From Geobacter sp. SVR (GTDB lineage Bacteria > Desulfobacterota > Desulfuromonadia > Geobacterales > Pseudopelobacteraceae), in contig NZ_AP024469.1 of the NCBI RefSeq assembly GCF_016865365.1, positions 3,378,501 through 3,442,500 of the forward strand: 64,000 bases of DNA, given 5' to 3'. This document shows, one piece after another, positions 1 through 64,000 of this stretch. The notes below the pieces were generated by a model, which was not told the DNA's origin, did not search any database, and saw only the letters and a list, made by a program, of their open reading frames with translations. Position numbers and translations under genes: made by a program. How positions within the stretch are numbered: position 1 is the first letter of the stretch; every line of letters begins with the position of its first letter.

Positions 1-600
1 CTGGGTCCCCGCAAGGTACTGGCCATCCTGGTCTCGCGCAACGGCATCGTACAGAACAGGCTGGTTGAGACGGAACGGGACTTTTCTCCGGACGAGTTGA
101 TCCGGATGGGTAATTACCTGAAGGAACTCATGGAGGGGCTCTCCATCTCCCAATCCCGAGAGCGGATCCTGGCGGAGATGAAGAAGGAGAAGGTGCAGTT
201 CGACACCTTCCTGTCCCAGGCGCTCCATTTGAGCGAAAAAGCGGTCACCCTGGAAGGGGGCGATATCTTTGTCGAAGGCCAGGCCCGCATACTCGATCAC
301 CCCGAATTCAGCGACGTCCGCCGGATGCAGGATATTTTCCGGGCCTTCGAGCAGAAAGCCGAACTGCTGCAACTACTTGAATGCTGCATGTCCGCCGAGG
401 GAGTACAGATCTACATCGGTTCCGAGTCGCCCATGAGCCGTACGACAGGGGTCAGCCTGATCACCTCGCGTTTCGTCACCGGCAGCAACACCATCGGCAT
501 GCTGGGGGTGATCGGTCCCACCCGCATGGGTTACTCCAGCGTGATTCCGATCGTGGATTACACCGCACGGCTGGTCAGCCGGCTGCTGAACAGCATGTGA
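1..600 (+). CDS. hrcA: Heat-inducible transcription repressor HrcA (C-terminal part, 5' end outside window)
   Basis: The reading frame is open from base 1, so the gene starts before the window; about 199 codons are present, against roughly 340 for the whole family protein. The end has the typical HrcA C-terminal core, including IYIGSESP, the stretch around SLITSRF, and [19 protein letters not shown]. HrcA represses class I heat-shock genes by binding CIRCE operators and is kept active by GroEL. The DNA-binding N-terminus is not visible here. grpE, dnaK and dnaJ follow on the same strand, the classic hrcA operon order. No CIRCE element is seen in the short gaps between these genes; one would be expected upstream of hrcA. 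Confidence 0.95.
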
Positions 601-655
601 CAGGCTTCACCGCACTTCTTTATCCCAATTCCACTTTCCAGAAGGAATACGAATC

Positions 656-1243
656 ATGAAAAATGACAGCGTTGATCTCACCTCAGAGGCCAAATCGGCC
701 GCTGATGCAGAAAACCAGGTTTCCGAAGCCGCCGAGACCGCAGCATCGCAGGCCCCCGCCACGCCCGAGGAACGCATTGGCCAGCTGGAAGGGCTGCTGG
801 CCGCCAAGGAAACGGAGTGCCGCGAAAACTGGGACCGCTTCCTGCGCGAAAGAGCCGATCTGGAAAATTTCCGCAAACGGGTCAGCCGCGAAAAAGAGGA
901 ACTGCTGAATTACGGCACAAAATCCTTGATCGAGGAGATCCTGCCGGTTCTGGACAACATGGAGCGCGCCCTGTCGCATGTTGACGAGCAGGGCTGTTCA
1001 CCGGTCTTCGAAGGGATTCGCATGACCCACGGCATGCTGCTGACCGCCCTGAAGAAATTCGGCGTCACCCCTGTGGAAGCAGCCGGTGCCCCCTTTGACC
1101 CGGCCTTCCATCAGGCCATGACCCAGGTGGAAACCGACCAGCATCCCCCCAATACCGTCGTGGAACAGTTCCAGAAGGGATACCTGCTCAAGGAAAGGCT
1201 GCTCCGCCCGGCCATGGTCTCGGTCGCAACGCCTCCGAAATAG
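656..1243 (+). CDS. grpE: GrpE, nucleotide exchange factor of DnaK
   Basis: A 195-residue protein with an acidic, Ala/Glu-rich N-terminus, a long predicted coiled coil (about residues 40-85, containing [17 protein letters not shown]) and the C-terminal beta domain with [10 protein letters not shown] and the [23 protein letters not shown] region typical of GrpE (shown only by its ends: NTVVE...RPAMV). GrpE speeds ADP release from DnaK in the cytoplasm. The ATG at 656 has an AAGGAA-type ribosome site just upstream. The gene sits 55 bases after hrcA and 93 bases before dnaK, so co-transcription is likely. Length and motifs are normal. Confidence 0.96.
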
Positions 1244-1336
1244 CCGGGGATGGGACTTTTTTTCTCCCTGCCCTTGTTTTTTGAAAAAGGATGACTAACT
1301 TACACAATAGATAGATCGACAAGGAGGATGTACATT

Positions 1337-3259
1337 ATGAGCAAAGTAATCGGAATCGACCTGGGAACAACCAACTCCTGTGTCGCCATCATGGAGGGGG
1401 GGGAACCGGTCGTTATAGCCAACTCCGAGGGGAGCCGCACAACCCCTTCGATGGTGGCCTTTGCGGAAAACGGCGAGCGCCTGGTCGGACAGCAGGCCAA
1501 ACGGCAGGCCGTCACAAACCCGGAAAACACCCTGTACGCTATCAAGCGCCTGATCGGCCGCAAGTATGAATCCGAGGCGGTCAAAAAGGACATCGCCATC
1601 TCTCCCTTCAAGATCGTCAAGGCAGACAACGGCGACGCCTGGGTGGAAGTACGCAACAAGCGCTATTCAGCCCCCGAGATTTCGGCCATCGTGCTGCAGA
1701 AAATGAAGAAAACGGCTGAAGACTACCTGGGCGCGACCGTCACCGACGCCGTGATTACCGTGCCGGCTTATTTCGACGACTCCCAGCGCCAGGCCACCAA
1801 GGACGCCGGCAAGATCGCCGGCCTGAACGTCCTGCGCATCATCAACGAGCCGACCGCTGCGGCCCTGGCCTATGGCCTCGACAAGAAGAAGGAAGAAAAG
1901 GTTGCGGTATTCGACCTGGGGGGCGGTACCTTCGATATCTCCATCCTCGAACTGGGTGATGGCGTCTTTGAAGTAAAATCCACCAACGGCGACACCTTCC
2001 TGGGGGGCGAGGACTTCGACCAGCTGGTGATCGACTGGATCGCCGACGAGTTCAAGAAGGATCAAGGCATTGATCTGCGGGGCGATAAGATGGCCCTCCA
2101 GCGCCTGAAAGAGGCTGCCGAGAAGGCCAAGTGCGAGCTCTCCTCCTCGATGGAGACCGACATCAATCTGCCCTTCATCACTGCCGATGCTTCCGGTCCC
2201 AAGCACCTGACCATGAAGCTCTCCCGCGCCAAGCTCGAGTCGATCTGCGCCTCGCTGCTGGCCAAACTGGAAGGTCCGTGCCGCACCGCTCTCAGGGATG
2301 CGGGCCTGTCGGCCTCCGACATCGATGAAGTCATCCTGGTTGGTGGCATGACGCGCATGCCGGCCGTGCAGAAAAAGGTCGAAGACATCTTCGGCAAAAC
2401 CCCCAACAAAGGGGTCAACCCCGACGAGGTGGTTGCCATCGGCGCAGGCATTCAGGGGGGCGTACTCAAGGGTGATGTCAAGGACGTGCTACTGCTGGAC
2501 GTGACTCCGCTTTCACTGGGCATCGAGACGCTCGGTGGCGTGATGACCAGGCTGATCGAAAAGAACACCACTATTCCCTGCCGCAAGAGTCAGGTCTTCT
2601 CGACTGCGGCGGACAACCAGCCGGCCGTGTCGATCCACGTTCTGCAGGGCGAGCGCGAGATGTCCCGCGACAACAAGACCCTCGGCAACTTCGAGCTGAC
2701 CGGCCTGCCGCCTGCGCCGCGCGGCGTGCCGCAAATCGAAGTCACCTTCGACATCGATGCCAACGGCATCGTGCATGTCTCGGCCAAGGACCTGGGCACC
2801 GGCAAGGAGCAGTCGATCCGCATCACCGCCTCCTCGGGCCTTTCCAAGGAGGAGATCGACAAGATGGTCCGTGACGCCGAGGCCCATGCCGAGGAAGACA
2901 AGCGCAAGCGTGAGGCGATCGAGGCCCGCAACCATGCCGACAGCATGGTCTACAGCACCGAAAAGTCCCTCAAGGAACATGGCGACAAGATCGATGCAGT
3001 GGAAAAAGGGAACATCGAGAACAAAATTGCCGACCTGAAGAAGACCATGGAAGGGGAAGACGCCGAGGCCATCAAAAAGGCCACCGACGAACTGGCCCAG
3101 GCGGCCCACAAGCTGGCCGAAGCCATGTATGCCCAGAAGGCGGCTGAAGAGGGTGCCGCCCCGGGCGAGGAACAACCCGGTGCCGGCACATCCTCCCGCA
3201 GCGACGAAAAAGTGGTCGACGCGGACTTCGAAGAAGTCAAGGACGACAAGAAGAAATAG
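1337..3259 (+). CDS. dnaK: Molecular chaperone DnaK (Hsp70)
   Basis: A 640-residue Hsp70. The N-terminal ATPase domain shows [12 protein letters not shown], the phosphate loop [12 protein letters not shown] and [13 protein letters not shown]; the substrate-binding domain and helical lid follow, and the protein ends in an acidic [12 protein letters not shown] tail. It folds client proteins together with DnaJ and GrpE. An in-frame ATG lies at 1328, but the strong AAGGAGG ribosome site at 1321-1327 touches it; the ATG at 1337 has correct spacing (9 bases) and gives the canonical start [12 protein letters not shown], so 1337 is chosen. Confidence 0.97.
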
Positions 3260-3286
3260 CATCCTGCCACAGAATACGGTACATTC

Positions 3287-3314
3287 GTAGGGGCGACCAG
3301 CCGGTCGCCCCTAC
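3287..3314. repeat. Perfect 12-bp inverted repeat between dnaK and dnaJ
   Basis: GTAGGGGCGACC (3287-3298), four-base loop AGCC, then its exact complement GGTCGCCCCTAC (3303-3314). This type of GGGGCGACC palindrome is a familiar dispersed intergenic repeat in environmental genomes (from memory). There is no T-tract after it, so it is not a normal intrinsic terminator; it could act as an mRNA processing or stability element between dnaK and dnaJ. Confidence 0.8.
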
Positions 3315-3342
3315 ACGTATTACGGGAAAAAAGGATATCATT

Positions 3343-4464
3343 TTGGCAAACGGTGAAAAACGCGATTATTACGAGGTGCTCGAGATACATCGAAACGCCT
3401 CCGAGACAGAGATCAAGAAGGCTTTCCGCAAACAGGCGATCCAGTACCATCCGGATAAAAATCCCGGTGACAAGGCAGCAGAAGACAAATTCAAGGAAGT
3501 GACCGAGGCGTACGAGGTGCTTTCCGATGCCCAGAAGCGCGCCCAGTACGACCAGTTCGGCCATGCCGGCATGTCGGGAGGCGGTTTCTCCAGCGGAGGA
3601 TTCGGGGCAGGCACACCCTTTGGGGACATTTTCGGAGATATTTTCGGAGACATCTTCGGAGGGGGGTCCAGTCGTGGACGCACCCAGGGGCGGCGGGGCG
3701 ACGACCTGCTCTACAACCTGGAAATCACCTTTGAAGAGGCCGCCTTCGGCGTCGAAAAGAAGATCGAGGTTCCCTACGCCAAGCGTTGCGGCACCTGCAA
3801 CGGCTCCGGATCAAAGCCCGGCACCGAACCGAAGGTCTGCCCCTCCTGCCGCGGGGCGGGTCAGGTCCGTTATCAGCAGGGTTTTTTCAGTGTCAGCAAA
3901 ACCTGCGGTCAATGCAACGGCGAGGGCAAGATCGTCAGCGATCCCTGCCCGGATTGCCGCGGCAAAGGGAGCGTCAAGGACAGCAAGACGCTTTCGATCA
4001 AGATACCCGGCGGGGTGGAGACCGGCTCGCGCCTGAAATCCACCGGAGACGGCGGCCAGGGTCTCAAAGGGGGCCCCAACGGCGATCTGTACGTGGCCAT
4101 CAGCGTCCAGCCTCATTCTCTCTTTCAGCGTGAAGACAACAACGTTGTCTGCGAGTTTCCGATAAGCTTCATCCAGGCCTCGCTGGGGTGCGAGATCGAA
4201 GTCCCGACCCTGGACGGCAAAGTTGCCATGAAGATTCCCGAGGGGACTCAGTCGGGCAGAATTTACCGCCTGCGGGGCAAGGGGATTCCCTCGCTGCAGG
4301 GGTACGGCCGCGGCGACCAGTTGGTCGTGATCAAGGTGGAAACCCCCTCGAACCTCAACAAGAAACAGAAGGAACTGCTGGAGGAATTTGCCAGGATCAG
4401 CGGCGAAGAAGTGCACCCGTTGAAGAAGAGTTTTCTCGACCAAGTGAAGGATTTCCTGAGTTGA
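3343..4464 (+). CDS. dnaJ: Chaperone protein DnaJ (Hsp40, type I)
   Basis: A 373-residue type I DnaJ. The J domain (about 8-72) carries the HPD motif in [10 protein letters not shown] Gly/Phe-rich linker with repeated [10 protein letters not shown] follows, then four zinc-binding repeats ([32 protein letters not shown]), and the C-terminal substrate-binding domains. It delivers clients to DnaK and stimulates its ATPase. The start is a TTG at 3343 with an AAAAAGGAT site about 10 bases upstream; no in-frame ATG or GTG precedes the J domain nearby. It is probably the last gene of the heat-shock cluster, since a terminator follows. Confidence 0.96.
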
Positions 4465-4477
4465 ACCACGTAACCGA

Positions 4478-4512
4478 AGCCCGCACCACCGTATGCGGGC
4501 TTTCATTTTTCT
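4478..4512 (+). terminator. Intrinsic terminator after dnaJ
   Basis: Stem AGCCCGCA (4478-4485) / TGCGGGCT (4494-4501) with an 8-base loop, followed by TTCATTTTTCTT. It ends the hrcA-grpE-dnaK-dnaJ transcript. Confidence 0.75.
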
Positions 4513-4572
4513 TGCCCAAGCGGATGCTTTATTCTACTATTTCCCATCACGCAACCATGACGGATCAGGACA

Positions 4573-4911
4573 ATGGATAAGCAACAGCTCGTTGAAAAAG
4601 CAACCGAAGCACTTCGCCCGTTTGAAACCGCCAATCTGCTGACCAGCATACAGAATCTGAGCCTGAAGCAGATATTCAGCCACCCGGCCGTATTGGCCGC
4701 AGTAGCGGCAGTATTCTTTTTCGGTGTTGTGAAAAAGTCGAAAACCGTCCTGCTGACCCTCTTCTTCCTGCTCGGCCTGATCGTACTCCTGCGTTTCGCC
4801 ATGCCTGTTCCCGGCGAGGAACTCTCCCTCAAGTCCCTGATCCCCTTCGGAGTGGGAGGCCTGGTGATCGGAGGCGTGATCATTTACTTCGCTCTGATAA
4901 AATCCGACTGA
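4573..4911 (+). CDS. Small membrane protein of unknown function
   Basis: A 112-residue protein with three predicted membrane segments, about 37-53 (AVLAAVAAVFFFGVV), 58-77 (TVLLTLFFLLGLIVLLRF) and 91-110 (IPFGVGGLVIGGVIIYFALI), after a polar N-terminal helix. I do not recognise a named family. It is 20 bases upstream of a membrane-anchored diheme cytochrome and probably co-transcribed with it, so a role near the inner-membrane redox chain is possible but only inferred. The start at 4573 is the first ATG of the frame. Confidence 0.7.
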   Translation: MDKQQLVEKATEALRPFETANLLTSIQNLSLKQIFSHPAVLAAVAAVFFFGVVKKSKTVLLTLFFLLGLIVLLRFAMPVPGEELSLKSLIPFGVGGLVIGGVIIYFALIKSD

Positions 4912-4931
4912 ACTGACGAAAGAGACCTGAA

Positions 4932-5246
4932 ATGAAAATTGACAAACGCGACTGGTTTTTTGTGGGCTTGGTGGTTGCAGTGCTGGCGATCTTCTTTGCG
5001 CTGACCGGCAGGGAGAAGACAAAGCATGTGCCGTTCGATGCCACCCACCGCATCGTCTACGATACCGCGTTCAAAAATGCGCCCGGCCCGGATGCCCCGA
5101 TCTTCAAACGTGCCTTTTTCAAGCCGGATAAAAAAGGAGCCGAAGTTTTCTGCGAACCGTGCCACCGCGAAAAAGGGGTCCCCTTCCCTCCCAACCACCC
5201 CTCCAAGAATCGCTGCCTGTTCTGTCACAAACTGGTCAAGTCCTGA
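4932..5246 (+). CDS. Membrane-anchored diheme c-type cytochrome
   Basis: A 104-residue protein with one N-terminal membrane anchor (about residues 8-24, WFFVGLVVAVLAIFFAL) and two heme-binding CxxCH motifs near the C-terminus: CEPCH (74-78) and CLFCH (95-99). His32, His39 and His89 are candidate distal ligands. The heme part should lie in the periplasm and act as a small electron-transfer protein. Two hemes in the last 30 residues, separated by only 16, is compact. The following DUF362 and polyferredoxin genes also encode redox proteins, though a 360-base gap separates them. The heme maturation genes at 41642-43874 could serve it. Confidence 0.85.
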   Translation: MKIDKRDWFFVGLVVAVLAIFFALTGREKTKHVPFDATHRIVYDTAFKNAPGPDAPIFKRAFFKPDKKGAEVFCEPCHREKGVPFPPNHPSKNRCLFCHKLVKS

Positions 5247-5598
5247 GCGGGGCCGGCCATCAGGCACGGACAAGCATCGGGTGCGGTTCCCGCACCCCGG
5301 CATGATCGGCAGAAATGCGTGCTGAGCGTTCTCTTTCCATTATCCCGTTTTTCTCCATTCACACTCCGACAGCCTCTTTCGGTCGATGCAGGGGTAGCGA
5401 TAGCACAGTCAGGACCTGCCCTCTGCATCACCCTGCACCGCATACCCGGAACACCGGGGTACCTATCGGTACCGGTGGCCTCACATCCCAACGTTCAACG
5501 ACGAACCTGCAGTACCACGGACAGATGATTCAGTGTCCCGCCATCGCCTGGGCGCGGTGGACGGTTGGCCTGTCACTTTCGACTGTCAGATCTCATTC
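5247..5598. other. Intergenic region, no gene supported
   Basis: About 350 bases with only short overlapping open frames of poor quality. It contains two copies of GGTACC separated by TATC (5458-5473) and several GC-rich hairpins. AGTCAGGACCTGCC at 5407-5420 loosely resembles a cobalamin box, but the rest of that riboswitch is missing. The end carries the ribosome site of the DUF362 gene. Confidence 0.5.
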
Positions 5599-5609
5599 AG
5601 GAGGCATCC

Positions 5610-6491
5610 ATGGATAGAAGAGGATTCATCAAGACAGTGGGGCTCTCGTCGCTCTTTCTGAACGGGTGGCTACGCGATCTTTTCGCTGCCCAGCCACCCG
5701 TGCTCGCAGTGGGGCAGGGAACCAACCACGGCACAATTACCCGCGAAACCCTCGCCGTGCTGGGGGGCATGCAGCGCTTCGTCAAGCCGGGCCAGACTGT
5801 GGTGGTGAAACCGAACATCGGCTGGGATCGGGCCCCGGAATATGCGGCCACTACAAACCCAATCGTTGTCAGGACGGTGGTGGAGGAATGCCTCAAGGCG
5901 GGCGCGAAGCGGGTGAAGGTCTTTGACCGGACCTGCAACGATGCGCGGCGCTGCTACGTTAGCAGCGGGATCGAGGCGGCCTTGAAGGACCTCAAAAATG
6001 TAGAGGTGAAGCACCTGGAGGAGGAACGCTTCAAGATGGTGTCGCTGAACGGCAAGGCACTGAAGGAGTGGGAGCTGTACGGCGAGGCCTTGTCGGCAGA
6101 CGTGTACATCAATGTGCCGGTGGCAAAGCACCACGGCTTGAGCGGACTGACCCTGGGGCTGAAGAACGTCATGGGGATCATGGGAGGAAACCGGGGTTCC
6201 CTCCACAAGCATCTCCCCGAGGCCCTGGCCGACGTCAATGCCGTCTTCCGCAGCCACCTCACCATCATCGATGCCACCCGGGTACTCACTGCCCATGGCC
6301 CTCAGGGGGGCAACCTGGCGGACGTGAAGGTCCTGAACACCGTCATCGCATCCACGGATATCGTTGCGGCCGATGCCTACGCCACGACCCTCTTCGGACG
6401 CAAGCCCGCGGACATCGCCGTCACCGTTGCGGCCTACCGGCGAGGTCTGGGAGAGATGAACCTTGAAAAAATGAAGATCGTGAAGGTGTAA
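5610..6491 (+). CDS. DUF362 domain protein with Tat-type signal
   Basis: A 293-residue protein. It begins MDRRGFIKTVGLSSLF, a twin-arginine motif (RRGFIK) followed by a hydrophobic stretch, so export of a folded protein is likely. The body has the DUF362 signature, with VVVKPNIGWD, VPVAKHHGLSGLTLGLKNVMG and ASTDIVAADAYAT. DUF362 proteins are often found with iron-sulfur partners, but their activity is unknown. The ATG at 5610 is chosen over an upstream in-frame start at 5565 because AGGAGG lies at 5599-5604 and the Tat motif must be terminal. It sits 120 bases before a membrane polyferredoxin, its probable partner. Confidence 0.88.
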   Translation: MDRRGFIKTVGLSSLFLNGWLRDLFAAQPPVLAVGQGTNHGTITRETLAVLGGMQRFVKPGQTVVVKPNIGWDRAPEYAATTNPIVVRTVVEECLKAGAKRVKVFDRTCNDARRCYVSSGIEAALKDLKNVEVKHLEEERFKMVSLNGKALKEWELYGEALSADVYINVPVAKHHGLSGLTLGLKNVMGIMGGNRGSLHKHLPEALADVNAVFRSHLTIIDATRVLTAHGPQGGNLADVKVLNTVIASTDIVAADAYATTLFGRKPADIAVTVAAYRRGLGEMNLEKMKIVKV

Positions 6492-6613
6492 CCAGGATGC
6501 TGTCAAGTGGGCGCGGATTGGGACAACGGCAGAGGCTTCACTATGTCCGGGGAACCGCAGACAATCCTGCGCAGAAAGCGCCATGATCCGGAATTAACTA
6601 CGCCGAGGTTACC

Positions 6614-8194
6614 GTGAAGAAACTTGTCTCAGCCCGGGTTTCGCAACTGCTCTTTCTCGCCCTGTTCCTGCTCCTGTTCCTGATGACCGAGTACCGGGGC
6701 AGCGACCGGATCGTGGCCGCGGCCAACGGTTTTTTCCGGGCAAACGCCCTCACCGCCGCCAGCACGCTGCTGGCCGTAAAGACCTATGTGCCGCTCCTGC
6801 TGCCCGGGCTTCTGATGCTGGTCTTGACGGTGTTCCTCGGACGTTTTTTCTGCGGCTGGATCTGCCCGCTGGGGACGATCCTGGACCTGGCTACCGGCAG
6901 AATCCGCAAAGTGGGGCCGATCAGGAGCCTGCAGGGCAACGCCAAATACTGGCTTCTGGTGCCGCTCCTGACCGCCTCCCTGTTCAAGATCAACCTGGCG
7001 GGGCTGCTGGACCCCATTGCCCTGCTGCAGCGGGCCCTGACCTTTTTCTTCCATCCGCTCCTGGGCGAGACCGTGCGCGGCGGCTGGAGGTCCCTCTACG
7101 GGCTGGTCGGCGAGCGGCGCGACCTGCTCGACCCCGGCTACCGTCTCATTGCGAACTACCTGCTCCCTTTCCGGGAAACCCTCTACCCCCTTGCCTTTCT
7201 CTCGGCCGCGCTCTTCTTTCTGATCCTGTTCCTGGAGCGCTACGAGGAGCGCGCCTGGTGCCGCCGGCTCTGCCCCTTGGGCACCCTCCTGGGACTGGCC
7301 ACCCGTCTCGGCCCCCTGCGGCGCGTTCCGACCAAGCTCTGTCCCGACTGCCGGGCATGCCAGGATCTCTGCCCCACTTCCTTTGATCGGGAACTGCTGC
7401 AAATGGAGGAGTGTATCCTCTGCATGAAGTGCGCGGTAGGGTGCCCCTCCCGACGGGTGCGTTTCAGCCTCGGTTTCCGCGGCCGGCGCCCCGACCAGGG
7501 GCCGGTGATGGAACGGCGGGTGCTGCTGGGTGGCATGCTCTCCGGCTTCGTCTTGGTGAAGACCCTGGGGTTCCGGAACCCGGAGCGGCAGAACCGATTA
7601 CTGCGCCCGCCAGGGGTCCGCAGTGAAGGGGAATTCCTGGAGAAGTGCGTCCGCTGCGGGGAATGCATGAAGGTCTGCCTGCGGAGCGCCCTGTATCCGG
7701 CCTTTCTGCAGGCGGGGGTGGAGGGGATGTACACGCCGATGCTGGTGCCGCGCCTCGGCTACTGCGAGTACAACTGCACCCTGTGCGGTCAGGTCTGTCC
7801 CACCGGGGCCATTCCGGATCTGCCCCCGGCCCAGAAGAAGCGGGAAGTGATCGGCAAGGCGGTCCTGGACAAGAACCGCTGCATCCCCTTTGCGCGGCGC
7901 ATCGACTGCATCGTCTGCGAGGAGCACTGCCCCATACCCCAGAAGGCGATCCGGTCCGAGGTAGTGGAAATCGCCGGCTTCGACGGAAAAACAGTACAGG
8001 TGAAGCAGCCCTATGTGGTGGAGGAGCTGTGCAACGGCTGCGGCATCTGCGAGAATGTCTGCCCCTTGGAGGGCAAGGCGGGCATCGATGTCTTCGCGGT
8101 CACCACCAGAACACCTCTGGCGGAGCCGGGATACGGAGCGCCGGATCAGCCCGCCAACCAGCCTGCCGATCCTTATGCCGGGGGAAACTCATGA
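6614..8194 (+). CDS. Membrane polyferredoxin, NapH/CcoG-like 4Fe-4S protein
   Basis: A 526-residue protein. The N-terminal half has several membrane segments and two NapH-type motifs, CGWICPLG (about 80-87) and CRRLCPLG (about 215-222). The C-terminal half has ferredoxin-like cysteine clusters: CPDCRACQDLCP (~243), CILCMKCAVGCP (~267), CVRCGECMKVCL (~345), CEYNCTLCGQVCP (~384), CIVCEEHCP (~432) and CNGCGICENVCP (~473). It probably passes electrons across or along the inner membrane. Start is a GTG at 6614 with a weak site upstream. It follows the DUF362 gene on the same strand, and this pairing recurs in anaerobes. Electron donor and acceptor are unknown. Confidence 0.88.
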   Translation: MKKLVSARVSQLLFLALFLLLFLMTEYRGSDRIVAAANGFFRANALTAASTLLAVKTYVPLLLPGLLMLVLTVFLGRFFCGWICPLGTILDLATGRIRKVGPIRSLQGNAKYWLLVPLLTASLFKINLAGLLDPIALLQRALTFFFHPLLGETVRGGWRSLYGLVGERRDLLDPGYRLIANYLLPFRETLYPLAFLSAALFFLILFLERYEERAWCRRLCPLGTLLGLATRLGPLRRVPTKLCPDCRACQDLCPTSFDRELLQMEECILCMKCAVGCPSRRVRFSLGFRGRRPDQGPVMERRVLLGGMLSGFVLVKTLGFRNPERQNRLLRPPGVRSEGEFLEKCVRCGECMKVCLRSALYPAFLQAGVEGMYTPMLVPRLGYCEYNCTLCGQVCPTGAIPDLPPAQKKREVIGKAVLDKNRCIPFARRIDCIVCEEHCPIPQKAIRSEVVEIAGFDGKTVQVKQPYVVEELCNGCGICENVCPLEGKAGIDVFAVTTRTPLAEPGYGAPDQPANQPADPYAGGNS

Positions 8195-8250
8195 TCGTTC
8201 TTTGGTAGTGCACTGCAGCGGCGAGCGGGGCCTTCCAGGGGATATCGAAA

Positions 8251-9432
8251 TCAGTACAACTCGTACTTCAAAAGCCGGCATTCGATCGGCCCGTTGAACA
8301 GGACGAAGCGGCGCGAAGCCTTGAGGCCGATGTACTTGGCCAGTTCGAGATTGCCGGTAATGACGAAACCGGTCCAGCCCCGGCAGCGCTGCTTCATGAT
8401 ATCGCCGATCTGGCAGTAAAGCTCTTTCAACTCTTCTTCCTCTCCCAGCCGCTTGCCGTACGGCGGGTTGATGATCACCACCCCGCGCTCCGCCTCGGGC
8501 CGGAAGGCCTCCAGGGCTGCATGAAAGAAATGAAGCTGGCCCTGAAATCCTGCCTTGGCGGCATTTTTCGTCGCGCGCGCCAAAGACTGGCTGTCCTGAT
8601 CATACCCGGTCACCAAACCGACCGGTATTTGCCGCACGCCGTTATCAGCCTCTTTCAGCAGCCTGTCCCATACGTTCCTGTCATACCCGAGCCATCGCTG
8701 GAACCCGAATGGGCGCTGCAGGCCCGGGGGTATGCGGGCCGCCATCAGGGCCGCCTCAATCGGGATCGTCCCGGAACCGCACATCGGGTCGACCAGGGGG
8801 ATCGAGCCATCCCACCCGGTCAGGGCAACTATGGTGGCAGCCAGTGTCTCCCTGAGCGGCGCCTCGGTCCGTTCGAGACGATAGCCGCGGCGGTCCAGCG
8901 CATCACCTGAGCTGTCAAGGCTGACGGTGCAGACGTTCTTCAGCAGATGCACGTTGATGCGCACATCCGGCGAGGAGGTGTCGACACTGGGGCGTGAGCC
9001 GCACGCCTCCCGGATGCGGTCAACAATGGCATCCTTGGTCTTGAGCGCCACGAAGCCCGAATGCGTCAGGCTGGAATCGCGCAGGCTGCAGTCCACCGCC
9101 AGAGTCATGGCAGGGGTGATCAGTCCGGCCCAGCCCAAAGCGTGTACTCCCTGGTAGAGCTCTTCGGGGCTCGAGCAGGGAAAAACGGCCAGCTGCACCA
9201 GGATGCGGCTGGCCGTGCGCAGCCACAGGTTGGCCCGGTACAGCCCTTCCCGGTTGGTGACGAAGGACACACCGCCCCGACCGACCTTCGCCCCCTCGAT
9301 GCCCAGCGCTTCGAGCTCGCGGGCGGCGACTTCCTCGGCGCCGCGCGGCACGGCTGCAAAACAGTCCAAGGGGATATCAGGCTTTGCTGCCGGCCGGTTC
9401 CCTTTTCTGATGACGTGTGTCAGTTCCTTCAT
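8251..9432 (-). CDS. THUMP-domain class I rRNA methyltransferase, RlmL N-terminal-like
   Basis: A 393-residue protein. The N-terminal part fits a THUMP-type RNA-binding domain, and the C-terminal part is a Rossmann methyltransferase with DPMCGSGTIPIEAA (SAM site) and NPPYGKRLGEEEEL (the NPPY motif of N-methyltransferases acting on bases). It matches the RlmL half of E. coli RlmKL, which makes m2G2445 in 23S rRNA; the RlmK half is absent, as is usual outside gammaproteobacteria. Its start overlaps the coaE stop by four bases (ATGA), so the two are translationally coupled. Exact target base is inferred from the family. Confidence 0.88.
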   Translation of the reverse strand: MKELTHVIRKGNRPAAKPDIPLDCFAAVPRGAEEVAARELEALGIEGAKVGRGGVSFVTNREGLYRANLWLRTASRILVQLAVFPCSSPEELYQGVHALGWAGLITPAMTLAVDCSLRDSSLTHSGFVALKTKDAIVDRIREACGSRPSVDTSSPDVRINVHLLKNVCTVSLDSSGDALDRRGYRLERTEAPLRETLAATIVALTGWDGSIPLVDPMCGSGTIPIEAALMAARIPPGLQRPFGFQRWLGYDRNVWDRLLKEADNGVRQIPVGLVTGYDQDSQSLARATKNAAKAGFQGQLHFFHAALEAFRPEAERGVVIINPPYGKRLGEEEELKELYCQIGDIMKQRCRGWTGFVITGNLELAKYIGLKASRRFVLFNGPIECRLLKYELY

Positions 9433-10052
9433 AGTTCGCTACCTATCTCCTTCAGCCAGATATCCTTCACCAGGCGCTGCGTCTCTGCCGGTGGGCCACT
9501 GTTATCGATCACGATCCTGCCATGGCGTGCCTTTTCGCCTAACGGCATCTGGCAGGCAGTGATGCGCAAGGCTTCTTCCCGAGTAATCCCATCCCTGAGC
9601 ATCAGCCGTTCCAACTGCACTTCCGGATCGACCGTCACCACCCATATCTCATCCACCAGCTCGCTGGCGCCGGCCTCGATCAGCAGCGGCGCCATGTAGA
9701 AGACCGTGCGGTGCCCCTCGTCCGCTGCGGCAGCAATCCGTTCAGCCGCCAGGCGTCTGATTTCCGGATGCACGATCTGCTCGAGTCGGCGACGCTGTTC
9801 GTCGTCGACGAAAACGACTCTTCCCAGCCGCTTGCGGTCAAGACTGCCGTCCGGCAACAGCATCTCCTCGCCGAAAACGGCCACCAGCCGTTCCAGTCCG
9901 GGACTACCGGGACTGACCACCTGGCGCGAGAGCTCGTCCGCATCGATAACAGCGCCACCCAGCTCCGCGATGAAACGGGCCACACTGCTCTTCCCGGTGG
10001 CAATGCCTCCGGTGAGGCCTATCACGCGAATTCCGGGGAATGTTGAGGTCAT
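9429..10052 (-). CDS. coaE: Dephospho-CoA kinase
   Basis: A 207-residue kinase that phosphorylates dephospho-CoA, the last step of coenzyme A synthesis. It shows the P-loop GLTGGIATGKSS near the N-terminus, then DADELSRQVV and the lid/CoA region with VHPEIRRLAAERI. The frame is open 50 codons further upstream, but the ATG at 10052 has AAGGAG five bases before it and yields the expected start MTSTFPGIRVIGLTGG, so it is chosen. It overlaps the downstream methyltransferase gene by four bases. Confidence 0.93.
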   Translation of the reverse strand: MTSTFPGIRVIGLTGGIATGKSSVARFIAELGGAVIDADELSRQVVSPGSPGLERLVAVFGEEMLLPDGSLDRKRLGRVVFVDDEQRRRLEQIVHPEIRRLAAERIAAAADEGHRTVFYMAPLLIEAGASELVDEIWVVTVDPEVQLERLMLRDGITREEALRITACQMPLGEKARHGRIVIDNSGPPAETQRLVKDIWLKEIGSEL

Positions 10053-10255
10053 TCCATCTCCTTCCCGAAAGAAAAACCGCTTGAAACACAACGGATCATC
10101 AACGGCAAAACAATGCGGGGCATGCATCAGGACGGTGTTGTGCCGGACAGTGTAGCAAACGCCCCTCCAAAATGACAGATTTTTGGCTTGAGTTAGAAGC
10201 ATAATTAGTGTAAATTTTTATGACGGCCTGAGCTTGGATCTGGTCCGTCATATGC

Positions 10256-10332
10256 GGGCGGTTAGCTCAGTTGGATAGAGTACAGGCCTCCGAAGCCTGG
10301 GGTCGCTGGTTCGAATCCAGTACCGCCCGCCA
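10256..10332 (+). tRNA. tRNA-Arg (anticodon CCG)
   Basis: A 77-base cloverleaf. Acceptor stem GGGCGGT pairs with ACCGCCC; U8-A9 and a D arm with GCTC follow; the anticodon stem CAGGC/GCCTG encloses the loop CTCCGAA, giving anticodon CCG (reads CGG, arginine). The T arm is GCTGG-TTCGAAT-CCAGT, the discriminator base is G and the CCA end is encoded. Confidence 0.95.
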
Positions 10333-10342
10333 TAGCAAAATC

Positions 10343-10379
10343 AGGCACTTAGCTAAAAACTAGGTGCCTTTTTTCTTTT
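10343..10379 (+). terminator. Intrinsic terminator after tRNA-Arg
   Basis: Stem AGGCACTTAG (10343-10352) / CTAGGTGCCT (10360-10369) with one G-U pair and loop CTAAAAA, followed by TTTTTTCTTTT. Confidence 0.9.
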
Positions 10380-11305
10380 GATCACGCCTTGTTTTGTTTC
10401 TTCGTTCGAGCCCCCCTCAGGAGTCACCCCTATTGACAGCGGCATCCCCTTTTCGAGGAATTAAACTCTGATTTCTTCTGAAAACTAGAGCCTCAAGTAG
10501 AAAATGCATTTTGAGGCTTTTCCTGCACGCCTTTTTATCTCATAGACGACAGGCCGGGAATGCCTGGGTCGTGGTTAGGAGCCAACAATGTTCGCCTATA
10601 AATCCAAAGACTTAAGTAAATTCAAGTAAGGATTAGGCCTGATTTCCACTTTTTAGTCACACCCACAGACCTGTAAGCCCTCAAATGATCAGGCTCCCAC
10701 CCCATATCGGAGTCATCCTTTTTATCCCTGCCGGCACACATTATCAGACACAATGGGTTAGCAAAGCAGACCACTGCGCCACATCCGAAGGATGACCACC
10801 ACCCCCAAAAGAAGGGCTTATCAGGCCTATTACTTAGCTGGCCTACCGGCAGCTTGCTGATCAATCCATTCAGCAATTTCATCTACAAGCAACCGGTCTT
10901 TCTCGCCCCAATTTTACACGTGAGGGGAAGACCCCATCGCCTCCCAGCGGTTGATTATTCGATTAGAGGCCTTACCCATCTGGTTACACCCTGTATTACA
11001 GCCTCTGTGCCTTCAGGTAGTTAGCCTGAAACGTGCACAATAATTATTCATTTATCCACATATTTAAACACAATAATTACTACTAAACTTTGTTTTGTCA
11101 GTCACGACAGGAGCTATATTACATAAATAATATTTTATAATTGTGTTTTTTCAGATCATTGTCTCAAAAGTAGTACATATTTCAAATCTAAAATCCACTA
11201 AGTGCATGTAACACTTGTAATCTGTCCAGGCCTTGCGACGTCGAAGCAAATATAGTATATTGCCAATTAATTTAATTTATGTAAAAATAGCTAAATTTAT
11301 TATTT
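10380..11305. other. AT-rich gap after tRNA-Arg, no gene supported
   Basis: About 920 bases, clearly richer in A+T than the flanks, most of all from 11030 to 11300. A terminator-like hairpin lies at 10489-10523 (AGCCTCAA / TTGAGGCT, then TTTT). The only sizeable open frame, minus strand 10622-10882 (86 codons, several Cys and Trp), has no recognisable domain and no convincing ribosome site. No integrase is present. The 3' side of a tRNA is a common integration site, so this may be a decayed island. Confidence 0.45.
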
Positions 11306-11315
11306 GGGAGGAAAC

Positions 11316-12173
11316 ATGAAGAGATTTTTCATCGCTGTAGTAATGCTGTCTGTGTATCTTTGCAGTGGCTGTGCTTCCATTGTTTCAAGCAGCAACAAAG
11401 TTCTGCCTATTATGACTCAGCCTGACGAAGCGAGCTGCGAGATTCTAAATCTAAGCACCGGAAATTTGGAGGTAAAAACGAAAACTCCTTTCACTGCGAC
11501 ATTAGATGCATCTTCCGGCTTCTTCCAGAATGCTAGATATAAAATCAAGCTCACCAAAGAAGGTTACCTTCCCTACGAAACCCACATTGACGGAAAAATC
11601 AACGGCTGGTACTTCGGTAATGTTGTTTTCGGCGGCCTGATTGGAATCCTGCTTGTTGATCCGGCAAGCGGAGCTATGTGGAAAATTTATGACGACAATA
11701 TCAACGTGAAGCTTTACAGGGACACGCCAGAGGGCCGCGTCAGCATGGCCACAGAAAAATATAATGGAGAAGAGGCACTCAAACGGCAGGATTACGATGG
11801 CGCAATAGACGATACAACATATGGTATTTCGGTCTATCCAGAGTTTTACGATGGCTTTTGCGTTCGCAGCGCGTCTTACGCTGCCAAAGGTGATATGGAC
11901 AAGGCAATGGAGGACATAAACAAGGCCATATCATTGAAACCTGAGATGCACAAAGCATATAGAAACCGTGGCGAATTATTTGTCAAAACCGGAAAACCCG
12001 ACAAAGCTATTGAGGATTTCAACAAGGCTCTCGCATTGAAACCAGATTATGCGGAAGCTCTTTTCAGTCGCGGCTACCTCTACAACAGCCAGAATAATAT
12101 AGAACTTGCTAAAGCGGATATAACACTGGCTTGCAAAAAGGGATTCCGAAGGGCGTGCAACTTCCAATTTTAA
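11316..12173 (+). CDS. Lipoprotein with PEGA-like N-terminal region and TPR repeats
   Basis: A 285-residue protein. The signal peptide ends in a lipobox (LCSGC), making Cys19 the likely lipidated residue. Residues about 30-130 resemble a PEGA-type surface domain with KIKLTKEGYLPYETHI and a hydrophobic GNVVFGGLIGILLVDP stretch. The C-terminal half holds about three tetratricopeptide repeats, e.g. AIEDFNKALALKPDYAEALF, which mediate protein binding. The ATG at 11316 has GGGAGG at 11306-11311; an in-frame start at 11304 is rejected because it overlaps that site. Base composition is more AT-rich than the neighbours, suggesting a different origin. A terminator follows. Confidence 0.82.
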   Translation: MKRFFIAVVMLSVYLCSGCASIVSSSNKVLPIMTQPDEASCEILNLSTGNLEVKTKTPFTATLDASSGFFQNARYKIKLTKEGYLPYETHIDGKINGWYFGNVVFGGLIGILLVDPASGAMWKIYDDNINVKLYRDTPEGRVSMATEKYNGEEALKRQDYDGAIDDTTYGISVYPEFYDGFCVRSASYAAKGDMDKAMEDINKAISLKPEMHKAYRNRGELFVKTGKPDKAIEDFNKALALKPDYAEALFSRGYLYNSQNNIELAKADITLACKKGFRRACNFQF

Positions 12174-12228
12174 AGCAATTGGAAGCAACCCGGCTTATTT
12201 ACTGACAATGAAAACGCCTTACAAGAAG

Positions 12229-12256
12229 AAGGGGAGCCTTTGGCTCCCTTTTATTA
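12229..12256 (+). terminator. Intrinsic terminator after the TPR lipoprotein gene
   Basis: Stem GGGAGCC (12232-12238) / GGCTCCC (12242-12248) with a TTT loop, followed by TTTTATTAT. Confidence 0.88.
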
Positions 12257-12891
12257 TGCCCCTGTAGCCGCCCTGATAAGCCGTAGGCCTACTATACCGC
12301 TGTAGTCCGCATCGGGCCGGGTTGCACGAGTGCCGTAATTTGGGAGTGCCTCACCTCAGTGGTCAGACGTCGGTACTCGTAGCCATGCAGAGACGACAAC
12401 CCCTCGAACAACTCCGAACTCTCCGGGCATAAGCAGTTATCTGTGACGACCACATGGGAATCAGGAACCCCCACCCACACTCGCCGTTTTGAGCGCTAGC
12501 AGATTGTCGTAAATACGAGCGGGTGTAGGGCCATGGGGTCTTGCCTTGCTCCCTCCCCTCCACCTGACGTATCTTTCCATTTCCGCCCCTCGTTTCCGAG
12601 CCATCGCGTACCATTGTCCCTGCTTTTCCCTTTCCCGCCAAACCCTCTTTTTCCACATTAAAAATCGTTGCACATCCGACACATAACCAGATATAATCCG
12701 TGCCAATACCATGGACGCCTCCTTCGTCCGGCCGTGTCAGACCACTCCCCCCGCAACGACCTCCAGCCTAAGCCGGCACGGCTCAACCGACACTCCTGAC
12801 CTATCCGGACCTACGCCAGTACATCGCTGCTGTTTCGAAAATATGGTGATTGCGGGGATGATTCCCCGTTGATGCGCATCATTCCTGTAAA
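12257..12891. other. Intergenic region upstream of the giant secreted protein
   Basis: About 630 bases. Open frames on the minus strand (for example 12461-12712, Arg-rich, 83 codons) overlap each other in different frames and match no family I know; they may be decayed mobile DNA. I looked for a cyclic-dinucleotide GEMM riboswitch before 12904 and saw none. The last 15 bases hold the AGAGGA ribosome site of the next gene. Confidence 0.4.
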
Positions 12892-12903
12892 GAGGATAAT
12901 GCC

Positions 12904-15900
12904 ATGTCCGTGATATGCACCTTTTCCGCACGATGCCTCGCGCTCCTGTCGGTGCTGCTGCTCCTGGCTCCGCCTCTGAGCGCGCACCAGTTCCCCCTCT
13001 CCCTGACCTCAGCCCCTGCCGTCAAATCCGAAGGGTCGTATATCGTGTACGTACAACAGGGGGATGCATGGCTGAAGGCCGGCAGCCTTTCCTGCGACAG
13101 GTTTTTCCGCGAGCAGCGGATCAGCCTCGGCAAGCTGACGACCGGCACTGATCCGGTGAGGATCCGGCTGGAACAGCAAGGAGGAGGTCCCGCCCACATC
13201 GATTCTGTCTTCCTCGGCCAGCAGGGGCCCGTCACAGTGAAGGGGACGGACGACCCTCTGGCCCTTCAAAAGCTTTCCAAAACCGACTTTGACGTTATCG
13301 ATGCCCACGACAGAACCATTGACCTGGTTTTTACCGCTGCCGCCCCCGACCCCACCCTGTGTCTCACCGCGCGGATCGAGGGGGACCGAATAACGGACAT
13401 CCCCTTCCACTATCCGATCCGCAATCTTTACCGGACGATGAATGCCGATTCCGCCTTCTACACCTACCGGCTCGACGATACAAAGCTCGCCGCTTCATCG
13501 GCCGATGGCAGACTAAATGCCAACGGCACTCCCTTTTTCAAGGAATGGTCCGAAACCGGCACAGGTCATCCTTCGGGATACACCTACGGCTGGGTGGCCA
13601 ACGACGACCGTAATCTCTATGTCAAGCTCGACTTCACCCCCGACGACACCATGGATGGCACCAGCGACTACGCCACGGTCTACGTAAAGACAGGAGACCA
13701 GCTCAGGGAATTCAGACTCACGACAGCCGAAACCCGCTGGGGGATTGCCGACTTCACTTACACCGACAAGGTGCCCTACCAGCACAAGGTCTATGATTTC
13801 ACGATCCCGCTGCGGGAGCTGGGGATTGCCGAGGCAACCAGGACACATGCTGTCGAACTGGCCTTTGCGGCCTATGGCACCGCAGCGCCGGGGCTCTCGG
13901 AGAGCGTGACGGTCAACCCCGTTACGAACAAAATATATGTGGCCAACGGCACCAGCAGCATTGTGACCGTGATCAACGGCGCCACCGGTGCTGCAACGCA
14001 GGTGGTAACCGGCGGCAGCGTCCCCATTGCCCTTGCGGTCAATCCCGCCACGAATCGGGTCTATGTGGCCAATCAGGACAGCGGCACCGTAACCGTAATC
14101 GACGGCACAACCGACACGGTCGCCGACACGGTCACGGTGGGGAGCGGTCCGACCGCCATCGCGATCAATCCCGCAACGAACCGGATCTACGTGGCCAACA
14201 CCTACGACAGTACCGTCACCATGATTGACGGCTCCACCAACAGTACCACACCGGTCTCAGTGGGCAGTGGCCCGTTCGCCATTGCCGTCAATCCTGCAAC
14301 AGACATGGCCTATGTCGCCAACAGCGCTGACGGCACCGTCAGCGTGATCGACGGCGCCGGCAATGCAGTCGCAACTGTCACGGCTGGTTCATATCCGCGG
14401 GCCATTGCAGTCAATCCCGCGACCAACAAGATTTATGTCGCCAATAACTACGGCAGTTCCGTGACAGTGATCGACGGTACCGCCAACACCACCACCTCCG
14501 TAACGGTGGGAAACGGTCCGTCCTCCATCGCGGTCAACCCGGCGACGAACAGCATTTATGTCGCCAATTACTACGACAACAGCGTCACCGTGATCGACGG
14601 CGTGAGCGACGCTGTCACTGCCACGGTTGCCGCGGCCGCGAACCCTATCGCGGTCGCGGTGGATTTCACGGCTGACAGGATCTATGTCGCAGGCATCAAC
14701 GGCACGGTGACCGTGATCGACGCGGGCAGCAACAGTGTCTCCTCGACCATCGCCTGCGGTACGAACCTGCGGTCCATTGCGGTGAACCCTGTTACCAACA
14801 GGGCCTACGTGGCGAGTTACAACAGTAACAGCATAATTGTCATCGACAGGACTGCCAACGCCGCCGGCGCGGTGAACGTCGGCATGTATCCCGTTGCAGT
14901 GGCGATCAATCCGGTCACTAACATGACCTATGTCGCAAACAGCGACAGCGGCACCGTCTCGGTAATTGGCGGAACCACCAATGCCGCCGCTACCGTTGCC
15001 ACGGGAAGCCAGCCCCTGGCTGTGGCAGTGAATCAGGTCACCAACAAAGTCTATGTGGCCAACGAAGGGGACGATACTGTCACGGTGATCGACGGAACCC
15101 ATAATGACACCGCACACACGACAACCACGGCCACAGGGGTCAGCCCCCAGGCCATTGCAGTCAACCCGGTCACCAACAAGATCTATGTGGCCAACTACGG
15201 CAGCAATACCGTTACCGTAATCAACGGAGCCACCGACACGCCTCTTCCCTCCCCCATAACCGTGGGGACAAAACCGTGCGCCATTGCAATAAATTCCGTC
15301 ACCAACAAGGTCTATGTCGTCAACTATGTCGGCGCCTCGAGTACCGGTAGCGTCACGGTCATCGACGGAACCACCGACACCGTCCTGACAACCGTCACGG
15401 TCGGGAAAGCCCCGCGCGCCATAGCGGTGAACTCCCTCACCGACACGATCTACGTGGCCAATTCCGGCAGCGGGACATCGGTAACCGTGATCGACGGCGC
15501 CAGCAACACCACCGGCAATGTGACAGCCGGATCAGCACCATGGGCCGTGGCGGTCAATCAGGTGACCAATCGGATCTACGTTGCCAACAAGAGCGGCAAC
15601 TCCGTCACCATTATCGACGGTGCCTACAATAACGACGATCACAGGACGACCCTCAGCCTTTCCGGCACCGGTACGACTCCGTATGCCTTGGCCGTCAACC
15701 CGGCCAGCAACAGGATCTACGTGGCGAACAGCGGAAGCGACAATGTCGTGGTGATCGACGGCGTCACCAACACGTTCGGCAGTGTCCCGGCGGGAACCCA
15801 GCCGCAGAGTCTGGCCGTAAACCAGCTTACCGGCAGGGTCTACGTCGCAAATGTCGGAGAAGTCGGCTATGCCAGCACCGTGACGGTGATCGGCGAGCAG

Positions 15901-18900
15901 GCGGAATTGCCCATACCACTCACCGTGGCCATTTCGCCGCTTACCGGCAACGTTTCCGCCTCCCCCACCCCTGACTTCTCCTTCCTGGCTGCCAGCGCAT
16001 TCGCACCCACCGCGCCACCGGTGAGAAAGGTCTACTATCAGTTCGATACACGACAGGGGGCCTGGAAGGAGGCAACCGCCTTCACCGGCAGCACCGGCAC
16101 GGTGACTGATGCCACACCGCTTCCAAAGGGAAATCACGTGCTCTACCTGTTTGCCACCGACGGCCAGGACGCCACCTCCACCAACACCGGGACTCAGAGC
16201 AGCCCGCTGGTGGGCTCCATCGCGGCCTATGCCCTCACCGTAAAGCCTGATTCCCCCTCGGTCGCAACCGCTGCGGCAGACGCACTTTCCCAGACCGGCG
16301 CCACCCTGAACGGTACCGTGAACGGCAATGGTGCCGATACCATCGTCACCTTCGAGTACGGCACAACGGCGTCCTACGGCAGCAGCGCCCCGGGCGGCAC
16401 CGTTTCAGGTGGCTCGGGGATTGTATCGATCTCGGCCGTCGTCAGCGGCCTTGCCTGCGGCACCACCTACCATTTCCGGGCAAGCGCCCAGAACAGTGCC
16501 GGTGCCGGAAACGGAGATGACCAGATGTTCGCTACTGCTGCCTGCAGCCATACCATCAGTACGGCTGTCACGGGCGGCAACGGCACCATTACCTGTACGA
16601 CACCCATTACCCAAGGCAACAGCAGTACCTGCACCATCACGCCCGATCCGGGGTTCCGACTGGCGACACTTGCCGACAACGGCGCCGATGTACTCGCCTC
16701 CGTGTCGGGCACAACCTATACGATCGTCAACGTAATTGCCCCCCATACCGTTACCGCCGGCTTTGTCCCGCTGCTGTCCCAGAGCATAGCCGCCTTCGCA
16801 CCACCGGCGACCATCGTCTATGGCGACCTTCCCGTTACCCTCTCCGCCACGGCCACCTCAGGCCTGACGGTAAACTTCAGCGTGACAGGCGGACCGGGCA
16901 GCATCAGCGGTACGACCCTGACCATCACCGGCGCCGGAACCATCAGCCTCAGGGCATCCCAGCCCGGCAACACCAGCTACGCTCCAGCCGCCGACGTCAC
17001 TGCCTCCGTCACCGCCGTCGCCCGGCCGCTTACCGTCACCGCCGACAGCCTGAGCAAAGTCTACGGAACGGCCGATCCCCCCCTGACCTACCAGATCACC
17101 AGCGGCACACTGGCAGCGGGTGATGCCCTGCATGGGGCTCTGACCCGCACGGCCGGTGAAAACGCAGGCAGTTATGCCATAGCACAAGGCACACTGACAG
17201 CCGGCCCAAACTACAACCTGTCCTACGTAACAGCCAGCCTGAGCGTAACTCGCCGGCCGCTCACCATTATCGCCGGCAGCGCCAGCCGCCCGTACGGAGC
17301 TCCCAACCCGGTTCTGGACAACTTCACGGTATCCGGCCTGGCCGGTGGCGACACGATTACCGGCGTCGCCACAACCTTCCCGGCAACCGCGACCCCGACA
17401 GCCGACGTCGGCACCAGCCACGCCATCACCCCCAGCGCCGCCGTATTCGGCGTTGGCAGCGCAGACAACTACAGCATCAACTATATGCCCGGCACGCTGA
17501 CCATTGACGGCCAGGCTTCCCAGTCGATTACCGGCTTTGTACCGCCGTCAACAGCTGTCTATGGTGGCGCCCCCCTTACCATCTCCGCTGCCGCCACCTC
17601 CGGCCTGCCGGTAAGCTTCAGCGTGGTGAGCGGCCCCGGCAGCATCAACGGCAACCAACTCTCCGTAACCGGTGCAGGCATCATCGTTGTCAGGGCCTCC
17701 CAGTCCGGAGACCTCAATCACCTGCCCGCAGCCGACGTCACTGCGAGCATCACCGTTACCAAGGCAACCGCAACCATCGCACTGTCGAATCTTGCACAGA
17801 TCTTCAACGGAGCCGCCAAATCCGTGGTGGCGGCCACCACCCCGCCAGGACTCGCCACCCTTGTCACCTATGACGGCAGCATGGCCGCACCTGTGGCAGC
17901 CGGCAGCTACAGCATCGTCGCCGTTGTCAGCGGCGCCAATTACCAGGGCAGCGCTACCGGCACCCTGGTAATCGCCAAGGCCCTGCCGGTCATCACTTGG
18001 CCACCCCCGGCAACCGTGTATGTCGATTCGGTACTTTCATCGACGCACCTGAATGCCACGGCCAGCGTACCCGGAACCTTCAGTTATGTTCCGCCGGCCG
18101 GCACGGTCATGAACAGCGTGGGGAGCCAGTCCCTGGCCGTCACCTTTACTCCTGCCGATACCGCCAATTACAGCACTGCCACTGCCACGGTCACCCTCAC
18201 GGTCAGCGACAGGCAGATCCCGGCCATAACCTGGACAGCTCCGGCCGCCCTCAGCTACGGTACGTTACTGTCAACAGCACAGCTGAATGCTTCGGCCAGC
18301 GTACCAGGCACATTCAGCTACGATCCGCCGGCAGGCACGCTGCTCAACGCCGGCACCCGAATCCTGACAGTTACCTTCACCCCCGCCGACACCGCCACCT
18401 ACGCCGCCACAACCGCCTCCGTCACCCTGACGGTGAACAAGGCGCCAGCCCTGGTTACCCTGACCGGCCTGAACCAAACCTACGACGGTACTGCCAAAGC
18501 GGTAACCGCAAACACGACGCCAGTTGGACGGACGGTCGTCATCACCTACAGCGGCAGTACGGCACCACCCGCGACAGCAGGCAATTATCCAGTCATCGCC
18601 ACCATCACCGATGCCAACTACCAGGGGAGCGCCACCTCCACTCTTCTGATCGCTCCGGCCCAACCGGTCATCACCTGGCCGGCCCCGGCCATGGTGTACG
18701 TCGGCACGTCCCTCTCACCGGTGCAGTTGAACGCCGCAGCCAGCATACCCGGCACCTTCACCTATACCCCGGCAGCCGGCACGGTCATGAACAGCGTGGG
18801 GAGCCAGCCCCTTGCGGTCACCTTCACCCCTGCGGACGGCGCCAATTACACCGCTGCAACGGCCACGGTCAGCCTGCTGGTCATCAGCAAGCAGGTCCCC

Positions 18901-20274
18901 GCCATTACCTGGCATACTCCCGCTGCCGTCGGCTATGGCACCCAACTCTCGGCCAGCCAGTTGAATGCCACGGCCGGCATACCCGGCACGTTCAGCTATG
19001 ATCCGCCGCTTGGCACGGTGCTGAACGCCGGTTCCCGGACCCTGTCGGTCTCCTTCACCCCCGACGACACTGCCACCTATACAGCAGCAACCGCCTCCAT
19101 CACACTGACGGTGAACAAGGCGCAGGGCACCGTCACTCTGACCAACCTCAGCCAGATCTATGACGGAATGCCGAAGACCATCACGGCCACGACCATTCCG
19201 GCGGGCTTGGCCGTTGCCATCACCTACAACGGCAGTGATGCAGTCCCGGTCAATGCCGGAAGTTACACCGTCGCCGTCACGCTCAACGACGCCAACTACT
19301 CGGGAACCGCCAGCGGATCACTGACCATCGCCAAGGCAGTTCCGGCCGTTTCCTGGCCCTCTCCTGCACCGATTGTCTACGGCACCCCTCTCTCCGCTCT
19401 GCAATTGAATGCCAGCGCCAGTATACCCGGCACCTTTGCCTATGCTCCGGCAGCCGGCACCCTGCTCCCCGCCGGAAACCGCACCCTTACCGCCACGTTT
19501 GCGCCGGGCGACAGCGCCAATTATGACAGTGTCACAGCCACCGTCCCCCTTACGATCAACACCCTGCCTCCGGTAATCATCACCGGGTCCATGGCCCAGG
19601 TTGCCACCGCAAGCGACGGCAGCGTTCCATACCCCCTGGAAATCACCTCCACAAAATCGAAGGTGACTATCCTGTCCGGCACGAGAATGTTCGACGCCGA
19701 CGAAAATGTCGTCATCGGCCTGCTCAGCACATCCGCACTGCCGATCGATTCGACTGCAGCGCTGCCCCCCCTGGCGGTCGCCGCACCGAGTTCCGACGGA
19801 AGAAAATTGATCAGCCTGGGGGCGGCCATCGAGATCGTGATTTCCAATGGCACGTTCCCCGTGAAAACCATCATGCCCCCCTTGGCGGTCAGCCTTGCTA
19901 TTGATCCCGCCTTTGCCGCGCCTGGAACGACTGTTGAATACTTCAGCTTCGACGGCTCGCGTTGGACCCCGGAAGGAACCGCCATCGTGAATAGCGATGG
20001 CAGGGTGGACCTGCCGGTCGGACACCTGTCCATCTGGGCTGTGGCAAAATTCGAGGTGCCCAGCGGCGATCTCAATGGCGACGGCACGGTCACTATCGTG
20101 GATGCGCTCCTGGCCCTGCAGGTTGCCGTTGGAATAAGGTCGGCCACTCCGGCACAGTCCGCTGCCGGTGATGTTGCACCATTGGTCGACGGCAGGCCCG
20201 CGCCCAACGGGGCTATCAATGTGGGGGATGCGCTGGTGATACTGCAAAAGGCGGTGGGAGTCTATGGTTGGTAG
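12904..20274 (+). CDS. Giant secreted protein: YVTN beta-propeller, Ig/MBG-like repeats, dockerin-like C-terminus
   Basis: A 2456-residue exported protein. Residues 1-27 are a signal peptide. Residues ~28-330 form a region resembling CBM9/DOMON-type domains. Residues ~338-999 are 16 YVTN-type propeller repeats (NPVTNKIYVAN...VTVIDG). An Ig- or FN3-like region (~1000-1215) and a divergent InlB B-like repeat (~1216-1291, with CTITPDPGF) follow. Residues ~1293-2219 hold tandem Ig/MBG-type units. The C-terminus has a beta domain and then two calcium-loop motifs, DLNGDGTVTIVDALLAL and NVGDALVILQKAVG, as in type I dockerin. AGAGGA at 12892-12897 supports the ATG. It is probably a cell-surface adhesin or matrix protein; no enzyme domain is visible and its ligand is unknown. 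Confidence 0.85.
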   Translation: MSVICTFSARCLALLSVLLLLAPPLSAHQFPLSLTSAPAVKSEGSYIVYVQQGDAWLKAGSLSCDRFFREQRISLGKLTTGTDPVRIRLEQQGGGPAHIDSVFLGQQGPVTVKGTDDPLALQKLSKTDFDVIDAHDRTIDLVFTAAAPDPTLCLTARIEGDRITDIPFHYPIRNLYRTMNADSAFYTYRLDDTKLAASSADGRLNANGTPFFKEWSETGTGHPSGYTYGWVANDDRNLYVKLDFTPDDTMDGTSDYATVYVKTGDQLREFRLTTAETRWGIADFTYTDKVPYQHKVYDFTIPLRELGIAEATRTHAVELAFAAYGTAAPGLSESVTVNPVTNKIYVANGTSSIVTVINGATGAATQVVTGGSVPIALAVNPATNRVYVANQDSGTVTVIDGTTDTVADTVTVGSGPTAIAINPATNRIYVANTYDSTVTMIDGSTNSTTPVSVGSGPFAIAVNPATDMAYVANSADGTVSVIDGAGNAVATVTAGSYPRAIAVNPATNKIYVANNYGSSVTVIDGTANTTTSVTVGNGPSSIAVNPATNSIYVANYYDNSVTVIDGVSDAVTATVAAAANPIAVAVDFTADRIYVAGINGTVTVIDAGSNSVSSTIACGTNLRSIAVNPVTNRAYVASYNSNSIIVIDRTANAAGAVNVGMYPVAVAINPVTNMTYVANSDSGTVSVIGGTTNAAATVATGSQPLAVAVNQVTNKVYVANEGDDTVTVIDGTHNDTAHTTTTATGVSPQAIAVNPVTNKIYVANYGSNTVTVINGATDTPLPSPITVGTKPCAIAINSVTNKVYVVNYVGASSTGSVTVIDGTTDTVLTTVTVGKAPRAIAVNSLTDTIYVANSGSGTSVTVIDGASNTTGNVTAGSAPWAVAVNQVTNRIYVANKSGNSVTIIDGAYNNDDHRTTLSLSGTGTTPYALAVNPASNRIYVANSGSDNVVVIDGVTNTFGSVPAGTQPQSLAVNQLTGRVYVANVGEVGYASTVTVIGEQAELPIPLTVAISPLTGNVSASPTPDFSFLAASAFAPTAPPVRKVYYQFDTRQGAWKEATAFTGSTGTVTDATPLPKGNHVLYLFATDGQDATSTNTGTQSSPLVGSIAAYALTVKPDSPSVATAAADALSQTGATLNGTVNGNGADTIVTFEYGTTASYGSSAPGGTVSGGSGIVSISAVVSGLACGTTYHFRASAQNSAGAGNGDDQMFATAACSHTISTAVTGGNGTITCTTPITQGNSSTCTITPDPGFRLATLADNGADVLASVSGTTYTIVNVIAPHTVTAGFVPLLSQSIAAFAPPATIVYGDLPVTLSATATSGLTVNFSVTGGPGSISGTTLTITGAGTISLRASQPGNTSYAPAADVTASVTAVARPLTVTADSLSKVYGTADPPLTYQITSGTLAAGDALHGALTRTAGENAGSYAIAQGTLTAGPNYNLSYVTASLSVTRRPLTIIAGSASRPYGAPNPVLDNFTVSGLAGGDTITGVATTFPATATPTADVGTSHAITPSAAVFGVGSADNYSINYMPGTLTIDGQASQSITGFVPPSTAVYGGAPLTISAAATSGLPVSFSVVSGPGSINGNQLSVTGAGIIVVRASQSGDLNHLPAADVTASITVTKATATIALSNLAQIFNGAAKSVVAATTPPGLATLVTYDGSMAAPVAAGSYSIVAVVSGANYQGSATGTLVIAKALPVITWPPPATVYVDSVLSSTHLNATASVPGTFSYVPPAGTVMNSVGSQSLAVTFTPADTANYSTATATVTLTVSDRQIPAITWTAPAALSYGTLLSTAQLNASASVPGTFSYDPPAGTLLNAGTRILTVTFTPADTATYAATTASVTLTVNKAPALVTLTGLNQTYDGTAKAVTANTTPVGRTVVITYSGSTAPPATAGNYPVIATITDANYQGSATSTLLIAPAQPVITWPAPAMVYVGTSLSPVQLNAAASIPGTFTYTPAAGTVMNSVGSQPLAVTFTPADGANYTAATATVSLLVISKQVPAITWHTPAAVGYGTQLSASQLNATAGIPGTFSYDPPLGTVLNAGSRTLSVSFTPDDTATYTAATASITLTVNKAQGTVTLTNLSQIYDGMPKTITATTIPAGLAVAITYNGSDAVPVNAGSYTVAVTLNDANYSGTASGSLTIAKAVPAVSWPSPAPIVYGTPLSALQLNASASIPGTFAYAPAAGTLLPAGNRTLTATFAPGDSANYDSVTATVPLTINTLPPVIITGSMAQVATASDGSVPYPLEITSTKSKVTILSGTRMFDADENVVIGLLSTSALPIDSTAALPPLAVAAPSSDGRKLISLGAAIEIVISNGTFPVKTIMPPLAVSLAIDPAFAAPGTTVEYFSFDGSRWTPEGTAIVNSDGRVDLPVGHLSIWAVAKFEVPSGDLNGDGTVTIVDALLALQVAVGIRSATPAQSAAGDVAPLVDGRPAPNGAINVGDALVILQKAVGVYGW
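13915..15897 (+). repeat. 16 tandem YVTN beta-propeller repeats
   Basis: The coding sequence repeats about every 120-140 bases, each unit encoding a 40-47-residue blade with consensus NPxTNxIYVANxxxxxVTVIDG. I count 16, with unit 7 (DFTADRIYVAG) and unit 16 the most diverged. The repeats differ at many synonymous sites, so they are old or under diversification rather than recent copies. Confidence 0.9.
16780..19560 (+). repeat. Tandem Ig/MBG-like protein repeats in the giant protein
   Basis: Four unit types occur. Two start SQSI and contain VYGD/VYGG (residues ~1293 and ~1539). Two MBG-type units follow the first (RPLTVTADSLSKVYG, RPLTIIAGSASRPYG). Three units have the pattern QxYDGxxKxV (from ~1620), and these alternate with five ITW/VSW units carrying PGTFxYxPxxGT and VTFTPxDxAxY. 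The order ends K-W-W-K-W-W-K-W, a higher-order periodicity that points to past block duplication. Confidence 0.8.
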
Positions 20275-20632
20275 TGCTACCTTCACCGTGCCGCTTTCCG
20301 CCCATCATACAGTGCGCTGCCGGTTGCTCGTCCCTGTTGACACTCCTGACAAGAATATGGCAGAATTATTCGTTTTCGTAACCGATTGACAAAAAAAACG
20401 AAAACAGTGTTGGCGAGGCTGAGCGCGCCGTGAGGCCGCGGCTCCTGCGCCGCCATGTTTATCACCCCGGGGACATGCGTCCCCTTTTTACATGGGTGCC
20501 ACCACGCCGTTTTTTTCGCCCGGCCATGACCGAACTTCCATCGGCACGGTCGGATCGTCCCCTGGTTCACCTGTCGCACCCCAGCCGTTTTTCTGGATGG
20601 TGGACGGGGTTGCACATTCACTCGGCTGTCGC
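20275..20632. other. Intergenic region before the DoxX gene
   Basis: About 360 bases without a supported gene. The frame of the DoxX gene stays open upstream but reads low-complexity Arg/Pro sequence without a ribosome site. TTGACA at about 20386 is a possible -35 box, but no matching -10 box is evident. Confidence 0.4.
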
Positions 20633-20642
20633 GGAGGCATAT

Positions 20643-21089
20643 ATGGCAAAAGGGAGTTTTGACGCATCGAGTTTGATCGCGCCTCTGATGGTAAGGATCC
20701 CGCTGGGGCTGATCTTCATGGCTCATGGTTCGCAGAAGCTGCTGGGGCTGTTCGGCGGACAGGGCCTGACCGGCACATTCAGGATCTTTGAACAAAAACT
20801 GGGTATTCCCCCCATCTTCACCCTCCTGGCCATCATTGCCGAATTCGGGGGGGGATTCGGCGTGCTGACCGGTTTTCTGACCCGGCTCTCCGCTGCCGGT
20901 ATCGCCTCGGTAATGGCAGTGGCGATCTACAAGCTTCACTGGGCGAACGGTTTTTTCCTCAACATCAATTGCGTGCCGGGGCGGGGACATGGCATTGAAT
21001 ATGATCTGGCGCTGCTGGGCATGGCGCTGTACCTGGTGTTTGCCGGCGGCGGCAGGTGGTGCTTGGACCGGTTGATCTTCCGAGGATAA
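20643..21089 (+). CDS. DoxX family membrane protein
   Basis: A 148-residue protein with four predicted membrane segments and the DoxX signature: LMVRIPLGLIFMAHGSQKL in the first segment, LGIPPIFTLLAIIAEFGGG in the second, then GFLTRLSAAGIASVMAVAI. The C-terminal loop carries HGIEYDLALLGMALYLV. DoxX proteins are inner-membrane components linked to thiosulfate/quinone chemistry or redox stress in some organisms; the role here is not defined. The ATG at 20643 follows GGAGG at 20633-20637; the long upstream extension of the frame is rejected. It appears to be a single-gene unit. Confidence 0.88.
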   Translation: MAKGSFDASSLIAPLMVRIPLGLIFMAHGSQKLLGLFGGQGLTGTFRIFEQKLGIPPIFTLLAIIAEFGGGFGVLTGFLTRLSAAGIASVMAVAIYKLHWANGFFLNINCVPGRGHGIEYDLALLGMALYLVFAGGGRWCLDRLIFRG

Positions 21090-21223
21090 GAACCGGAGGT
21101 GCGGAAAACAGGGCGGCATCTCGAATGGCGCACGTTTCCGACTCTTCCGATGTTCCCGGCAGCGGGTCTTTCAGAGTATCAGGAGTTCAAATCGCTCGTT
21201 CGTTTTCATAAAGGAGTCAGTAC

Positions 21224-22807
21224 GTGGAATCATTGAATCAGCAGGAAGTCGGCAAACGCCGCACTTTCGCCATCATCAGCCATCCGGATGCCGGCAAGAC
21301 CACCATTACCGAAAAGCTTTTGCTGTTCGGCGGGGCTATCCAGCAGGCAGGCGAAGTCAGGGCCCGCAAATCCGCCCGCCATGCCACCTCGGACTGGATG
21401 GAGCTGGAAAAGCAGCGCGGGATTTCGGTCACCTCGTCGGTGATGAAATTCACCTATAACGGATGCGAGATCAACCTGCTCGATACCCCCGGCCATAATG
21501 ACTTCTCGGAAGACACCTATCGTGTGTTGACTGCGGTAGACTCGGTCCTGATGGTGATAGACTCGGTCAAAGGGGTCGAATCGCAGACCAGGAAGCTGCT
21601 GGAAGTCTGCCGCCTGCGCCACACACCGATCATGACCTTCATGAACAAGCTGGACCGCGAGGGACAGGAGCCGCTCGACCTGCTGGACGACATCGAAAAG
21701 AACCTCAAGATGCAGACGACTCCGGTTACCTGGCCGGTCGGCATGGGCAAACGCTTCCGTGGCACCTACCACCTCTACACCAAAGAGCTGGTCTTTTTCG
21801 ATGCCGAAGCGGCCAACGGCACCGGCCGTGTCCTGTCGGTATCTGGCCTGGACGACCCGCTGCTGGACGAATTGCTGGGCAGCCAGGTGGACGAATTGCG
21901 CCACGACGTCGAACTCCTGGAAGGGGCGGCCCACCCCTTCGACCAGGAGGCCTATCTGGCCGGGCGGCAGACGCCGGTGTTCTTCGGTAGCGCCATCAAC
22001 ACCTTCGGCGTCCAGCAATTATTGGATGCCTTCATAGAATATGCGCCGGCACCACTGCCGCGCCCGACCGCCTCCAGGATGGTGTCACCCCTGGAAGAAG
22101 CCTTCAGCGGCTTCACCTTTAAAATCCAGGCCAACATGGATCCGGCCCACCGAGACCGGATCGCCTTTTTCCGGATCTGCTCCGGCAAGTTCACCCGTGG
22201 CATGAAGGTTCGCCACGTACGCCTCGGCCGCGACGTGCAGATCGCCAATGCCACCATCTTCATGGCCCAGGACCGCACCAATGTCGAGGAGGCCTGGCCG
22301 GGCGACATCATCGGCATTCACAATCACGGTACCATCAAGATCGGCGACACCTTTACCCTGGGAGAAGACCTGAAATTCACCGGCATCCCCAGCTTTGCTC
22401 CCGAACATTTCCGCAAGGTGCGCCTGCTCAACCCGATGAAATCCAAGGCATTGGAAAAAGGGCTGGTCCAGTTGGCCGAGGAAGGCGCCACCCAGGTCTT
22501 CAAACCGCTGATGGGCGCTGACTGGGTGATCGGCGCAGTCGGCCTGTTGCAGTTCGAGGTCGTCATGCACCGGCTGGAGCACGAGTACAGCGTCAAGGTA
22601 GCTTTCGAGCCGGTCAGCTACGTCACGGCCCGCTGGGTAACCGGTGAGAAGAAAAAGATCGAGGAATTCGAGAAAAAAGAGGCCATGCACGTCTACATCG
22701 ACGGCGAGGGCAAGCTGACCTACATGGCGGGCAGCCAGTGGCGCCTCGACAACACCATCGAAAACTGGAAGGACCTGGAATTCCACGAAACCAGCGAGCA
22801 TTCATGA
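21224..22807 (+). CDS. prfC: Peptide chain release factor 3 (RF3 GTPase)
   Basis: A 527-residue translational GTPase. The G domain has G1 HPDAGKTT, G3 DTPGHNDF and G4 NKLD, and the RF3-type [10 protein letters not shown] effector region; domains II and III follow, with the typical C-terminal [14 protein letters not shown]3 recycles RF1/RF2 from the ribosome after peptide release. The start is a GTG at 21224 preceded by AAAGGAG. A small open frame overlaps its stop codon. Length is normal for the family. Confidence 0.95.
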
Positions 22808-23025
22808 GCCCGAAACCGGCACGGAACCGAGCGGAACGGAAATATTCCCTGAAAGCTACCTGGCAGGCTATCCGCTGTCTGCCTACCGGCCACTTTCCGC
22901 TCATTCTTCCCGACGTTCACCCGGTTGCCGCGTTTTTTGTCCTCCGCAGGCTCAAGCGTCTCGGTTTTTCCAACTGCAGGGTAACCACATCTCCGACAGG
23001 ATTGGTTATTCACGCGCAGCGATAG
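22804..23025 (+). CDS. Possible small basic protein overlapping the prfC stop
   Basis: A 73-codon open frame whose ATG overlaps the prfC stop (ATGA), allowing coupled translation. The product is very basic, with [19 protein letters not shown] near the C-terminus. No family is recognised and there is no separate ribosome site. Coupling and the clean frame argue for a gene; the lack of a known homologue and the short length argue against. Treat as tentative. Confidence 0.35.
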
Positions 23026-23064
23026 CCGCGGACAAGATCCGAACCAGACCAATCCTCCCAGAAA

Positions 23065-23094
23065 CGAAAAAAGGGCAGCTCACCGGCTGCCCTT
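23065..23094 (-). terminator. Intrinsic terminator of the che operon
   Basis: Stem AAGGGCAGC (23071-23079) / GCTGCCCTT (23086-23094). Read on the minus strand the stem is followed by TTTTTTCGTTTC, a good terminator 25 bases after cheB. On the plus strand the T-run is poor, so it serves mainly the minus-strand operon. Confidence 0.8.
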
Positions 23095-23119
23095 CATTCA
23101 TACATTTCTCAGGTGACTG

Positions 23120-24190
23120 CTACCCCGCAAACTTGGCGATTTCATAGCCGATCTGCCCCAAAGGCAGGACCTCGTCGGCCACCCCTCCGTCCACACAGGC
23201 CTTGGGCATGCCATAAATGGTCGAGGTGGCCTCATCCTGCGCAATGGTCACCCCGCCCTTGCTCTTCAGAAGCTGCATCCCCTTGAATCCATCGTTACCC
23301 ATGCCGGTCAGGATGACACCCAGCATGGAACCGTTGGTGACCTCGGCCATGGTCGACAAGATCAAATCGACAGAGGGGATGTAGACATATTGGGGGTAAG
23401 CGCTGGTGGGAACGACTTTGACGACCAGGTTGGTGCCCTGCCGCACCAGGGTGGTGTGCATGCCACCCGGAGCGATCAGCACCAGGCCCGGTTTTACGAC
23501 ATCCCCATCCACAGCTTCGCGAATCGATAGCGAGCACTTGGCGTTCAGGCGCTCGGCATAGGGACCGGTAAAGGCCTTGGGCATATGGATGCCCACAACG
23601 ATGCCGTAGGGAAAATTGACCGGGATACGGGAAAGCACCTCCTGGAGCGCCACAGGACCTCCGGTGGAGGCGCCGATGCCGACATAATTGATTTTCTTGT
23701 TACGCAGGGGGGTCGAAACCCGGCGAACAGGCGCTGCCATAGCCGGACGAGCAATCGGAGCCGCACCGCCGAAGCGCGAGCGTACCGAATCCTTGACCTT
23801 GCGCAGCAGTTCATCGCGGAAGATGGTTTGCGCCTGGGCGGAATCGGTGACGTTCTTGGGAATATAATCTATAGCGCCTGCATCCAGTGCTTCGAAAGTG
23901 GCCTTTGCCCCTTCGTTGGTCAAGGTCGAAACCATGATGACCTTGGTGGGAGCTTTGGCCATGATCTGCCGAAGTGCAGCGATGCCGTCCATGCGGGGCA
24001 TCTCCACGTCCATGGTAATCAGGTCGGGTTTCAGCGCCAGGGCCTTTTCCACCCCTTCCACGCCATCAACGGCGGTTCCGACCACTTCGATGGAGGGGTC
24101 TTTGGAGAGGACACCGCGTATGGCCATGCGCATGAAAGATGAGTCGTCAACGATCAGTACGCGAATTTTACCGCTTGGTGAGGATAACAT
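23120..24190 (-). CDS. cheB: Chemotaxis protein-glutamate methylesterase CheB
   Basis: A 356-residue two-domain response regulator. The receiver domain has VLIVDDSSFMR and the phospho-acceptor Asp61 in MDVEMPRMDG; the C-terminal esterase/deamidase has the serine site GASTGGP, the histidine region GIHMPKAFTGPYA and GMGNDG. It removes methyl groups from chemoreceptors and deamidates glutamines, resetting the receptors. It is the last gene of cheW-cheA-cheR-HDOD-cheB and starts four bases after the HDOD gene. A strong terminator follows. Confidence 0.95.
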   Translation of the reverse strand: MLSSPSGKIRVLIVDDSSFMRMAIRGVLSKDPSIEVVGTAVDGVEGVEKALALKPDLITMDVEMPRMDGIAALRQIMAKAPTKVIMVSTLTNEGAKATFEALDAGAIDYIPKNVTDSAQAQTIFRDELLRKVKDSVRSRFGGAAPIARPAMAAPVRRVSTPLRNKKINYVGIGASTGGPVALQEVLSRIPVNFPYGIVVGIHMPKAFTGPYAERLNAKCSLSIREAVDGDVVKPGLVLIAPGGMHTTLVRQGTNLVVKVVPTSAYPQYVYIPSVDLILSTMAEVTNGSMLGVILTGMGNDGFKGMQLLKSKGGVTIAQDEATSTIYGMPKACVDGGVADEVLPLGQIGYEIAKFAG

Positions 24191-24194
24191 GCGT

Positions 24195-25091
24195 CTATTC
24201 CTTGGAATTGAAAATTGAGTTGACCAGTTCCTTTACATCGGGAATGGCGTCGTCAAGCTCGTAGCAAAAACGGGCCTCGTCCAGGTCCGCCAGACCAAGG
24301 GATTCCTTCTTGAGAATCTGCCAGGCCGGCTCCTCCGCCAGATTGAAACTGACCCATTCACTGTTGCTGTAATTGAGGCCCCGCACCGTGCAGAACAGGT
24401 CGGAGAGGTTGACGACGGAACACAATACCGGGTCGGTGGTTGCCTCGTCGGGATGATGATGATTCGCGATCACCTCACAGTAAGCCTCGGGGAAGTTCCA
24501 CTTCCTGGCCATGCAGTACCCGATCTCGCTGTGACTCGTGCCCAGCCTTTCGATCTCGGCATCCACGAGCTTTACCGGCCTGGTCTTCATGCTTTCCAGC
24601 ACCGCCTGAAATTCTCCCGGCATGAAATTGCTGAGGAATACCACCCCGAGGTCATGGATGATTCCGCTGATGTATGCCCTTTCAAGATCCTGGTACCCGA
24701 TCTTGGACGCTATGATCTTGGACACCATGCCGACCCCGAAGGAGTGTTCCCAGAACGACTTGATGCCGAAAACCCGGGAGTCATCCGCAAAAGCGCTGAT
24801 CAGCGAGGTTGTCAGGGCAACTTCCCTGATGTGGTGCGCGCCGAGATACACCAGGGCACGTCTGAGCGAGGTGATCTGATTGCTCGGCTTATACACCGGT
24901 GAGTTGAGCATTTTCAGCACGCGGGCTGTCATGACCTGATCGGTGAGCATCAGATCGGCCACTTCCTCGATCCTGACATCCTCCTGGTCGAGCAGTTGCA
25001 GCACCTGGGTCGCAACAACCGGTATGGTAGGGAGGTCATCTATCTTTTCGACCAGTTGTTCAGCTTTGTCCATCAACGCTTTCTTATCCAT
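24195..25091 (-). CDS. HDOD domain signalling protein
   Basis: A 298-residue HDOD protein. The region from LPTIPVVATQVLQLL through LMLTDQVMTARVLKMLNSP and the ALVYLGAHHIREVAL stretch is typical. It keeps HDLG and NHHHPD, so parts of the HD metal site are present, although HDOD proteins are usually not active phosphohydrolases. Such proteins often act as adaptors in c-di-GMP and motility control. It lies between cheR and cheB with spacings of 18 and 4 bases, clearly in the chemotaxis operon. Confidence 0.9.
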   Translation of the reverse strand: MDKKALMDKAEQLVEKIDDLPTIPVVATQVLQLLDQEDVRIEEVADLMLTDQVMTARVLKMLNSPVYKPSNQITSLRRALVYLGAHHIREVALTTSLISAFADDSRVFGIKSFWEHSFGVGMVSKIIASKIGYQDLERAYISGIIHDLGVVFLSNFMPGEFQAVLESMKTRPVKLVDAEIERLGTSHSEIGYCMARKWNFPEAYCEVIANHHHPDEATTDPVLCSVVNLSDLFCTVRGLNYSNSEWVSFNLAEEPAWQILKKESLGLADLDEARFCYELDDAIPDVKELVNSIFNSKE

Positions 25092-25109
25092 ATGTGCAGG
25101 CCTCTGTAG

Positions 25110-25943
25110 TTATTTTTTGTAGGTGAAACCACCGGGAAAATGCACGGTTTTGAACTTGTCGTTCACGCCGTGCAGGGACTCAGACTGACCCACAAAGAAG
25201 TAACCGTAGGGTTGGAGATTGTTGTAGAAATGCTGAACTACCTTTGATTTGGAAGCGGTATCGAAATAGATCAGCACATTGGCGCAGAAGATGAAATCAA
25301 AGCTTTTCATGAATATCATCTTCGAATCGTCGTAAAGGTTGAGTTTGCTGAAGGTGACGAATTTTTTGACTTCCGGGGAGAGAATGAACCTGCCGTTATC
25401 CTCACGGAGGTATTTACGTTTGTACTGATCGGGGATATTGCGCACGGAATAGGCGTTATAGACACCTTCCTTGGCCTGGGCTATCACCGTCTCATTGATA
25501 TCGGTGCCGACGATCTCGATGATCCAGTCCTTGAGCAGCGTGGCGCGTTTTTCCAGGAGAATCATCGCCATGGTGTAGGCTTCCTCGCCCGAAGAGGATG
25601 CGGCGCTCCAGATACGGAGCTTTCTGAACCCCATCTTGCTTTTTATATCGACTATTTCCGGAAGCAGCTTGTTCTCCAGGGCGTTGAGCTGGGGCACGTT
25701 CCTGAAGAAATAGGTTTCATTGGTAGTGATTTCATCCATCAGGTACTTCAGTTCGTCGGTACCTCGCGGAGATTTGAGCAACTGGTAGTAGTCGAAATGC
25801 GTCTTGACGCCGGTGGCTTCCATTCTGCGCCCGAGACGGCTCTCCAGAAAATATTTCTTCGTGGAGTGGAAGTACATCCCGCAGATGTTGTATATGAAAT
25901 CCCGCAATACTTCGAAATCTTTGTCTGATATTGCCACGACCAA
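25110..25943 (-). CDS. cheR: Chemotaxis receptor methyltransferase CheR
   Basis: A 277-residue CheR that methylates glutamates on chemoreceptors using SAM. The N-terminal helical domain is followed by TTNETYFFRNVPQL and the SAM site IWSAASSSGEEAYTMAM; IFCANVLIYFD and YFFVGQSESL are further family blocks. No C-terminal pentapeptide-binding TPR is present. It lies between cheA and the HDOD gene in the same operon. Start ATG at 25943. Confidence 0.94.
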   Translation of the reverse strand: MVVAISDKDFEVLRDFIYNICGMYFHSTKKYFLESRLGRRMEATGVKTHFDYYQLLKSPRGTDELKYLMDEITTNETYFFRNVPQLNALENKLLPEIVDIKSKMGFRKLRIWSAASSSGEEAYTMAMILLEKRATLLKDWIIEIVGTDINETVIAQAKEGVYNAYSVRNIPDQYKRKYLREDNGRFILSPEVKKFVTFSKLNLYDDSKMIFMKSFDFIFCANVLIYFDTASKSKVVQHFYNNLQPYGYFFVGQSESLHGVNDKFKTVHFPGGFTYKK

Positions 25944-25977
25944 TCCCTTCGTTGCTTTTTATGGAGCCAGAGCCGAA

Positions 25978-27825
25978 TCAGCGTCCCGATCCGGCTTCGT
26001 TACCCTCGATCAGCCCGACCGGATCGACAATCAAGGCCACACAGCCATCGCCCAATATTGTCGAACCCGCAATTCCGGGGATGTTGGCCAGATAGTTGCC
26101 GAGCGACTTGATGGCCACCTCCTGCTGACCGACAAGCCGTGTCACAACCAGCCCCATGCGTTTGTCCGCAGCCCCGACCACGACTACATAACAGAAATCG
26201 TCCCGTTCATAGCGCCGGTTGACGTTGAAGACTTTTTCAAGTCGCACCAGAGGTAATACGATATCGCGCAGCTTGAGCACTTCCTGTCCGCCGATGATGT
26301 GGAACTGGCGCTGATCGACCCGCAGCGTTTCGAGAACCGATGAAAGCGGAATGGAGTACACCTCCCCCTCCACTTCCACCAGCAGCGACTGGATGATGGC
26401 CAGAGTCAGCGGGAGACGCAGTATGAATTCGGAACCCAGTCCCCGCTCGCTCTTGATCTCGATCAAGCCGTTGAGCTTTTTGATGTTGGTCTTGACGACA
26501 TCCATGCCAACGCCGCGCCCGGACAGGTCGGAGGCCACGTCTTTGGTGGAGAAGCCGGGCAGAAAGATCAGGTCGAACATCTCGCGCTGGCTCATGGCAG
26601 CCAACTGTTCTTCGGTGACCAGCCCCTTTTCGAGGGCCTTGCGGCCGACCCGGTCGGTATCGATGCCGCGCCCGTCGTCCTTGATGCTGATGATGATCTG
26701 GTTGCCTTCGTGGACTGCCGAGAGGATCAGGCTGCCGACACGCGGCTTGCCCGCCTGCACGCGCTCGTCCGGTGTTTCCAGGCCATGATCCATGGCATTG
26801 CGGATCAGGTGAATCAACGGATCGCCGATTTCATCGACAACCGAACGGTCGAGCTCGGTTTCCTCTCCGAAGACCTGAAGATCGACCTCCTTGCCGAGAT
26901 CACGGGCCATGCTGCGCACGATGCGCGGGAACTTCTTGAAGACCTTCTCTACAGGAAGCATGCGCATCTTGAGCACCTGCATCTGCAGTTCCGACGTGAC
27001 AAAGTTCATCCGCTTGGTCAGCTTGGCGAACTCTTCATTGAAATCGGCCTTGTTGGCTTCGCCCTGCTGCAGATTCTGGTTGATCTGAATCATGCGGTTG
27101 CGTTCCAGCACCAGTTCGCCGACCTGGTTCATCAGATCATCGAGGCGCTTGACATCCACACGCACAGTCGAGTTGTCAGAGAGATCGTCTCCTTTGCCTT
27201 CGGCTGGCCGGGGCGGGGGGGCAGGTTTCTTTGGCGCCACCTCCTGCTTCACCGTCGGCACCGTCATATTTTGTTTCGGCGATTCGGCGGCCGGTTCGGC
27301 AGCAGACTCAACGGCAGGCGCCGATGGTGCGACCACAGGCTCGGCTGCCGGTGTGAGTCTCGGTTCAGCAACGTCCGCTAGGGGGGCAGATGCTGCCGGC
27401 GTTTCCTCAGTGGCAGCCTGAGCTGCGGCCACCTCCGTGAGCAGCGGCAACAACTTTGATATCGTGCCTCCAATCTCGCGTTCCTGTATATCGCCGGCCT
27501 TGATGTCGCTTACCAGCAGCTTTACCAGGTCCGTCGCTTCGAGCACCACGTCCATGATTTCAGGTGTCACCAACAGTTCACCCTTGCGAAGGCGGTTGAG
27601 AACATCCTCGGTCTTGTGGGTAACTTTTACCAGCAGGTCGAATCCGAGAAAGCTGGAGGCACCTTTGACAGTATGAATCGACCTGAAGATCCTGTTCAGC
27701 AGATCCGCATCGTCCGAGTTCTTTTCAAGCGCTACGAGGTCGTCATCGAGTTTTTCAAGCAATTCGGTCGTCTCGGTGAGAAACCCCTCCAGCAACTCCT
27801 GATCTTCGCAGTCAATCGGCGGCAT
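25978..27825 (-). CDS. cheA: Chemotaxis histidine kinase CheA (no evident P2 domain)
   Basis: A 615-residue CheA. The HPt domain carries the phosphorylated His51 in SIHTVKGASSFLG. Residues ~130-220 are an Ala/Pro/Glu-rich linker with no visible P2 (CheY/CheB docking) domain. Dimerisation starts near VDVKRLDDLMNQVGEL; the kinase has LIRNAMDHGLE, DDGRGID and GRGVGMDVV, and a CheW-like domain ends the protein. It phosphorylates CheB and the CheY-like regulators. cheW lies 39 bases upstream and cheR 34 bases downstream. Lack of P2 is unusual but known in some kinases. Confidence 0.94.
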   Translation of the reverse strand: MPPIDCEDQELLEGFLTETTELLEKLDDDLVALEKNSDDADLLNRIFRSIHTVKGASSFLGFDLLVKVTHKTEDVLNRLRKGELLVTPEIMDVVLEATDLVKLLVSDIKAGDIQEREIGGTISKLLPLLTEVAAAQAATEETPAASAPLADVAEPRLTPAAEPVVAPSAPAVESAAEPAAESPKQNMTVPTVKQEVAPKKPAPPPRPAEGKGDDLSDNSTVRVDVKRLDDLMNQVGELVLERNRMIQINQNLQQGEANKADFNEEFAKLTKRMNFVTSELQMQVLKMRMLPVEKVFKKFPRIVRSMARDLGKEVDLQVFGEETELDRSVVDEIGDPLIHLIRNAMDHGLETPDERVQAGKPRVGSLILSAVHEGNQIIISIKDDGRGIDTDRVGRKALEKGLVTEEQLAAMSQREMFDLIFLPGFSTKDVASDLSGRGVGMDVVKTNIKKLNGLIEIKSERGLGSEFILRLPLTLAIIQSLLVEVEGEVYSIPLSSVLETLRVDQRQFHIIGGQEVLKLRDIVLPLVRLEKVFNVNRRYERDDFCYVVVVGAADKRMGLVVTRLVGQQEVAIKSLGNYLANIPGIAGSTILGDGCVALIVDPVGLIEGNEAGSGR

Positions 27826-27864
27826 TGCAAACTCCTTGAGGGAATCTGAGATTTCGGTTCATTG

Positions 27865-28359
27865 TCAGAGTGAGCCAAAGAACCGTTTTTCATCACTGGA
27901 GAACATCTTTTCCAGATCGAGCAGCACCAGCAGTCTTTCAGCCTGGTTGATCACGCCCGCGATACATTCCTGATCGATACCGGTGGCCACTACGGCGGGC
28001 GACGGCTGAATTTCGCTGCCCGAAATGCGGATGACCTCGGAAACGGCGTCCACGATGAAGCCCATCAGCTCACCGTCCACATCCATGACCATGATGCGGG
28101 TCTGCTTGTCGTTTTCGACCTCGAACAGCCCGAATTTCTTGCGCATGGAGATGATCGGGATCACCTTGCCGCGCAGATTTATCACACCCTCGACATAGGA
28201 GGGGGTATTGGGAACACGGGTCACGGTGGGCATGCGGATGATCTCACGGACCTTCAGCACATCCACGCCGTACTCCTCTTGATCCAGATTGAAACTCACC
28301 AGTTGAATCAGTTCGCCGCGGGATTCATCCGTTTTTGCGACCACCAGTGCATTGCTCAT
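27865..28359 (-). CDS. cheW: Chemotaxis coupling protein CheW
   Basis: A 164-residue single-domain CheW that links chemoreceptors to CheA. It shows LVSFNLDQEEYGVDVLKVRE, TRVPNTPSYVEGVINLRGKV and the FIVDAVSEVIRI block. It is the first gene of the five-gene minus-strand che operon. The gene starts at 28359, 366 bases away from the divergent, IS-broken regulator gene, so the shared gap probably holds both promoters. Confidence 0.94.
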   Translation of the reverse strand: MSNALVVAKTDESRGELIQLVSFNLDQEEYGVDVLKVREIIRMPTVTRVPNTPSYVEGVINLRGKVIPIISMRKKFGLFEVENDKQTRIMVMDVDGELMGFIVDAVSEVIRISGSEIQPSPAVVATGIDQECIAGVINQAERLLVLLDLEKMFSSDEKRFFGSL

Positions 28360-28725
28360 GGTTTACTCCTCCTCGTATGGATGACAACCGGAATTTTGTG
28401 AGTGTCCTGCGGGCCCTTCGACAACAAATGCCAAAACATACCACGCAAGTCCTTCATTAATCAAGTTATCCGTGAGATCTGCCTACCCCTGCCTGTGCAA
28501 CAGGATTCCGCCCGGATCTTTCTTCATATGAACTGCTTCCATGACCCCATGACAAAAATCTGTCGCATCCCGGCGAGCGAACGCCACAAGCCCCATTTTT
28601 CTGACACCATCCATACAACCGTGCATACAGCTTTACAAAACAAAGTCATTTTCTTGACATTTACAACGATAATACGTAAGGTGTCCTGGCATACAGGGAA
28701 TCAAAACACCTGATCACGGGAAATC
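28360..28725. other. Divergent promoter region between cheW and the broken regulator
   Basis: This 366-base gap separates the minus-strand che operon from the plus-strand regulator. TTGACA at 28654-28659 with TAAGGT at 28677-28682 (17-base spacing) is a weak sigma-70-like promoter candidate for the regulator. No clear che promoter is seen, and no good sigma-54 or sigma-28 consensus was found by eye. Confidence 0.35.
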
Positions 28726-28803
28726 ATGGCCGAAACAGCTATACTCATCATCGACAATGATCGCAAATCCCGCGATCTTGTGTCAGCCTTTCTGAGTAAG
28801 CAT

Positions 28804-28822
28804 CCCCCGGCAAAGCCGGGGG
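28804..28822. repeat. Left-end hairpin of the IS200-type element
   Basis: CCCCCGGC / GCCGGGGG, eight perfect pairs, loop AAA. It matches the right-end hairpin in the same orientation, which fits TnpA recognition structures. Confidence 0.8.
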
Positions 28823-28836
28823 CTTTCAAAGTCGTG

Positions 28837-28856
28837 AACCGCTCGAAGCGGTTTTT
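28837..28856 (+). terminator. Terminator-like hairpin inside the IS left end
   Basis: AACCGCT-CGA-AGCGGTT followed by TTTT, on the strand of the interrupted host gene. It would stop host transcription entering the element and makes the insertion polar on the regulator remainder. Confidence 0.6.
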
Positions 28857-28870
28857 TCAAAAGATTATCT

Positions 28871-28890
28871 GACCACCACGAGTGGTGGTC
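28871..28890 (-). terminator. Hairpin at the end of tnpA
   Basis: GACCACCAC-GA-GTGGTGGTC, a nine-base perfect stem that includes the tnpA stop codon. Read on the minus strand it may limit transcription leaving tnpA; there is no long T-run, so termination is uncertain. Confidence 0.45.
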
Positions 28891-29326
28891 ATTCTTCGGG
28901 CAAAAATGTCAATTGATCCAGACGTTTGTCTTCGTCTTCCTGGTTCCTGATGTAGTTGGCAATTGTTTCCTCGTCAGCACCGACAGTGGATACAAAGTAG
29001 CCACGTGCCCAAAAGCTCATACCAGCAAAGTTCTTCTTCTGACCAAGGTACATTCGCGCAATATGGATTGCACTTTTGCCCTTGATGAAACCGATCACCT
29101 GTGCAACGGAGTATTTTGGTGGGATCGATATCAATATGTGAATATGATCAGGTTGAAGGTGCCCTTCCACTATCTTGCACTCTTTCTGCCTGGCTAGACT
29201 ATGAAACAAGTCGGCAAGATATTTCCGGATTCGACCAAACAGCACCTTGCGGCGACATTTTGGAATCCATACAACGTGATACTTGCAATCCCATTTCGTG
29301 TGGCATAAACTTTGTGTGTCGTCCAT
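28889..29326 (-). CDS. tnpA: IS200/IS605 family transposase TnpA
   Basis: A 145-residue Y1 HUH transposase that cuts and rejoins single-stranded DNA. It shows KYHVVWIPKCRRKVL near the N-terminus, the HUH motif in DHIHILISIP and the catalytic tyrosine in ANYIRNQ. Length is normal (about 140-150), so it could be active. It lies antisense to the host regulator gene. No partner tnpB or omega RNA is seen inside the element. Confidence 0.95.
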   Translation of the reverse strand: MDDTQSLCHTKWDCKYHVVWIPKCRRKVLFGRIRKYLADLFHSLARQKECKIVEGHLQPDHIHILISIPPKYSVAQVIGFIKGKSAIHIARMYLGQKKNFAGMSFWARGYFVSTVGADEETIANYIRNQEDEDKRLDQLTFLPEE

Positions 29327-29408
29327 TGAAGCCTCCTTTTCGTGTACTTTGAGCGGTTCACGTTAGGGAGGCTTCTACATATTTCAGGAACTGTCAAACT
29401 ATTGGGGT

Positions 29409-29427
29409 CCCCCGGCAGAGCCGGGGG
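29409..29427. repeat. Right-end hairpin of the IS200-type element
   Basis: CCCCCGGC / GCCGGGGG with loop AGA; identical stem to the left-end hairpin. Confidence 0.8.
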
Positions 29428-29710
29428 TTTACCCTAAGGAAATTATCAAGGCTACACTATCATTCAGTGTCAAAACAATACATCAATTTTTGACACCCTC
29501 CGCAAACACAAGATCGGCATCGTTATCGCCGCTCTCCCCCATCTGCAGGACATTGCCGCCGATTTCAACGAACGCGCCAGAAAAATCAACCCACTGCTGG
29601 TACTGATCAGCTACGGCGCCGAAGGCGAGATCCCCACTCACCAGTCCGGCGACGAGAGCAGCTTTTTCCTGTCAAAACCGCTCAACCTCGACGAGCTCGA
29701 GAGCCTCGTC

Positions 29711-30763
29711 ATGCGTGCCCAGGAATATCAATCGCTGAAACTGAACGAAGCGCTGGCCGATGCCGGCCAACAGCCGCACGAACTGTGCTCCGCCATCATC
29801 GGCAAAAGCGAACCGATGCGGCATCTTTTCGAGATGATCGGCAAAGTGGCGGCTTCCAGCGCCACGGTCCTCATCCAGGGAGAATCCGGGACCGGCAAGG
29901 AACTTGCAGCACGTGCGATACACGAAATCAGCAGCCGGAACGGGAAAAATTTCGTTCCCGTCAACTGCGCCGCCATACCAGACGAGCTCCTGGAAAGCGA
30001 GCTGTTCGGACATGTCAAAGGCTCCTTTACCGGTGCCTACGCCAATCGGGCCGGCCGGTTCGAGATGGCCGACAAGGGGACCCTCTTTCTGGACGAAATC
30101 GGCGACATGAAAGCCAATCTGCAGGTAAAATTGCTGCGGGTCCTGCAGAACAGGGAGTTCGAGCCGGTCGGCAGCACCAAATCGCAGAAGGTCGATGTCC
30201 GGATCATTGCCGCCACCAACAGGAACCTTGAGGAATTGGTAACGACAAAGGATTTTCGCGAGGACCTGTATTACCGTCTCTCCGTCATTCCGATCACCAT
30301 CCCCCCCCTGCGCGAGCGCAGGGAAGACATTCCTCTGCTAATACACAGTTTCCTGTCACTCTTCAACGACGACAGAAAACACAATGTGAAAGGATTTTCG
30401 CGGGATGCGCTGGAAGTTCTCTGCAGCTACGACTGGCCCGGAAATGTAAGGGAACTGGAGAACCTGGTCGAGCGCATGGTAATCTTGAAAAACAGCGGCT
30501 TTATCTGTCCCGAGGACCTGCCCGAAAAATACCTGGGCGGCAGGATTCAGGTGAAGGTGCCTGCGCTGCCGGCAGGGAACAGCCTCCCCGAGGGGGGCAT
30601 CTGCCTGAACTCGGCCGTGGACCAGTTCGAAAACAATCTGATCCTTCAGGCCCTGACCCGGACAAAAGGCAACAAGAAAGAGGCTGCCACCCTGCTCAAC
30701 CTCAAACGCACCACGCTGATAGAAAAGCTCAAGAAGAAGAATCTGGAATACAGCGAGGATTGA
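29711..30763 (+). CDS. Residual open frame of the broken sigma-54 activator (AAA+ and HTH domains)
   Basis: A 350-residue frame left after the IS insertion. It has the sigma-54 AAA+ domain with Walker A GESGTGKE, a GSFTGA loop (usually GAFTGA), Walker B GTLFLDEIGD and the LYYRLSVIPITIPPLRER block, and a Fis-type helix-turn-helix at the end (NKKEAATLLNLKRTTLIEKL). The first possible start after the IS is the ATG at 29711, which has no good ribosome site and lies in the tail of the receiver. If it is translated, the product would be a receiver-less activator. It is followed six bases later by a lytic transglycosylase gene. Confidence 0.75.
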   Translation: MRAQEYQSLKLNEALADAGQQPHELCSAIIGKSEPMRHLFEMIGKVAASSATVLIQGESGTGKELAARAIHEISSRNGKNFVPVNCAAIPDELLESELFGHVKGSFTGAYANRAGRFEMADKGTLFLDEIGDMKANLQVKLLRVLQNREFEPVGSTKSQKVDVRIIAATNRNLEELVTTKDFREDLYYRLSVIPITIPPLRERREDIPLLIHSFLSLFNDDRKHNVKGFSRDALEVLCSYDWPGNVRELENLVERMVILKNSGFICPEDLPEKYLGGRIQVKVPALPAGNSLPEGGICLNSAVDQFENNLILQALTRTKGNKKEAATLLNLKRTTLIEKLKKKNLEYSED

Positions 30764-30768
30764 CTGCC

Positions 30769-31581
30769 ATGACGATCGGCATCAGTGAAAAACCGTCACT
30801 GCTCGCCCCCCTGCTGGCGCAAGAGCTCAAAGAACAGTCGCCCCCCCTCTCCCCCGGGCAGTCCTCCGACATGTTCGCCGGCACGCTTGACACCATTCTT
30901 GCCGCGGCGCACGGCGAAAAACCGGTTACGCCGGATGCCGCCATGGCCCTGGCCGAAAGCCTCAACCTGCGGATGCTGCGCACTACCCTGTCCCTGGCGG
31001 GAGACGCTCCGGCCGAGTCTCCGCTGCAGCCTGCCATCGGCGGCCCCACCGCCTCCATGCTGGCGCTGGCCAGGACCTACGGAGCCAATCAGCAGGAGCC
31101 GCTGTCCTCCCCTGCGTCACCCGCTGTCCCCCGGCAACCGCTTCCGGATGCCGACACATCCCCGTCCCCGTCAGCTGCGTCCGTATCCACCGGCGGCCCG
31201 GGCTGGCTCGACGACGTCATCACCAAGGCATCCAGCCAGTATGGCGTCGATGCGGGCCTGATCAAAGCGGTCATCAAGGCCGAAAGCAATTTCAACCCCA
31301 CTGCGGTTTCACATGCCGGAGCACGGGGTCTGATGCAGCTCATGCCGGCCACTGCCCGTTCCCTGGGGGTCAGCGACTCGTTCGATCCCGAACAGAACGT
31401 CATGGCCGGAACGCGATTCCTGCGCGACCTGCTCAAACGCTACAACGGCAATCTTGACTCCTCCCTGGCAGCCTACAACTGGGGACCGGGCAATGTGGAC
31501 AAACGGCCGGACCGCCTCCCCCGGGAAACCCAGGAATACCTCGCGCGCGTGAAACAGCTCTATACCTCGTACAGCGCCTGA
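30769..31581 (+). CDS. Lytic transglycosylase (SLT domain)
   Basis: A 270-residue protein with a Pro/Ser-rich, poorly conserved N-terminal half and a C-terminal SLT domain: the catalytic Glu in IKAVIKAESNFNP, then HAGARGLMQLMPATA, the NVMAGTRFLRDLL stretch and SLAAYNWGPGNV. It cleaves peptidoglycan strands. The N-terminus lacks a clear signal peptide, as is seen in some flagellar muramidases. The ATG at 30769 lies six bases after the regulator stop with GCGAGGA upstream; a TTG at 30760 is less likely. The position suggests assembly of a motility or envelope structure. Confidence 0.87.
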   Translation: MTIGISEKPSLLAPLLAQELKEQSPPLSPGQSSDMFAGTLDTILAAAHGEKPVTPDAAMALAESLNLRMLRTTLSLAGDAPAESPLQPAIGGPTASMLALARTYGANQQEPLSSPASPAVPRQPLPDADTSPSPSAASVSTGGPGWLDDVITKASSQYGVDAGLIKAVIKAESNFNPTAVSHAGARGLMQLMPATARSLGVSDSFDPEQNVMAGTRFLRDLLKRYNGNLDSSLAAYNWGPGNVDKRPDRLPRETQEYLARVKQLYTSYSA

Positions 31582-31757
31582 TACGGCCCGCTGGCACATG
31601 CATTCCCGCTTGCATCCAAACCGGCGGACGTGCCATAATCCCCACCATTTTCTCCCCCCATGCCAAGGCGCCATCACAGGTGCGCCCTGACGGAGAAGCC
31701 GCACCGTACACCGACGGTCTCCACACTATCTGAGACAATCCGACACACGAGGATTAC

Positions 31758-34106
31758 ATGGCATCACTCTACATCATCGGCAGCGGCCCCGGTGCGCTCG
31801 AACACCTGACCGAGGCTGCACGGCAGGCCATTGCAGACTCAAGCACCATTATCGGATATGACAGCTACATCGAGCTGATCAGGCCGCTCTTGGAGGGAAA
31901 ACAGATCGTCTCCACCGGCATGATGCGTGAAGTGGAGCGCTGTCGTGAGGCGATCCGCAGGGCATGCGCAGGAGAGACGGTCGCGCTGGTGTCGGGGGGC
32001 GATTCCGGCATCTACGGTATGGCGGGCCTGGTGTTCGAACTGCTTGAAAACGCCGCAGAGGGGAACCGGGCCGCTCCTCGCCCCGATGTCCGGGTAATAC
32101 CCGGCATCTCTGCCATCCAGGCTGCGGCGTCGCTTTTGGGCGCCCCTTTGATGCATGATTTCGCCGTGATCTCCCTCTCGGACCTGCTGACCCCCTGGGA
32201 GCTGATCAGGAGCAGACTGGAAGCGGCTGCCAGGGCAGACATGGTGATCGTGATCTTCAATCCCCGCAGCAAGAGCCGGGTCACCCAGATCGAGGAGGCG
32301 CGCCGCATCGCGCTTGCCGCGCGCCCTGCCGAAACTCCCGTCGGCATCGTGCGCAACGCCAGCCGTCCCGACCAGTCGGTCACTGTCACCACCCTTGGTC
32401 AGATGCTGTCTCACGACATCGACATGTCCACCATCGTGATCATCGGCAACGCCAGCAGCTTTATCGATTGCCAGGGCCGGATGGTCACCCCGCGCGGCTA
32501 TGCCCGCAAGCCGGAGTTCGGGGACCGGGGACCAGTGACCGGGGATCGGCACAAGGAGCCGGGACATGCAAAACCACGCCCTGATGCAGGCGCTCTCATG
32601 TTCTGCGGCACCGCCTCGGATGTCGGCAAATCGATCCTCACCGCCGGGTTCTGCCGTTTCCTGGTCAAGCGCGGCATTACGGTTGCCCCCTTCAAATCCC
32701 AGAACATGTCGCTCAATTCCTTCGTGACCCCCGAGGGGGGCGAGATCGGCCGGGCCCAGGCCGTTCAGGCCCAGGCCTGCTGCATCGATCCCCACACCGA
32801 TATGAATCCGGTGCTGCTCAAGCCCAACTCCGACACCGGCAGCCAGGTGATCGTGCAGGGGCGTCCCGTGGGCTCCATGAGCGTCAGGGAGTATGACACC
32901 TACAAGCCGGAGGCATTCGCCCGGGTCGCGGAAAGCTTCGAACGCCTGCGCCAAGACCACCAGTTCGTTGTGATCGAAGGGGCCGGCAGCATCGCCGAGA
33001 TCAACCTCAGGCACAACGACATCGCCAACATGAAGGTGGCCCTGATGGCTGGTTGCCCGGTCATCCTGATCGCCGACATCGACCGGGGGGGGGTCTTCGC
33101 CCAGATCATCGGCACCATCGAACTGCTGGAGCCCGAAGAGAGGGCGCTCATCGCCGGTGTGATCATCAACAAGTTCCGCGGCGATGCCTCCATTCTCGAC
33201 GCGGGCATCGAGTTCATCCGGAACAGGACCGGTGTGCCGGTGCTGGGCGTGCTGCCCTGGCTGCCCCGCCTGGACCTGCCGGCAGAGGACAGCCTTGCGC
33301 TCGGCCGCAGTTTCGGTCCGACAGAGGGGGCCCGTGAAAAGCATATCCGCATCGGCATTCTGAAGCTGCCGCGCATCTCCAACTTCACCGATTTCGATCC
33401 CTTCCGGCACGACGACGATGTGTCGGTCGGCTACGCGGAAAGACCGGAACAGATGGAGGGGCTGGATCTATTGATCATACCCGGCACCAAATCGACCATT
33501 CCCGATCTGAACTACCTGCGCGAAAAAGGCTTCCAGAGTGCCATCACCGCGTTTAACGGCCGCATCGTCGGTATTTGCGGAGGCTACCAGATGCTGGGCC
33601 TGCGGGTGCTCGACCCCGAACGGATCGAATCCGCCGTGACGGAGGCAGCCGGCCTGGGACTGTTGCCGGTGGAGACCGAGATGCTGCCCGACAAGGAGAC
33701 CCACCAGGCCCTGGCCCGCCTGGAGCCGGCCGGCCGGTCGGCAACGGGGGATCCCGGCGGGATCATCAGCGGATACGAGATCCACATGGGGCGGACAACC
33801 TGCCTGGAGGCGGCGCGCCCCTTTGCCCGCATCTTTCAGCGCGGAAAAAACGGCATCGATGTGCTGGACGGGTGTATTTCCGAGGATGGCAGGATTGTTG
33901 GCACCTACCTCCACGGACTGTTCGACAACACCCCCTTCCGTACTTCGTACCTGAACCTCATCCGGCAGGAAAAAGGGCTGCCGGTCCGTCAGCAGGAGCA
34001 ACCGGATGCGGCCGATCCCTTTGATCGGCTCTGCGCTCATATGGAACAGCATCTCGACATGCAGCGGATTCTCTCCATCTGCGGGCTGGACAGTGGTCGC
34101 GCCTGA
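31758..34106 (+). CDS. Fused precorrin-3B C17-methyltransferase and cobyric acid synthase (CobJ-CobQ)
   Basis: A 782-residue fusion. Residues 1-~250 are CobJ/CbiH, a SAM-dependent ring-contraction methyltransferase (YIIGSGPGALEHLT, VSGGDSGIYGM, VIFNPRSKSR). Residues ~278-782 are CobQ/CbiP, which amidates cobyrinate: an N-terminal dethiobiotin-synthetase-like domain (GTASDVGKSILTAGF, PFKSQNMSLNS) and a glutamine amidotransferase-like domain with GICGGYQMLG (nucleophile Cys) and YLHGLFDN. The two enzymes act at separate steps and are normally separate proteins. The linker (~253-277) is coded by a sequence resembling an intergenic repeat. The ATG at 31758 has GAGGA upstream. Confidence 0.9.
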   Translation: MASLYIIGSGPGALEHLTEAARQAIADSSTIIGYDSYIELIRPLLEGKQIVSTGMMREVERCREAIRRACAGETVALVSGGDSGIYGMAGLVFELLENAAEGNRAAPRPDVRVIPGISAIQAAASLLGAPLMHDFAVISLSDLLTPWELIRSRLEAAARADMVIVIFNPRSKSRVTQIEEARRIALAARPAETPVGIVRNASRPDQSVTVTTLGQMLSHDIDMSTIVIIGNASSFIDCQGRMVTPRGYARKPEFGDRGPVTGDRHKEPGHAKPRPDAGALMFCGTASDVGKSILTAGFCRFLVKRGITVAPFKSQNMSLNSFVTPEGGEIGRAQAVQAQACCIDPHTDMNPVLLKPNSDTGSQVIVQGRPVGSMSVREYDTYKPEAFARVAESFERLRQDHQFVVIEGAGSIAEINLRHNDIANMKVALMAGCPVILIADIDRGGVFAQIIGTIELLEPEERALIAGVIINKFRGDASILDAGIEFIRNRTGVPVLGVLPWLPRLDLPAEDSLALGRSFGPTEGAREKHIRIGILKLPRISNFTDFDPFRHDDDVSVGYAERPEQMEGLDLLIIPGTKSTIPDLNYLREKGFQSAITAFNGRIVGICGGYQMLGLRVLDPERIESAVTEAAGLGLLPVETEMLPDKETHQALARLEPAGRSATGDPGGIISGYEIHMGRTTCLEAARPFARIFQRGKNGIDVLDGCISEDGRIVGTYLHGLFDNTPFRTSYLNLIRQEKGLPVRQQEQPDAADPFDRLCAHMEQHLDMQRILSICGLDSGRA
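32519..32549. repeat. Repeat-like GC-rich sequence coding the CobJ-CobQ linker
   Basis: CGGGGACCGGGGACCAGT at 32519-32536 matches 17 of 18 bases of the minus strand at 63581-63598, which belongs to an intergenic inverted repeat. Here it is read in frame as GDRGPVTGDR, joining two enzymes. Confidence 0.6.
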
Positions 34107-35064
34107 TCCGGCCGTCATCGTCCCGGCACTGCTGCTGGACCTGATGCTGGGAGATCCCCGCTGGCTGCCGCATCCGGTGGTCTTGATCGGCCGAACGATC
34201 ACCTTTCTGGAAGACCGACTGAGGGCCCTCATCAGTAACGAGCGGCTGGCCGGCGTACTGCTCCTGCTGCTGACCGTGACCGGCACCGTCGCGGTCACCT
34301 GGCTGGCGCTTGTGGGGGCTGCCTCGCTTTCTCCGCTGGCAGGAACAGCGGCAGCCGTGGCAATTTCCTACACCTGCCTGGCCGCACGCTCCCTGCACCG
34401 CGAATCGGCTGTGGTGGCCCGGGCCCTCTTGGCCGGGGATATCCAGGCGGCACGTCGCAATCTGTCCTACATTGTTGGCCGTGACACCGCCGACCTCGAC
34501 GAGCCCGAAATCTGGCGCGCCCTGGTGGAGACGGTGGCGGAAAACACCTGCGACGGCGTCATTGCGCCGCTGTTCTGGCTATGCCTGGGAGGCCCTTTAG
34601 CCGGCATGGCCTTCAAGGCGGTCAGCACCCTCGACTCGATGGTCGGCTACCGCAACGAGCGCTATCTGCACTTCGGCTGGGCTTCGGCCCGCATGGACGA
34701 TCTGGCGAACTTCATCCCGGCCCGGCTGACCGCCCTGCTGATGATCGTCGTTGCCCCGCTGACAGGCCTTTCCCTGCGCAATGCGCTGAGGGTGACGCTG
34801 CGTGACCGTTTGAAACATCCCTCCCCCAACAGCGCCCATCCCGAAGCGGCGGCAGCCGGCGCACTCGGCGTGCGGCTGGGTGGCCCCTCCCGCTACGGCG
34901 GCAAGCCATCCTGGAAGGAGTACATCGGCGACCCGCACAAGCCGTTGAACCGGGATGCCTATGCGGCCATGATCAGACTGATGTACGCCACAACGATCTT
35001 CATGACGGCCATTTTCCTGATTCCGGCCCTGTTGTTGAGAGGTTTCGATGTCACTCTCCCATGA
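34093..35064 (+). CDS. cbiB: Adenosylcobinamide-phosphate synthase CbiB/CobD
   Basis: A 323-residue integral membrane protein that attaches aminopropanol phosphate to adenosylcobyric acid. Typical blocks are LLLDLMLGDPRWLPHPV at the start, the AENTCDGVIAPLFW stretch, AFKAVSTLDSMVGY, and DDLANFIPARLTALL. A GTG at 34093 gives a family-length protein starting VVAPDPAVIVPALLLDL; the frame is open further upstream but only inside cobQ. It overlaps the cobJ-cobQ end by 14 bases and the cobD start by 17, a tightly coupled operon. Confidence 0.93.
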   Translation: MVAPDPAVIVPALLLDLMLGDPRWLPHPVVLIGRTITFLEDRLRALISNERLAGVLLLLLTVTGTVAVTWLALVGAASLSPLAGTAAAVAISYTCLAARSLHRESAVVARALLAGDIQAARRNLSYIVGRDTADLDEPEIWRALVETVAENTCDGVIAPLFWLCLGGPLAGMAFKAVSTLDSMVGYRNERYLHFGWASARMDDLANFIPARLTALLMIVVAPLTGLSLRNALRVTLRDRLKHPSPNSAHPEAAAAGALGVRLGGPSRYGGKPSWKEYIGDPHKPLNRDAYAAMIRLMYATTIFMTAIFLIPALLLRGFDVTLP

Positions 35065-36124
35065 ACATGGCGGCACCATCCTTTCGCTTGCCCGGCAGCT
35101 CGGTGTCGCGCCCGGGGATATCACCGATTTCTCGGCCAGCATCAATCCCCTGGGGCTGTCCGGCATGGTCAGGGATGCCATCGGCAATGCACTGGACAGC
35201 CTGGTGCACTACCCCGACACCAGCTGTTCGGAACTGAAAGAGGCCCTGGCAGCCGCGCATGGCCTGAACAAGGCGCACATCGCCGTGGCCAACGGCTCCA
35301 CGGAACTCATCTACCGACTCCCCGCCATGCTGCCCGGTCGACGCGCCCTGATCGTTTCCCCCTCCTTCAGCGAGTACAGCCATGCCCTGGAACAGCACCG
35401 CTGGGAGGTGCGCCACCTGATCCTCTCAGCACGCAACCATTTCAGCCTCGATCTGGAGCTGCTCGAAGCCTCCCTGGCCCACAGCTGCGATGCCCTGTAC
35501 CTCTGCAACCCCGGCAACCCCAGCGGCATCCTGTATCCGCCGGAGACCATCGAACGTATCTACCGGCTCTGCCGGACCTCCGGCACATTCCTGGTCCTGG
35601 ATGAAGCCTTCATGGACTTCTGCGAGGAGGCATCCGCAAAGGCCATCATCACGGCCGAACGACACGGCCTGATCCTGCGGTCGATGACAAAATTTTTCGG
35701 CTTCCCGGGACTGCGCCTGGGATATGCGATGGCCCATCCCGCCCTGACCGAACAACTGGGACAGCATGGCGGGCCATGGAGTGTCAATACATTGGCACAG
35801 GCAGCCGGCACAGCTGCCTTACGCGATAAGGAATACCGCAGGAGGACGCTGGAATACGTCAAGCAGGAACGCAGCCTTCTGTGCGACCGGCTCTCCCGCT
35901 TCCCGCTGTTGACGGCGTATCCCTCTGCCGCGAACTTCCTGCTGGTGGAACTTTCCGGCGGGCTGAAGGCAGACGGGCTGAAGGAGCGTCTGCTGTCGCA
36001 GCGCATACTGATCCGCAACTGCGCCACCTTCACCGGGCTGGACAACCGTTTTTTCCGGATTGCCGTGCGAACTGCCGAGGAGAACCAGAGGCTGCTGGCC
36101 GGGCTGGAGGAAATTTTTTCCTGA
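35048..36124 (+). CDS. cobD: Threonine-phosphate decarboxylase CobD (PLP enzyme)
   Basis: A 358-residue fold-type I PLP enzyme that makes aminopropanol phosphate from L-threonine phosphate for the cobalamin nucleotide loop. It begins HEHGGTILSLARQLG and contains DFSASINPLG, the LCNPGNPSG aminotransferase motif, LDEAFMDF and the PLP lysine in SMTKFFGFPGLRLGY. It overlaps cbiB by 17 bases and supplies the substrate that CbiB uses. A terminator shared with hgcB follows. Naming follows the Salmonella scheme. Confidence 0.93.
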   Translation: MSLSHEHGGTILSLARQLGVAPGDITDFSASINPLGLSGMVRDAIGNALDSLVHYPDTSCSELKEALAAAHGLNKAHIAVANGSTELIYRLPAMLPGRRALIVSPSFSEYSHALEQHRWEVRHLILSARNHFSLDLELLEASLAHSCDALYLCNPGNPSGILYPPETIERIYRLCRTSGTFLVLDEAFMDFCEEASAKAIITAERHGLILRSMTKFFGFPGLRLGYAMAHPALTEQLGQHGGPWSVNTLAQAAGTAALRDKEYRRRTLEYVKQERSLLCDRLSRFPLLTAYPSAANFLLVELSGGLKADGLKERLLSQRILIRNCATFTGLDNRFFRIAVRTAEENQRLLAGLEEIFS

Positions 36125-36164
36125 ACGAGGCCTGGAGAAGACCTTGGAACAGAGCTGAAAAATG

Positions 36165-36196
36165 AAAAAGGCCGAAGAGACATCTCCGGCCTTTTT
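36165..36196. terminator. Bidirectional terminator between the cob operon and hgcB
   Basis: AAAAAGGCCG (36165-36174) and CGGCCTTTTT (36187-36196) form a symmetrical hairpin with T-runs on both strands. It ends the plus-strand cob transcript and the minus-strand hgcAB transcript. Confidence 0.9.
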
Positions 36197-36236
36197 CGTA
36201 TACATGGTCATGGAGGAAGCCCTCCTCTCCTCAGAA

Positions 36237-36524
36237 TCAGCAGCCTCCGCCCCCCGTTTTTACCAGTTTTCGTTCCCGTAGCCACTCGTTAATCATGCCC
36301 GAGGCGCAGCCGACCCCTGAATCCACGCTGATGGCCTTGACCGGACAGTTGAAGGCGCAGGCCCCGCACTCCATGCAGGCGTCACGGTCGGACAGCGTGA
36401 CCTTTTTCCCATCAGGAGAAAAGACCTGATGGGGACAGACCTGTAGACACCGGCCGCAACCGATGCAGAGCGAGGGATCGAAATCGAGCGTCACGACGTT
36501 TTCAAGATAGCGGAAGCCCTGCAT
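36237..36524 (-). CDS. hgcB: Mercury methylation ferredoxin HgcB
   Basis: A 95-residue ferredoxin with two 4Fe-4S motifs, CIGCGRCLQVCP (20-31) and CMECGACAFNCP (50-61), then the HgcB hallmark GVGCA with Cys73. The start RYLENVVTLDFD is also typical. HgcB is thought to reduce the corrinoid of HgcA and to handle Hg(II) during methylmercury formation. It lies 30 bases after hgcA on the same strand. Known HgcB proteins commonly end in a vicinal Cys pair; here the tail is GGGGC, with a single Cys95 followed directly by TGA. Confidence 0.93.
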   Translation of the reverse strand: MQGFRYLENVVTLDFDPSLCIGCGRCLQVCPHQVFSPDGKKVTLSDRDACMECGACAFNCPVKAISVDSGVGCASGMINEWLRERKLVKTGGGGC

Positions 36525-36554
36525 GTCTCACCTCTTTTTTCATAAACGGCACTC

Positions 36555-37577
36555 TCACATCAGCCTTCCGATCAACAGCAGCCCAATGCTGATCGCAACA
36601 GCACACCCCATGGCAGGCAGGGCCATGCTCATCTCTTTTCTGACGCCGGAACGGGAGGTATAGGGGGAGCAGCCGGTGAAGTTCAGGGTATAAAAAGCAC
36701 TGACTGCCGGCAGTGCCAGGAACAGGGCGGCAGTGACCGCAGCACTCCAGGCTGCTCCGCCGGCCAGGATGTAGAACAGGCAGGTCCAGAGCAGGCCGAT
36801 GACGGCACCTTTGACGGCAAAGCCGGGCCCCGGCAGCCAGGGGAGCAGCAGCGGCCCCAGCACGATGCCGCTCAGCACCGCCCCCAGGTAAGCGAGAAAC
36901 GCCGCCATGGCGGCAGCCGGACCACCCGCCACAAGTCCCGCCAGCAGCGTCACCCCGCCGATGGCGGCAATCGGGCGGAGAGCAAGCACCATCTCCACCG
37001 GAATCAGCACCAGCCGTTCACGGAGCGTGAAGCTCAACCGCCGCATGGCCGCGGTGGTGATCCTGCCGTTATCCAGGTACTCCGGCAGGTCCGAGGCCTT
37101 GATCGCGGCATATTCTACCGAGAATCCGCAGCGCTGCAGCACCTGGTGAGCCGCCACGCCGGGCGCCCCAAGAATCGGCAGGATCAGGCGGCGGTGGCTG
37201 ACGACCCGGGCCAGCCCCGTGGCATCGATCCGACGCACCAGTTCTCCGGTGCCGAAGGTGCCTTTGCCGGCCGCGCACCAGACATTGATGCCATAGGTCT
37301 CCAGCACCAGCAGCCAGACATGCCGCCCCGCCAGAGCCCGGCGAACGATGTCGTAGCTCATCTTGTAATCTGCGGTCACCAGCACCGGCGCGTCGCTGTC
37401 CGGTTGGCCGATGGCATACAGGCCCGGCGGCACCATGAAATTCATCCGGCCGATGCCCCAACGGGCCTTGCAGGCTCCGATGCGGTCAGCCGGGTCCAGT
37501 GTCGTGGAGATTCGCGCTACCGGTCCGGCTGCAGTCGCGAGCCATTCTTGGAAGCCGGGTACCTTTTCGGTGATCAC
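36555..37577 (-). CDS. hgcA: Mercury methylation corrinoid protein HgcA
   Basis: A 340-residue protein. The N-terminal cytosolic corrinoid-binding domain has the cap-helix signature NVWCAAGKGTF, with the cobalt-coordinating Cys101 in N98-K105. The C-terminal half holds about five membrane segments (from ~190), ending with the conserved NFTGCSPYTSRSGV block. HgcA transfers a methyl group from methylcobalamin to Hg(II), with HgcB as electron donor. The start is a GTG at 37577 with a weak ribosome site. A MarR-type gene lies upstream on the same strand, with a putative operator between them. The convergent cob operon makes corrinoid. Confidence 0.95.
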   Translation of the reverse strand: MITEKVPGFQEWLATAAGPVARISTTLDPADRIGACKARWGIGRMNFMVPPGLYAIGQPDSDAPVLVTADYKMSYDIVRRALAGRHVWLLVLETYGINVWCAAGKGTFGTGELVRRIDATGLARVVSHRRLILPILGAPGVAAHQVLQRCGFSVEYAAIKASDLPEYLDNGRITTAAMRRLSFTLRERLVLIPVEMVLALRPIAAIGGVTLLAGLVAGGPAAAMAAFLAYLGAVLSGIVLGPLLLPWLPGPGFAVKGAVIGLLWTCLFYILAGGAAWSAAVTAALFLALPAVSAFYTLNFTGCSPYTSRSGVRKEMSMALPAMGCAVAISIGLLLIGRLM

Positions 37578-37718
37578 TCCGCCGCCGGCGGAGACAGGCG
37601 GGCCTCAGCAGGGCGGCTTGTCCGAGCCGCCGGGAGCCGGCGGGCATGGACCATTCAGCCCCTTCTCACTCGCTGTACGGATACCCATGATTTTCAGAGG
37701 GCCGTTTTGTCCGTTCTT

Positions 37719-37735
37719 TACTTGCAACATGCAAC
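37719..37735 (-). promoter_or_regulatory. Putative MarR operator upstream of hgcA
   Basis: On the minus strand this reads GTTGCATGTTGCAAGTA. It matches the site at 38220-38236 at 14 of 17 positions, as GTTGCA-N3-TGCAAGTA, differing only in the three central bases. It lies in the 170-base gap between the MarR stop and hgcA, about 140 bases before the hgcA start. Confidence 0.6.
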
Positions 37736-37747
37736 CATCCTTCCCGA

Positions 37748-38188
37748 TCATGGACCGCTTGCGGCGCTGCTGGTGAGCGCTTCATTCAGCAATCCCAGCG
37801 ACCTGGTCACCGTCTCGCGCTCAAACGGCGTCAAGGCAGCGAACAGTGCTTCGATCTTTTTTTCCAGGTAAGAGTCGATCCTGACCAATACGTCTTCACC
37901 CGCTTGCGTGAGACTGAGCAGGCTTACCCGCCGGTCACCGGACGAAACCCGGCGCACGATCAGGCCTTTTTGTTCCAGCCCCTTCACCTGGCGGCTGAAG
38001 GTCGTGATATCCAGACCCAGCTCATCCGCCACCCGCTGCATCGCAGGGCTCCCCACCCTGCGCACTTCGGACAGGATGTGGCTTTGGGCCATTGAAAGCT
38101 GCTGGCCGCAGCATTCGTCGCAGCAGGTGGCGTTCAGCAGGCCGAAACGGCGGACAAAAATCTGCAGTTGCTCTTGCATTGATTCCAT
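37748..38188 (-). CDS. Cysteine-rich MarR family transcriptional regulator
   Basis: A 146-residue winged-helix regulator. The recognition region reads SPAMQRVADELGLDITTFSR and the wing has VRRVSSGDRRVSLLSLT, both typical of MarR. Near the N-terminus is CCDECCG (Cys22, 23, 26, 27), a CCxxCC cluster well suited to bind a soft metal or react with thiol stress. The ATG at 38188 has an AAGGAT site; the longer frame runs into the divergent gene and is rejected. It is upstream of hgcA on the same strand and divergent from a metal transporter, with a candidate operator on each side. Confidence 0.9.
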   Translation of the reverse strand: MESMQEQLQIFVRRFGLLNATCCDECCGQQLSMAQSHILSEVRRVGSPAMQRVADELGLDITTFSRQVKGLEQKGLIVRRVSSGDRRVSLLSLTQAGEDVLVRIDSYLEKKIEALFAALTPFERETVTRSLGLLNEALTSSAASGP

Positions 38189-38217
38189 TCTATCCTTTTT
38201 CTCTGAACCTACCACAT

Positions 38218-38236
38218 TAGTTGCAATTTGCAAGTA
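38218..38236. promoter_or_regulatory. Putative MarR operator between the regulator and the CDF transporter
   Basis: TAGTTGCAATTTGCAAGTA is an imperfect palindrome centred on T38227, with only one unmatched pair outside the centre. It lies in the 65-base divergent gap and overlaps the likely -35 region of the transporter gene. A closely similar site lies before hgcA. Confidence 0.65.
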
Positions 38237-38249
38237 AAAAGCATATCCT
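38221..38249 (+). promoter_or_regulatory. Candidate promoter of the CDF transporter gene
   Basis: TTGCAA (38221-38226), 17 bases, TATCCT (38244-38249). Transcription would begin near 38256, almost at the start codon, implying a leaderless or very short-leader mRNA; no ribosome site is visible. The -35 box is inside the putative operator. Confidence 0.35.
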
Positions 38250-38253
38250 CCGA

Positions 38254-38904
38254 ATGAATATGAGCGACCATCAACGCCATAAACTTCATGCCACAGCGCG
38301 CCTGCTGGCACTCTTCACCATCGGCTACAACCTCGTGGAGGGGCTGGTCTCCATCTGGCTGGGGCTGTCTGACGAAACCCTCTCCCTGTTCGGATTCGGC
38401 GTCGACTCCTTTATCGAAGTCGTTTCGGCCATCGGCGTCTGGCACATGCTGACCAGGATCGCCCGGAATTCCGGCGAAACCCGGGACGAATTCGAGCGGC
38501 GCGCCCTCAGGATAACCGGCGGTTCCTTCTATCTGCTGACAGTTGGCCTGATACTGACCGCGCTGACCAACATCTTTCAGCAGCATAGGCCGGAGACGAC
38601 CCGGTGGGGCATCGTCATTTCGCTGGCATCGATGTCGTTCATGTGGTTGCTTATCCGCCTCAAGACCCGGGTTGGCCGGGCCCTGGGTTCCCCTGCCATT
38701 CTGGCTGATGCGGCCTGTTCTCGGGCCTGCCTGCTGTTGTCGTTGGTCCTGCTGGCTGCCAGCATCGGCTACGAGCTGACCGGCATCGGCAATCTCGATG
38801 CCTTCGGGGCGATCCTGATCGCCTGGCTGACCTGGAAAGAAGGCAGGGAAGCCTTTGCCAAGGCACAGGGGCTCTCCTGCTCGTGCACCTGCGGGCATGG
38901 ATGA
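38254..38904 (+). CDS. Cation diffusion facilitator-like metal transporter with Cys/His tail
   Basis: A 216-residue membrane protein with five to six predicted segments. LFGFGVDSFIEVVSAIG and ILADAACSRACLLLSLVLL fit the paired metal-site helices of CDF-type transporters. It lacks the usual large cytoplasmic C-terminal domain and instead ends LSCSCTCGHG, a likely soft-metal ligand cluster. It probably exports a divalent metal across the inner membrane. Starts at 38254 or 38260 are both possible and neither has a clear ribosome site. It is divergent from the cysteine-rich MarR gene, whose putative operator covers its promoter. Confidence 0.82.
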   Translation: MNMSDHQRHKLHATARLLALFTIGYNLVEGLVSIWLGLSDETLSLFGFGVDSFIEVVSAIGVWHMLTRIARNSGETRDEFERRALRITGGSFYLLTVGLILTALTNIFQQHRPETTRWGIVISLASMSFMWLLIRLKTRVGRALGSPAILADAACSRACLLLSLVLLAASIGYELTGIGNLDAFGAILIAWLTWKEGREAFAKAQGLSCSCTCGHG

Positions 38905-38938
38905 AACCTTCCGGCACCTGCCTGCTGTATTTTTAGGT

Positions 38939-39057
38939 GGTTGTTGAAAAACGGTCATCTCGCCGCCGCCCTCGAAAGCTCCTTTGTGCGGCGTAGCGCG
39001 GCTACGCCTCCGCGGAGCCTCCTGCGGGTGCGACGATCTGCCCATTTTTGAACAACC
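38939..39057. repeat. 119-bp imperfect palindromic element (MITE-like)
   Basis: The outer arms, 38939-38962 and 39034-39057, are 24 bases each and complementary apart from a few mismatches (GGTTGTT...CTCG). A perfect inner palindrome, GCGTAGC-GCG-GCTACGC, lies at 38991-39007. The whole can fold into one long hairpin. It lies between the CDF and chemoreceptor genes and codes for nothing convincing; it looks like a dispersed non-autonomous repeat. Confidence 0.75.
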
Positions 39058-39229
39058 TTGGGCTTTCAACAGTCTGTTAATCTGGATTTTCCTCCGAATC
39101 GATCAATCCGTCTCTGCCTCACGACCGACACTTTCTCCCCCGTTCCTGCCCTCTTCTCATCACTGTTACAGCCCGTCCCGCGTTTTTTTTCAGCCTTCAA
39201 AATGTGTAAAGAAAATCGACGCCGGCCGC

Positions 39230-39257
39230 TTGACGCCCCGCTGTATCACGGTAGAAT
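39230..39257 (+). promoter_or_regulatory. Sigma-70-like promoter of the chemoreceptor gene
   Basis: TTGACG (39230-39235), 16-base spacer, TAGAAT (39252-39257), about 105 bases before the start codon at 39362. Confidence 0.5.
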
Positions 39258-39361
39258 TTCCATTCGTAAGATTAATACAAAAATATTACCTGTCGCCAAT
39301 GCGAGAACATGGCGGAGCGGCTACCTTTACGACACCGGTACTGCCGAAAGGAAGGTCATTC

Positions 39362-41023
39362 ATGCGGATAAAACGATTCCGAAACTGGGGCATTTTGCCG
39401 AAAATCGCCACTTCGTCAGCCATAAGTTCACTGCTCATGGCAGCAGTGATCTTCGCCTATTTTCTACCCCGCATCGAAACCGACGCAATGAATCAAAAGA
39501 AAGTGGCAACGCAAAACGTGGTGGAAGTTGCCCATCAGATCATCGCATCCTACGGAGAACAGGAAAAAAAGGGAGCCCTGTCCAGAGATGACGCCCAGCG
39601 GAAAGCGGCCCAGGATATCCGGGCACTACGCTATATGGGCAAGGAATACTTCTGGATCAACGATCTGGCGCCCCGAATGATCATGCATCCGAGCAAACCG
39701 GAATTGGAAGGCAGTGATCTGGGGGAGACCACTGATCCGAACGGCAAGCGTCTGTTCGTGGAATTCGCCAGAATCTGCAGGGAGAAGAGAGCCGGCTTCG
39801 TCGATTACATGTGGCCCAAGCCGGGAGAGAAGGACCCCGAACCGAAAATATCATATGTAAAGCTCTACGAGCCGTGGGGCTGGGTGGTGGGCAGCGGTAT
39901 CTACGTGGACGACGTAAGAAACGACATGCGGAGGCTTTTTGCCGCTATCGGCGTGGCAACATTGATTACGATCGTCATGAGCACCGTCCTTAACATACTG
40001 GTCGGAGCGGGAATCACCAGGCCGCTCCAGAAAGTGATCGCCAGTCTCAAGGATATCGCCCGCGGCAATGCCGACCTTACGATGCGGCTGCCGGTCGAAC
40101 GGCAGGATGAGGCCGGAGAGCTTGCCCAGGCGTTCAACGACTTCATGGACAAACTGCACTACATCATCTCCCATGTAGGAACCACCACGGCACAACTCTC
40201 TGTCGCAGTCCGCGAACTCCACAAAGGCTCTGCCCGCGTGTCCGACGATCTTGGCCATATGACCCGCCAAACTGACGGTGTGGCCACGGCAGGCGAGGAG
40301 ATGGCGGCAACCAGCATCGACATAGCCGGCAACTGCCTGGCAGCCGCCAACAGTTCGGTGCAGGCCAACACCTCGGTTGCCTACGGCACGGAGGTGGTTC
40401 AAAAGGCGGTGGAGGTGATGCACGGCATTGCTCAGCGGGTCAAAGCATCGGCAACAACAGTCGACGCCCTGGGCAAACGCTCGGACCAGATCGGCGACAT
40501 CATCGGCACCATCGAGGACATCGCCGATCAGACCAATCTGCTGGCGCTGAACGCGGCCATCGAGGCGGCCCGCGCCGGTGAACAGGGACGCGGTTTCGCC
40601 GTGGTTGCCGATGAGGTGCGGGCCCTGGCCGAACGGACCACCCAGGCCACCAAGGAGATCGGCACCATGATCGCGGCGATTCAGAAGGAAACCCGAAGCG
40701 CGGTCGGCTCCATGGAGGAGGGGGTCAACGAAGTTGAAAGGGGCATTGCCGAAGCGGCCAAATCGAAGCAGGCATTGCGGGACATCCTCGAACAGGTCAA
40801 TGTGGTCACCGTGCAGGTGAACCAGATAGCGACCGCCGCGGAGGAGCAGACAGCCACCACCGCCGATATCAGCCAGAGCATCCAGAACGTGAACGAGACG
40901 CTGCAGGGGATCGTCGAAGCGATCGGCGAGTCGATCACCATGGCCAGCAGCGTGGCCGAGTTGTCCAGGAAACTGGAGGATGAGGTATGCTGCTTCAAAC
41001 TTGCAGGGACCTTTTCGGCATGA
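39362..41023 (+). CDS. Methyl-accepting chemotaxis protein with single Cache domain
   Basis: A 553-residue receptor. A first membrane segment (~14-36) is followed by a periplasmic single Cache domain with [18 protein letters not shown] and [16 protein letters not shown], a second membrane segment (~205-225), HAMP, and a long cytoplasmic coiled coil whose tip carries [20 protein letters not shown] near residue 400. The Cache type usually senses small organic acids or similar ligands. No C-terminal CheR-binding pentapeptide is seen. The ATG at 39362 has AAGGAAGG upstream; a longer open frame begins in the upstream repeat and is rejected. It probably signals to a CheA/CheW array. Confidence 0.93.
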
Positions 41024-41180
41024 GCCGTTGTCCGGAACGTACGTGCAGGCCTGACAACCGCACGGACGTGAAAAAGATACAGAAAGGATCGCGAATGAGG
41101 GTACACGCGCTGCGGCACGTAACCCTGTTGACATTTTTATGAGTATTACCTAGATTATCACCACCTTTTTCGGGAGCTGC

Positions 41181-41531
41181 ATGAACCGCGCGCCAACCCA
41201 CAACCGTCTCATCGCCATCACCCTGCTGCTCCTGTACCTGCTCCTGCCGGCAGAAACGCCCCTCCATGCCGCGGTCCAAAAAGCAACTCAAGATGCGCCC
41301 ATCTGCAGTCTGGCCGCTGCTTCCCCCTGCGATACCTGTCCCTGCTCCGGCAATGCGGATGCAGGCTGCTGCTATGTAGACTTTTGTCCCTGCTCGTGCC
41401 CTGCCACCCTCTTTCGGGGTGTCCGCGCCGACTATTCACCTTTGGTAGTCTTTTCGCGCCTCCTCGAACCGCCCTGGTCGTTGCCCCAGGTCTACCGCCC
41501 CATCTTTGTTCCACCTCAAAACAGTGCATGA
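41181..41531 (+). CDS. Small secreted cysteine-rich protein
   Basis: A 116-residue protein with a signal peptide (hydrophobic ~11-24, cleavage likely after HAA) and a mature part packed with cysteines: CSLAAASPCDTCPCSG, then GCCYVDFCPCSCP, eleven in about 40 residues. It ends QVYRPIFVPPQ. I do not recognise a named family. The cysteines could bind a metal or form disulfides in the periplasm. It is 110 bases upstream of resB-ccsA on the same strand, so a link to heme ligation or copper/iron handling is possible but unproved. Confidence 0.65.
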   Translation: MNRAPTHNRLIAITLLLLYLLLPAETPLHAAVQKATQDAPICSLAAASPCDTCPCSGNADAGCCYVDFCPCSCPATLFRGVRADYSPLVVFSRLLEPPWSLPQVYRPIFVPPQNSA

Positions 41532-41641
41532 TTGCGTCGTCGGAGATGTCGCAGCCAGCCATCGACGCCTAAGCCGGCTGCATCGTCGCTCCAGCGCAGC
41601 ACGCTGTGATGCGCGGCAACCACATTTCAAGGAGACAGTAC

Positions 41642-43021
41642 GTGACAACCCCCAATCGCACTTTCATGCAGTCACTATGGGATTTTTTCTGTTCACTCAA
41701 GCTGACCATGTTCCTGCTGATCTCACTGGCGATCACCTCGATCATCGGCACCATCATACCCCAGGGCACCCCGGCTCCGGAATACCTCGCCACCATCAGC
41801 GTCACCAAGGTCAAGCTCTACAAGGCTCTGGGCTTTTTCGACATGTACCATTCGTGGTGGTACATCCTGCTTCTGTACCTGCTGACCGTCAATCTGATAG
41901 CCTGCTCCATAAAGCGGCTGCCGCATATCTGGAAGATCATCAGCCAGCCGACAACCACGCTGGATGGCACCCTGGAACGGTCGCTGACCAGCAAAGCCAG
42001 CATAACCAGCAAGGAACAGCCGGAGATGCTGAAGGAGAAGATCGCCGCCTTTCTCCGGAGCGAGTTCGCCGAACCGGTCGTAACCGAGTCCGAAGGGGGC
42101 TGGCATCTCTTTGCGGAGAAAAATTCCTGGTGCCGGCTCTCCGTCTATATCGTCCACCTCAGCATCATCATCATCTTCATAGGGGCTATCATCGGCTCCC
42201 TCTTTGGCTATAAGGGCTTCGTCAATATCGTTGAGGGACAAAGCGTCTCCAATGTCATGTCCCGCTCCGGCAAACCGGTGGATCTCGGCTTTTCCGTTCG
42301 CTGCGAGAAATTCAGCAAGACCACCTATCCCAACGGCGCACCCAAGGAGTTCAAGAGCATCCTGACCGTACTGGAAAACGGCAAGCCGGTGCCGGATTTC
42401 ACCAATGTACGCGTCATCGTGAACGATCCCCTGAGCTACAAGGGCATCACCTTCTACCAATCCAGCTACGGCAACGCCGGCGACTATTTTTTTACGGTCA
42501 GCGATCCGTCAGGCTCCCGGGATATACCGGTGACGGTGAGCGGCAATGCATCGGTTACCCTGCCTGATGGCAGCAGCATGCATGTTCTGGAGGCTACCGA
42601 GGATGTCTCCCCCTTCGTTCCCGGACTTGCAGGGCCCGCCGCACAGGTGGAGCTGCATGGTGCCGCAGGAGGGGGGCAGTCATTCGTGGTGTACGCCAAC
42701 TACCCCGACCTGAACGTCCAATATGCCAAGGCGAGACAGGGCACCCCCATTATCCACTACAAAGGGGCGCAGCAGAAAATGTACACCGGTCTGCAGGTGG
42801 CAAAGGATCCCGGTGTATGGGTGGTCTGGCTGGGCTGCGCGCTGATGGTGCTCGGCGTCTACGCAGCGTTCTTCATATCTCATCGCCGCATCTGGGTACG
42901 GATCCAGCACGGCACCATCACCGTCGGAGGCAATGCCAGCAAGAATCAGGGTGCTTTCCAGGGGACATTCGAAAATCTGGTCGAGCTCCTCAAGACACGT
43001 CTTACCAAGGAGAAGCCATAA
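41642..43021 (+). CDS. resB: Cytochrome c biogenesis protein ResB (Ccs1)
   Basis: A 459-residue ResB protein, part of the system II heme-lyase that moves heme out and ligates it to apocytochromes c. It has three early membrane segments (LTMFLLISLAITSIIGTIIP, YHSWWYILLLYLLTVNLIAC, a stretch near SIIIIFIGAIIG), a large periplasmic domain with DPLSYKGITFYQSSYG, and a final membrane segment (VWVVWLGCALMVLGVYAAFF). The GTG at 41642 has AAGGAG at 41629-41634; the longer in-frame start at 41606 is rejected. It is followed after one base by ccsA. Confidence 0.92.
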   Translation: MTTPNRTFMQSLWDFFCSLKLTMFLLISLAITSIIGTIIPQGTPAPEYLATISVTKVKLYKALGFFDMYHSWWYILLLYLLTVNLIACSIKRLPHIWKIISQPTTTLDGTLERSLTSKASITSKEQPEMLKEKIAAFLRSEFAEPVVTESEGGWHLFAEKNSWCRLSVYIVHLSIIIIFIGAIIGSLFGYKGFVNIVEGQSVSNVMSRSGKPVDLGFSVRCEKFSKTTYPNGAPKEFKSILTVLENGKPVPDFTNVRVIVNDPLSYKGITFYQSSYGNAGDYFFTVSDPSGSRDIPVTVSGNASVTLPDGSSMHVLEATEDVSPFVPGLAGPAAQVELHGAAGGGQSFVVYANYPDLNVQYAKARQGTPIIHYKGAQQKMYTGLQVAKDPGVWVVWLGCALMVLGVYAAFFISHRRIWVRIQHGTITVGGNASKNQGAFQGTFENLVELLKTRLTKEKP

Positions 43022-43022
43022 A

Positions 43023-43874
43023 ATGTCAAGCTCAGTTCTGTTCAACATCACCACCTTTGCCTATCTCATTTCCATGCTGGTGTTTTTCGTTTTTCTGGCC
43101 ACCCGCAACAAGTCGATCGGAACCGCAGCCATTTCCGTCGCGTATGGCGGCCTGCTGGCCCAAACCCTTGCCATTGCGCTGCGCTGGAAGGAGTCCTACG
43201 ACATCGGGGTCGGCCATGCCCCGCTCTCCAATCTGTACGAATCGGTCGTGTTCTTCTCCTGGACGATCGTGCTGATTTACGCACTCCTGGACATCAAGTA
43301 CAAGTACCGGATCATCGGCGCCTTTGTCATGCCGTTCGCCATGCTGGGCATGGCCTGGGCCCAGCTCGGCATGAACAGCTCGATCGAGCCGCTCGTGCCG
43401 GCACTGCAGAGCAACTGGCTGCTCTACCACGTCGTCACCTGCTTCCTCGGCTATGCCGCCTTTGCGGTTGCCTGCGGCATTTCCATCATGTACCTGATCA
43501 AAGCCAATCATGACGAAAACACGCAGAAATCGGGAGAAGCCAGCGTCATCAGCATGTTCCCCGCAACCAGGGTCCTGGACGACCTCAACTACCGGGCCAT
43601 CATGGTCGGCTTCCCCCTGCTGACGCTGGGCATCATCACCGGGGCGGCCTGGGCCAACTATGCCTGGGGCACCTACTGGAGCTGGGACCCCAAGGAGACC
43701 TGGTCGCTGATCGTCTGGTTCGTGTATGCGGCCTTTCTGCATGCCCGCATCACCAAAGGCTGGGTCGGCAGACGCGCCGCCTGGCTCTCGATCATCGGCT
43801 TCGGCGCCACCATCTTCTGCTATCTCGGGGTCAATCTGTTTCTGTCCGGTCTGCACAGCTACGGCGGGAGATGA
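43023..43874 (+). CDS. ccsA: Cytochrome c biogenesis protein CcsA (ResC)
   Basis: A 283-residue polytopic membrane protein of the heme-handling family. The tryptophan-rich WWD motif WGTYWSWDPKETWSLIVW binds heme at the periplasmic face, and candidate His ligands occur in YHVVTCFLGYAAF and in AAFLHARI. With ResB it forms the system II synthetase. The ATG at 43023 begins one base after the resB stop; an in-frame start at 42933 would overlap resB and is rejected. The next gene has its own promoter. Confidence 0.94.
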   Translation: MSSSVLFNITTFAYLISMLVFFVFLATRNKSIGTAAISVAYGGLLAQTLAIALRWKESYDIGVGHAPLSNLYESVVFFSWTIVLIYALLDIKYKYRIIGAFVMPFAMLGMAWAQLGMNSSIEPLVPALQSNWLLYHVVTCFLGYAAFAVACGISIMYLIKANHDENTQKSGEASVISMFPATRVLDDLNYRAIMVGFPLLTLGIITGAAWANYAWGTYWSWDPKETWSLIVWFVYAAFLHARITKGWVGRRAAWLSIIGFGATIFCYLGVNLFLSGLHSYGGR

Positions 43875-43883
43875 AATGACCGC

Positions 43884-43912
43884 TTGACAAGTTCAGGAGA
43901 GTTCTTTATTGT
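43884..43912 (+). promoter_or_regulatory. Sigma-70 promoter ahead of the yybP-ykoY riboswitch
   Basis: TTGACA (43884-43889), 17-base spacer, TATTGT (43907-43912). Transcription would start near 43919, a few bases before the riboswitch core. Confidence 0.65.
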
Positions 43913-43920
43913 CATTTAAC

Positions 43921-44066
43921 AATAAAGGGGAGTAGCTATCAGCCGGAGACATGGCTGACCCCATGCTCGTCAACACAGTCGCAAGACTCGGGCAGGGAAC
44001 GATAACCATCGCAAGCAAGACCTTTATCCATAGCGTATTTCGCCGTGGGTAAAGGTCTTTTTTATT
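43921..44066 (+). promoter_or_regulatory. yybP-ykoY family (manganese) riboswitch with terminator, upstream of htpX-terC
   Basis: The leader contains GGGGAGTAGC (43927-43936), CGTCAACA (43968-43975) and GGGCAGGG (43990-43997), then GCAAGCAAGACCTTT leading into an intrinsic terminator: AAGACCTTTATCCA (44017-44030) pairs with TGGGTAAAGGTCTT (44046-44059) followed by a T-run. These are the conserved blocks and layout of the yybP-ykoY class, which senses Mn2+ (and alkaline pH in the E. coli alx leader) and usually turns on TerC/Alx, MntP or P-type ATPase genes. Here htpX comes first and a terC gene second. Confidence 0.85.
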
Positions 44067-44102
44067 TACCCCGCGAGAACAATTTACTCGGAGGTAATGG
44101 CA

Positions 44103-44960
44103 ATGGTTAACACGTTCAAGACAACCCTGCTTCTCACCCTGCTCACCCTGCTGATGGTCGCCATGGGCAACCTCATCGGCGGCACCACCGGCATGGCCGT
44201 GGCCTTCCTGATGGCCGTGGCCATGAACTTCTTCTCCTATTGGTATTCCGACAGGATCGTCCTGGGCATGTATGGTGCCCGGGAAGTCACCTTCAACGAC
44301 AACCCCGCCTTCCATGGGATGATCAGACGCCTGGCCGATCGGGCCGGACTGCCGATGCCCCGGGTCTACATCCTCCCTTCCGACAGCCCGAATGCCTTTG
44401 CCACGGGGCGCAATCCCGAACATGCGGCGGTTGCCGCCACGGAAGGGATTCTGCGCATTCTGTCGCCCGAGGAACTGGAAGGTGTCATGGCCCACGAACT
44501 CGCCCACGTAAAGAACCGGGATATACTCGTGTCAACCATTGCCGCCACCTTTGCCGGCGCAGTATCGATGCTGGGCAACATGCTGCAGTGGGGCGCCATG
44601 TTCGGTGCCGGGCGAAGCAGCGACGAAGACAATGGGGGACACAGCCTGATCGGTTCGCTGGCCATGGCGATCATCGCACCGCTGGCCGCCATGCTGATCC
44701 AGATGGCCATTTCCCGCTCGCGTGAGTATCTGGCCGACGAAACCGGCGCCGACATCTGCGGCAGGCCTTTGTCGCTGGCTCGCGCCCTTGCGAAACTTCA
44801 ACAGGCCTCGCAGGTCGTTCCCATGCGCGAAGCCAGCCCCGCGTCGGCCCACATGTTCATCGTCAACCCGCTGACCGGCGGCGGCCTGATGACGCTCTTC
44901 TCGACCCATCCCCCCATGGAGGAGCGCATCCGACGACTCGAAGCCGCCGCTCGACGTTAA
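44103..44960 (+). CDS. htpX: Zinc metalloprotease HtpX
   Basis: A 285-residue M48 membrane protease that degrades damaged membrane proteins. It has two N-terminal membrane segments, the zinc motif HELAH (from His131) and the third-ligand region [13 protein letters not shown]. The ATG at 44103 is chosen because GGAGG at 44090-44094 is eight bases away; another ATG at 44097 is too close. The gene sits directly behind a yybP-ykoY riboswitch, so its expression is probably manganese- or pH-linked. terC lies 251 bases downstream. Confidence 0.94.
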
Positions 44961-45211
44961 GCTTGGCGCACGATTTGTCCCGGTCCCGTGCTGCCGGACT
45001 GTCTGCGTGCCTGAAAGAAGCCGGGGCCCGAACGTCGCCGGAGTGCAGCGATAGCTTTATCTGCCTGCCCTCCGCAGAAACGCTTCACCACGTGACGCTG
45101 CAGGGGCAGAGGCCTTTCAGGCGTGCAGACAGGGAGGCAGTGCGGGACCGGGACGGTTGCCATGAATCATCACTATATCTATTACCGAAGTTTTGAGAAG
45201 GAGGATGACCA

Positions 45212-45970
45212 ATGGATTGGGTGACTGACCCGCAGGTCTGGATGGCGCTGGTGACGCTGAGTGCGCTGGAGATCGTGCTCGGGATCGACAATATTATCTT
45301 CATCTCGATTCAGGCCGGCAAGCTGCCTGTCCATCAGCAGGAGAAAGCCAGACTGCTGGGACTCGGGCTGGCCATGTTCATCCGCGTGGCGCTCCTGTTC
45401 TCGCTGACCTGGCTGATGGGACTCACGGAGCCGCTGTTTACCGTGCTGGGCAATGATATTTCCGGTCGTGACCTGATTCTGCTGTCAGGGGGGCTGTTTC
45501 TGATCTGGAAGAGCACAATGGAGATCCACGAGAAATTGGAAGGGGTGGAAGGACATACCGTTACCCGGGCAGGAGCAACCTTTGGCGCCGTGATCGTACA
45601 GATCCTGCTGCTGGATATCGTATTCTCCCTGGACTCGATCATCACGGCACTGGGTATGGCCAACCAGTTGATGGTCATGGTCGCCGCTGTGGTCATCGCG
45701 GTTGCCTTCATGATGCTCTTCTCGGGCAGGATCAGCGCCTTTGTGGAAAAGCATCCCACCCTCAAGATGCTGGCACTCAGCTTCCTGCTGCTGATCGGGG
45801 TGGCGCTGATCGGCGACGGCCTCGACATGCACATACCCAAGGGGTACATCTACTTTGCCATGGCCTTTTCGGTGCTGGTGGAAATGCTCAATCTGCGCAT
45901 GCGGCGGGGAGTTCCGGTCAAACTTCACAGCCAGTATGACGACACCAAAAGAGAAGAGGCAGTCCCGTAG
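45212..45970 (+). CDS. TerC family integral membrane protein
   Basis: A 252-residue TerC protein with about seven membrane segments. Acidic residues lie inside segments in LEIVLGIDNIIFISI and LLDIVFSLDSIITALGM, the presumed metal path. TerC/Alx-type proteins are linked to Mn2+ export and to metalation of exported enzymes. AAGGAGG lies just before the ATG at 45212. It follows htpX on the same strand, behind the riboswitch at 43921, which fits a Mn2+ role. A second, Alx-type paralogue is at 49472. Confidence 0.9.
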   Translation: MDWVTDPQVWMALVTLSALEIVLGIDNIIFISIQAGKLPVHQQEKARLLGLGLAMFIRVALLFSLTWLMGLTEPLFTVLGNDISGRDLILLSGGLFLIWKSTMEIHEKLEGVEGHTVTRAGATFGAVIVQILLLDIVFSLDSIITALGMANQLMVMVAAVVIAVAFMMLFSGRISAFVEKHPTLKMLALSFLLLIGVALIGDGLDMHIPKGYIYFAMAFSVLVEMLNLRMRRGVPVKLHSQYDDTKREEAVP

Positions 45971-46050
45971 CGGAAACCCACGTTGGATAACGAACATACA
46001 CCACGAGACCGATCCGGCCGTGCCCGAGATCGATGAACAAGGAGAACACC

Positions 46051-46515
46051 ATGAAGAAAAAACTGCTGAAAGTATTCACCGCCATGGCAGCTGTACTGCT
46101 GCTGAGTGTCACCGTGCTGGAACTGAATGCCGAGGCCAGGGCCGGAGGGAGCCGTTCCATGGGTGCCCGCGGTTCGCGCAGCTATTCCCGGCCGGCAACT
46201 CCCTCGTATCAGGCAGGCCCTTCCTATCAGACAAGCCAGCCGCGGCAGCCGTACGCACCGGCGCCGAATTCCTATCAACAGCCTGCCGGAGGCGGATTCA
46301 TGCGGAGCATGGCCGGCGGCCTGATGGGGGGCATGCTGGGCAGCATGCTGTTCAGCGGCATGGCCGGAGCGGGGGGCATGGGAGATATGGGCACGGGTGG
46401 CGGTATCGGCCTGTTTGAGATCATCCTGCTGGCCGGCGGCGGGTACCTGATTTACCGCTTCATCAAAAGGAAACCGGCCGAAAGCCCTGTCCCCCGCGAC
46501 AGAAGGCCGTTCTGA
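46051..46515 (+). CDS. Short Tim44-like secreted/membrane protein
   Basis: A 154-residue protein. It begins with a signal peptide (MKKKLLKVFTAMAAVLLL), then a Ser/Pro/Gln/Tyr-rich stretch, a Gly/Met-rich segment (SMAGGLMGGMLGSMLFSGMAG) and a C-terminal membrane segment (LFEIILLAGGGYLIYRFI). This resembles the N-terminal part of bacterial Tim44-like proteins, without the Tim44 domain. The ATG at 46051 has AAGGAG at 46036-46041; the in-frame ATG at 46033 lies before that site. It follows terC by 80 bases and may be co-transcribed. Function unknown. Confidence 0.75.
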   Translation: MKKKLLKVFTAMAAVLLLSVTVLELNAEARAGGSRSMGARGSRSYSRPATPSYQAGPSYQTSQPRQPYAPAPNSYQQPAGGGFMRSMAGGLMGGMLGSMLFSGMAGAGGMGDMGTGGGIGLFEIILLAGGGYLIYRFIKRKPAESPVPRDRRPF

Positions 46516-46549
46516 AGGGACCAGGGTCTCTGAATGTGCAATTGTTCTT

Positions 46550-46689
46550 AACTCCCCCTGTCCCCTTTAGGCCCTATGGGTCCTCTTATCCTAAGAGGGG
46601 GAACGCATAATCGGTACATTTCCGGAAATTCCCCGGTAGACTGCCGAAGCGTCCCTCCCCTTAACCCTAAGGGGAGGACAGGAGGGGTT
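46550..46689. repeat. 140-bp imperfect inverted repeat
   Basis: The arms at 46550-46571 and 46666-46689 are complementary with a few mismatches (AACTCCCCCTGTCC against GGACAGGAGGGGTT). An inner CCTCTT/AAGAGG hairpin lies near 46580-46600. It sits between the Tim44-like gene and the UPF0182 gene and looks like a dispersed MITE-like element. Confidence 0.65.
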
Positions 46690-46725
46690 ATAATAGAAAT
46701 TGCTGTAATGACGAAGGGGGGCATG

Positions 46726-49398
46726 ATGTTCAGGAACAGGTTCATTCTCATTTTGATACTGATAGCGGTGGTTTTCCCGTTTATTTCGTATCTGCTGAAT
46801 TTTTATACCGACTGGCTGTTCTTCATCGAAACCGGCTTCTCATCGGTATTCACGACCACCCTGTATGCCAAGGCAGGGGCCGGTCTGTTCTTCGGAGGCC
46901 TGTCATTCCTGTTCTTGCAGGCAAACCTGCACTTCGTCGATCGGGCACGCTTCCCCCTGTCCGGACCGTATGTGGTGGGGGGTAATTTTCGGGTAAACAG
47001 TGATGAGGCTGCCCGTCTCGTCAAACCCCTCGGCATGCTGATCAGTGTTATCCTGGCGCTCTTCGCGGCCAACTGGGGCGCCATGCAGTGGGAAGACCTG
47101 CTGCTGTTCATAAACAGACTGAGCGTAGGCACCGTTGACCCGGTCATCGGGAAAGACATCGGCTTCTTCCTGTTCAACCTGCCCTTCATGGAAACGCTCA
47201 AGGCCCTGGCCGGCTTCGTGGTCCTGTCAACGACGGTGGTGGCCGGTGCGGCCTACTATCTGCGGGGGGGCATCGTGCTGACGGACCGGGGAGCCGCGGT
47301 CGATGCGAAGGTCCGGCACCATCTGGCAGTGCTGGTCGCAGTTTTCTCCTGCGTTGTCGCCGCCGGATTTTACCTGGAAGGCTTCAAGCTGCTGCTCTCC
47401 GGAAACGCTACCTTCCACGGCGCCAGTTATACCGATGTACATGCCCGTCTATTGACCTTCCGCCTGCTCGCCTGTCTGGCCCCTCTGGCAGGGGCCGGGC
47501 TGGCCGTCGGCATCTGGAAGGGGAGTCTGCGCCTGACGCTGCTACCGCCGGTTGCAGTGGTTGTTCTGTATGTGGCCGGTATCCGGGTCTATCCGGCCCT
47601 GCTGCAGAAATTCAAGGTAGCGCCCAATGAACTGGCCCTGGAAACTCCGTATATCGAGAACAACATCAAATTCACCCGCTTCGGCTACGGCCTGGACAGG
47701 ATCGAAACCATTCCCTTTGACGTGGATCAGGAACTGACCGCAGCCGACATAGCCCGGAACAACGCTACCATCAAGAACATCCGCCTCTGGGATCACGCCC
47801 CGCTGCTCAAGACTTACAGTCAGCTGCAGCAGATCCGGACCTATTACCGCTTTTTCGACGTGGACAACGACCGCTACCTGGTGGACGGCCACTACACCCA
47901 GGTCATGCTTTCCCCGCGCGAACTCTCCTATGCCGACCTGCCCAGCAAGAACTGGATCAACGAGCGGCTGATCTTCACCCACGGCAACGGCATCACCTTC
48001 GGACCGGTCAGCCGGATCAGCAGGGAAGGTTTGCCGGAATTCTTCGTCAAGGATATTCCGGCGGTCAGCCTGGCCGACATCAAGGTGACCAGACCGGAAA
48101 TCTATTACGGCGAACTGTCCAACGACTATGTGATCGTCAAAACCAAGGTGCCGGAATTCAGCTATCCGACCGCCACCGGCAACATCAGCACCAGCTATGC
48201 CGGCAAAGGGGGAGTGCCGGTCGACTCGCTGCTCAAAAAGGCGCTCTTTGCCGCCAGGTTCAGGACGGAGAAGATCCTGCTCTCCTCGGATATCACCGAC
48301 GAAAGCCGCATTCTCTATAACCGCACTATCAGCGAACGGGTCAAGGCAGTAGCCCCTTTCCTGCGCTTCGACAGTGATCCCTACCTGGTAGTGGACAAGG
48401 GGGGCAGGCTCAAATGGATCATCGACGCCTATACGTCTTCCAACCGGCTCCCCTACTCCAAGCCTCTCAAGGGGGGCATCAACTACATGAGGAATTCGGT
48501 CAAGGCGGTTGTGGATGCCTACGACGGTTCCCTCGACTTCTATATCAGCGATCCCGGGGATGTCATGGTCAAGGCCTATGCCCGGATCTTCCCGGAACTT
48601 TTCCGGCCGATGACCGCCATGCCGGAGGATCTGCGCAAGCATATCCGTTACCCGCACCAATTCCTGCAAATGCAGGCAGCCATGTTCTCGGCCTACCATA
48701 TGACCGATCCCAAGGTATTCTATAACAAGGAGAACCTGTGGCAGGTCCCGGCCCTGGGGGACAAGCCGATGGAGCCCAGCTACACCGTCATGAAGCTGCC
48801 GGGAGAAAAGGCGGAGGAATACATTCTGCTGCTGCCGTTCACCCCCTCCAAGCGGGATAATCTGGCGGCCTGGCTCACGGCGCGCTGCGACGAGCCCAAT
48901 TACGGCAAGATCCGGGCCTACACCTTCCCGCGTGACCGGCTGGTCTATGGGCCGAAACAGATCGATGCCCGCATCAACCAGGATTCCTTCATCTCCCAGC
49001 AATTGACGCTCTGGAGCCAACGCGGTTCCGAGGCGATCCGCGGCAGCATGCTGGTGATCCCGGTCGAGAAATCGCTGCTGTACGTGCAGCCGCTGTTCCT
49101 GGCCGCCAACAAGGCCGGCTTGCCCGAACTGAAGCGCGTGATCGTCGCTTTCGGTGACCAGGTCGTGATGGAGGAAAATCTGGAACTGGCCCTGCAGCAG
49201 CTGTTCGGCGGCAAAAAAGGCACAACAATTGCCGCTGCGGCAGTTCCGGCAGACGCGAAGGCTTTGCCTTCCGCGCTGGCCAAGGAGGCCATGGGCATCT
49301 ATGAACGGGCCGTCAACCTGCAACGCCAGGGAGACTGGGCCGGCTATGGCGAGGAGTTGCGCAGACTGGAACAGGTCCTGAAGCGCATGGTACAATAA
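46726..49398 (+). CDS. UPF0182 family membrane protein
   Basis: An 890-residue protein of the UPF0182 family. The first ~310 residues hold about seven membrane segments (e.g. FILILILIAVVFPFISYLL), followed by a large extracytoplasmic region with ALETPYIENNIKFTRFGY, the DHAPLLKTYSQLQQIRTYY stretch, RILYNRTISERV and a long block near SYTVMKLPGEKAEEYILLLP. The function is not known. The frame is open far upstream through a repeat; the ATG at 46726 (or 46723) follows GAAGGGGGG and gives the family start MFRNRFILILI. It lies between two TerC paralogues. Confidence 0.92.
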   Translation: MFRNRFILILILIAVVFPFISYLLNFYTDWLFFIETGFSSVFTTTLYAKAGAGLFFGGLSFLFLQANLHFVDRARFPLSGPYVVGGNFRVNSDEAARLVKPLGMLISVILALFAANWGAMQWEDLLLFINRLSVGTVDPVIGKDIGFFLFNLPFMETLKALAGFVVLSTTVVAGAAYYLRGGIVLTDRGAAVDAKVRHHLAVLVAVFSCVVAAGFYLEGFKLLLSGNATFHGASYTDVHARLLTFRLLACLAPLAGAGLAVGIWKGSLRLTLLPPVAVVVLYVAGIRVYPALLQKFKVAPNELALETPYIENNIKFTRFGYGLDRIETIPFDVDQELTAADIARNNATIKNIRLWDHAPLLKTYSQLQQIRTYYRFFDVDNDRYLVDGHYTQVMLSPRELSYADLPSKNWINERLIFTHGNGITFGPVSRISREGLPEFFVKDIPAVSLADIKVTRPEIYYGELSNDYVIVKTKVPEFSYPTATGNISTSYAGKGGVPVDSLLKKALFAARFRTEKILLSSDITDESRILYNRTISERVKAVAPFLRFDSDPYLVVDKGGRLKWIIDAYTSSNRLPYSKPLKGGINYMRNSVKAVVDAYDGSLDFYISDPGDVMVKAYARIFPELFRPMTAMPEDLRKHIRYPHQFLQMQAAMFSAYHMTDPKVFYNKENLWQVPALGDKPMEPSYTVMKLPGEKAEEYILLLPFTPSKRDNLAAWLTARCDEPNYGKIRAYTFPRDRLVYGPKQIDARINQDSFISQQLTLWSQRGSEAIRGSMLVIPVEKSLLYVQPLFLAANKAGLPELKRVIVAFGDQVVMEENLELALQQLFGGKKGTTIAAAAVPADAKALPSALAKEAMGIYERAVNLQRQGDWAGYGEELRRLEQVLKRMVQ

Positions 49399-49471
49399 TT
49401 CCCGAAACCGCGATCCTCCGGCACTCCGCTGTCAGGGGGATCGCGAACTCGGAACCGTTACGGAGCGAGGC

Positions 49472-50398
49472 ATGTCCAACCAAACACTCATGTGGCTGGC
49501 CTTCAACATTTTGGTGGTGATCATGCTGGCCATCGATCTGGGCCTCAACCGGAAAAGCCACGAAGTTTCCTTCCGCGAGTCGCTCGTCTGGAGCGGGATC
49601 TGGATTTCGTTGGCCCTGCTCTTCAACGCCGGCATATACCACTACCTGGGACATACCAAAGGGTTGGAATTCCTGGCCGGTTACCTGATCGAAAAGTCGC
49701 TCTCGGTGGACAACCTGTTCGTCTTCATCATGATCTTCTCCTACTTCAATGTCGCTCGGCTGCACCAGCCGAAGATACTGAAATGGGGCATCATCGGCGC
49801 GCTGGTAATGCGGGCGATCTTCATCTTCGCCGGAATCGAACTGCTGGAAACCTTTCACTGGATGATCTACGTCTTTGGCGGGATACTGGTCTTTACCGGC
49901 ATCAGAATGGCCTTTTCCGGCGACGGAGAGCAGGTCGATCCGGAAAAGAACCCGCTGGTGAAACTGGTCAGAAGGTTCGTATCGGTCACGAAAAAGGGGC
50001 ACGGCGACCGTTTCTTCATCAAAAAATGCGGCGTGCGGGCAGTCACGCCGCTGTTCCTGACCCTGGTGATGGTGGAATCGAGCGACGTGATCTTCGCCCT
50101 GGATTCGATTCCTGCCGTTTTCGCCGTCACCAGGGACCCTTTCATCGTCTATACCTCCAACGTCTTCGCCATCATGGGGCTCAGGGCGCTCTACTTTCTC
50201 CTCTCCAACATGATCGGTATGTTCGCTCACCTGAAGCTGGGCATCTCTTTTATTCTGGCTTTTGTGGGGGTCAAGATGCTGCTGGCGGACACACGTTTCG
50301 AGATTCCGATCCACTTCTCGCTGGGGGTGATATTCGGCGTACTCACCGTTTCCATCATCTCCTCGATCATTGCCGCTCGCCTGCGCAAACAACCCTGA
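49472..50398 (+). CDS. Alx-type TerC family membrane protein
   Basis: A 308-residue protein with about nine membrane segments, matching E. coli Alx in length and motifs: IEKSLSVDNLFVFIMIF and VESSDVIFALDSIPAVFAVT, each with acidic residues inside the membrane. Alx is a Mn2+ exporter controlled by a yybP-ykoY leader in E. coli. No such leader is seen directly upstream here (only 73 bases after UPF0182); the window's riboswitch is at 43921. Co-transcription from that promoter is possible, as all the genes between are on the same strand. Confidence 0.9.
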   Translation: MSNQTLMWLAFNILVVIMLAIDLGLNRKSHEVSFRESLVWSGIWISLALLFNAGIYHYLGHTKGLEFLAGYLIEKSLSVDNLFVFIMIFSYFNVARLHQPKILKWGIIGALVMRAIFIFAGIELLETFHWMIYVFGGILVFTGIRMAFSGDGEQVDPEKNPLVKLVRRFVSVTKKGHGDRFFIKKCGVRAVTPLFLTLVMVESSDVIFALDSIPAVFAVTRDPFIVYTSNVFAIMGLRALYFLLSNMIGMFAHLKLGISFILAFVGVKMLLADTRFEIPIHFSLGVIFGVLTVSIISSIIAARLRKQP

Positions 50399-50546
50399 TC
50401 CCCCTGCCCGTACCCGGCAAAAACCCGCACGTTTCTCTTCCCCCCTGCCCGTGCCCTCCCCTGCCTTGCCATACGCCTCAAAAATTTAGCCGGGTTTTAA
50501 TTACTATCCTCTTGCATCCCGGGAGCGCCTGGTATAGGTTTTGCCA

Positions 50547-50900
50547 ATGTTCCCGCCTCGTCTCAGTCTTTCGAAAACAGATCGGCGCCTCTCGCTCTGC
50601 ATGTCGAGCCTGATCGTTCTCCTGCTCTGCGGAATCGTAGCGCAGGGCGTTCCGGTGCGCGGCGGCTTGAAACAGGCGGACTGCGCCGTATCCAAAACCC
50701 TGAAGGCCCCTGTTCTTACGACTGCCACCCACTATGCCCCCTTTGTCGTTCCCAGCCATCCGGCATACGAGTTCGAGCCTCCCACTCCATCTTTTGCAGC
50801 CTTCCACTATGAAACCCGTACGCCAATCTCCCCTTCCCGTTCGAAATATCCCGGCAGAGCGCCGCCGGCCCTGTTCCGGCACGATGTCATTTCTGCATAA
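50547..50900 (+). CDS. Possible small secreted protein
   Basis: A 117-codon frame encoding a hydrophobic segment SSLIVLLLCGIVAQGVPVRG that could be a signal peptide, then a Pro/Ser/Thr-rich mature part ending PPALFRHDVISA. No family is recognised and no ribosome site is visible before the ATG. It lies between the Alx-type gene and DUF3124. Codon use is GC-rich like the surroundings. Tentative. Confidence 0.35.
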   Translation: MFPPRLSLSKTDRRLSLCMSSLIVLLLCGIVAQGVPVRGGLKQADCAVSKTLKAPVLTTATHYAPFVVPSHPAYEFEPPTPSFAAFHYETRTPISPSRSKYPGRAPPALFRHDVISA

Positions 50901-51066
50901 TATCGGCATGCAGGGAGAATATGCCCGAAGAGAGGCCATCCGGCACGCAAGGCTGCCATCAGGCATATAAGGGGTATAATGACTTCACCGGCAAAACACA
51001 CGACCGAGCCGGCAATGCCGCCGTTCTCTCCATAATTCATTCAACAAGCGCGGAAAGGGGTTGAGC

Positions 51067-51558
51067 ATGGGATGTCGAGGCCTTTTTAAGCCGATCGTAT
51101 TTTTATCATTTCTCCTGATGGTGCTGTGGGGTACTCCTCTGCCCGGGTGGACGGCAACCGCTCCGCTCAGGCTGCCCAAGGGGCAGACCGTCTATGTGCC
51201 GGTCTACTCCAATGTCTTCACCGGTCCCAGAAAGCTCCCCTTTCAACTGGCAGCGACCCTGAGCATCCGCAATACCGACCCCTCGGCCTCCTTCCGGGTC
51301 ACCACGATCGATTACTACGACACCAGCGGCAAGCTGGTCCGCAGCAATCTCGAAAAGCCGGTTACCCTGGGCCCGTTGGCATCCACCTTTGTGCACATCG
51401 AGGAAAAGGACAACAGCGGAGGATTCGGGGCCAACTTCATCGTCAGGTGGAGTGCCGACAGGGCGATCAACGCCCCGATCATCGAGTGCGTTATGATCGG
51501 AGCCACCTCAGGCCAGGGAATTTCCTTTGTCACTTCGGGCCAGGAGATAAAGGAGTAA
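51067..51558 (+). CDS. DUF3124 family secreted protein
   Basis: A 163-residue protein with a signal peptide (~1-28) and a beta-rich body matching DUF3124: GQTVYVPVYSNVFTGPRK, LAATLSIRNTDPSASFRV, DYYDTSGKLVR and FIVRWSADRAINAPIIECVM. Function unknown; it is probably periplasmic. The ATG at 51067 has AAAGGGG about seven bases upstream; a TTG at 51061 is less likely. It stands 156 bases before a K+/H+ antiporter gene, and whether the two are linked is unclear. Confidence 0.85.
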   Translation: MGCRGLFKPIVFLSFLLMVLWGTPLPGWTATAPLRLPKGQTVYVPVYSNVFTGPRKLPFQLAATLSIRNTDPSASFRVTTIDYYDTSGKLVRSNLEKPVTLGPLASTFVHIEEKDNSGGFGANFIVRWSADRAINAPIIECVMIGATSGQGISFVTSGQEIKE

Positions 51559-51714
51559 CCTGCATCAACGCAGCACGAAAACCGGCAACTGTAGAATGGC
51601 CTTGTCCCTCACTTTCCGGGCCTTTCGCAGGACTTCGACCCTATACAGAAACCAAACCGCCATCGACACGGCAGTGGACTGTGAACCGTTCGCGGCGGCT
51701 ACAAGGAACCCGGT

Positions 51715-53460
51715 ATGCACGAACTTGAACTCATCATGACAATAACGGGCGGTTTTACGGCAGCGCTGCTCTTCGGCTACCTGACCCATCGCCTCGGCAT
51801 GTCCTCCATAGTCGGCTACCTGCTGGCCGGCATTGCTGTCGGAGCACATACCCCCGGTTTTGTGGCCAATCGCGCCATGGCCGAACAGTTCGCCGAAATC
51901 GGCGTCATCCTGCTCATGTTCGGCGTCGGCCTGCAGTTCCACGCCAAGGAACTGTTGGATGTGCGACGGGTGGCTGTCCCGGGGGCCGTGTGCCAGAGCG
52001 CCGTAGCCACTCTGCTGAGCTGCCTGATGGCGCACTGGCTAGGATGGAGCTGGTCAGCCGGCATCGTCTTCGGCTTTGCGGTATCGGTCGCCAGCACGGT
52101 GGTGCTGCTGCGCGTGCTGGTGGACAACAACGTGCTTCATACTCCCACCGGCCACATCGCCATTGGCTGGCTGGTGGTCGAGGACATCTTCACGGTCTTC
52201 CTGCTGGTGATCCTTCCGGTACTCTTCGGCGCGGGTGCAGCCGGCGCCGGCAACCTTCCCGCCGCCGTGGCCATCTCACTGGTCAAGATCGCCCTGCTGG
52301 TCGCGCTGACGTTCTTTGCCGGCGGCCGCCTGATCCCCTGGCTTCTGGAAAAGGTGGCCGCCACCCATTCCAAGGAACTTTTCACCCTGACGGTCCTGGT
52401 TCTGGCCCTGGGGATTGCGGTGGGGTCCGCGAAGGTATTCGGCGTGTCCATGGCTTTAGGGGCCTTTCTGGCCGGCATGGTGGTGCGGCAATCGGATTTC
52501 AGCTTCCGGGCCGCGACCGAGGCCCTGCCGATGCGGGACGCCTTTGCGGTGCTGTTCTTCGTTTCGGTGGGGATGCTGTTCAATCCGGCTCACCTGGTGA
52601 ACGAACCGGTCCTCGTATCTGCCACCGTGGTAATCATCCTGGTGGGGAAACCGCTGGCAGCGCTGGCAATTGTCCTGGCACTCGGCTATGCGCCGCACGT
52701 CGCCCTCTCCATTGCGGTGGCCCTGGCCCAGATCGGAGAGTTTTCGTTCATTCTGGCCACTGTGGGAAGGGAACTGGGAGTCCTGGGTGAGACCGCAGCC
52801 AATACGCTGGTGGCTGCATCGATCATCTCCATCGGCCTCAATCCGCTGCTGTACCGCCTGATCGCCCCCCTGGAGAATCGGCTCAAACATACCGGTTTCT
52901 GGCAGATGCTGGAGAGGCGGTCTAAACAGGGAGCCTCGCCGGATCAGATCAAGGTGGGTAACATGCCGGTGTCCCAAAATCGTGCGGTGGTGGTGGGATA
53001 CGGGCCCACCGGCAGGATGCTGGTGCGCCTGCTGGGCGAAAACGGGATCGAGCCGGTGGTGGTCGAATTGAATCTGGCTACCTTTCGCCAGCTCCAGGCC
53101 GAAGGAATGGCGTCCATCTACGGCGACGCCACACTTCAGGAGACTCTGCAAGCTGCCGGGGTCGGGAGTGCCGCTTTTCTGATTCTCACCTCAGCCGGGA
53201 TGCAGGGGGGCGATGAGGTGATCCGCGTATCGCGGAGTCTCAACCCCAGGCTGCGCATCATCGCACGCTCGGCCTACCTGAGGGATATTCCGGCCCTGTG
53301 CCAGGCCGGAGCCGACGCGGTTTTCTCCGGCGAGGGCGAAATTGCTCTCAACATGACCGAGCACATGCTGCGCAGGCTCGGTGCCACCGACGAACAGATC
53401 GACCGGGAACGGGGGCGGGTCAGGGCAGAGCTGTCGGGGATGTCCGCAACAGGTACATAA
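51715..53460 (+). CDS. CPA2-type K+/H+ antiporter with TrkA-N domain (YbaL/KefB-like)
   Basis: A 581-residue protein. About 12 membrane segments (1-~390) include LLAGIAVGAHTPGF, EIGVILLMFGVGLQFHAKEL and DIFTVFLLVILP of the Na+/H+ exchanger fold. The cytoplasmic RCK/TrkA-N domain starts near residue 422 (RAVVVGYGPTGRMLVRLLG) and has a Rossmann GxGxxG that binds NAD(H). It probably expels K+ in exchange for H+. The TrkA-C domain is absent, as in YbaL. A second antiporter starts 18 bases downstream. Confidence 0.9.
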   Translation: MHELELIMTITGGFTAALLFGYLTHRLGMSSIVGYLLAGIAVGAHTPGFVANRAMAEQFAEIGVILLMFGVGLQFHAKELLDVRRVAVPGAVCQSAVATLLSCLMAHWLGWSWSAGIVFGFAVSVASTVVLLRVLVDNNVLHTPTGHIAIGWLVVEDIFTVFLLVILPVLFGAGAAGAGNLPAAVAISLVKIALLVALTFFAGGRLIPWLLEKVAATHSKELFTLTVLVLALGIAVGSAKVFGVSMALGAFLAGMVVRQSDFSFRAATEALPMRDAFAVLFFVSVGMLFNPAHLVNEPVLVSATVVIILVGKPLAALAIVLALGYAPHVALSIAVALAQIGEFSFILATVGRELGVLGETAANTLVAASIISIGLNPLLYRLIAPLENRLKHTGFWQMLERRSKQGASPDQIKVGNMPVSQNRAVVVGYGPTGRMLVRLLGENGIEPVVVELNLATFRQLQAEGMASIYGDATLQETLQAAGVGSAAFLILTSAGMQGGDEVIRVSRSLNPRLRIIARSAYLRDIPALCQAGADAVFSGEGEIALNMTEHMLRRLGATDEQIDRERGRVRAELSGMSATGT

Positions 53461-53478
53461 ACTCTACGAGGGATATAC

Positions 53479-55455
53479 ATGCCATACGCAGCACTGCAGG
53501 ATGTCGAAATTCTTTTCGGATTGGCCCTGATAACGGTAGTCCTGTTCCGGTACCTGAAATTTCCCACCATCATCGGCTTCCTGGCCACCGGTATACTGGC
53601 CGGACCGCACTCGATGGCCTTCATCAAAGACACCCATCAGGTCGAGCAGATGGCGGAGATCGGGGTCGTCCTGCTGCTGTTCACCATCGGCATCGAACTT
53701 TCCCTGAAGGAACTGATGCGCATCAAGCACCTGGTACTGTGGGGGGGCGGGCTGCAGGTGCTGATCACGATCCTGGCGGTGGCGGCCATCGGTACGGCGT
53801 TCGGTTTTTCCGGCCCTCAGTCTACCTTTTTCGGCTTCCTGGTGGCGCTCTCCAGCACCGCCATCCTGATGAAACTGCTGATCGATGCCGGCCAGTCCGA
53901 TACTCCGCACGGCAAAATGTCCATGGGGATCCTGATCTTCCAGGACCTGTGCATCGTGCCGCTGATGCTGCTGACCCCTTCGCTGGCAGGCAACGGCCAG
54001 GGGCTGCAGGGCATCCTGATCATCAGCGCCAAGGCAGGGGCTGTTGTTCTCACGGCCCACTACAGCGCCCGTTTCCTGGTGCCGTGGATCTTCAAGCAGG
54101 TCGTCAGGACCAGAAGCCGTGAACTCTTTATCCTGACCATCATCGTCATTGGTCTGGGCACGGCCTGGCTGACGGCCCTGGCAGGCCTTTCGCTGGCAAT
54201 GGGCGCGTTTATCGCCGGCCTGGCGATCTCCGAATCCGAGTACAGCCATCAGGCCTTGAGCGACATAATCCCCTTCCGGGAGGCCTTTATCAGCCTCTTT
54301 TTCATCACGGTTGGGATGCTGCTGGACCCGGCCATTGTTGTCAGATATCCGCTGCTGATCCTCTCCCTGGTGGTGACCATCCTGCTGGTCAAAACGCTCA
54401 TCACCACCGGGGCCGCCATGGCACTGGGTGTGCCGATGCGGATCGCCGTCATCGCAGCACTCTCCCTGGCTCAGATCGGTGAATTTTCGTTCGTATTGTC
54501 CCAGGCCGGCGTCAAGTTCGGCCTGCTGACACCGGAGCTGTACCAGATCTTCCTGGCCGCCTCCATCGCCACCATGGGACTGACGCCGGTCTGCCTCAAA
54601 ATCGCCCCCCACCTGGCCAACGGATTAGTCGCCCTGCTGCCGCACCGTCTGACGCGCGGCAGAGGAGTGCTGTCCAATCACGTCAAGCCATCGATCCTGA
54701 GCGATCATGTCATCATTGTCGGTTACGGCGTAAACGGCAAAAATCTGGCGCGGGTACTGAAAAATCTCGACATCCGGCACATCATCGTCGAAACGAATCC
54801 CTTCACGGTCAAGAAAGAGGGCAGAAAAGGAAAGATGATCATCTTCGGGGATGCCTCCAAGCAGGAGGTGCTGGAACATGCCCGCATCGAAACGGCACGC
54901 GCGATGGTGATAGCGATTTCCGACGCCGCTGCCAGCAGAAGGGTCGCGGCCCTGGCGCGGCAACAGAATCCCACGCTCCACATCATCGTCAGGACCCGCT
55001 ACATCCTGGAGGTGGAACCGCTGTACAAGCTGGGGGTCAACGAAGTCATCCCCGAGGAATTCGAGACGTCGATCGAGATCCTCTCCCGGGTGCTGCGGAA
55101 TTATCTCGTGCCCCACGACGAGATCGAACGCTGCGTCAGCGACGTGCGCAGCGATGGGTACGAGATGCTGCGCTCCATCAGCCGGCGGCACAGCCATGCC
55201 GTGGGCATCAGCGGTTTTCTGTCGGGCGCCGAGATCGCCTCCTTCCGGTTGAAGCATGGTTCCATCCTGGAAGGTAAGCCCCTGCGGGAAGGCACCATCA
55301 GAAGCCTGTCCGGGGCAACCGTACTGGTGATCAAGCGGGATTCCGAGGTCGTGCCAAACCCCGATCCGGTCTGGGAACTGCGCAAAGACGACCTGCTCCT
55401 GCTGCTGGGAACGCCCCAGCAGCTCGCGGTGGCCAGGGGGCTGTTCGAGGCCTGA
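53479..55455 (+). CDS. CPA2-type K+/H+ antiporter with TrkA-N and TrkA-C domains (KefC-like)
   Basis: A 658-residue protein. The exchanger domain (1-~385) has FLATGILAGPHSMAFI and EIGVVLLLFTIGIELSLKEL. TrkA-N begins near 409 (DHVIIVGYGVNGKNLARVL) and a TrkA-C domain occupies ~575-655 (LEGKPLREGTIRSLSG, DDLLLLLGTPQQL). It starts 18 bases after the other antiporter gene, so the two are one operon; they are diverged, not recent duplicates. A role in pH and osmotic balance is likely. Confidence 0.92.
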   Translation: MPYAALQDVEILFGLALITVVLFRYLKFPTIIGFLATGILAGPHSMAFIKDTHQVEQMAEIGVVLLLFTIGIELSLKELMRIKHLVLWGGGLQVLITILAVAAIGTAFGFSGPQSTFFGFLVALSSTAILMKLLIDAGQSDTPHGKMSMGILIFQDLCIVPLMLLTPSLAGNGQGLQGILIISAKAGAVVLTAHYSARFLVPWIFKQVVRTRSRELFILTIIVIGLGTAWLTALAGLSLAMGAFIAGLAISESEYSHQALSDIIPFREAFISLFFITVGMLLDPAIVVRYPLLILSLVVTILLVKTLITTGAAMALGVPMRIAVIAALSLAQIGEFSFVLSQAGVKFGLLTPELYQIFLAASIATMGLTPVCLKIAPHLANGLVALLPHRLTRGRGVLSNHVKPSILSDHVIIVGYGVNGKNLARVLKNLDIRHIIVETNPFTVKKEGRKGKMIIFGDASKQEVLEHARIETARAMVIAISDAAASRRVAALARQQNPTLHIIVRTRYILEVEPLYKLGVNEVIPEEFETSIEILSRVLRNYLVPHDEIERCVSDVRSDGYEMLRSISRRHSHAVGISGFLSGAEIASFRLKHGSILEGKPLREGTIRSLSGATVLVIKRDSEVVPNPDPVWELRKDDLLLLLGTPQQLAVARGLFEA

Positions 55456-55522
55456 AGCCAGCTGGCGTTGCATCGGACTGTTATGTTTAAATCTAATGTA
55501 ATACTATCCTTGAGGGGGTTAC

Positions 55523-56446
55523 ATGAAGTCATATCAGGCAGGAACAGTATTTGCTCTGTTAGCTGCATTGTGGAATGCTTCGGTGGGAATCCTCAGCAAG
55601 GATATTTTTCAATACGACATCCCCCCGGTCTCGGTGGCCTTCTATAAATGCTTGCTTGCCTTGCTTGTCCTCTCGGTGCTGATTGTATGTGACAGGAACA
55701 AGCTGAATCAGGTTGCCCAGCTCGCCAAAAGCTTACCCCAAATTATTGCCTGTTCTTTTTGCGGAATATTCGTCCTCTACTTCTTTGAGACAAAAGCATA
55801 CGAATTCACCACTGTATCGATGGTGGTATTCGTATTGCTCGGCACCTCGGCGGTGACTTCATTCGCATTCAGTTCCTATCTCCTCAAAGAAGGCAAAAAC
55901 CTGCATCAGATTGCCGGTCTCTGCATCGCACTGATGGGCCTGGGAATAATGTATTGGTCCAACCTTCAGCAGGGACATCCGCAGGGGATCGTGCTCGCAG
56001 GTATCGCAGGCGGTGGATACGGACTATTTCTCGTTCTGGTGAAAAAATTCAACTTTGATGCAACAATAGCTCTGCTCTGGTGGTTATTGGCATTCGGCTG
56101 CCTGTTCCTGCTTGGACCGTTCCTGGCGTCTGGCCCTACGCTTCCCGCGTTACGCATGTATCCGAGCCTTCTGGTTCTCGCATTGCTGCCGACCATAGGA
56201 GGGTTTTACTGCACTACAAAAGCCCTTACACTTTTGGATGCCAGTAAGGTCCAAGTGATCGAACTGTCCGAACCCCTGTTCGCCTCGTTACTTGCGTTCA
56301 TTTTTCTTCGCGAGGTTTTGCAGGTGAATGAAGCAACAGGGGGAATACTGATCCTGTTCGCGATTTATATCTCTAACAGATCATTCGAGTATGTCATCGC
56401 TAGGGAGAATGGGATAGCCCCTCTCAGGGATGACTCCAACGGATGA
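55523..56446 (+). CDS. EamA/DMT superfamily transporter
   Basis: A 307-residue protein with ten predicted membrane segments in two EamA halves; FALLAALWNASVGILSKDIF begins the first and GIVLAGIAGGGYGLFLVLVK the second, and KVQVIELSEPLFASLLAFIF is the typical late block. It exports or imports small metabolites; the substrate cannot be told. GAGGGGG precedes the ATG at 55523. Codon use is somewhat more AT-rich than in the antiporter genes upstream. It appears to be a separate transcription unit. Confidence 0.9.
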   Translation: MKSYQAGTVFALLAALWNASVGILSKDIFQYDIPPVSVAFYKCLLALLVLSVLIVCDRNKLNQVAQLAKSLPQIIACSFCGIFVLYFFETKAYEFTTVSMVVFVLLGTSAVTSFAFSSYLLKEGKNLHQIAGLCIALMGLGIMYWSNLQQGHPQGIVLAGIAGGGYGLFLVLVKKFNFDATIALLWWLLAFGCLFLLGPFLASGPTLPALRMYPSLLVLALLPTIGGFYCTTKALTLLDASKVQVIELSEPLFASLLAFIFLREVLQVNEATGGILILFAIYISNRSFEYVIARENGIAPLRDDSNG

Positions 56447-56596
56447 GCTTTACTCTTCGTTCAAATCACGACTATGGCTGTGTTAGCGGTTTATTGCCAG
56501 TTCGGTGTTTGCCCCCTCCCGCCTCCTCTTACTTTAAGCGTTGCACATATCAATGGTCGGGTTTGCAGAATGTGATTTACTCGGTACCTTCTCACC

Positions 56597-57562
56597 ATGG
56601 CTAGAAAACCCAGAATTCATTATCCCGGAGCCTGTTACCACGTGATTCTGCGTGGCAACGCCCGACAGGACATCTTCTTCGAGGACGGGGATCGCTTCCG
56701 CTTCTACCTCCTCATGCAGGAAGGAGTGGAACGTTATCAGTATCGAGTGCATGCCTTCTGTCTCATGTCCAACCACATCCATCTTCTGGTTCAAGTGTCA
56801 GATGTCCCTCTGTCACGTATCATGCAAAACCTCTCTTTCCGCTATACCCGCTGGGCCAACTGGCGACAGGGGAAATCAGGCCATCTCTTCCAGGGGCGAT
56901 TCAAAGCAGTTCTGGTGGATGCGGATGCGTACCTGGCCGAGCTGGTGCGCTACCTGCACCTGAATCCCGTGCGAGTCGGGATTGCCGTCGATCCGCTTGC
57001 GTATCCCTGGAGCAGCCATCACGCTTACTGCGGAAAGGAGACGATACCGTGGCTCTGTACCGACTTCGTGCTGCACGGTTTCGACAAGCATTCCGACACG
57101 GCCCGGAAAAGATTCGGTGGATTCGTTCTCGATGGCCTGGCCGGGGGGCACCGTCCCGAGTTCCATGGTCACGGGAGTGCCGACAGCCGTCTGTTGGGTG
57201 ACGAGTCATTTGCGGAACGGGTGCTGAATGACAATGATGGGATTCCACCGGGCAGGATGGGTATCAGGGAACTGGTGTCGTCGGCCTGCCGGCACTATGG
57301 CGTCGATGAGGATGCGTTGGGGGAGAGAACTCACCGTGCCTCGCGCCTGCGGGCGATGATTGCATGGCTGGCACTGGACACGGAGGGATGTACGTTGACG
57401 GAAGTTGCCAGCCTGACAGGACGTGACCTTTCCACATTGAGCAGCGCAGTGCGAAAACTCAGGGCAAAGGCGATTACGGATTCAAGTCTACTCGAAAAGC
57501 GCAGGGCGATTATGGAAACAAGGACGCACGTCTTACCCCGAAGTCCGACCTTCGAAGTGTGA
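56597..57562 (+). CDS. REP-associated tyrosine transposase-like protein (RAYT) with DnaA-like C-terminus
   Basis: A 321-residue protein. The N-terminal Y1 domain has YHVILRGNARQDIFF, the HUH motif in SNHIHLLVQ and the catalytic tyrosine in LVRYLHLNPVRVG. The C-terminal ~110 residues hold a helix-turn-helix resembling the DnaA C-terminal DNA-binding domain (LTEVASLTGRDLSTLSSAV), common in this RAYT group. Such proteins are thought to move or maintain palindromic REP sequences rather than a full IS. No terminal hairpins or tnpB are seen. It is unrelated to the IS200 transposase at 28889 beyond the shared fold. Confidence 0.92.
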   Translation: MARKPRIHYPGACYHVILRGNARQDIFFEDGDRFRFYLLMQEGVERYQYRVHAFCLMSNHIHLLVQVSDVPLSRIMQNLSFRYTRWANWRQGKSGHLFQGRFKAVLVDADAYLAELVRYLHLNPVRVGIAVDPLAYPWSSHHAYCGKETIPWLCTDFVLHGFDKHSDTARKRFGGFVLDGLAGGHRPEFHGHGSADSRLLGDESFAERVLNDNDGIPPGRMGIRELVSSACRHYGVDEDALGERTHRASRLRAMIAWLALDTEGCTLTEVASLTGRDLSTLSSAVRKLRAKAITDSSLLEKRRAIMETRTHVLPRSPTFEV

Positions 57563-57931
57563 CTCCCGCCGTTCAAATGTTCCCCTGCCTCAATGAAAGA
57601 AATCAAGGAGCTCAGGAAACCAACCGAGGCAACCATCACTCAATCAAAATCAACGGGGTCAGGCTTGCATTATTTGATTTATCTGGTAGCTTTCACTACC
57701 ATATCCACGCATCTTGGAGGATTAGCGAGTCGCCTGCATCGTCCGCTCCAGCGAAACACTTGGTACGTTGCTTCAGAAGTCAGTTTTATCACTAAAATCC
57801 TCGGGCTTCTTGTAATCCTCGTGCGTCAATCGGTTCGTCGATGGTGGCAATCGGCCCCTCCCATTCAGGTTTCAACCGTTTTGGCTATTTGAACAAGTCG
57901 ATCTCAAAACTTCATATGAATTAATGGAAAT
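57563..57931. other. Gap after the RAYT gene
   Basis: About 370 bases. It includes GGGGTCAGGCTTGCATTA near 57654-57671, a motif I associate from memory with RAYT-linked repeats in many genomes. The open frames here (57593-57892 and others) have no recognisable domain and no ribosome site and are not called as genes. Confidence 0.4.
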
Positions 57932-59101
57932 ATGACCACTCATCCGTTCTCCGATCTACCGTCCCATTTCCAATACATCCTCAAACATCGGCCATTCCGT
58001 TATGCCATAGCGGCGCTCCTCGTAGGGGCGGCCTATATGACAAGACTAAACTACTTTTACTGGTTCGGCCATCGTGCCCCCTTTGTCACATTCTATCCCG
58101 CCGTCTTGCTGGCCGCCTGGTACGGCGGTCTCCTCCCCGGAATTCTTGCGACAGTTCTGTCGGCCGCCATTGCCATTTATTATGTCATACCTCCCGTTCA
58201 CAGCCTGTGGCTCCATGATCAGGTTGACATTGTCCTTCTGACAGTTTTCATCGTATTCTGCGGACTGGTCTCTGGATCAATGGAACTGATGAAGCGATAC
58301 CGGCAGAGGGTTGACGAGCGAACGGCTGAGCTCGCCCGCGCGGTGGATTCGCTGCGGGAAGAATCAGCCGAGCGGGCTCTCGCGCTGGAGGAATTGCGGG
58401 AGAAGGACCGACTGATCATACAACAGAGCCGCCTGGCGGCGATGGGGGAGATGATCAGCTACATCGCCCATCAGTGGCGGCAGCCATTGAACAACCTTGG
58501 ACTGCTGGTCCAGCAATTGAAGGTCTACAACGACATGAGCAACCTGCATGAGCTGGACATCGGTGAAAATGTGGCAAAAGCGATGCAGGTCATCCAACAC
58601 ATGTCAAGAACGATCCGTGACTTCAGCGACTTCTTCAAGCCCGAAAAATCCAGGACAGATTTCAATGTGAGCGAGGCGATCCGGAAAACGGTAGGTCTGT
58701 TGGAGGCCGGGCTGGCAAGCCAGAATGTAACCATCCACATACGGGAAAATGGGCAGATGCCCTACTGTAATGGATATGAAAACGAATATGCCCAGGTGAT
58801 ACTGGTTATTCTGCAGAATGCCAAGGACATATGCGCAGAGCGCAGGATAAAGGATCCGACCATCACAATCTCCATCGCAGCGGTGAACGGGCGCTCAGCA
58901 GTAACCATTTCGGATAATGCCGGCGGCATTCCTGCAGCTATCATTGACCATGTCTTTGAGCCTTACTTCACGACAAAGGGGCCGGCCCATGGCACAGGAC
59001 TGGGCTTGTTCATGGCAAAGACGATAATCGAAAAAAACATGGGCGGGTCCCTCACAGTACATAATGTCGAGGGGGGCGCGGAATTCAGGATTGAAGTGTA
59101 G
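57932..59101 (+). CDS. Sensor histidine kinase with DUF4118 membrane domain
   Basis: A 389-residue kinase. The N-terminus has four membrane segments in a KdpD-type DUF4118 domain (APFVTFYPAVLLAAWYGGLL), then a coiled coil (~125-165), the phospho-acceptor histidine in IAHQWRQPLNNL, and an ATPase domain with ILQNAKDI (N box), ISDNAGGIP (G1) and GTGLGLFMAK (G2). No periplasmic sensor domain of note is present. There is no response regulator gene beside it, so it is an orphan kinase. The ATG at 57932 is the first good start of the frame. Confidence 0.92.
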   Translation: MTTHPFSDLPSHFQYILKHRPFRYAIAALLVGAAYMTRLNYFYWFGHRAPFVTFYPAVLLAAWYGGLLPGILATVLSAAIAIYYVIPPVHSLWLHDQVDIVLLTVFIVFCGLVSGSMELMKRYRQRVDERTAELARAVDSLREESAERALALEELREKDRLIIQQSRLAAMGEMISYIAHQWRQPLNNLGLLVQQLKVYNDMSNLHELDIGENVAKAMQVIQHMSRTIRDFSDFFKPEKSRTDFNVSEAIRKTVGLLEAGLASQNVTIHIRENGQMPYCNGYENEYAQVILVILQNAKDICAERRIKDPTITISIAAVNGRSAVTISDNAGGIPAAIIDHVFEPYFTTKGPAHGTGLGLFMAKTIIEKNMGGSLTVHNVEGGAEFRIEV

Positions 59102-59230
59102 CCGCACATTCACCTTGGAGCAGGGTGTCGCCTGATTCCGGTAAAAACTTCGGGCAGGGGCGATTACGGATTCACAGGCATTGTACGGCGTAATTGGATA
59201 CAAGCCGCCGTACCGCTTGCTCAGCGGACC

Positions 59231-59395
59231 TCAGTGCCCGATCTTCTTGGTCTTCAGGCCGCACAGAGGGCAGCGCTTCTCCGCCACAGGGCGCCGGCAC
59301 GTCTCGCACCAGTATCCGCAGGACTGATCGGTTTCGCAGCACGGGCACGGCTCACCGCTTTTGTCCCTGCCGCCGGCACACGGTTTATCCGTCAT
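59231..59395 (-). CDS. Small zinc-ribbon-like protein
   Basis: A 54-residue protein with nine cysteines arranged as likely metal ligands: GEPCPCCETDQSCGYWCETC and RCPLCGLKTKK. It probably binds one or two zinc ions. The ATG at 59395 has GGAAGGGG about eight bases upstream; the frame is open further but without such a site. It stands alone on the minus strand between the histidine kinase and the DUF5752 gene. Function unknown. Confidence 0.6.
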   Translation of the reverse strand: MTDKPCAGGRDKSGEPCPCCETDQSCGYWCETCRRPVAEKRCPLCGLKTKKIGH

Positions 59396-59686
59396 AGGAA
59401 ATTCCCCTTCCATCCTGTCTGCCCGGTCAGTTTCGAGCAACAGGCCTTTCTTTAAGTGTATCAAAGGGCCGGGGAGTCCGGCAATGCCCTGCGGAGCGAC
59501 TGCCGCAGACTCATGCCGGATACCTCGTGCCTGCCCTTCCTCCCTTCTGTTCACAAGTTTCCATTCCTTGCTATAATCTATAACGCGTAGAGATCAGCTT
59601 CGATCTTTCCTCGTAATCCTGTTCATTCCTGTGTTTATGCTCCAGCGGCGGCGCGCCTGCTGCTTCAGGTTGAAAGGATCCTCCCC

Positions 59687-60340
59687 ATGAAACCCTTCGA
59701 GATACGCGACTGTGCGCTGCTGACCCGTATGAGCGGCCTTTCGGCGGCTGTGAACCTGAGAGAACTGCGTGACCGGCTCGCCATCTGTAACCCGAATGTC
59801 ATCTACCATCACTTTTGTGAAACGCCCATGACCCCCACCTTCGACAACCCCGATTACCGCAACGACTTTGCCGTGTGGGTGAAACTGCACCTGGGGGATC
59901 GGGTGCTGGCCGAACGCCTCGGCATCCTGGATCCCTATCGCTTTCCCGATCTGGAGGACCTGCGGGCGGTAACAATCGACCTGATCGACGAGCGCCTGAG
60001 CGAGCTGTGGTACGTGCCTACCGCCCCCAATGGAGCGGAATTCCACTTTACCGAAGCCACCACCGTGGTGTTCGACACCGGGCGCAGGATCGAGCATCCG
60101 CGCGAGCTGGCAACGGCCATCAGGGGCATGACCAACAGCAGCATCTTCTTCCACTATCTCGAGGCACAGCGCCGGGAACCGCCGGGGATGGACGACTTTT
60201 CCTCATGGCTGCTCGAGTTCGGCGCAGAGTACGAGAAAGACATCATGGCGCTCTGTTCCATCGACTTCACCTTCTTCACCCTCTCCGAACTGAAAAGCGA
60301 GCTGGTCGGCCTGCTGTCGGCACGAGGAGAAACCCCATGA
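59687..60340 (+). CDS. DUF5752 family protein
   Basis: A 217-residue cytoplasmic protein matching DUF5752: FEIRDCALLTRMSG at the start, NVIYHHFCETPMTPTFDNPD, NDFAVWVKLHLGDRVLAERL, and the NSSIFFHYLEAQRR region. The family is found beside trehalose/glycogen-type genes, and its function is not known. Its stop overlaps the glycosyltransferase start by four bases, so the two are translationally coupled, which suggests they work together. Confidence 0.85.
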   Translation: MKPFEIRDCALLTRMSGLSAAVNLRELRDRLAICNPNVIYHHFCETPMTPTFDNPDYRNDFAVWVKLHLGDRVLAERLGILDPYRFPDLEDLRAVTIDLIDERLSELWYVPTAPNGAEFHFTEATTVVFDTGRRIEHPRELATAIRGMTNSSIFFHYLEAQRREPPGMDDFSSWLLEFGAEYEKDIMALCSIDFTFFTLSELKSELVGLLSARGETP

Positions 60341-61575
60341 CCCGCTATCTCGAAGCATACGAAGGCATCGTCGGAGCGCCGGTGATCAATCGTCTCAGGC
60401 AGCTGGGCAAGGGGCTGGCCGGGAAGCGGGTGGTACATGTCAACTCCACGCGCGAGGGGGGTGGGGTAGCCGAGATTCTGGACTGGATGGTCCCGCTGAT
60501 GTGCGACATGGGAATCGATGCCCGCTGGGAAGTGATTCAGGGCACGGGCGCCTTTTTCAACGTCACCAAATCGATTCACAACGGCCTCCAGGGCTATCCG
60601 GCCGCCATAACACCGGCGGGATGGGAAACCTTTCTGGGGGTCAACAGGCAGAATCATGCACTGCTGGGAGAACTCCTCGAAGAGGCCGACATCGTGGTGA
60701 TCCACGATCCGCAGCCCGCCCCCCTGCTGAAACTGTGCGAAAAGCGCAAGGGAAAATGGATCTGGCGCGGCCACATCGACATCAGCCATCCCTATCGTCC
60801 GGTCTGGAAGGAATTGAAGCCTTTCCTGGAAAGCTACGATGCCAGCATCTTTTCGATGAACGATTTCGCTCATCCGCTACCCCATCCCCAGTTCATCGTC
60901 CCCCCCAGCATTGATCCGCTTAGCGACAAGAATTGCGACCTGCCGTTCAGCGAACTGGAAGAGGTCCGGGCCCGTTTCGGACTTGACCCCAACCGCCCGC
61001 TGGTCACGCAGATCTCGCGTTTCGACCGTTTCAAAGATCCCGTCGGTGTAATCGAGGCCTACAACCTGGTGCGCAAGATCATCCCCCTGCAACTGGTGCT
61101 GGCCGGCGGAGGCGCTACGGACGATCCGGAGGGAAAGGCCGTGCTGGACGAAGTAACCGAGGCAGCGGCCAACGATCCAGACATCCACATCCTGCTACTC
61201 CCTCCCGATGCCCATCGCACCATTAACGCCCTGCAGCGCCTGGCGGACATTGTCATCCAGAAATCGACCAAGGAGGGCTTCGGTCTGACTGTCACCGAAG
61301 GGCTCTGGAAGGGCAAACCGGTGATCGGGGGCGATGTGGGGGGCATCCGCCGCCAGGTGGTCAACTACCACACCGGTTTTCTGGTCAACACGCCGGAAGG
61401 GGCGGCCCATCGCATCAGGTTCCTGTTGCATCATGCCGAACTCAGAAAAGAGATCGGCGTAAAGGCCAAGGAGTTCATCCGGGAAAACTTTCTGCTGACC
61501 AGACAGTTGCAGGAGTATCTGACCCTTTTCCACGAAGCGCTGCGCGGCAGCGACGAACGCCGGTTCTACGTGTGA
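60337..61575 (+). CDS. TreT-like trehalose synthase / family 4 glycosyltransferase
   Basis: A 412-residue GT-B glycosyltransferase. It has VVHVNSTREGGGVAEILDWM at the N-terminus, VIHDPQPAPLLKL, the WRGHIDISHPYRPVW region, and the nucleotide-sugar site STKEGFGLTVTEGLWKGKPV near 330. This matches trehalose glycosyltransferring synthase, which forms trehalose from an NDP-glucose and glucose. The ATG at 60337 overlaps the DUF5752 stop (ATGA). A GH15 gene follows after a repeat. The activity (trehalose or another glucoside) is inferred from the family. Confidence 0.85.
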   Translation: MTRYLEAYEGIVGAPVINRLRQLGKGLAGKRVVHVNSTREGGGVAEILDWMVPLMCDMGIDARWEVIQGTGAFFNVTKSIHNGLQGYPAAITPAGWETFLGVNRQNHALLGELLEEADIVVIHDPQPAPLLKLCEKRKGKWIWRGHIDISHPYRPVWKELKPFLESYDASIFSMNDFAHPLPHPQFIVPPSIDPLSDKNCDLPFSELEEVRARFGLDPNRPLVTQISRFDRFKDPVGVIEAYNLVRKIIPLQLVLAGGGATDDPEGKAVLDEVTEAAANDPDIHILLLPPDAHRTINALQRLADIVIQKSTKEGFGLTVTEGLWKGKPVIGGDVGGIRRQVVNYHTGFLVNTPEGAAHRIRFLLHHAELRKEIGVKAKEFIRENFLLTRQLQEYLTLFHEALRGSDERRFYV

Positions 61576-61582
61576 AAAAACC

Positions 61583-61706
61583 CAGGTTGAGGTTGAGAAA
61601 CGTCCTTAACCTCAGCTTCGACCTTTTCCCCAAGATTCCAGAGAGTGCCAGATTGGGAAGGCTGAGGTTCTAATTTCCTTAACCTCAACCGTAACCTCAA
61701 CCTGGT
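61583..61706. repeat. Inverted repeat with AACCTCAACC-type arms
   Basis: The left arm near 61583-61597 (CAGGTTGAGGTTGAG) is complementary to the right arm near 61684-61704 (CTCAACC-GTA-ACCTCAACCTG); further GAGGTT/AACCTC copies lie between. It looks like a dispersed palindromic repeat between the glycosyltransferase and GH15 genes. Confidence 0.65.
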
Positions 61707-61720
61707 TCCTGAAAGGAACC
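61704..61720 (+). promoter_or_regulatory. Hairpin covering the GH15 ribosome-binding site
   Basis: GGTTCC-TGAAA-GGAACC is a perfect six-base stem directly before the ATG at 61723, and its 3' side contains the AAAGGAA ribosome site. Folding would hide the site and could lower translation. Confidence 0.5.
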
Positions 61721-61722
61721 AT

Positions 61723-63513
61723 ATGACCAATACATTGGATCTGGCGCTGATCGGCAACGGACAGATCGGCGCGCTGGTGGATCAGGAGGGTGAAATCGTC
61801 TGGTGCTGCCTGCCCCGCTTCGACGGCGACCCGGCCTTTTGTTCGCTTTTGCGGGATCACGCCAAAGGCGAAGGCTTCGGCTACTGTTCGATCGAGCTGG
61901 TTGATCAGGTACAGGCGGACCAGCAGTACCTGCCCAATTCAGCGGTGCTGCAGACTCGCCTGTCCGATTCTCAGGGAGGGGTGATCGAACTGACCGACTT
62001 CGCCCCCCGGTACCGGCATCACAATCGCATGTACATGCCGACAATGCTGATCAGGCAGATCCGGCGCCTGAGCGGCAATCCCCGCATCATCCTGCGCATC
62101 CGGCCTGCCCATGGCTATGGACGGGAGCGCTGCGAAACGACCTTCGGCAGCAACCATATCCGCTACGTAGCCCCGGGCCGGACCGTTCGCCTGACCACGG
62201 ATGCCTCGATAACCGCGATCCTGCAGGAAATCCCTTTCTTCATCGAGGATCGCTTGAGCCTGATCTTCGGGCCGGACGAAACCACCACAGAGTCGATCAC
62301 AGAAATGACCCGCCGCTCGCTGGACGAGACGCTCTCCTACTGGCACAAATGGGTGCGCGATCTCGGCATCCCCTTTGAATGGCAGGAGGCGGTCATACGC
62401 GCTGCGATCACCCTCAAACTGAACACGTACGATGACACCGGCGCCATCATCGCCGCCATGACCACGTCGATTCCCGAAGCACCGGACACGCCGCGCACCT
62501 GGGACTATCGGTACTGCTGGCTGCGGGATGCCTACTTCGTCGTGAATGCCCTGAACCGGCTCGGAACGACCCATACCATGGAGCGCTATCTCAGCTACAT
62601 GGTCAATGTTGTGGCAGGGGCGCCGGAAGGCTTTATCCAGCCGGTTTACGGCATCGATGGCCGCGCCCGGCTGGAGGAGTACCTGATCGACTCGTTACCC
62701 GGATATCGCGGGATGGGCCCGGTCAGGGTCGGAAACCAGGCCTACGAGCAGATCCAGCACGATGTCTATGGCTCAGCCATCCTGGCAGTAACGCATGTGT
62801 TCTTCGACCAGCGCCTGACCCAGCGGGGGGATGTGAACCTGTTCCACCGCCTCGAGGCGCTGGGAGCGCGGGCAGTCCAGGTGCACGACCAGCCGGATGC
62901 CGGCCTGTGGGAACTGCGCGGCACGCTGCGGGTGCATACCTTCTCCAGCCTGATGTGCTGGGCGGCCTGCGACCGTCTGGCAAAAATCGCCACCCGTCTC
63001 GGCCTGCTGGAGCGTGCCGGCTATTGGAGCGCCCATGCCAAGCGGATTCATTCGGTCATCTCCGAACGGGGCTGGAATGCGGAAAGGGGCGCCTTTACCG
63101 CATCATTCGGCGGTACGACCCTGGATGCCAGCCTGCTGCTGATGAACGAATTCGGCTTTCTGGCTGCCGACGATCCCCGCTTCGCCTCCACGGTCGCTGC
63201 CATCGAAGGGGAACTCAAACACGGGGAATACATCTACCGCTATATAGAAGAGGATGATTTCGGTTTCCCGGAGAATGCCTTTGTCATCTGCACCTTCTGG
63301 TATATTTATGCCTTGGTGGCCTTGGGGCGCCATGACGAGGCACGTTCCCTGTTCGAGAACCTGCTCGCTCAACGCAACCGGCACGGGCTCCTGTCCGAAG
63401 ATCTGGATGTACGGACCGGCGAACACTGGGGGAATTTCGTCCAGACCTACAGCATGGTGGGACTGATCAACGCCGCCATCCGCCTCAGCAAGCGCTGGGA
63501 CGTCGCATTCTGA
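61723..63513 (+). CDS. Glycoside hydrolase family 15 protein
   Basis: A 596-residue protein. The N-terminal beta domain begins LALIGNGQIGALVDQEG with WCCLPRFDGDPAF, and the (alpha/alpha)6 barrel carries the GH15 hallmark TWDYRYCWLRDAYF near 265 and QIQHDVYGSAILA, WELRGTLRVHTFSSLMCWAA. Family members are glucoamylases, trehalases or isomaltose-type glucosidases. There is no signal peptide, so it is cytoplasmic. Placement with a TreT-like enzyme suggests turnover of glucan or trehalose. A hairpin at 61704 may control its translation. Confidence 0.9.
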   Translation: MTNTLDLALIGNGQIGALVDQEGEIVWCCLPRFDGDPAFCSLLRDHAKGEGFGYCSIELVDQVQADQQYLPNSAVLQTRLSDSQGGVIELTDFAPRYRHHNRMYMPTMLIRQIRRLSGNPRIILRIRPAHGYGRERCETTFGSNHIRYVAPGRTVRLTTDASITAILQEIPFFIEDRLSLIFGPDETTTESITEMTRRSLDETLSYWHKWVRDLGIPFEWQEAVIRAAITLKLNTYDDTGAIIAAMTTSIPEAPDTPRTWDYRYCWLRDAYFVVNALNRLGTTHTMERYLSYMVNVVAGAPEGFIQPVYGIDGRARLEEYLIDSLPGYRGMGPVRVGNQAYEQIQHDVYGSAILAVTHVFFDQRLTQRGDVNLFHRLEALGARAVQVHDQPDAGLWELRGTLRVHTFSSLMCWAACDRLAKIATRLGLLERAGYWSAHAKRIHSVISERGWNAERGAFTASFGGTTLDASLLLMNEFGFLAADDPRFASTVAAIEGELKHGEYIYRYIEEDDFGFPENAFVICTFWYIYALVALGRHDEARSLFENLLAQRNRHGLLSEDLDVRTGEHWGNFVQTYSMVGLINAAIRLSKRWDVAF

Positions 63514-63526
63514 AAACCGGGCACCA

Positions 63527-63596
63527 GGGACCAGGGACCGGTAAAACCTTTAAAACGGGGAATCTGAAAACTTTGATGTTACTGGTCCCTGGTCCC
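63527..63596. repeat. Intergenic inverted repeat (GGGACCAGGGACC type)
   Basis: GGGACCAGGGACCGGTAA (63527-63544) pairs with TTACTGGTCCCTGGTCCC (63579-63596) with one mismatch. It lies between the GH15 gene and the final CDF gene. Its right arm closely matches the linker of the cobJ-cobQ fusion at 32519. Confidence 0.8.
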
Positions 63597-63652
63597 CGAT
63601 CACTGATTTCCGGTTCTGGAAAAGTCGGCAAGGGTTGTGGTAGAATAAGCGC

Positions 63653-64000
63653 ATGGAAAATCACCATCACAATCCCGACAAGAGCATCTCAGGGAGACTG
63701 ATCTGGGCCATTGTGCTTACTGCCGTCACCCTGATCGCCGAGATCGCCGGCGGCATCTGGACCAACTCACTGGCCCTGCTGTCCGATGCCGCGCACGTGT
63801 TTCTCGACCTGTTCGCCCTGCTGCTGTCGCTGGGGGCCATCAAGCTCTCCTCGCTCCCGGCCAGCGAAACCCGCACCTTCGGGTTTCATCGTGCCGAGGT
63901 ATTCGCCTCTTTTATCAACGGCGTCACCATTTTCCTGATCGCCTGGGGCATCTTTTACGAGGCAGCCGGGCGGCTGATCCGGCCTGAACAGGTCAACAGC
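63653..64000 (+). CDS. Cation diffusion facilitator transporter (3' end outside window)
   Basis: The first 116 codons of a CDF metal exporter; the gene runs off the window. It begins MENHHHNPDKS, a His-rich start that may bind metal, then membrane segments with LLSDAAHVFLDLFALLLS (the paired His/Asp metal-site motif of CDF proteins) and TFGFHRAEVFASFING. It is a canonical CzcD-like CDF, unlike the short CDF-like protein at 38254. Substrate (Zn, Co, Cd) cannot be told. Confidence 0.92.
   Translation, partial: MENHHHNPDKSISGRLIWAIVLTAVTLIAEIAGGIWTNSLALLSDAAHVFLDLFALLLSLGAIKLSSLPASETRTFGFHRAEVFASFINGVTIFLIAWGIFYEAAGRLIRPEQVNS

What the first reader, a model, noticed from the sequence alone, without database searches (positions are those of the whole stretch)
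36237..37577. hgcAB pair: capacity for mercury methylation
The HgcA cap-helix NVWCAAGK, the C-terminal membrane domain, and an adjacent HgcB with two 4Fe-4S motifs and GVGCA are diagnostic. These two proteins are necessary and sufficient markers for anaerobic Hg(II) methylation in known organisms.
Basis: partly seen in the sequence, partly recalled or inferred. Interest (0 to 1): 0.8.

Follow-up and report, generated by a model that had tools for sequence, protein, structure and literature searches.

The report
Mercury-methylation genes hgcAB with selenocysteine
This is a genuine hgcA–hgcB mercury-methylation gene pair in a Geobacteraceae bacterium, and the HgcA gene is longer than first read because an in-frame UGA near its start almost certainly encodes selenocysteine, a variant already described in the literature but missed by ordinary gene calling.

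Summary
The 340-aa ORF passes the curated HgcA model (443 bits, cut-off 275). The 95-aa ORF passes the HgcB model (131 bits, cut-off 99). Scores for CO-dehydrogenase and HgcAB-like fusion models are far below their cut-offs.

The gene most likely starts at ATG 37730 and reads through an in-frame UGA at 37605–37607, giving ...KPPC-Sec-GPP.... In relatives this is a conserved Cys-Sec pair, with a few Cys-Cys versions. A SECIS hairpin (loop GGN, 18 nt after the UGA) is present in nearly all UGA forms and broken in the Cys forms. Its pairing far exceeds a synonymous-codon null (94.5% against 61%). The genome carries selA, selB, tRNA-Sec and selD. A tree suggests the Sec form is ancestral in a large Geobacteraceae-centred clade, with several reversions to Cys.

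Seleno-HgcA is already published (Haft & Gwadz 2023, cited in PMC11588087; tabulated in PMC13188914), so this is a new member of a known kind. One open oddity remains: in this genome HgcB's second C-terminal Cys codon is also UGA. A hairpin follows, but it misses bSECIS criteria, so I favour a plain stop.

The parts
36555..37730 (-). hgcA, full proposed gene (391 aa with Sec42).
   Evidence: NF040863 443 bits; homology through the UGA over query residues 1-392 in relatives; GGGAAGGA upstream of ATG 37730; conserved MLQV... start
37605..37607 (-). In-frame UGA read as selenocysteine (PPC-U-GPP)
   Evidence: Aligned with TGC in the Cys forms; TGA in 73 distinct homologous segments; Sec machinery in genome
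37577..37593 (-). SECIS hairpin CUCCGCC-GGC-GGCGGAG, loop 18 nt after the UGA
   Evidence: 71 of 73 UGA forms carry a strong model hairpin, Cys forms do not; compensatory changes; synonymous-codon null exceeded
37263..37286 (-). Cap-helix motif NVWCAAGK (Co-ligand Cys, equivalent of Cys93 of P. mercurii)
   Evidence: Direct reading of the sequence
36237..36524 (-). hgcB, dicluster ferredoxin (95 aa to first UGA; 97 aa if that UGA were Sec)
   Evidence: NF040864 131 bits, cut-off 99
36237..36239 (-). UGA in register with the second C-terminal Cys of HgcB; stop codon, or possibly Sec (...GC-U-F-stop)
   Evidence: Relatives read CCS-stop at this place; follow-up
36212..36225 (-). Hairpin GGAGG-GCUU-CCUCC, loop 16 nt after the hgcB UGA: weak SECIS candidate
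   Evidence: -7.0 kcal/mol; misses the -7.5 limit and the GG/GU loop preference
37748..38188 (-). marR-type regulator with Cys motif CCDECC, probably first gene of a marR-hgcA-hgcB operon
   Evidence: PF01047 39 bits; homologue 5' of hgcA in 22 of 71 relatives with enough flank; Cys motif nearly invariant
36164..36197 (.). Hairpin with A/T tracts on both sides: probable bidirectional terminator between hgcB and cobD
   Evidence: Inverted repeat AAAAAGGCCGGAGAUGUCUCUUCGGCCUUUUU shown; terminator reading inferred

Best explanation
This is a functional-looking hgcAB mercury-methylation locus whose HgcA is a selenoprotein. Ribosomes starting at ATG 37730 decode UGA 37605-37607 as selenocysteine through the SECIS hairpin just downstream, SelB and tRNA-Sec. 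The product is a membrane corrinoid protein with an N-terminal tail that carries a Cys-Sec pair. HgcA's corrinoid domain carries a methyl group on cobalt, with the cap-helix Cys as lower ligand, and HgcB re-reduces the cobalt. Cys/Sec pairs on the mobile tails of HgcA (N-terminus) and HgcB (C-terminus) most likely capture Hg(II) and pass it to the methyl-cobalt centre and onward. Shown here by sequence: family membership, the UGA, the SECIS and the Sec machinery. Taken from the literature: corrinoid chemistry and the proposed role of the HgcB tail. Inferred: the role of the HgcA Cys-Sec tail and actual Hg methylation by this strain.
For: HMM scores over curated cut-offs. UGA read through with homology on both sides in most relatives with hgcA in the same family. 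CU in 73 distinct segments against CC in five, with further CC forms. SECIS: 71 of 73 UGA forms have the hairpin; the pair at +16/+24 is broken in all five Cys forms. Pairing is 94.5% against 61.1% (sd 1.9) when codons are redrawn synonymously. Compensatory pairs (C-G to U-A, U-A to C-G, G-C to A-U) occur within the stem. selA 602.8 bits, selB 353.7, selD 373, tRNA-SeC(tca). The tree suggests Sec is ancestral, with nested Cys reversions. Published: HgcA Sec motif 'CU' (PMC13188914); [quoted passage not shown]
Against: No protein-level evidence of Sec in any HgcA was found. Several HgcA lineages lack an alignable pair, and the Bacteroidota homologues lack the N-terminal tail altogether, so the pair is not universally required. 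Whether this strain methylates Hg is unknown.
Confidence: 0.93

Rival explanations
1. The UGA is a true stop and HgcA starts at GTG 37577; the upstream sequence is a short separate peptide or leader.
For: A GTG start is available and the downstream ORF alone contains the whole NF040863 domain.
Against: Cys-form relatives read straight through with TGC at this codon. Codons on both sides vary at third positions while the peptide KPPCUGPP stays. The hairpin 3' of the UGA is conserved beyond codon constraint and lost where the codon is TGC.
Confidence: 0.05
2. HgcB is also a selenoprotein (an addition to the best explanation): the UGA at 36237-36239 replaces the second Cys of the C-terminal pair, giving ...GGGGC-Sec-Phe-stop.
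For: Exact register with CCS-stop of relatives including both sister species. Hairpin with loop G at +17. Such a hairpin at this spacing follows only about 1% of TGA-terminated ORFs in the window and none of 74 other HgcB stops. Sec machinery is present.
Against: Hairpin is -7.0 kcal/mol with a GCUU loop, missing the -7.5 limit and the GG/GU preference. About 9% of ORF-end TGAs reach -7 under the full spacing range. One genome only. The second Cys is lost in other HgcBs too (F, Y, G, S or stop), including one with TGA-TAG and no hairpin. Single Cys94 or Cys95 mutants are fully active in P. mercurii (PMC7305189), so loss is tolerated.
Confidence: 0.22
3. The native job of this HgcAB pair is not Hg(II) methylation but methylation or handling of another soft metal(loid), with mercury a side substrate.
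For: The neighbouring regulator is a Cys-rich MarR, and in other methylators hgcAB is controlled by an arsenic-responsive ArsR (PMC10349881).
Against: No such native substrate has been shown in the papers read; the tested function concerns mercury.
Confidence: 0.15

Closest known systems
HgcA (NF040863) and HgcB (NF040864) as in Pseudodesulfovibrio mercurii ND132
   Same: Corrinoid domain with NVWCAAGK cap helix, hydrophobic membrane domain, adjacent dicluster ferredoxin with GVGC and C-terminal Cys
   Different: HgcA has a Cys-Sec pair in its N-terminal tail; HgcB here has one C-terminal Cys followed by UGA instead of two Cys
Seleno-HgcA (Haft & Gwadz 2023; listed as motif CU in PMC13188914)
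   Same: Same family and same C-U motif
   Different: No difference found; here SECIS covariation, Cys reversions and a probable second origin are documented in addition
Seleno-HgcB (listed as motif GVGU in PMC13188914)
   Same: Same protein family
   Different: Here GVGC stays Cys; the UGA lies at the C-terminal Cys pair, a place not in that listing, and may be just a stop
CO dehydrogenase/acetyl-CoA synthase corrinoid protein (PF03599; PDB 2h9a gamma subunit)
   Same: Corrinoid-binding domain homology
   Different: Lacks HgcA's membrane domain and cap-helix Cys (family knowledge); score here far under the CFeSP-type model cut-off

Membership tests
HgcA | Curated equivalog score over cut-off | tested here: met
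   443.3 bits, cut-off 275
HgcA | Cap-helix N-V/I-W-C-A-A/G-G-K | tested here: met
   NVWCAAGK at 37263-37286
HgcA | C-terminal five-helix membrane domain | tested here: inconclusive
   Long hydrophobic stretches in residues 239-392, helices not resolved one by one; near full-length profile match, 1-324 of 325
HgcB | Two CxxCxxCxxxCP motifs and curated score over cut-off | tested here: met
   CIGCGRCLQVCP, CMECGACAFNCP; 131.3 bits, cut-off 99
HgcB | Conserved Cys equivalent to Cys73 (GVGC) | tested here: met
   GVGCASG
HgcB | At least one C-terminal Cys | tested here: met
   ...GGGGC before the UGA
Hg methylation capacity | Converts Hg(II) to methylmercury | not testable with these tools
   Needs culture or heterologous assay
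Bacterial selenoprotein (HgcA) | In-frame UGA aligned with Cys in homologues | tested here: met
Bacterial selenoprotein (HgcA) | bSECIS: loop 3-9 nt, stem 4-16 bp, G in first two loop positions, spacing 16-37 nt, at most -7.5 kcal/mol | tested here: met
   loop GGC, 7 bp, 18 nt, -11.5 kcal/mol
Bacterial selenoprotein (HgcA) | Genome has selA, selB, selC, selD | tested here: met
Bacterial selenoprotein (HgcA) | Sec detected in the protein | not testable with these tools
   Needs mass spectrometry or 75Se labelling
Bacterial selenoprotein (HgcB) | bSECIS model, all constraints | tested here: not met
   Hairpin alone -7.0 kcal/mol (limit -7.5), loop GCUU without the usual GG/GU
Bacterial selenoprotein (HgcB) | UGA conserved in other species at this place | tested here: not met
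   Both same-genus genomes have CC (L014, L017); one distant TGA-TAG case has no hairpin (L198)

The most novel reading that the evidence does not exclude
Both proteins of this pair carry Sec in their metal-handling tails: HgcA with an N-terminal Cys-Sec and HgcB with a C-terminal Cys-Sec at the pair proposed to capture Hg(II). This would be a doubly selenylated mercury methylase, with Sec in HgcB at a site not in the published listing.
Probability: 0.22. Interest if true: 0.65.

Novelty: new member of a known kind. Interest (0 to 1): 0.4.

Why it matters
Methylmercury is a major neurotoxin, and hgcA is the standard gene marker for its producers. In the Geobacteraceae-centred clade sampled here nearly all hgcA genes carry an in-frame UGA that plain gene calling treats as a stop, so naive calls give truncated proteins without the Cys-Sec pair. 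That segment is a natural candidate for Hg(II) capture and would tie mercury methylation to selenium supply, which is directly testable. Heterologous assays of such an HgcA that start at the called downstream start would be testing a shortened protein.

Tried and rejected
Rfam scan of the locus found no named SECIS family; its hits look like chance or terminator look-alikes. The tRNA-Sec search (RF01852) gives weak matches in every genome including controls, so only the 77.8-bit hit backed by ARAGORN was used. A link between Cys-form HgcA and loss of Sec machinery was considered and rejected: Cys-form genomes G043 and G045 also have strong tRNA-Sec hits. Sec at GVGC of HgcB was looked for in the phylum sample: none seen among the HgcBs that could be read. 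'Stops_inside' flags for HgcB were partly alignments running past the real stop and were not used as counts. The motif call for L090 was a false match and was left out of the Cys forms. Haft & Gwadz 2023 and the 2015 mutagenesis paper are not held, so their content is taken from papers that cite them. An attempt to read the SECIS of this genome's own selD as a yardstick did not find the right UGA and was dropped. No structure prediction was run, as it would not settle Sec or metal handling.

Full report
Observation. The longer passes the curated HgcA model with 443 bits (cut-off 275) and the shorter the HgcB model with 131 bits (cut-off 99). Rival models (HgcAB-like fusion 177 of 285 bits, corrinoid CODH gamma subunit 59 of 306 bits) fail. 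Pfam sees only the corrinoid domain, and the nearest solved structures are corrinoid iron-sulfur protein large subunits.

Correction of the gene start. Read with UGA as a residue, the frame continues upstream through UGA 37605-37607 to ATG 37730. The ATG has GGGAAGGA in front of it and lies 17 nt after the stop of a marR gene. An HgcA homologue was found in 47 of 76 genomes of the same family. Most of those matches cover the N-terminal tail and contain one TGA. The residues around it typically read DKPPC-U-GPPTSAGGG; a minority have CC.

SECIS. Seventeen bases in the window, CUCCGCC-GGC-GGCGGAG, form a 7-bp hairpin whose loop begins 18 nt after the UGA. This meets every constraint of the published bacterial SECIS model. 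Of 73 distinct UGA forms 71 have a strong scoring hairpin; L068 has none and L076 only a weak one by my simple contiguous-stem rule. The Cys forms do not have it, and the pair at +16/+24 is broken in all five. The stem shows two-sided changes. Redrawing codons synonymously from each gene's own usage gives 61.1% paired (maximum 66.6% in 2000 draws) against 94.5% observed, so the pairing is not a by-product of the protein sequence.

Machinery. The genome has selA (602.8 bits), selB (353.7 with its second piece), selD (373 bits, itself with an in-frame TGA) and a tRNA-SeC with anticodon tca.

Evolution. In a 109-row HgcA tree (quick method, many forks under 80% support), 81 rows form one starred clade with 69 Sec and 10 Cys members, the latter nested in several places. 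That suits an old Sec with repeated reversion to Cys. Three Desulfohalobiaceae/Desulfosudaceae rows carry CU with a SECIS loop further away (about +24) and sit elsewhere, which suits a second origin or a transfer. In most remaining rows from the phylum sample the tail is Cys-rich without an alignable pair. Bacteroidota homologues lack it.

HgcB. Relatives mostly end in CC plus zero or one residue; here the second Cys codon is TGA, then TTC, then TGA. A hairpin GGAGG-GCUU-CCUCC has its loop 16 nt on. It has -7.0 kcal/mol, just misses the -7.5 limit and lacks GG/GU in the loop. Hairpins this strong at this spacing follow about 1% of TGA-terminated ORFs in the window, about 9% if all permitted spacings count, and none of 74 other HgcB stops at this spacing. 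Other HgcBs have lost the second Cys by substitution or stop. In P. mercurii either Cys alone suffices (PMC7305189). I therefore hold a plain stop more likely and Sec possible (somewhat under one in four).

Mechanism. Established or proposed elsewhere: HgcA methylates via a corrinoid with Cys-Co ligation and SAM has been reported as methyl donor (PMC11588087); the HgcB tail is proposed to bring in Hg(II) (PMC7305189). Inferred here: the Cys-Sec pair at the HgcA N-terminus works likewise as a soft-metal ligand on a mobile tail. Neither Sec insertion nor Hg methylation was demonstrated for this organism.

Regulation and surroundings. The 5' neighbour encodes a MarR-type protein with an almost invariant CCDECC motif, present before hgcA in 22 of 71 relatives with enough flank. 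A Geomonas relative has an ArsR-like ORF instead (by eye). A MarR gene before hgcA has been noted in Geobacter daltonii (PMC10349881). Downstream and convergent lie cobalamin-synthesis genes, but this adjacency is not found in the relatives examined.

Organism.

Novelty. HgcA and HgcB selenoproteins were reported by Haft & Gwadz 2023 (paper not held; cited in PMC11588087 and tabulated in PMC13188914 as CU and GVGU). The window is thus a further member. What is added is documentation: SECIS covariation, reversions, a probable second origin and the HgcB C-terminal UGA.

Noticed in passing
window 31758-36124 (+): Cobalamin-synthesis genes (fused tetrapyrrole methylase/cobyric acid synthase, cbiB, threonine-phosphate decarboxylase cobD) converge on hgcAB. 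Fitting for a corrinoid enzyme, but not found next to hgcAB in the 80 related loci.
   Followed up: partly
window 37748-38188 (-): MarR-type regulator with an almost invariant CCDECC motif, 17 nt before hgcA; seems to replace the ArsR regulator in one branch of the family.
   Followed up: partly
L110, L111, L112: HgcA with CU and a SECIS loop about 24 nt from the UGA in Desulfohalobiaceae/Desulfosudaceae: probable separate origin of the Sec form.
   Followed up: partly
L230 (G335:C363:1287-1868): HgcB with an in-frame TGA between GVGC and a normal CC end (PPD-U-SDG...SSCC-stop), followed by a 7-bp hairpin: candidate Sec at yet another Cys position of HgcB.
   Followed up: partly
L146, L147, L153 (hgcB ends): Three genomes of one genus end HgcB in GGGGC-TGA, where a relative (L160) has CC-stop; no model hairpin, so probably plain stops.
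   Followed up: partly
L190 (G113:C86): HgcB reads SCC-TGA-VVTGQKV-TGA, where a same-genus genome (L214) reads SCCCVVES...SCC-stop: truncation or Sec, hairpin weak.
   Followed up: no

Follow-up and report, generated by a model that had tools for sequence, protein, structure and literature searches.

In a 64,000-nucleotide stretch of the Geobacter sp. SVR genome (the window), two copies of one operator-like 17-mer flank the gene of a Cys-rich MarR-family regulator, one of them (O1) at the putative promoter of marR itself and the other (O2) at the probable start of the mercury methylation gene hgcA. At the level of sequence, we observed both sites, their conservation and their co-occurrence with marR, as well as the same layout before arsM/arsP-type genes in Firmicutes, and the comparison gives good support to the view that O1 and O2 are real sites by which MarR would control both itself and hgcA.

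Two sites flanking the marR gene

The marR gene (37748..38188, minus strand) was assigned by Pfam PF01047 (39.9 bits, gathering score 24.6) and ends in a TGA at 37748–37750. The gene order on the minus strand is marR, hgcA and hgcB, the last encoding a ferredoxin (36237..36524, minus strand; NCBIfam NF040864, 131.3 bits, cut-off 99), and a gene for a CDF-type cation efflux protein (38254..38904, plus strand; Pfam PF01545, 41.8 bits, above the cut-off) diverges from marR. An AlphaFold model of MarR gave a MarR-like winged helix in the order H-H-H-H-beta-beta-H-H (mean pLDDT 86.8), and the protein is homologous to solved MarR chains, the closest of which is a weak match (best E 5e-13). It bears the motif CCDECCGQQ, with Cys at positions 22, 23, 26 and 27. 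This hgcA-adjacent regulator matched MarR and general winged-helix models only, with no ArsR-type domain among them. AdcR and ZitR, zinc-sensing metal sensors of the MarR family, are detectable but weak sequence matches to it; on the AdcR model NF038251 it scored 21.2 bits against a cut-off of 175 and is thus not a member.

In relatives, the C-terminal tail of MarR reads ...IACCK. A remnant of this tail, SGRMVACCK followed by TAA (37718..37747, minus strand; from sequence and alignment), lies in frame behind the marR TGA of the window, which comes ten codons ahead of the ancestral TAA. Selenocysteine at this TGA (37748) was considered and rejected; the codon is not conserved in relatives and is therefore treated as a truncating stop. 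The window MarR is without the C-terminal Cys-Cys tail, which counts against the mechanism proposed below.

O1 (GTTGCAATTTGCAAGTA, 38220..38236, plus strand) lies in the 65-bp intergenic region between the divergent marR and CDF genes, with 31 nt separating it from the start of marR and 17 nt from that of CDF, and O2 (GTTGCATGTTGCAAGTA, 37719..37735, minus strand) lies between marR and hgcA at a spacing of 501 bp from O1. Both are exact matches to GTTGCA-N3-TGCAAGTA (that is, GTTGCANNNTGCAAGTA), as the sequence-only reading had reported, and its observation that O1 sits in a near-perfect palindrome was likewise borne out (TTAGTTGCAATTTGCAAGTAA, in which 8/9 arm positions pair); the palindromy of O2 is confined to the core TTGCA-N3-TGCAA. 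A search for sigma-70-like promoters at O1 and O2 detected none at either site. Over the 4,717,360-base genome, the 17-mer has two exact matches, O1 and O2, both flanking marR, versus 0.02 expected from base composition. A genome scan allowing two mismatches returned 22 matches for the 17-mer pattern versus 5 for a reversed control pattern. Six other near-matches were inspected in their context, of which five lay inside ORFs (by mechanical ORF calls) and the sixth adjoined an unrelated MarR/MFS pair; for this reason a genome-wide regulon was rejected and no wider one is claimed.

Start codon of hgcA and its in-frame UGA

The hgcA frame extends upstream through a single in-frame TGA (37605–37607, minus strand) to two ATG codons, one at 37730, inside O2 and preceded at 7 nt by AAGGA, and an alternative at 37688; the former is probably the start. 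The read-through translation of the extended gene (36555..37730, minus strand) scored 442.5 bits on NCBIfam NF040863 (cut-off 275) and contains NVWCAAGKG, which includes the cap-helix motif NVWCAAGK. Since the frame reaches ATG 37730, O2 coincides with or directly adjoins the hgcA start instead of lying about 140 bp upstream, and it shares bases with both the codons of the former MarR tail and the probable initiation codon of hgcA. The earlier placement of O2 between marR and hgcA stands, but a simple ORF search places the start of hgcA too far downstream. The sequence-only reading had not picked up that O2 overlaps MarR tail codons and the hgcA start, nor the UGA in hgcA, nor the arsenic setting of this MarR family.

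The in-frame TGA is predicted to encode selenocysteine (PPC-U-GPP) from comparison across loci and from the presence of tRNA-Sec in the genome (77.8 bits, over the cut-off). At the CU position of HgcA, the codon of relatives is TGA in 87 loci and Cys in 14, and the same PPC-UGA-GPP (CUGPP) arrangement is found in them. A bacterial SECIS-like hairpin, CTCCGCC-GGC-GGCGGAG (37577..37593, minus strand), lies 11 nt after the TGA; TGA loci preserve this hairpin of 6–7 bp through compensating substitutions, and Cys loci have it in degraded form. Informative as this comparison across loci was, folding energy taken alone was not, the hairpin being not unusually stable compared to shuffles (z −0.45). 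HgcA here accordingly has the marks of a selenoprotein form, namely a UGA with Cys orthologues, a hairpin specific to the TGA form and a tRNA-Sec. In a 2026 review (PMC13188914), HgcA (NF040863) with the motif CU, the same as in the window HgcA, is tabulated with citation of Haft and Gwadz 2023. Because the HgcA selenoprotein has already been published, presenting the UGA as a new discovery was rejected and it is treated as a gene-model correction; beyond the published HgcA selenoproteins, the window adds only the corrected start and the hairpin comparison.

Conservation in hgcA loci and in the wider MarR family

The hgcA loci of 196 related genomes served as the comparison set. MarR orthologues (at least 50% identity) were found in about 37 of these genomes, and almost all of them are encoded immediately upstream of hgcA. 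They have C-C-(D/E)-x-C-C-G-E-Q in common where helix 1 ends, and in most of them the C-terminus is I/V-A-C-C-K/N. The O1 core TTGCA-N3-TGCAA is present in nearly all orthologues, 31–80 bp upstream of marR in two phyla, so placed that the conserved palindrome appears to belong to marR's own promoter, and the core is near-invariant in the O1 of 37 Geobacterales marR copies and the O2 of 36. O2 occurs upstream of hgcA in every marR-bearing locus of the 196 relatives (12–14 of 14 positions), and it is missing or degenerate in the hgcA loci without marR (60/64 score 10 or less of 14; the four exceptions score 11–12, one of them at a contig edge). Both cores match at no fewer than 9 of 10 positions in 26/29 hgcA loci versus 0.16–0.19% of control windows, and a 10/10 core match was found in 0/2469 control windows. 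Shared ancestry inflates these conservation counts. On the HgcA tree, the presence of marR changes about ten times, with three of the changes on well-supported branches; in these contrasts O2 follows the presence of marR in two to three of three and never the opposite way, which is consistent with the association, but a sign test cannot reach significance because only three independent contrasts are well supported. With two more distant hgcA-adjacent MarRs (L211 and L218), O2 is weak or absent. Among the outcomes that the sequence-only reading had named as speaking against it, two can be checked by computation, a motif frequent across the genome and one not conserved upstream of hgcA in relatives; neither was found, because the motif is rare genome-wide and is kept upstream of hgcA wherever the same marR is present.

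The simplest circuit drawn from the window, in which one regulator controls itself, metal export and mercury methylation, survived in part: autoregulation and hgcA control are well supported by the comparison as predictions, but the link to the CDF gene is peculiar to the window genome. Among the hgcA loci from the 196 relatives, CDF adjoins O1 in the window genome only, and CDF as a conserved circuit partner was rejected. In several Geobacterales hgcA loci, the gene divergent at O1 is acr3, arsC or arsR, so that metal export holds in kind and not for the CDF transporter. Separately, CDF homologues (62% and 75%) were seen near hgcA in L144 (L144:2152-2781) and L205, that of L144 directly upstream of hgcA and without marR.

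When 84,980 genomes were scanned with an alignment of the MarR orthologues, 73 loci came up, among them loci of Paenibacillus, Bacillus, Thermincola and Candidatus Formimonas. The Firmicutes homologues are 42–54% identical to MarR and have the same two-site layout, with O1 about 50–80 bp upstream of marR and O2 mostly 15–43 bp, typically about 25 bp, after the marR stop, in non-coding DNA; both cores reach at least 9/10 in 31/38 Firmicutes loci (control windows, 0.16–0.19%). The Firmicutes gene behind O2 is arsM, encoding arsenite methyltransferase, in 7 loci (above the curated cut-off), an ArsP_1 permease in 11 (174.8 bits), a flavoprotein distantly like ArsO in about 15 (match below the cut-off) and the glutathione synthetase GshF in 2 (above the curated cut-off). 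The link to arsenic rests on gene neighbourhood and homology. In the MarR tree, the Firmicutes copies stand apart from a cluster in which the hgcA-linked copies group with those that Geobacterales carry in ars operons or linked to MerB.

Other members of the family were observed beside the following genes. A MarR paralogue in the same genome (L169, G000:C1:196000-208000) lies in an arsA/arsD/thioredoxin/VKOR-DsbA/CcdA cluster with a near-copy of O2 behind it, and Geobacter sp. OR-1 also carries a MarR paralogue in an arsA/arsD/thioredoxin/CcdA operon. In one Geobacter MAG, a second MarR copy is followed by a MerB-like ORF that is interrupted by two in-frame TGAs (L170:5170-5950, the same region in L204; Pfam MerB 67.5 bits, above the cut-off), and these TGAs are near positions resembling the catalytic cysteines of MerB. 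The frames of AhpD-like small proteins (L170:5980-6290 and L171:6767-7063) end in CC followed by TGA, possibly a C-terminal selenocysteine. In Chengkuizengella (L254 and L258), a glutathione synthetase fusion, GshF, stands behind the same MarR and an O2-like site.

Proposed mechanism, alternatives and meaning

From these comparisons, we consider it quite probable that a MarR repressor binds O1 and O2, represses itself, hgcAB and the linked efflux gene, and is released by a thiol-seeking metal(loid). A homodimeric MarR-family repressor would bind TTGCA-N3-TGCAA at both sites, O1 being the presumed promoter of marR and, in the window genome, of the divergent CDF gene, and O2 the presumed hgcA start, and would thereby repress marR, hgcAB and the linked efflux gene. 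The metal(loid) would be bound by the Cys residues at the end of helix 1 (CC-x2-CC), together with the C-terminal Cys-Cys tail in most relatives, and its binding would release MarR from the DNA. We infer here that MarR binds the DNA and that it acts by repression, not activation, and likewise the inducer and the transcript start that O2 would govern; As(III) or an organoarsenical would be the likeliest inducer class, with Hg(II) a possible one. MexR, SlyA, MepR and OhrR are MarR-family repressors with palindromes of the TTGC-N-GCAA type, sharing with the present protein the MarR fold and a palindromic operator near their own promoter, whereas the conserved CC-x2-CC and the repetition of the site at the gene that follows are peculiar to the family described here.

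The reach of the two sites might instead be limited to marR and the divergent resistance gene, with hgcA lacking a promoter of its own and being co-transcribed from O1, and with O2 serving as an auxiliary roadblock or looping operator. The overlap of hgcA with the ancestral marR end suggests such a single operon, and the outcome of the sigma-70-like promoter search and the distance between the sites fit it as well; but O2 heads genes as unrelated as arsM, arsP, the flavoprotein gene and hgcA, a pattern suggestive of action on these genes, and we regard co-transcription from O1 as rather unlikely. It is less likely still that MarR is an OhrR-like sensor of redox or thiol stress and not of metalloids, its arsenic neighbours reflecting general thiol stress: thioredoxin, CcdA, AhpD-like and glutathione-synthesis (GshF) genes do stand beside some family members, but arsenic genes (arsM, arsP, acr3, arsC and arsA/arsD) account for many of the downstream or divergent partners, and CC-x2-CC is a motif typical of metal thiolate sites.

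That O2 is no operator, but was kept as the MarR tail I-A-C-C-K-stop and as the HgcA start M-L-Q-V in another frame, with its likeness to O1 incidental, appears very improbable. Most Geobacterales do translate the site in the marR frame, as IACCK/N-stop (the usual reading being ATT GCA TGT TGC AAG TAA), and the hgcA ATG lies inside it in many loci; since O2 is within marR coding sequence there, part of its conservation is at the protein level. However, the third position of the Ile codon is T in 24/24, the second Cys codon is TGC in 29/29, and so is the Ala codon GCA in 29/29, though across marR as a whole GCA makes up just 21% of Ala codons; the first Cys codon, at the operator centre, is TGT in 19 and TGC in 10. 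In addition, the site is read in a different frame in L090 and comes after the stop in L108 and the window, several loci keep it though hgcA starts elsewhere, the CC tail and O2 of Firmicutes are separate and both kept, and no control window gave the full core. Fixed synonymous positions, a variable centre and frame-changed or post-stop copies mean that coding alone is insufficient for O2, and a purely coding O2 is further disfavoured by its non-coding position in Firmicutes.

The proposed MarR control of hgcAB has a counterpart in Pseudodesulfovibrio mercurii ND132, for which arsenic-responsive, ArsR-like regulation of hgcAB is reported (Gionfriddo et al. 2023, as described in PMC10349881). 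A metalloregulator gene likewise lies upstream of hgcAB in ND132, but the regulator is ArsR/SmtB and not MarR, and the two operators, one overlapping the marR end and the hgcA start, set the present locus apart. Zhang et al. 2023 (PMC10349881) mention in one sentence that Geobacter daltonii and Dethiobacter alkaliphilus have MarR genes upstream of hgcA, which gives the same marR-hgcA adjacency without an operator, a family analysis or a link to arsM or arsP. Our literature search, which reached few subscription papers, found neither an operator or MarR circuit for hgcAB nor any account, operator studies included, of the same MarR family with arsM or arsP.

Mercury biogeochemistry has long asked what induces hgcAB and what purpose HgcAB serves; with a regulator and two sites defined and an inducer class predicted, hgcAB induction becomes testable. 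That the same regulator family stands before arsM/arsP-type genes points to a connection of mercury methylation with arsenic methylation that does not depend on the reported Pseudodesulfovibrio ArsR case. Somewhat short of an even chance, in our judgement, is the broader proposal that the hgcAB genes of Geobacterales belong to an organo-metalloid regulon, in which an arsenical-sensing MarR family, which ancestrally turned on arsM for arsenic methylation and arsP for organoarsenical export, was recruited for HgcAB with its operators included. If this is true, methylmercury formation would be induced by arsenicals or by a shared thiol-seeking signal, which would bear on the native role of HgcAB; and should hgcAB prove inducible by As(III) or methylarsenite, forecasts of methylmercury formation in sediments and rice paddies would have to take arsenic co-contamination into account.
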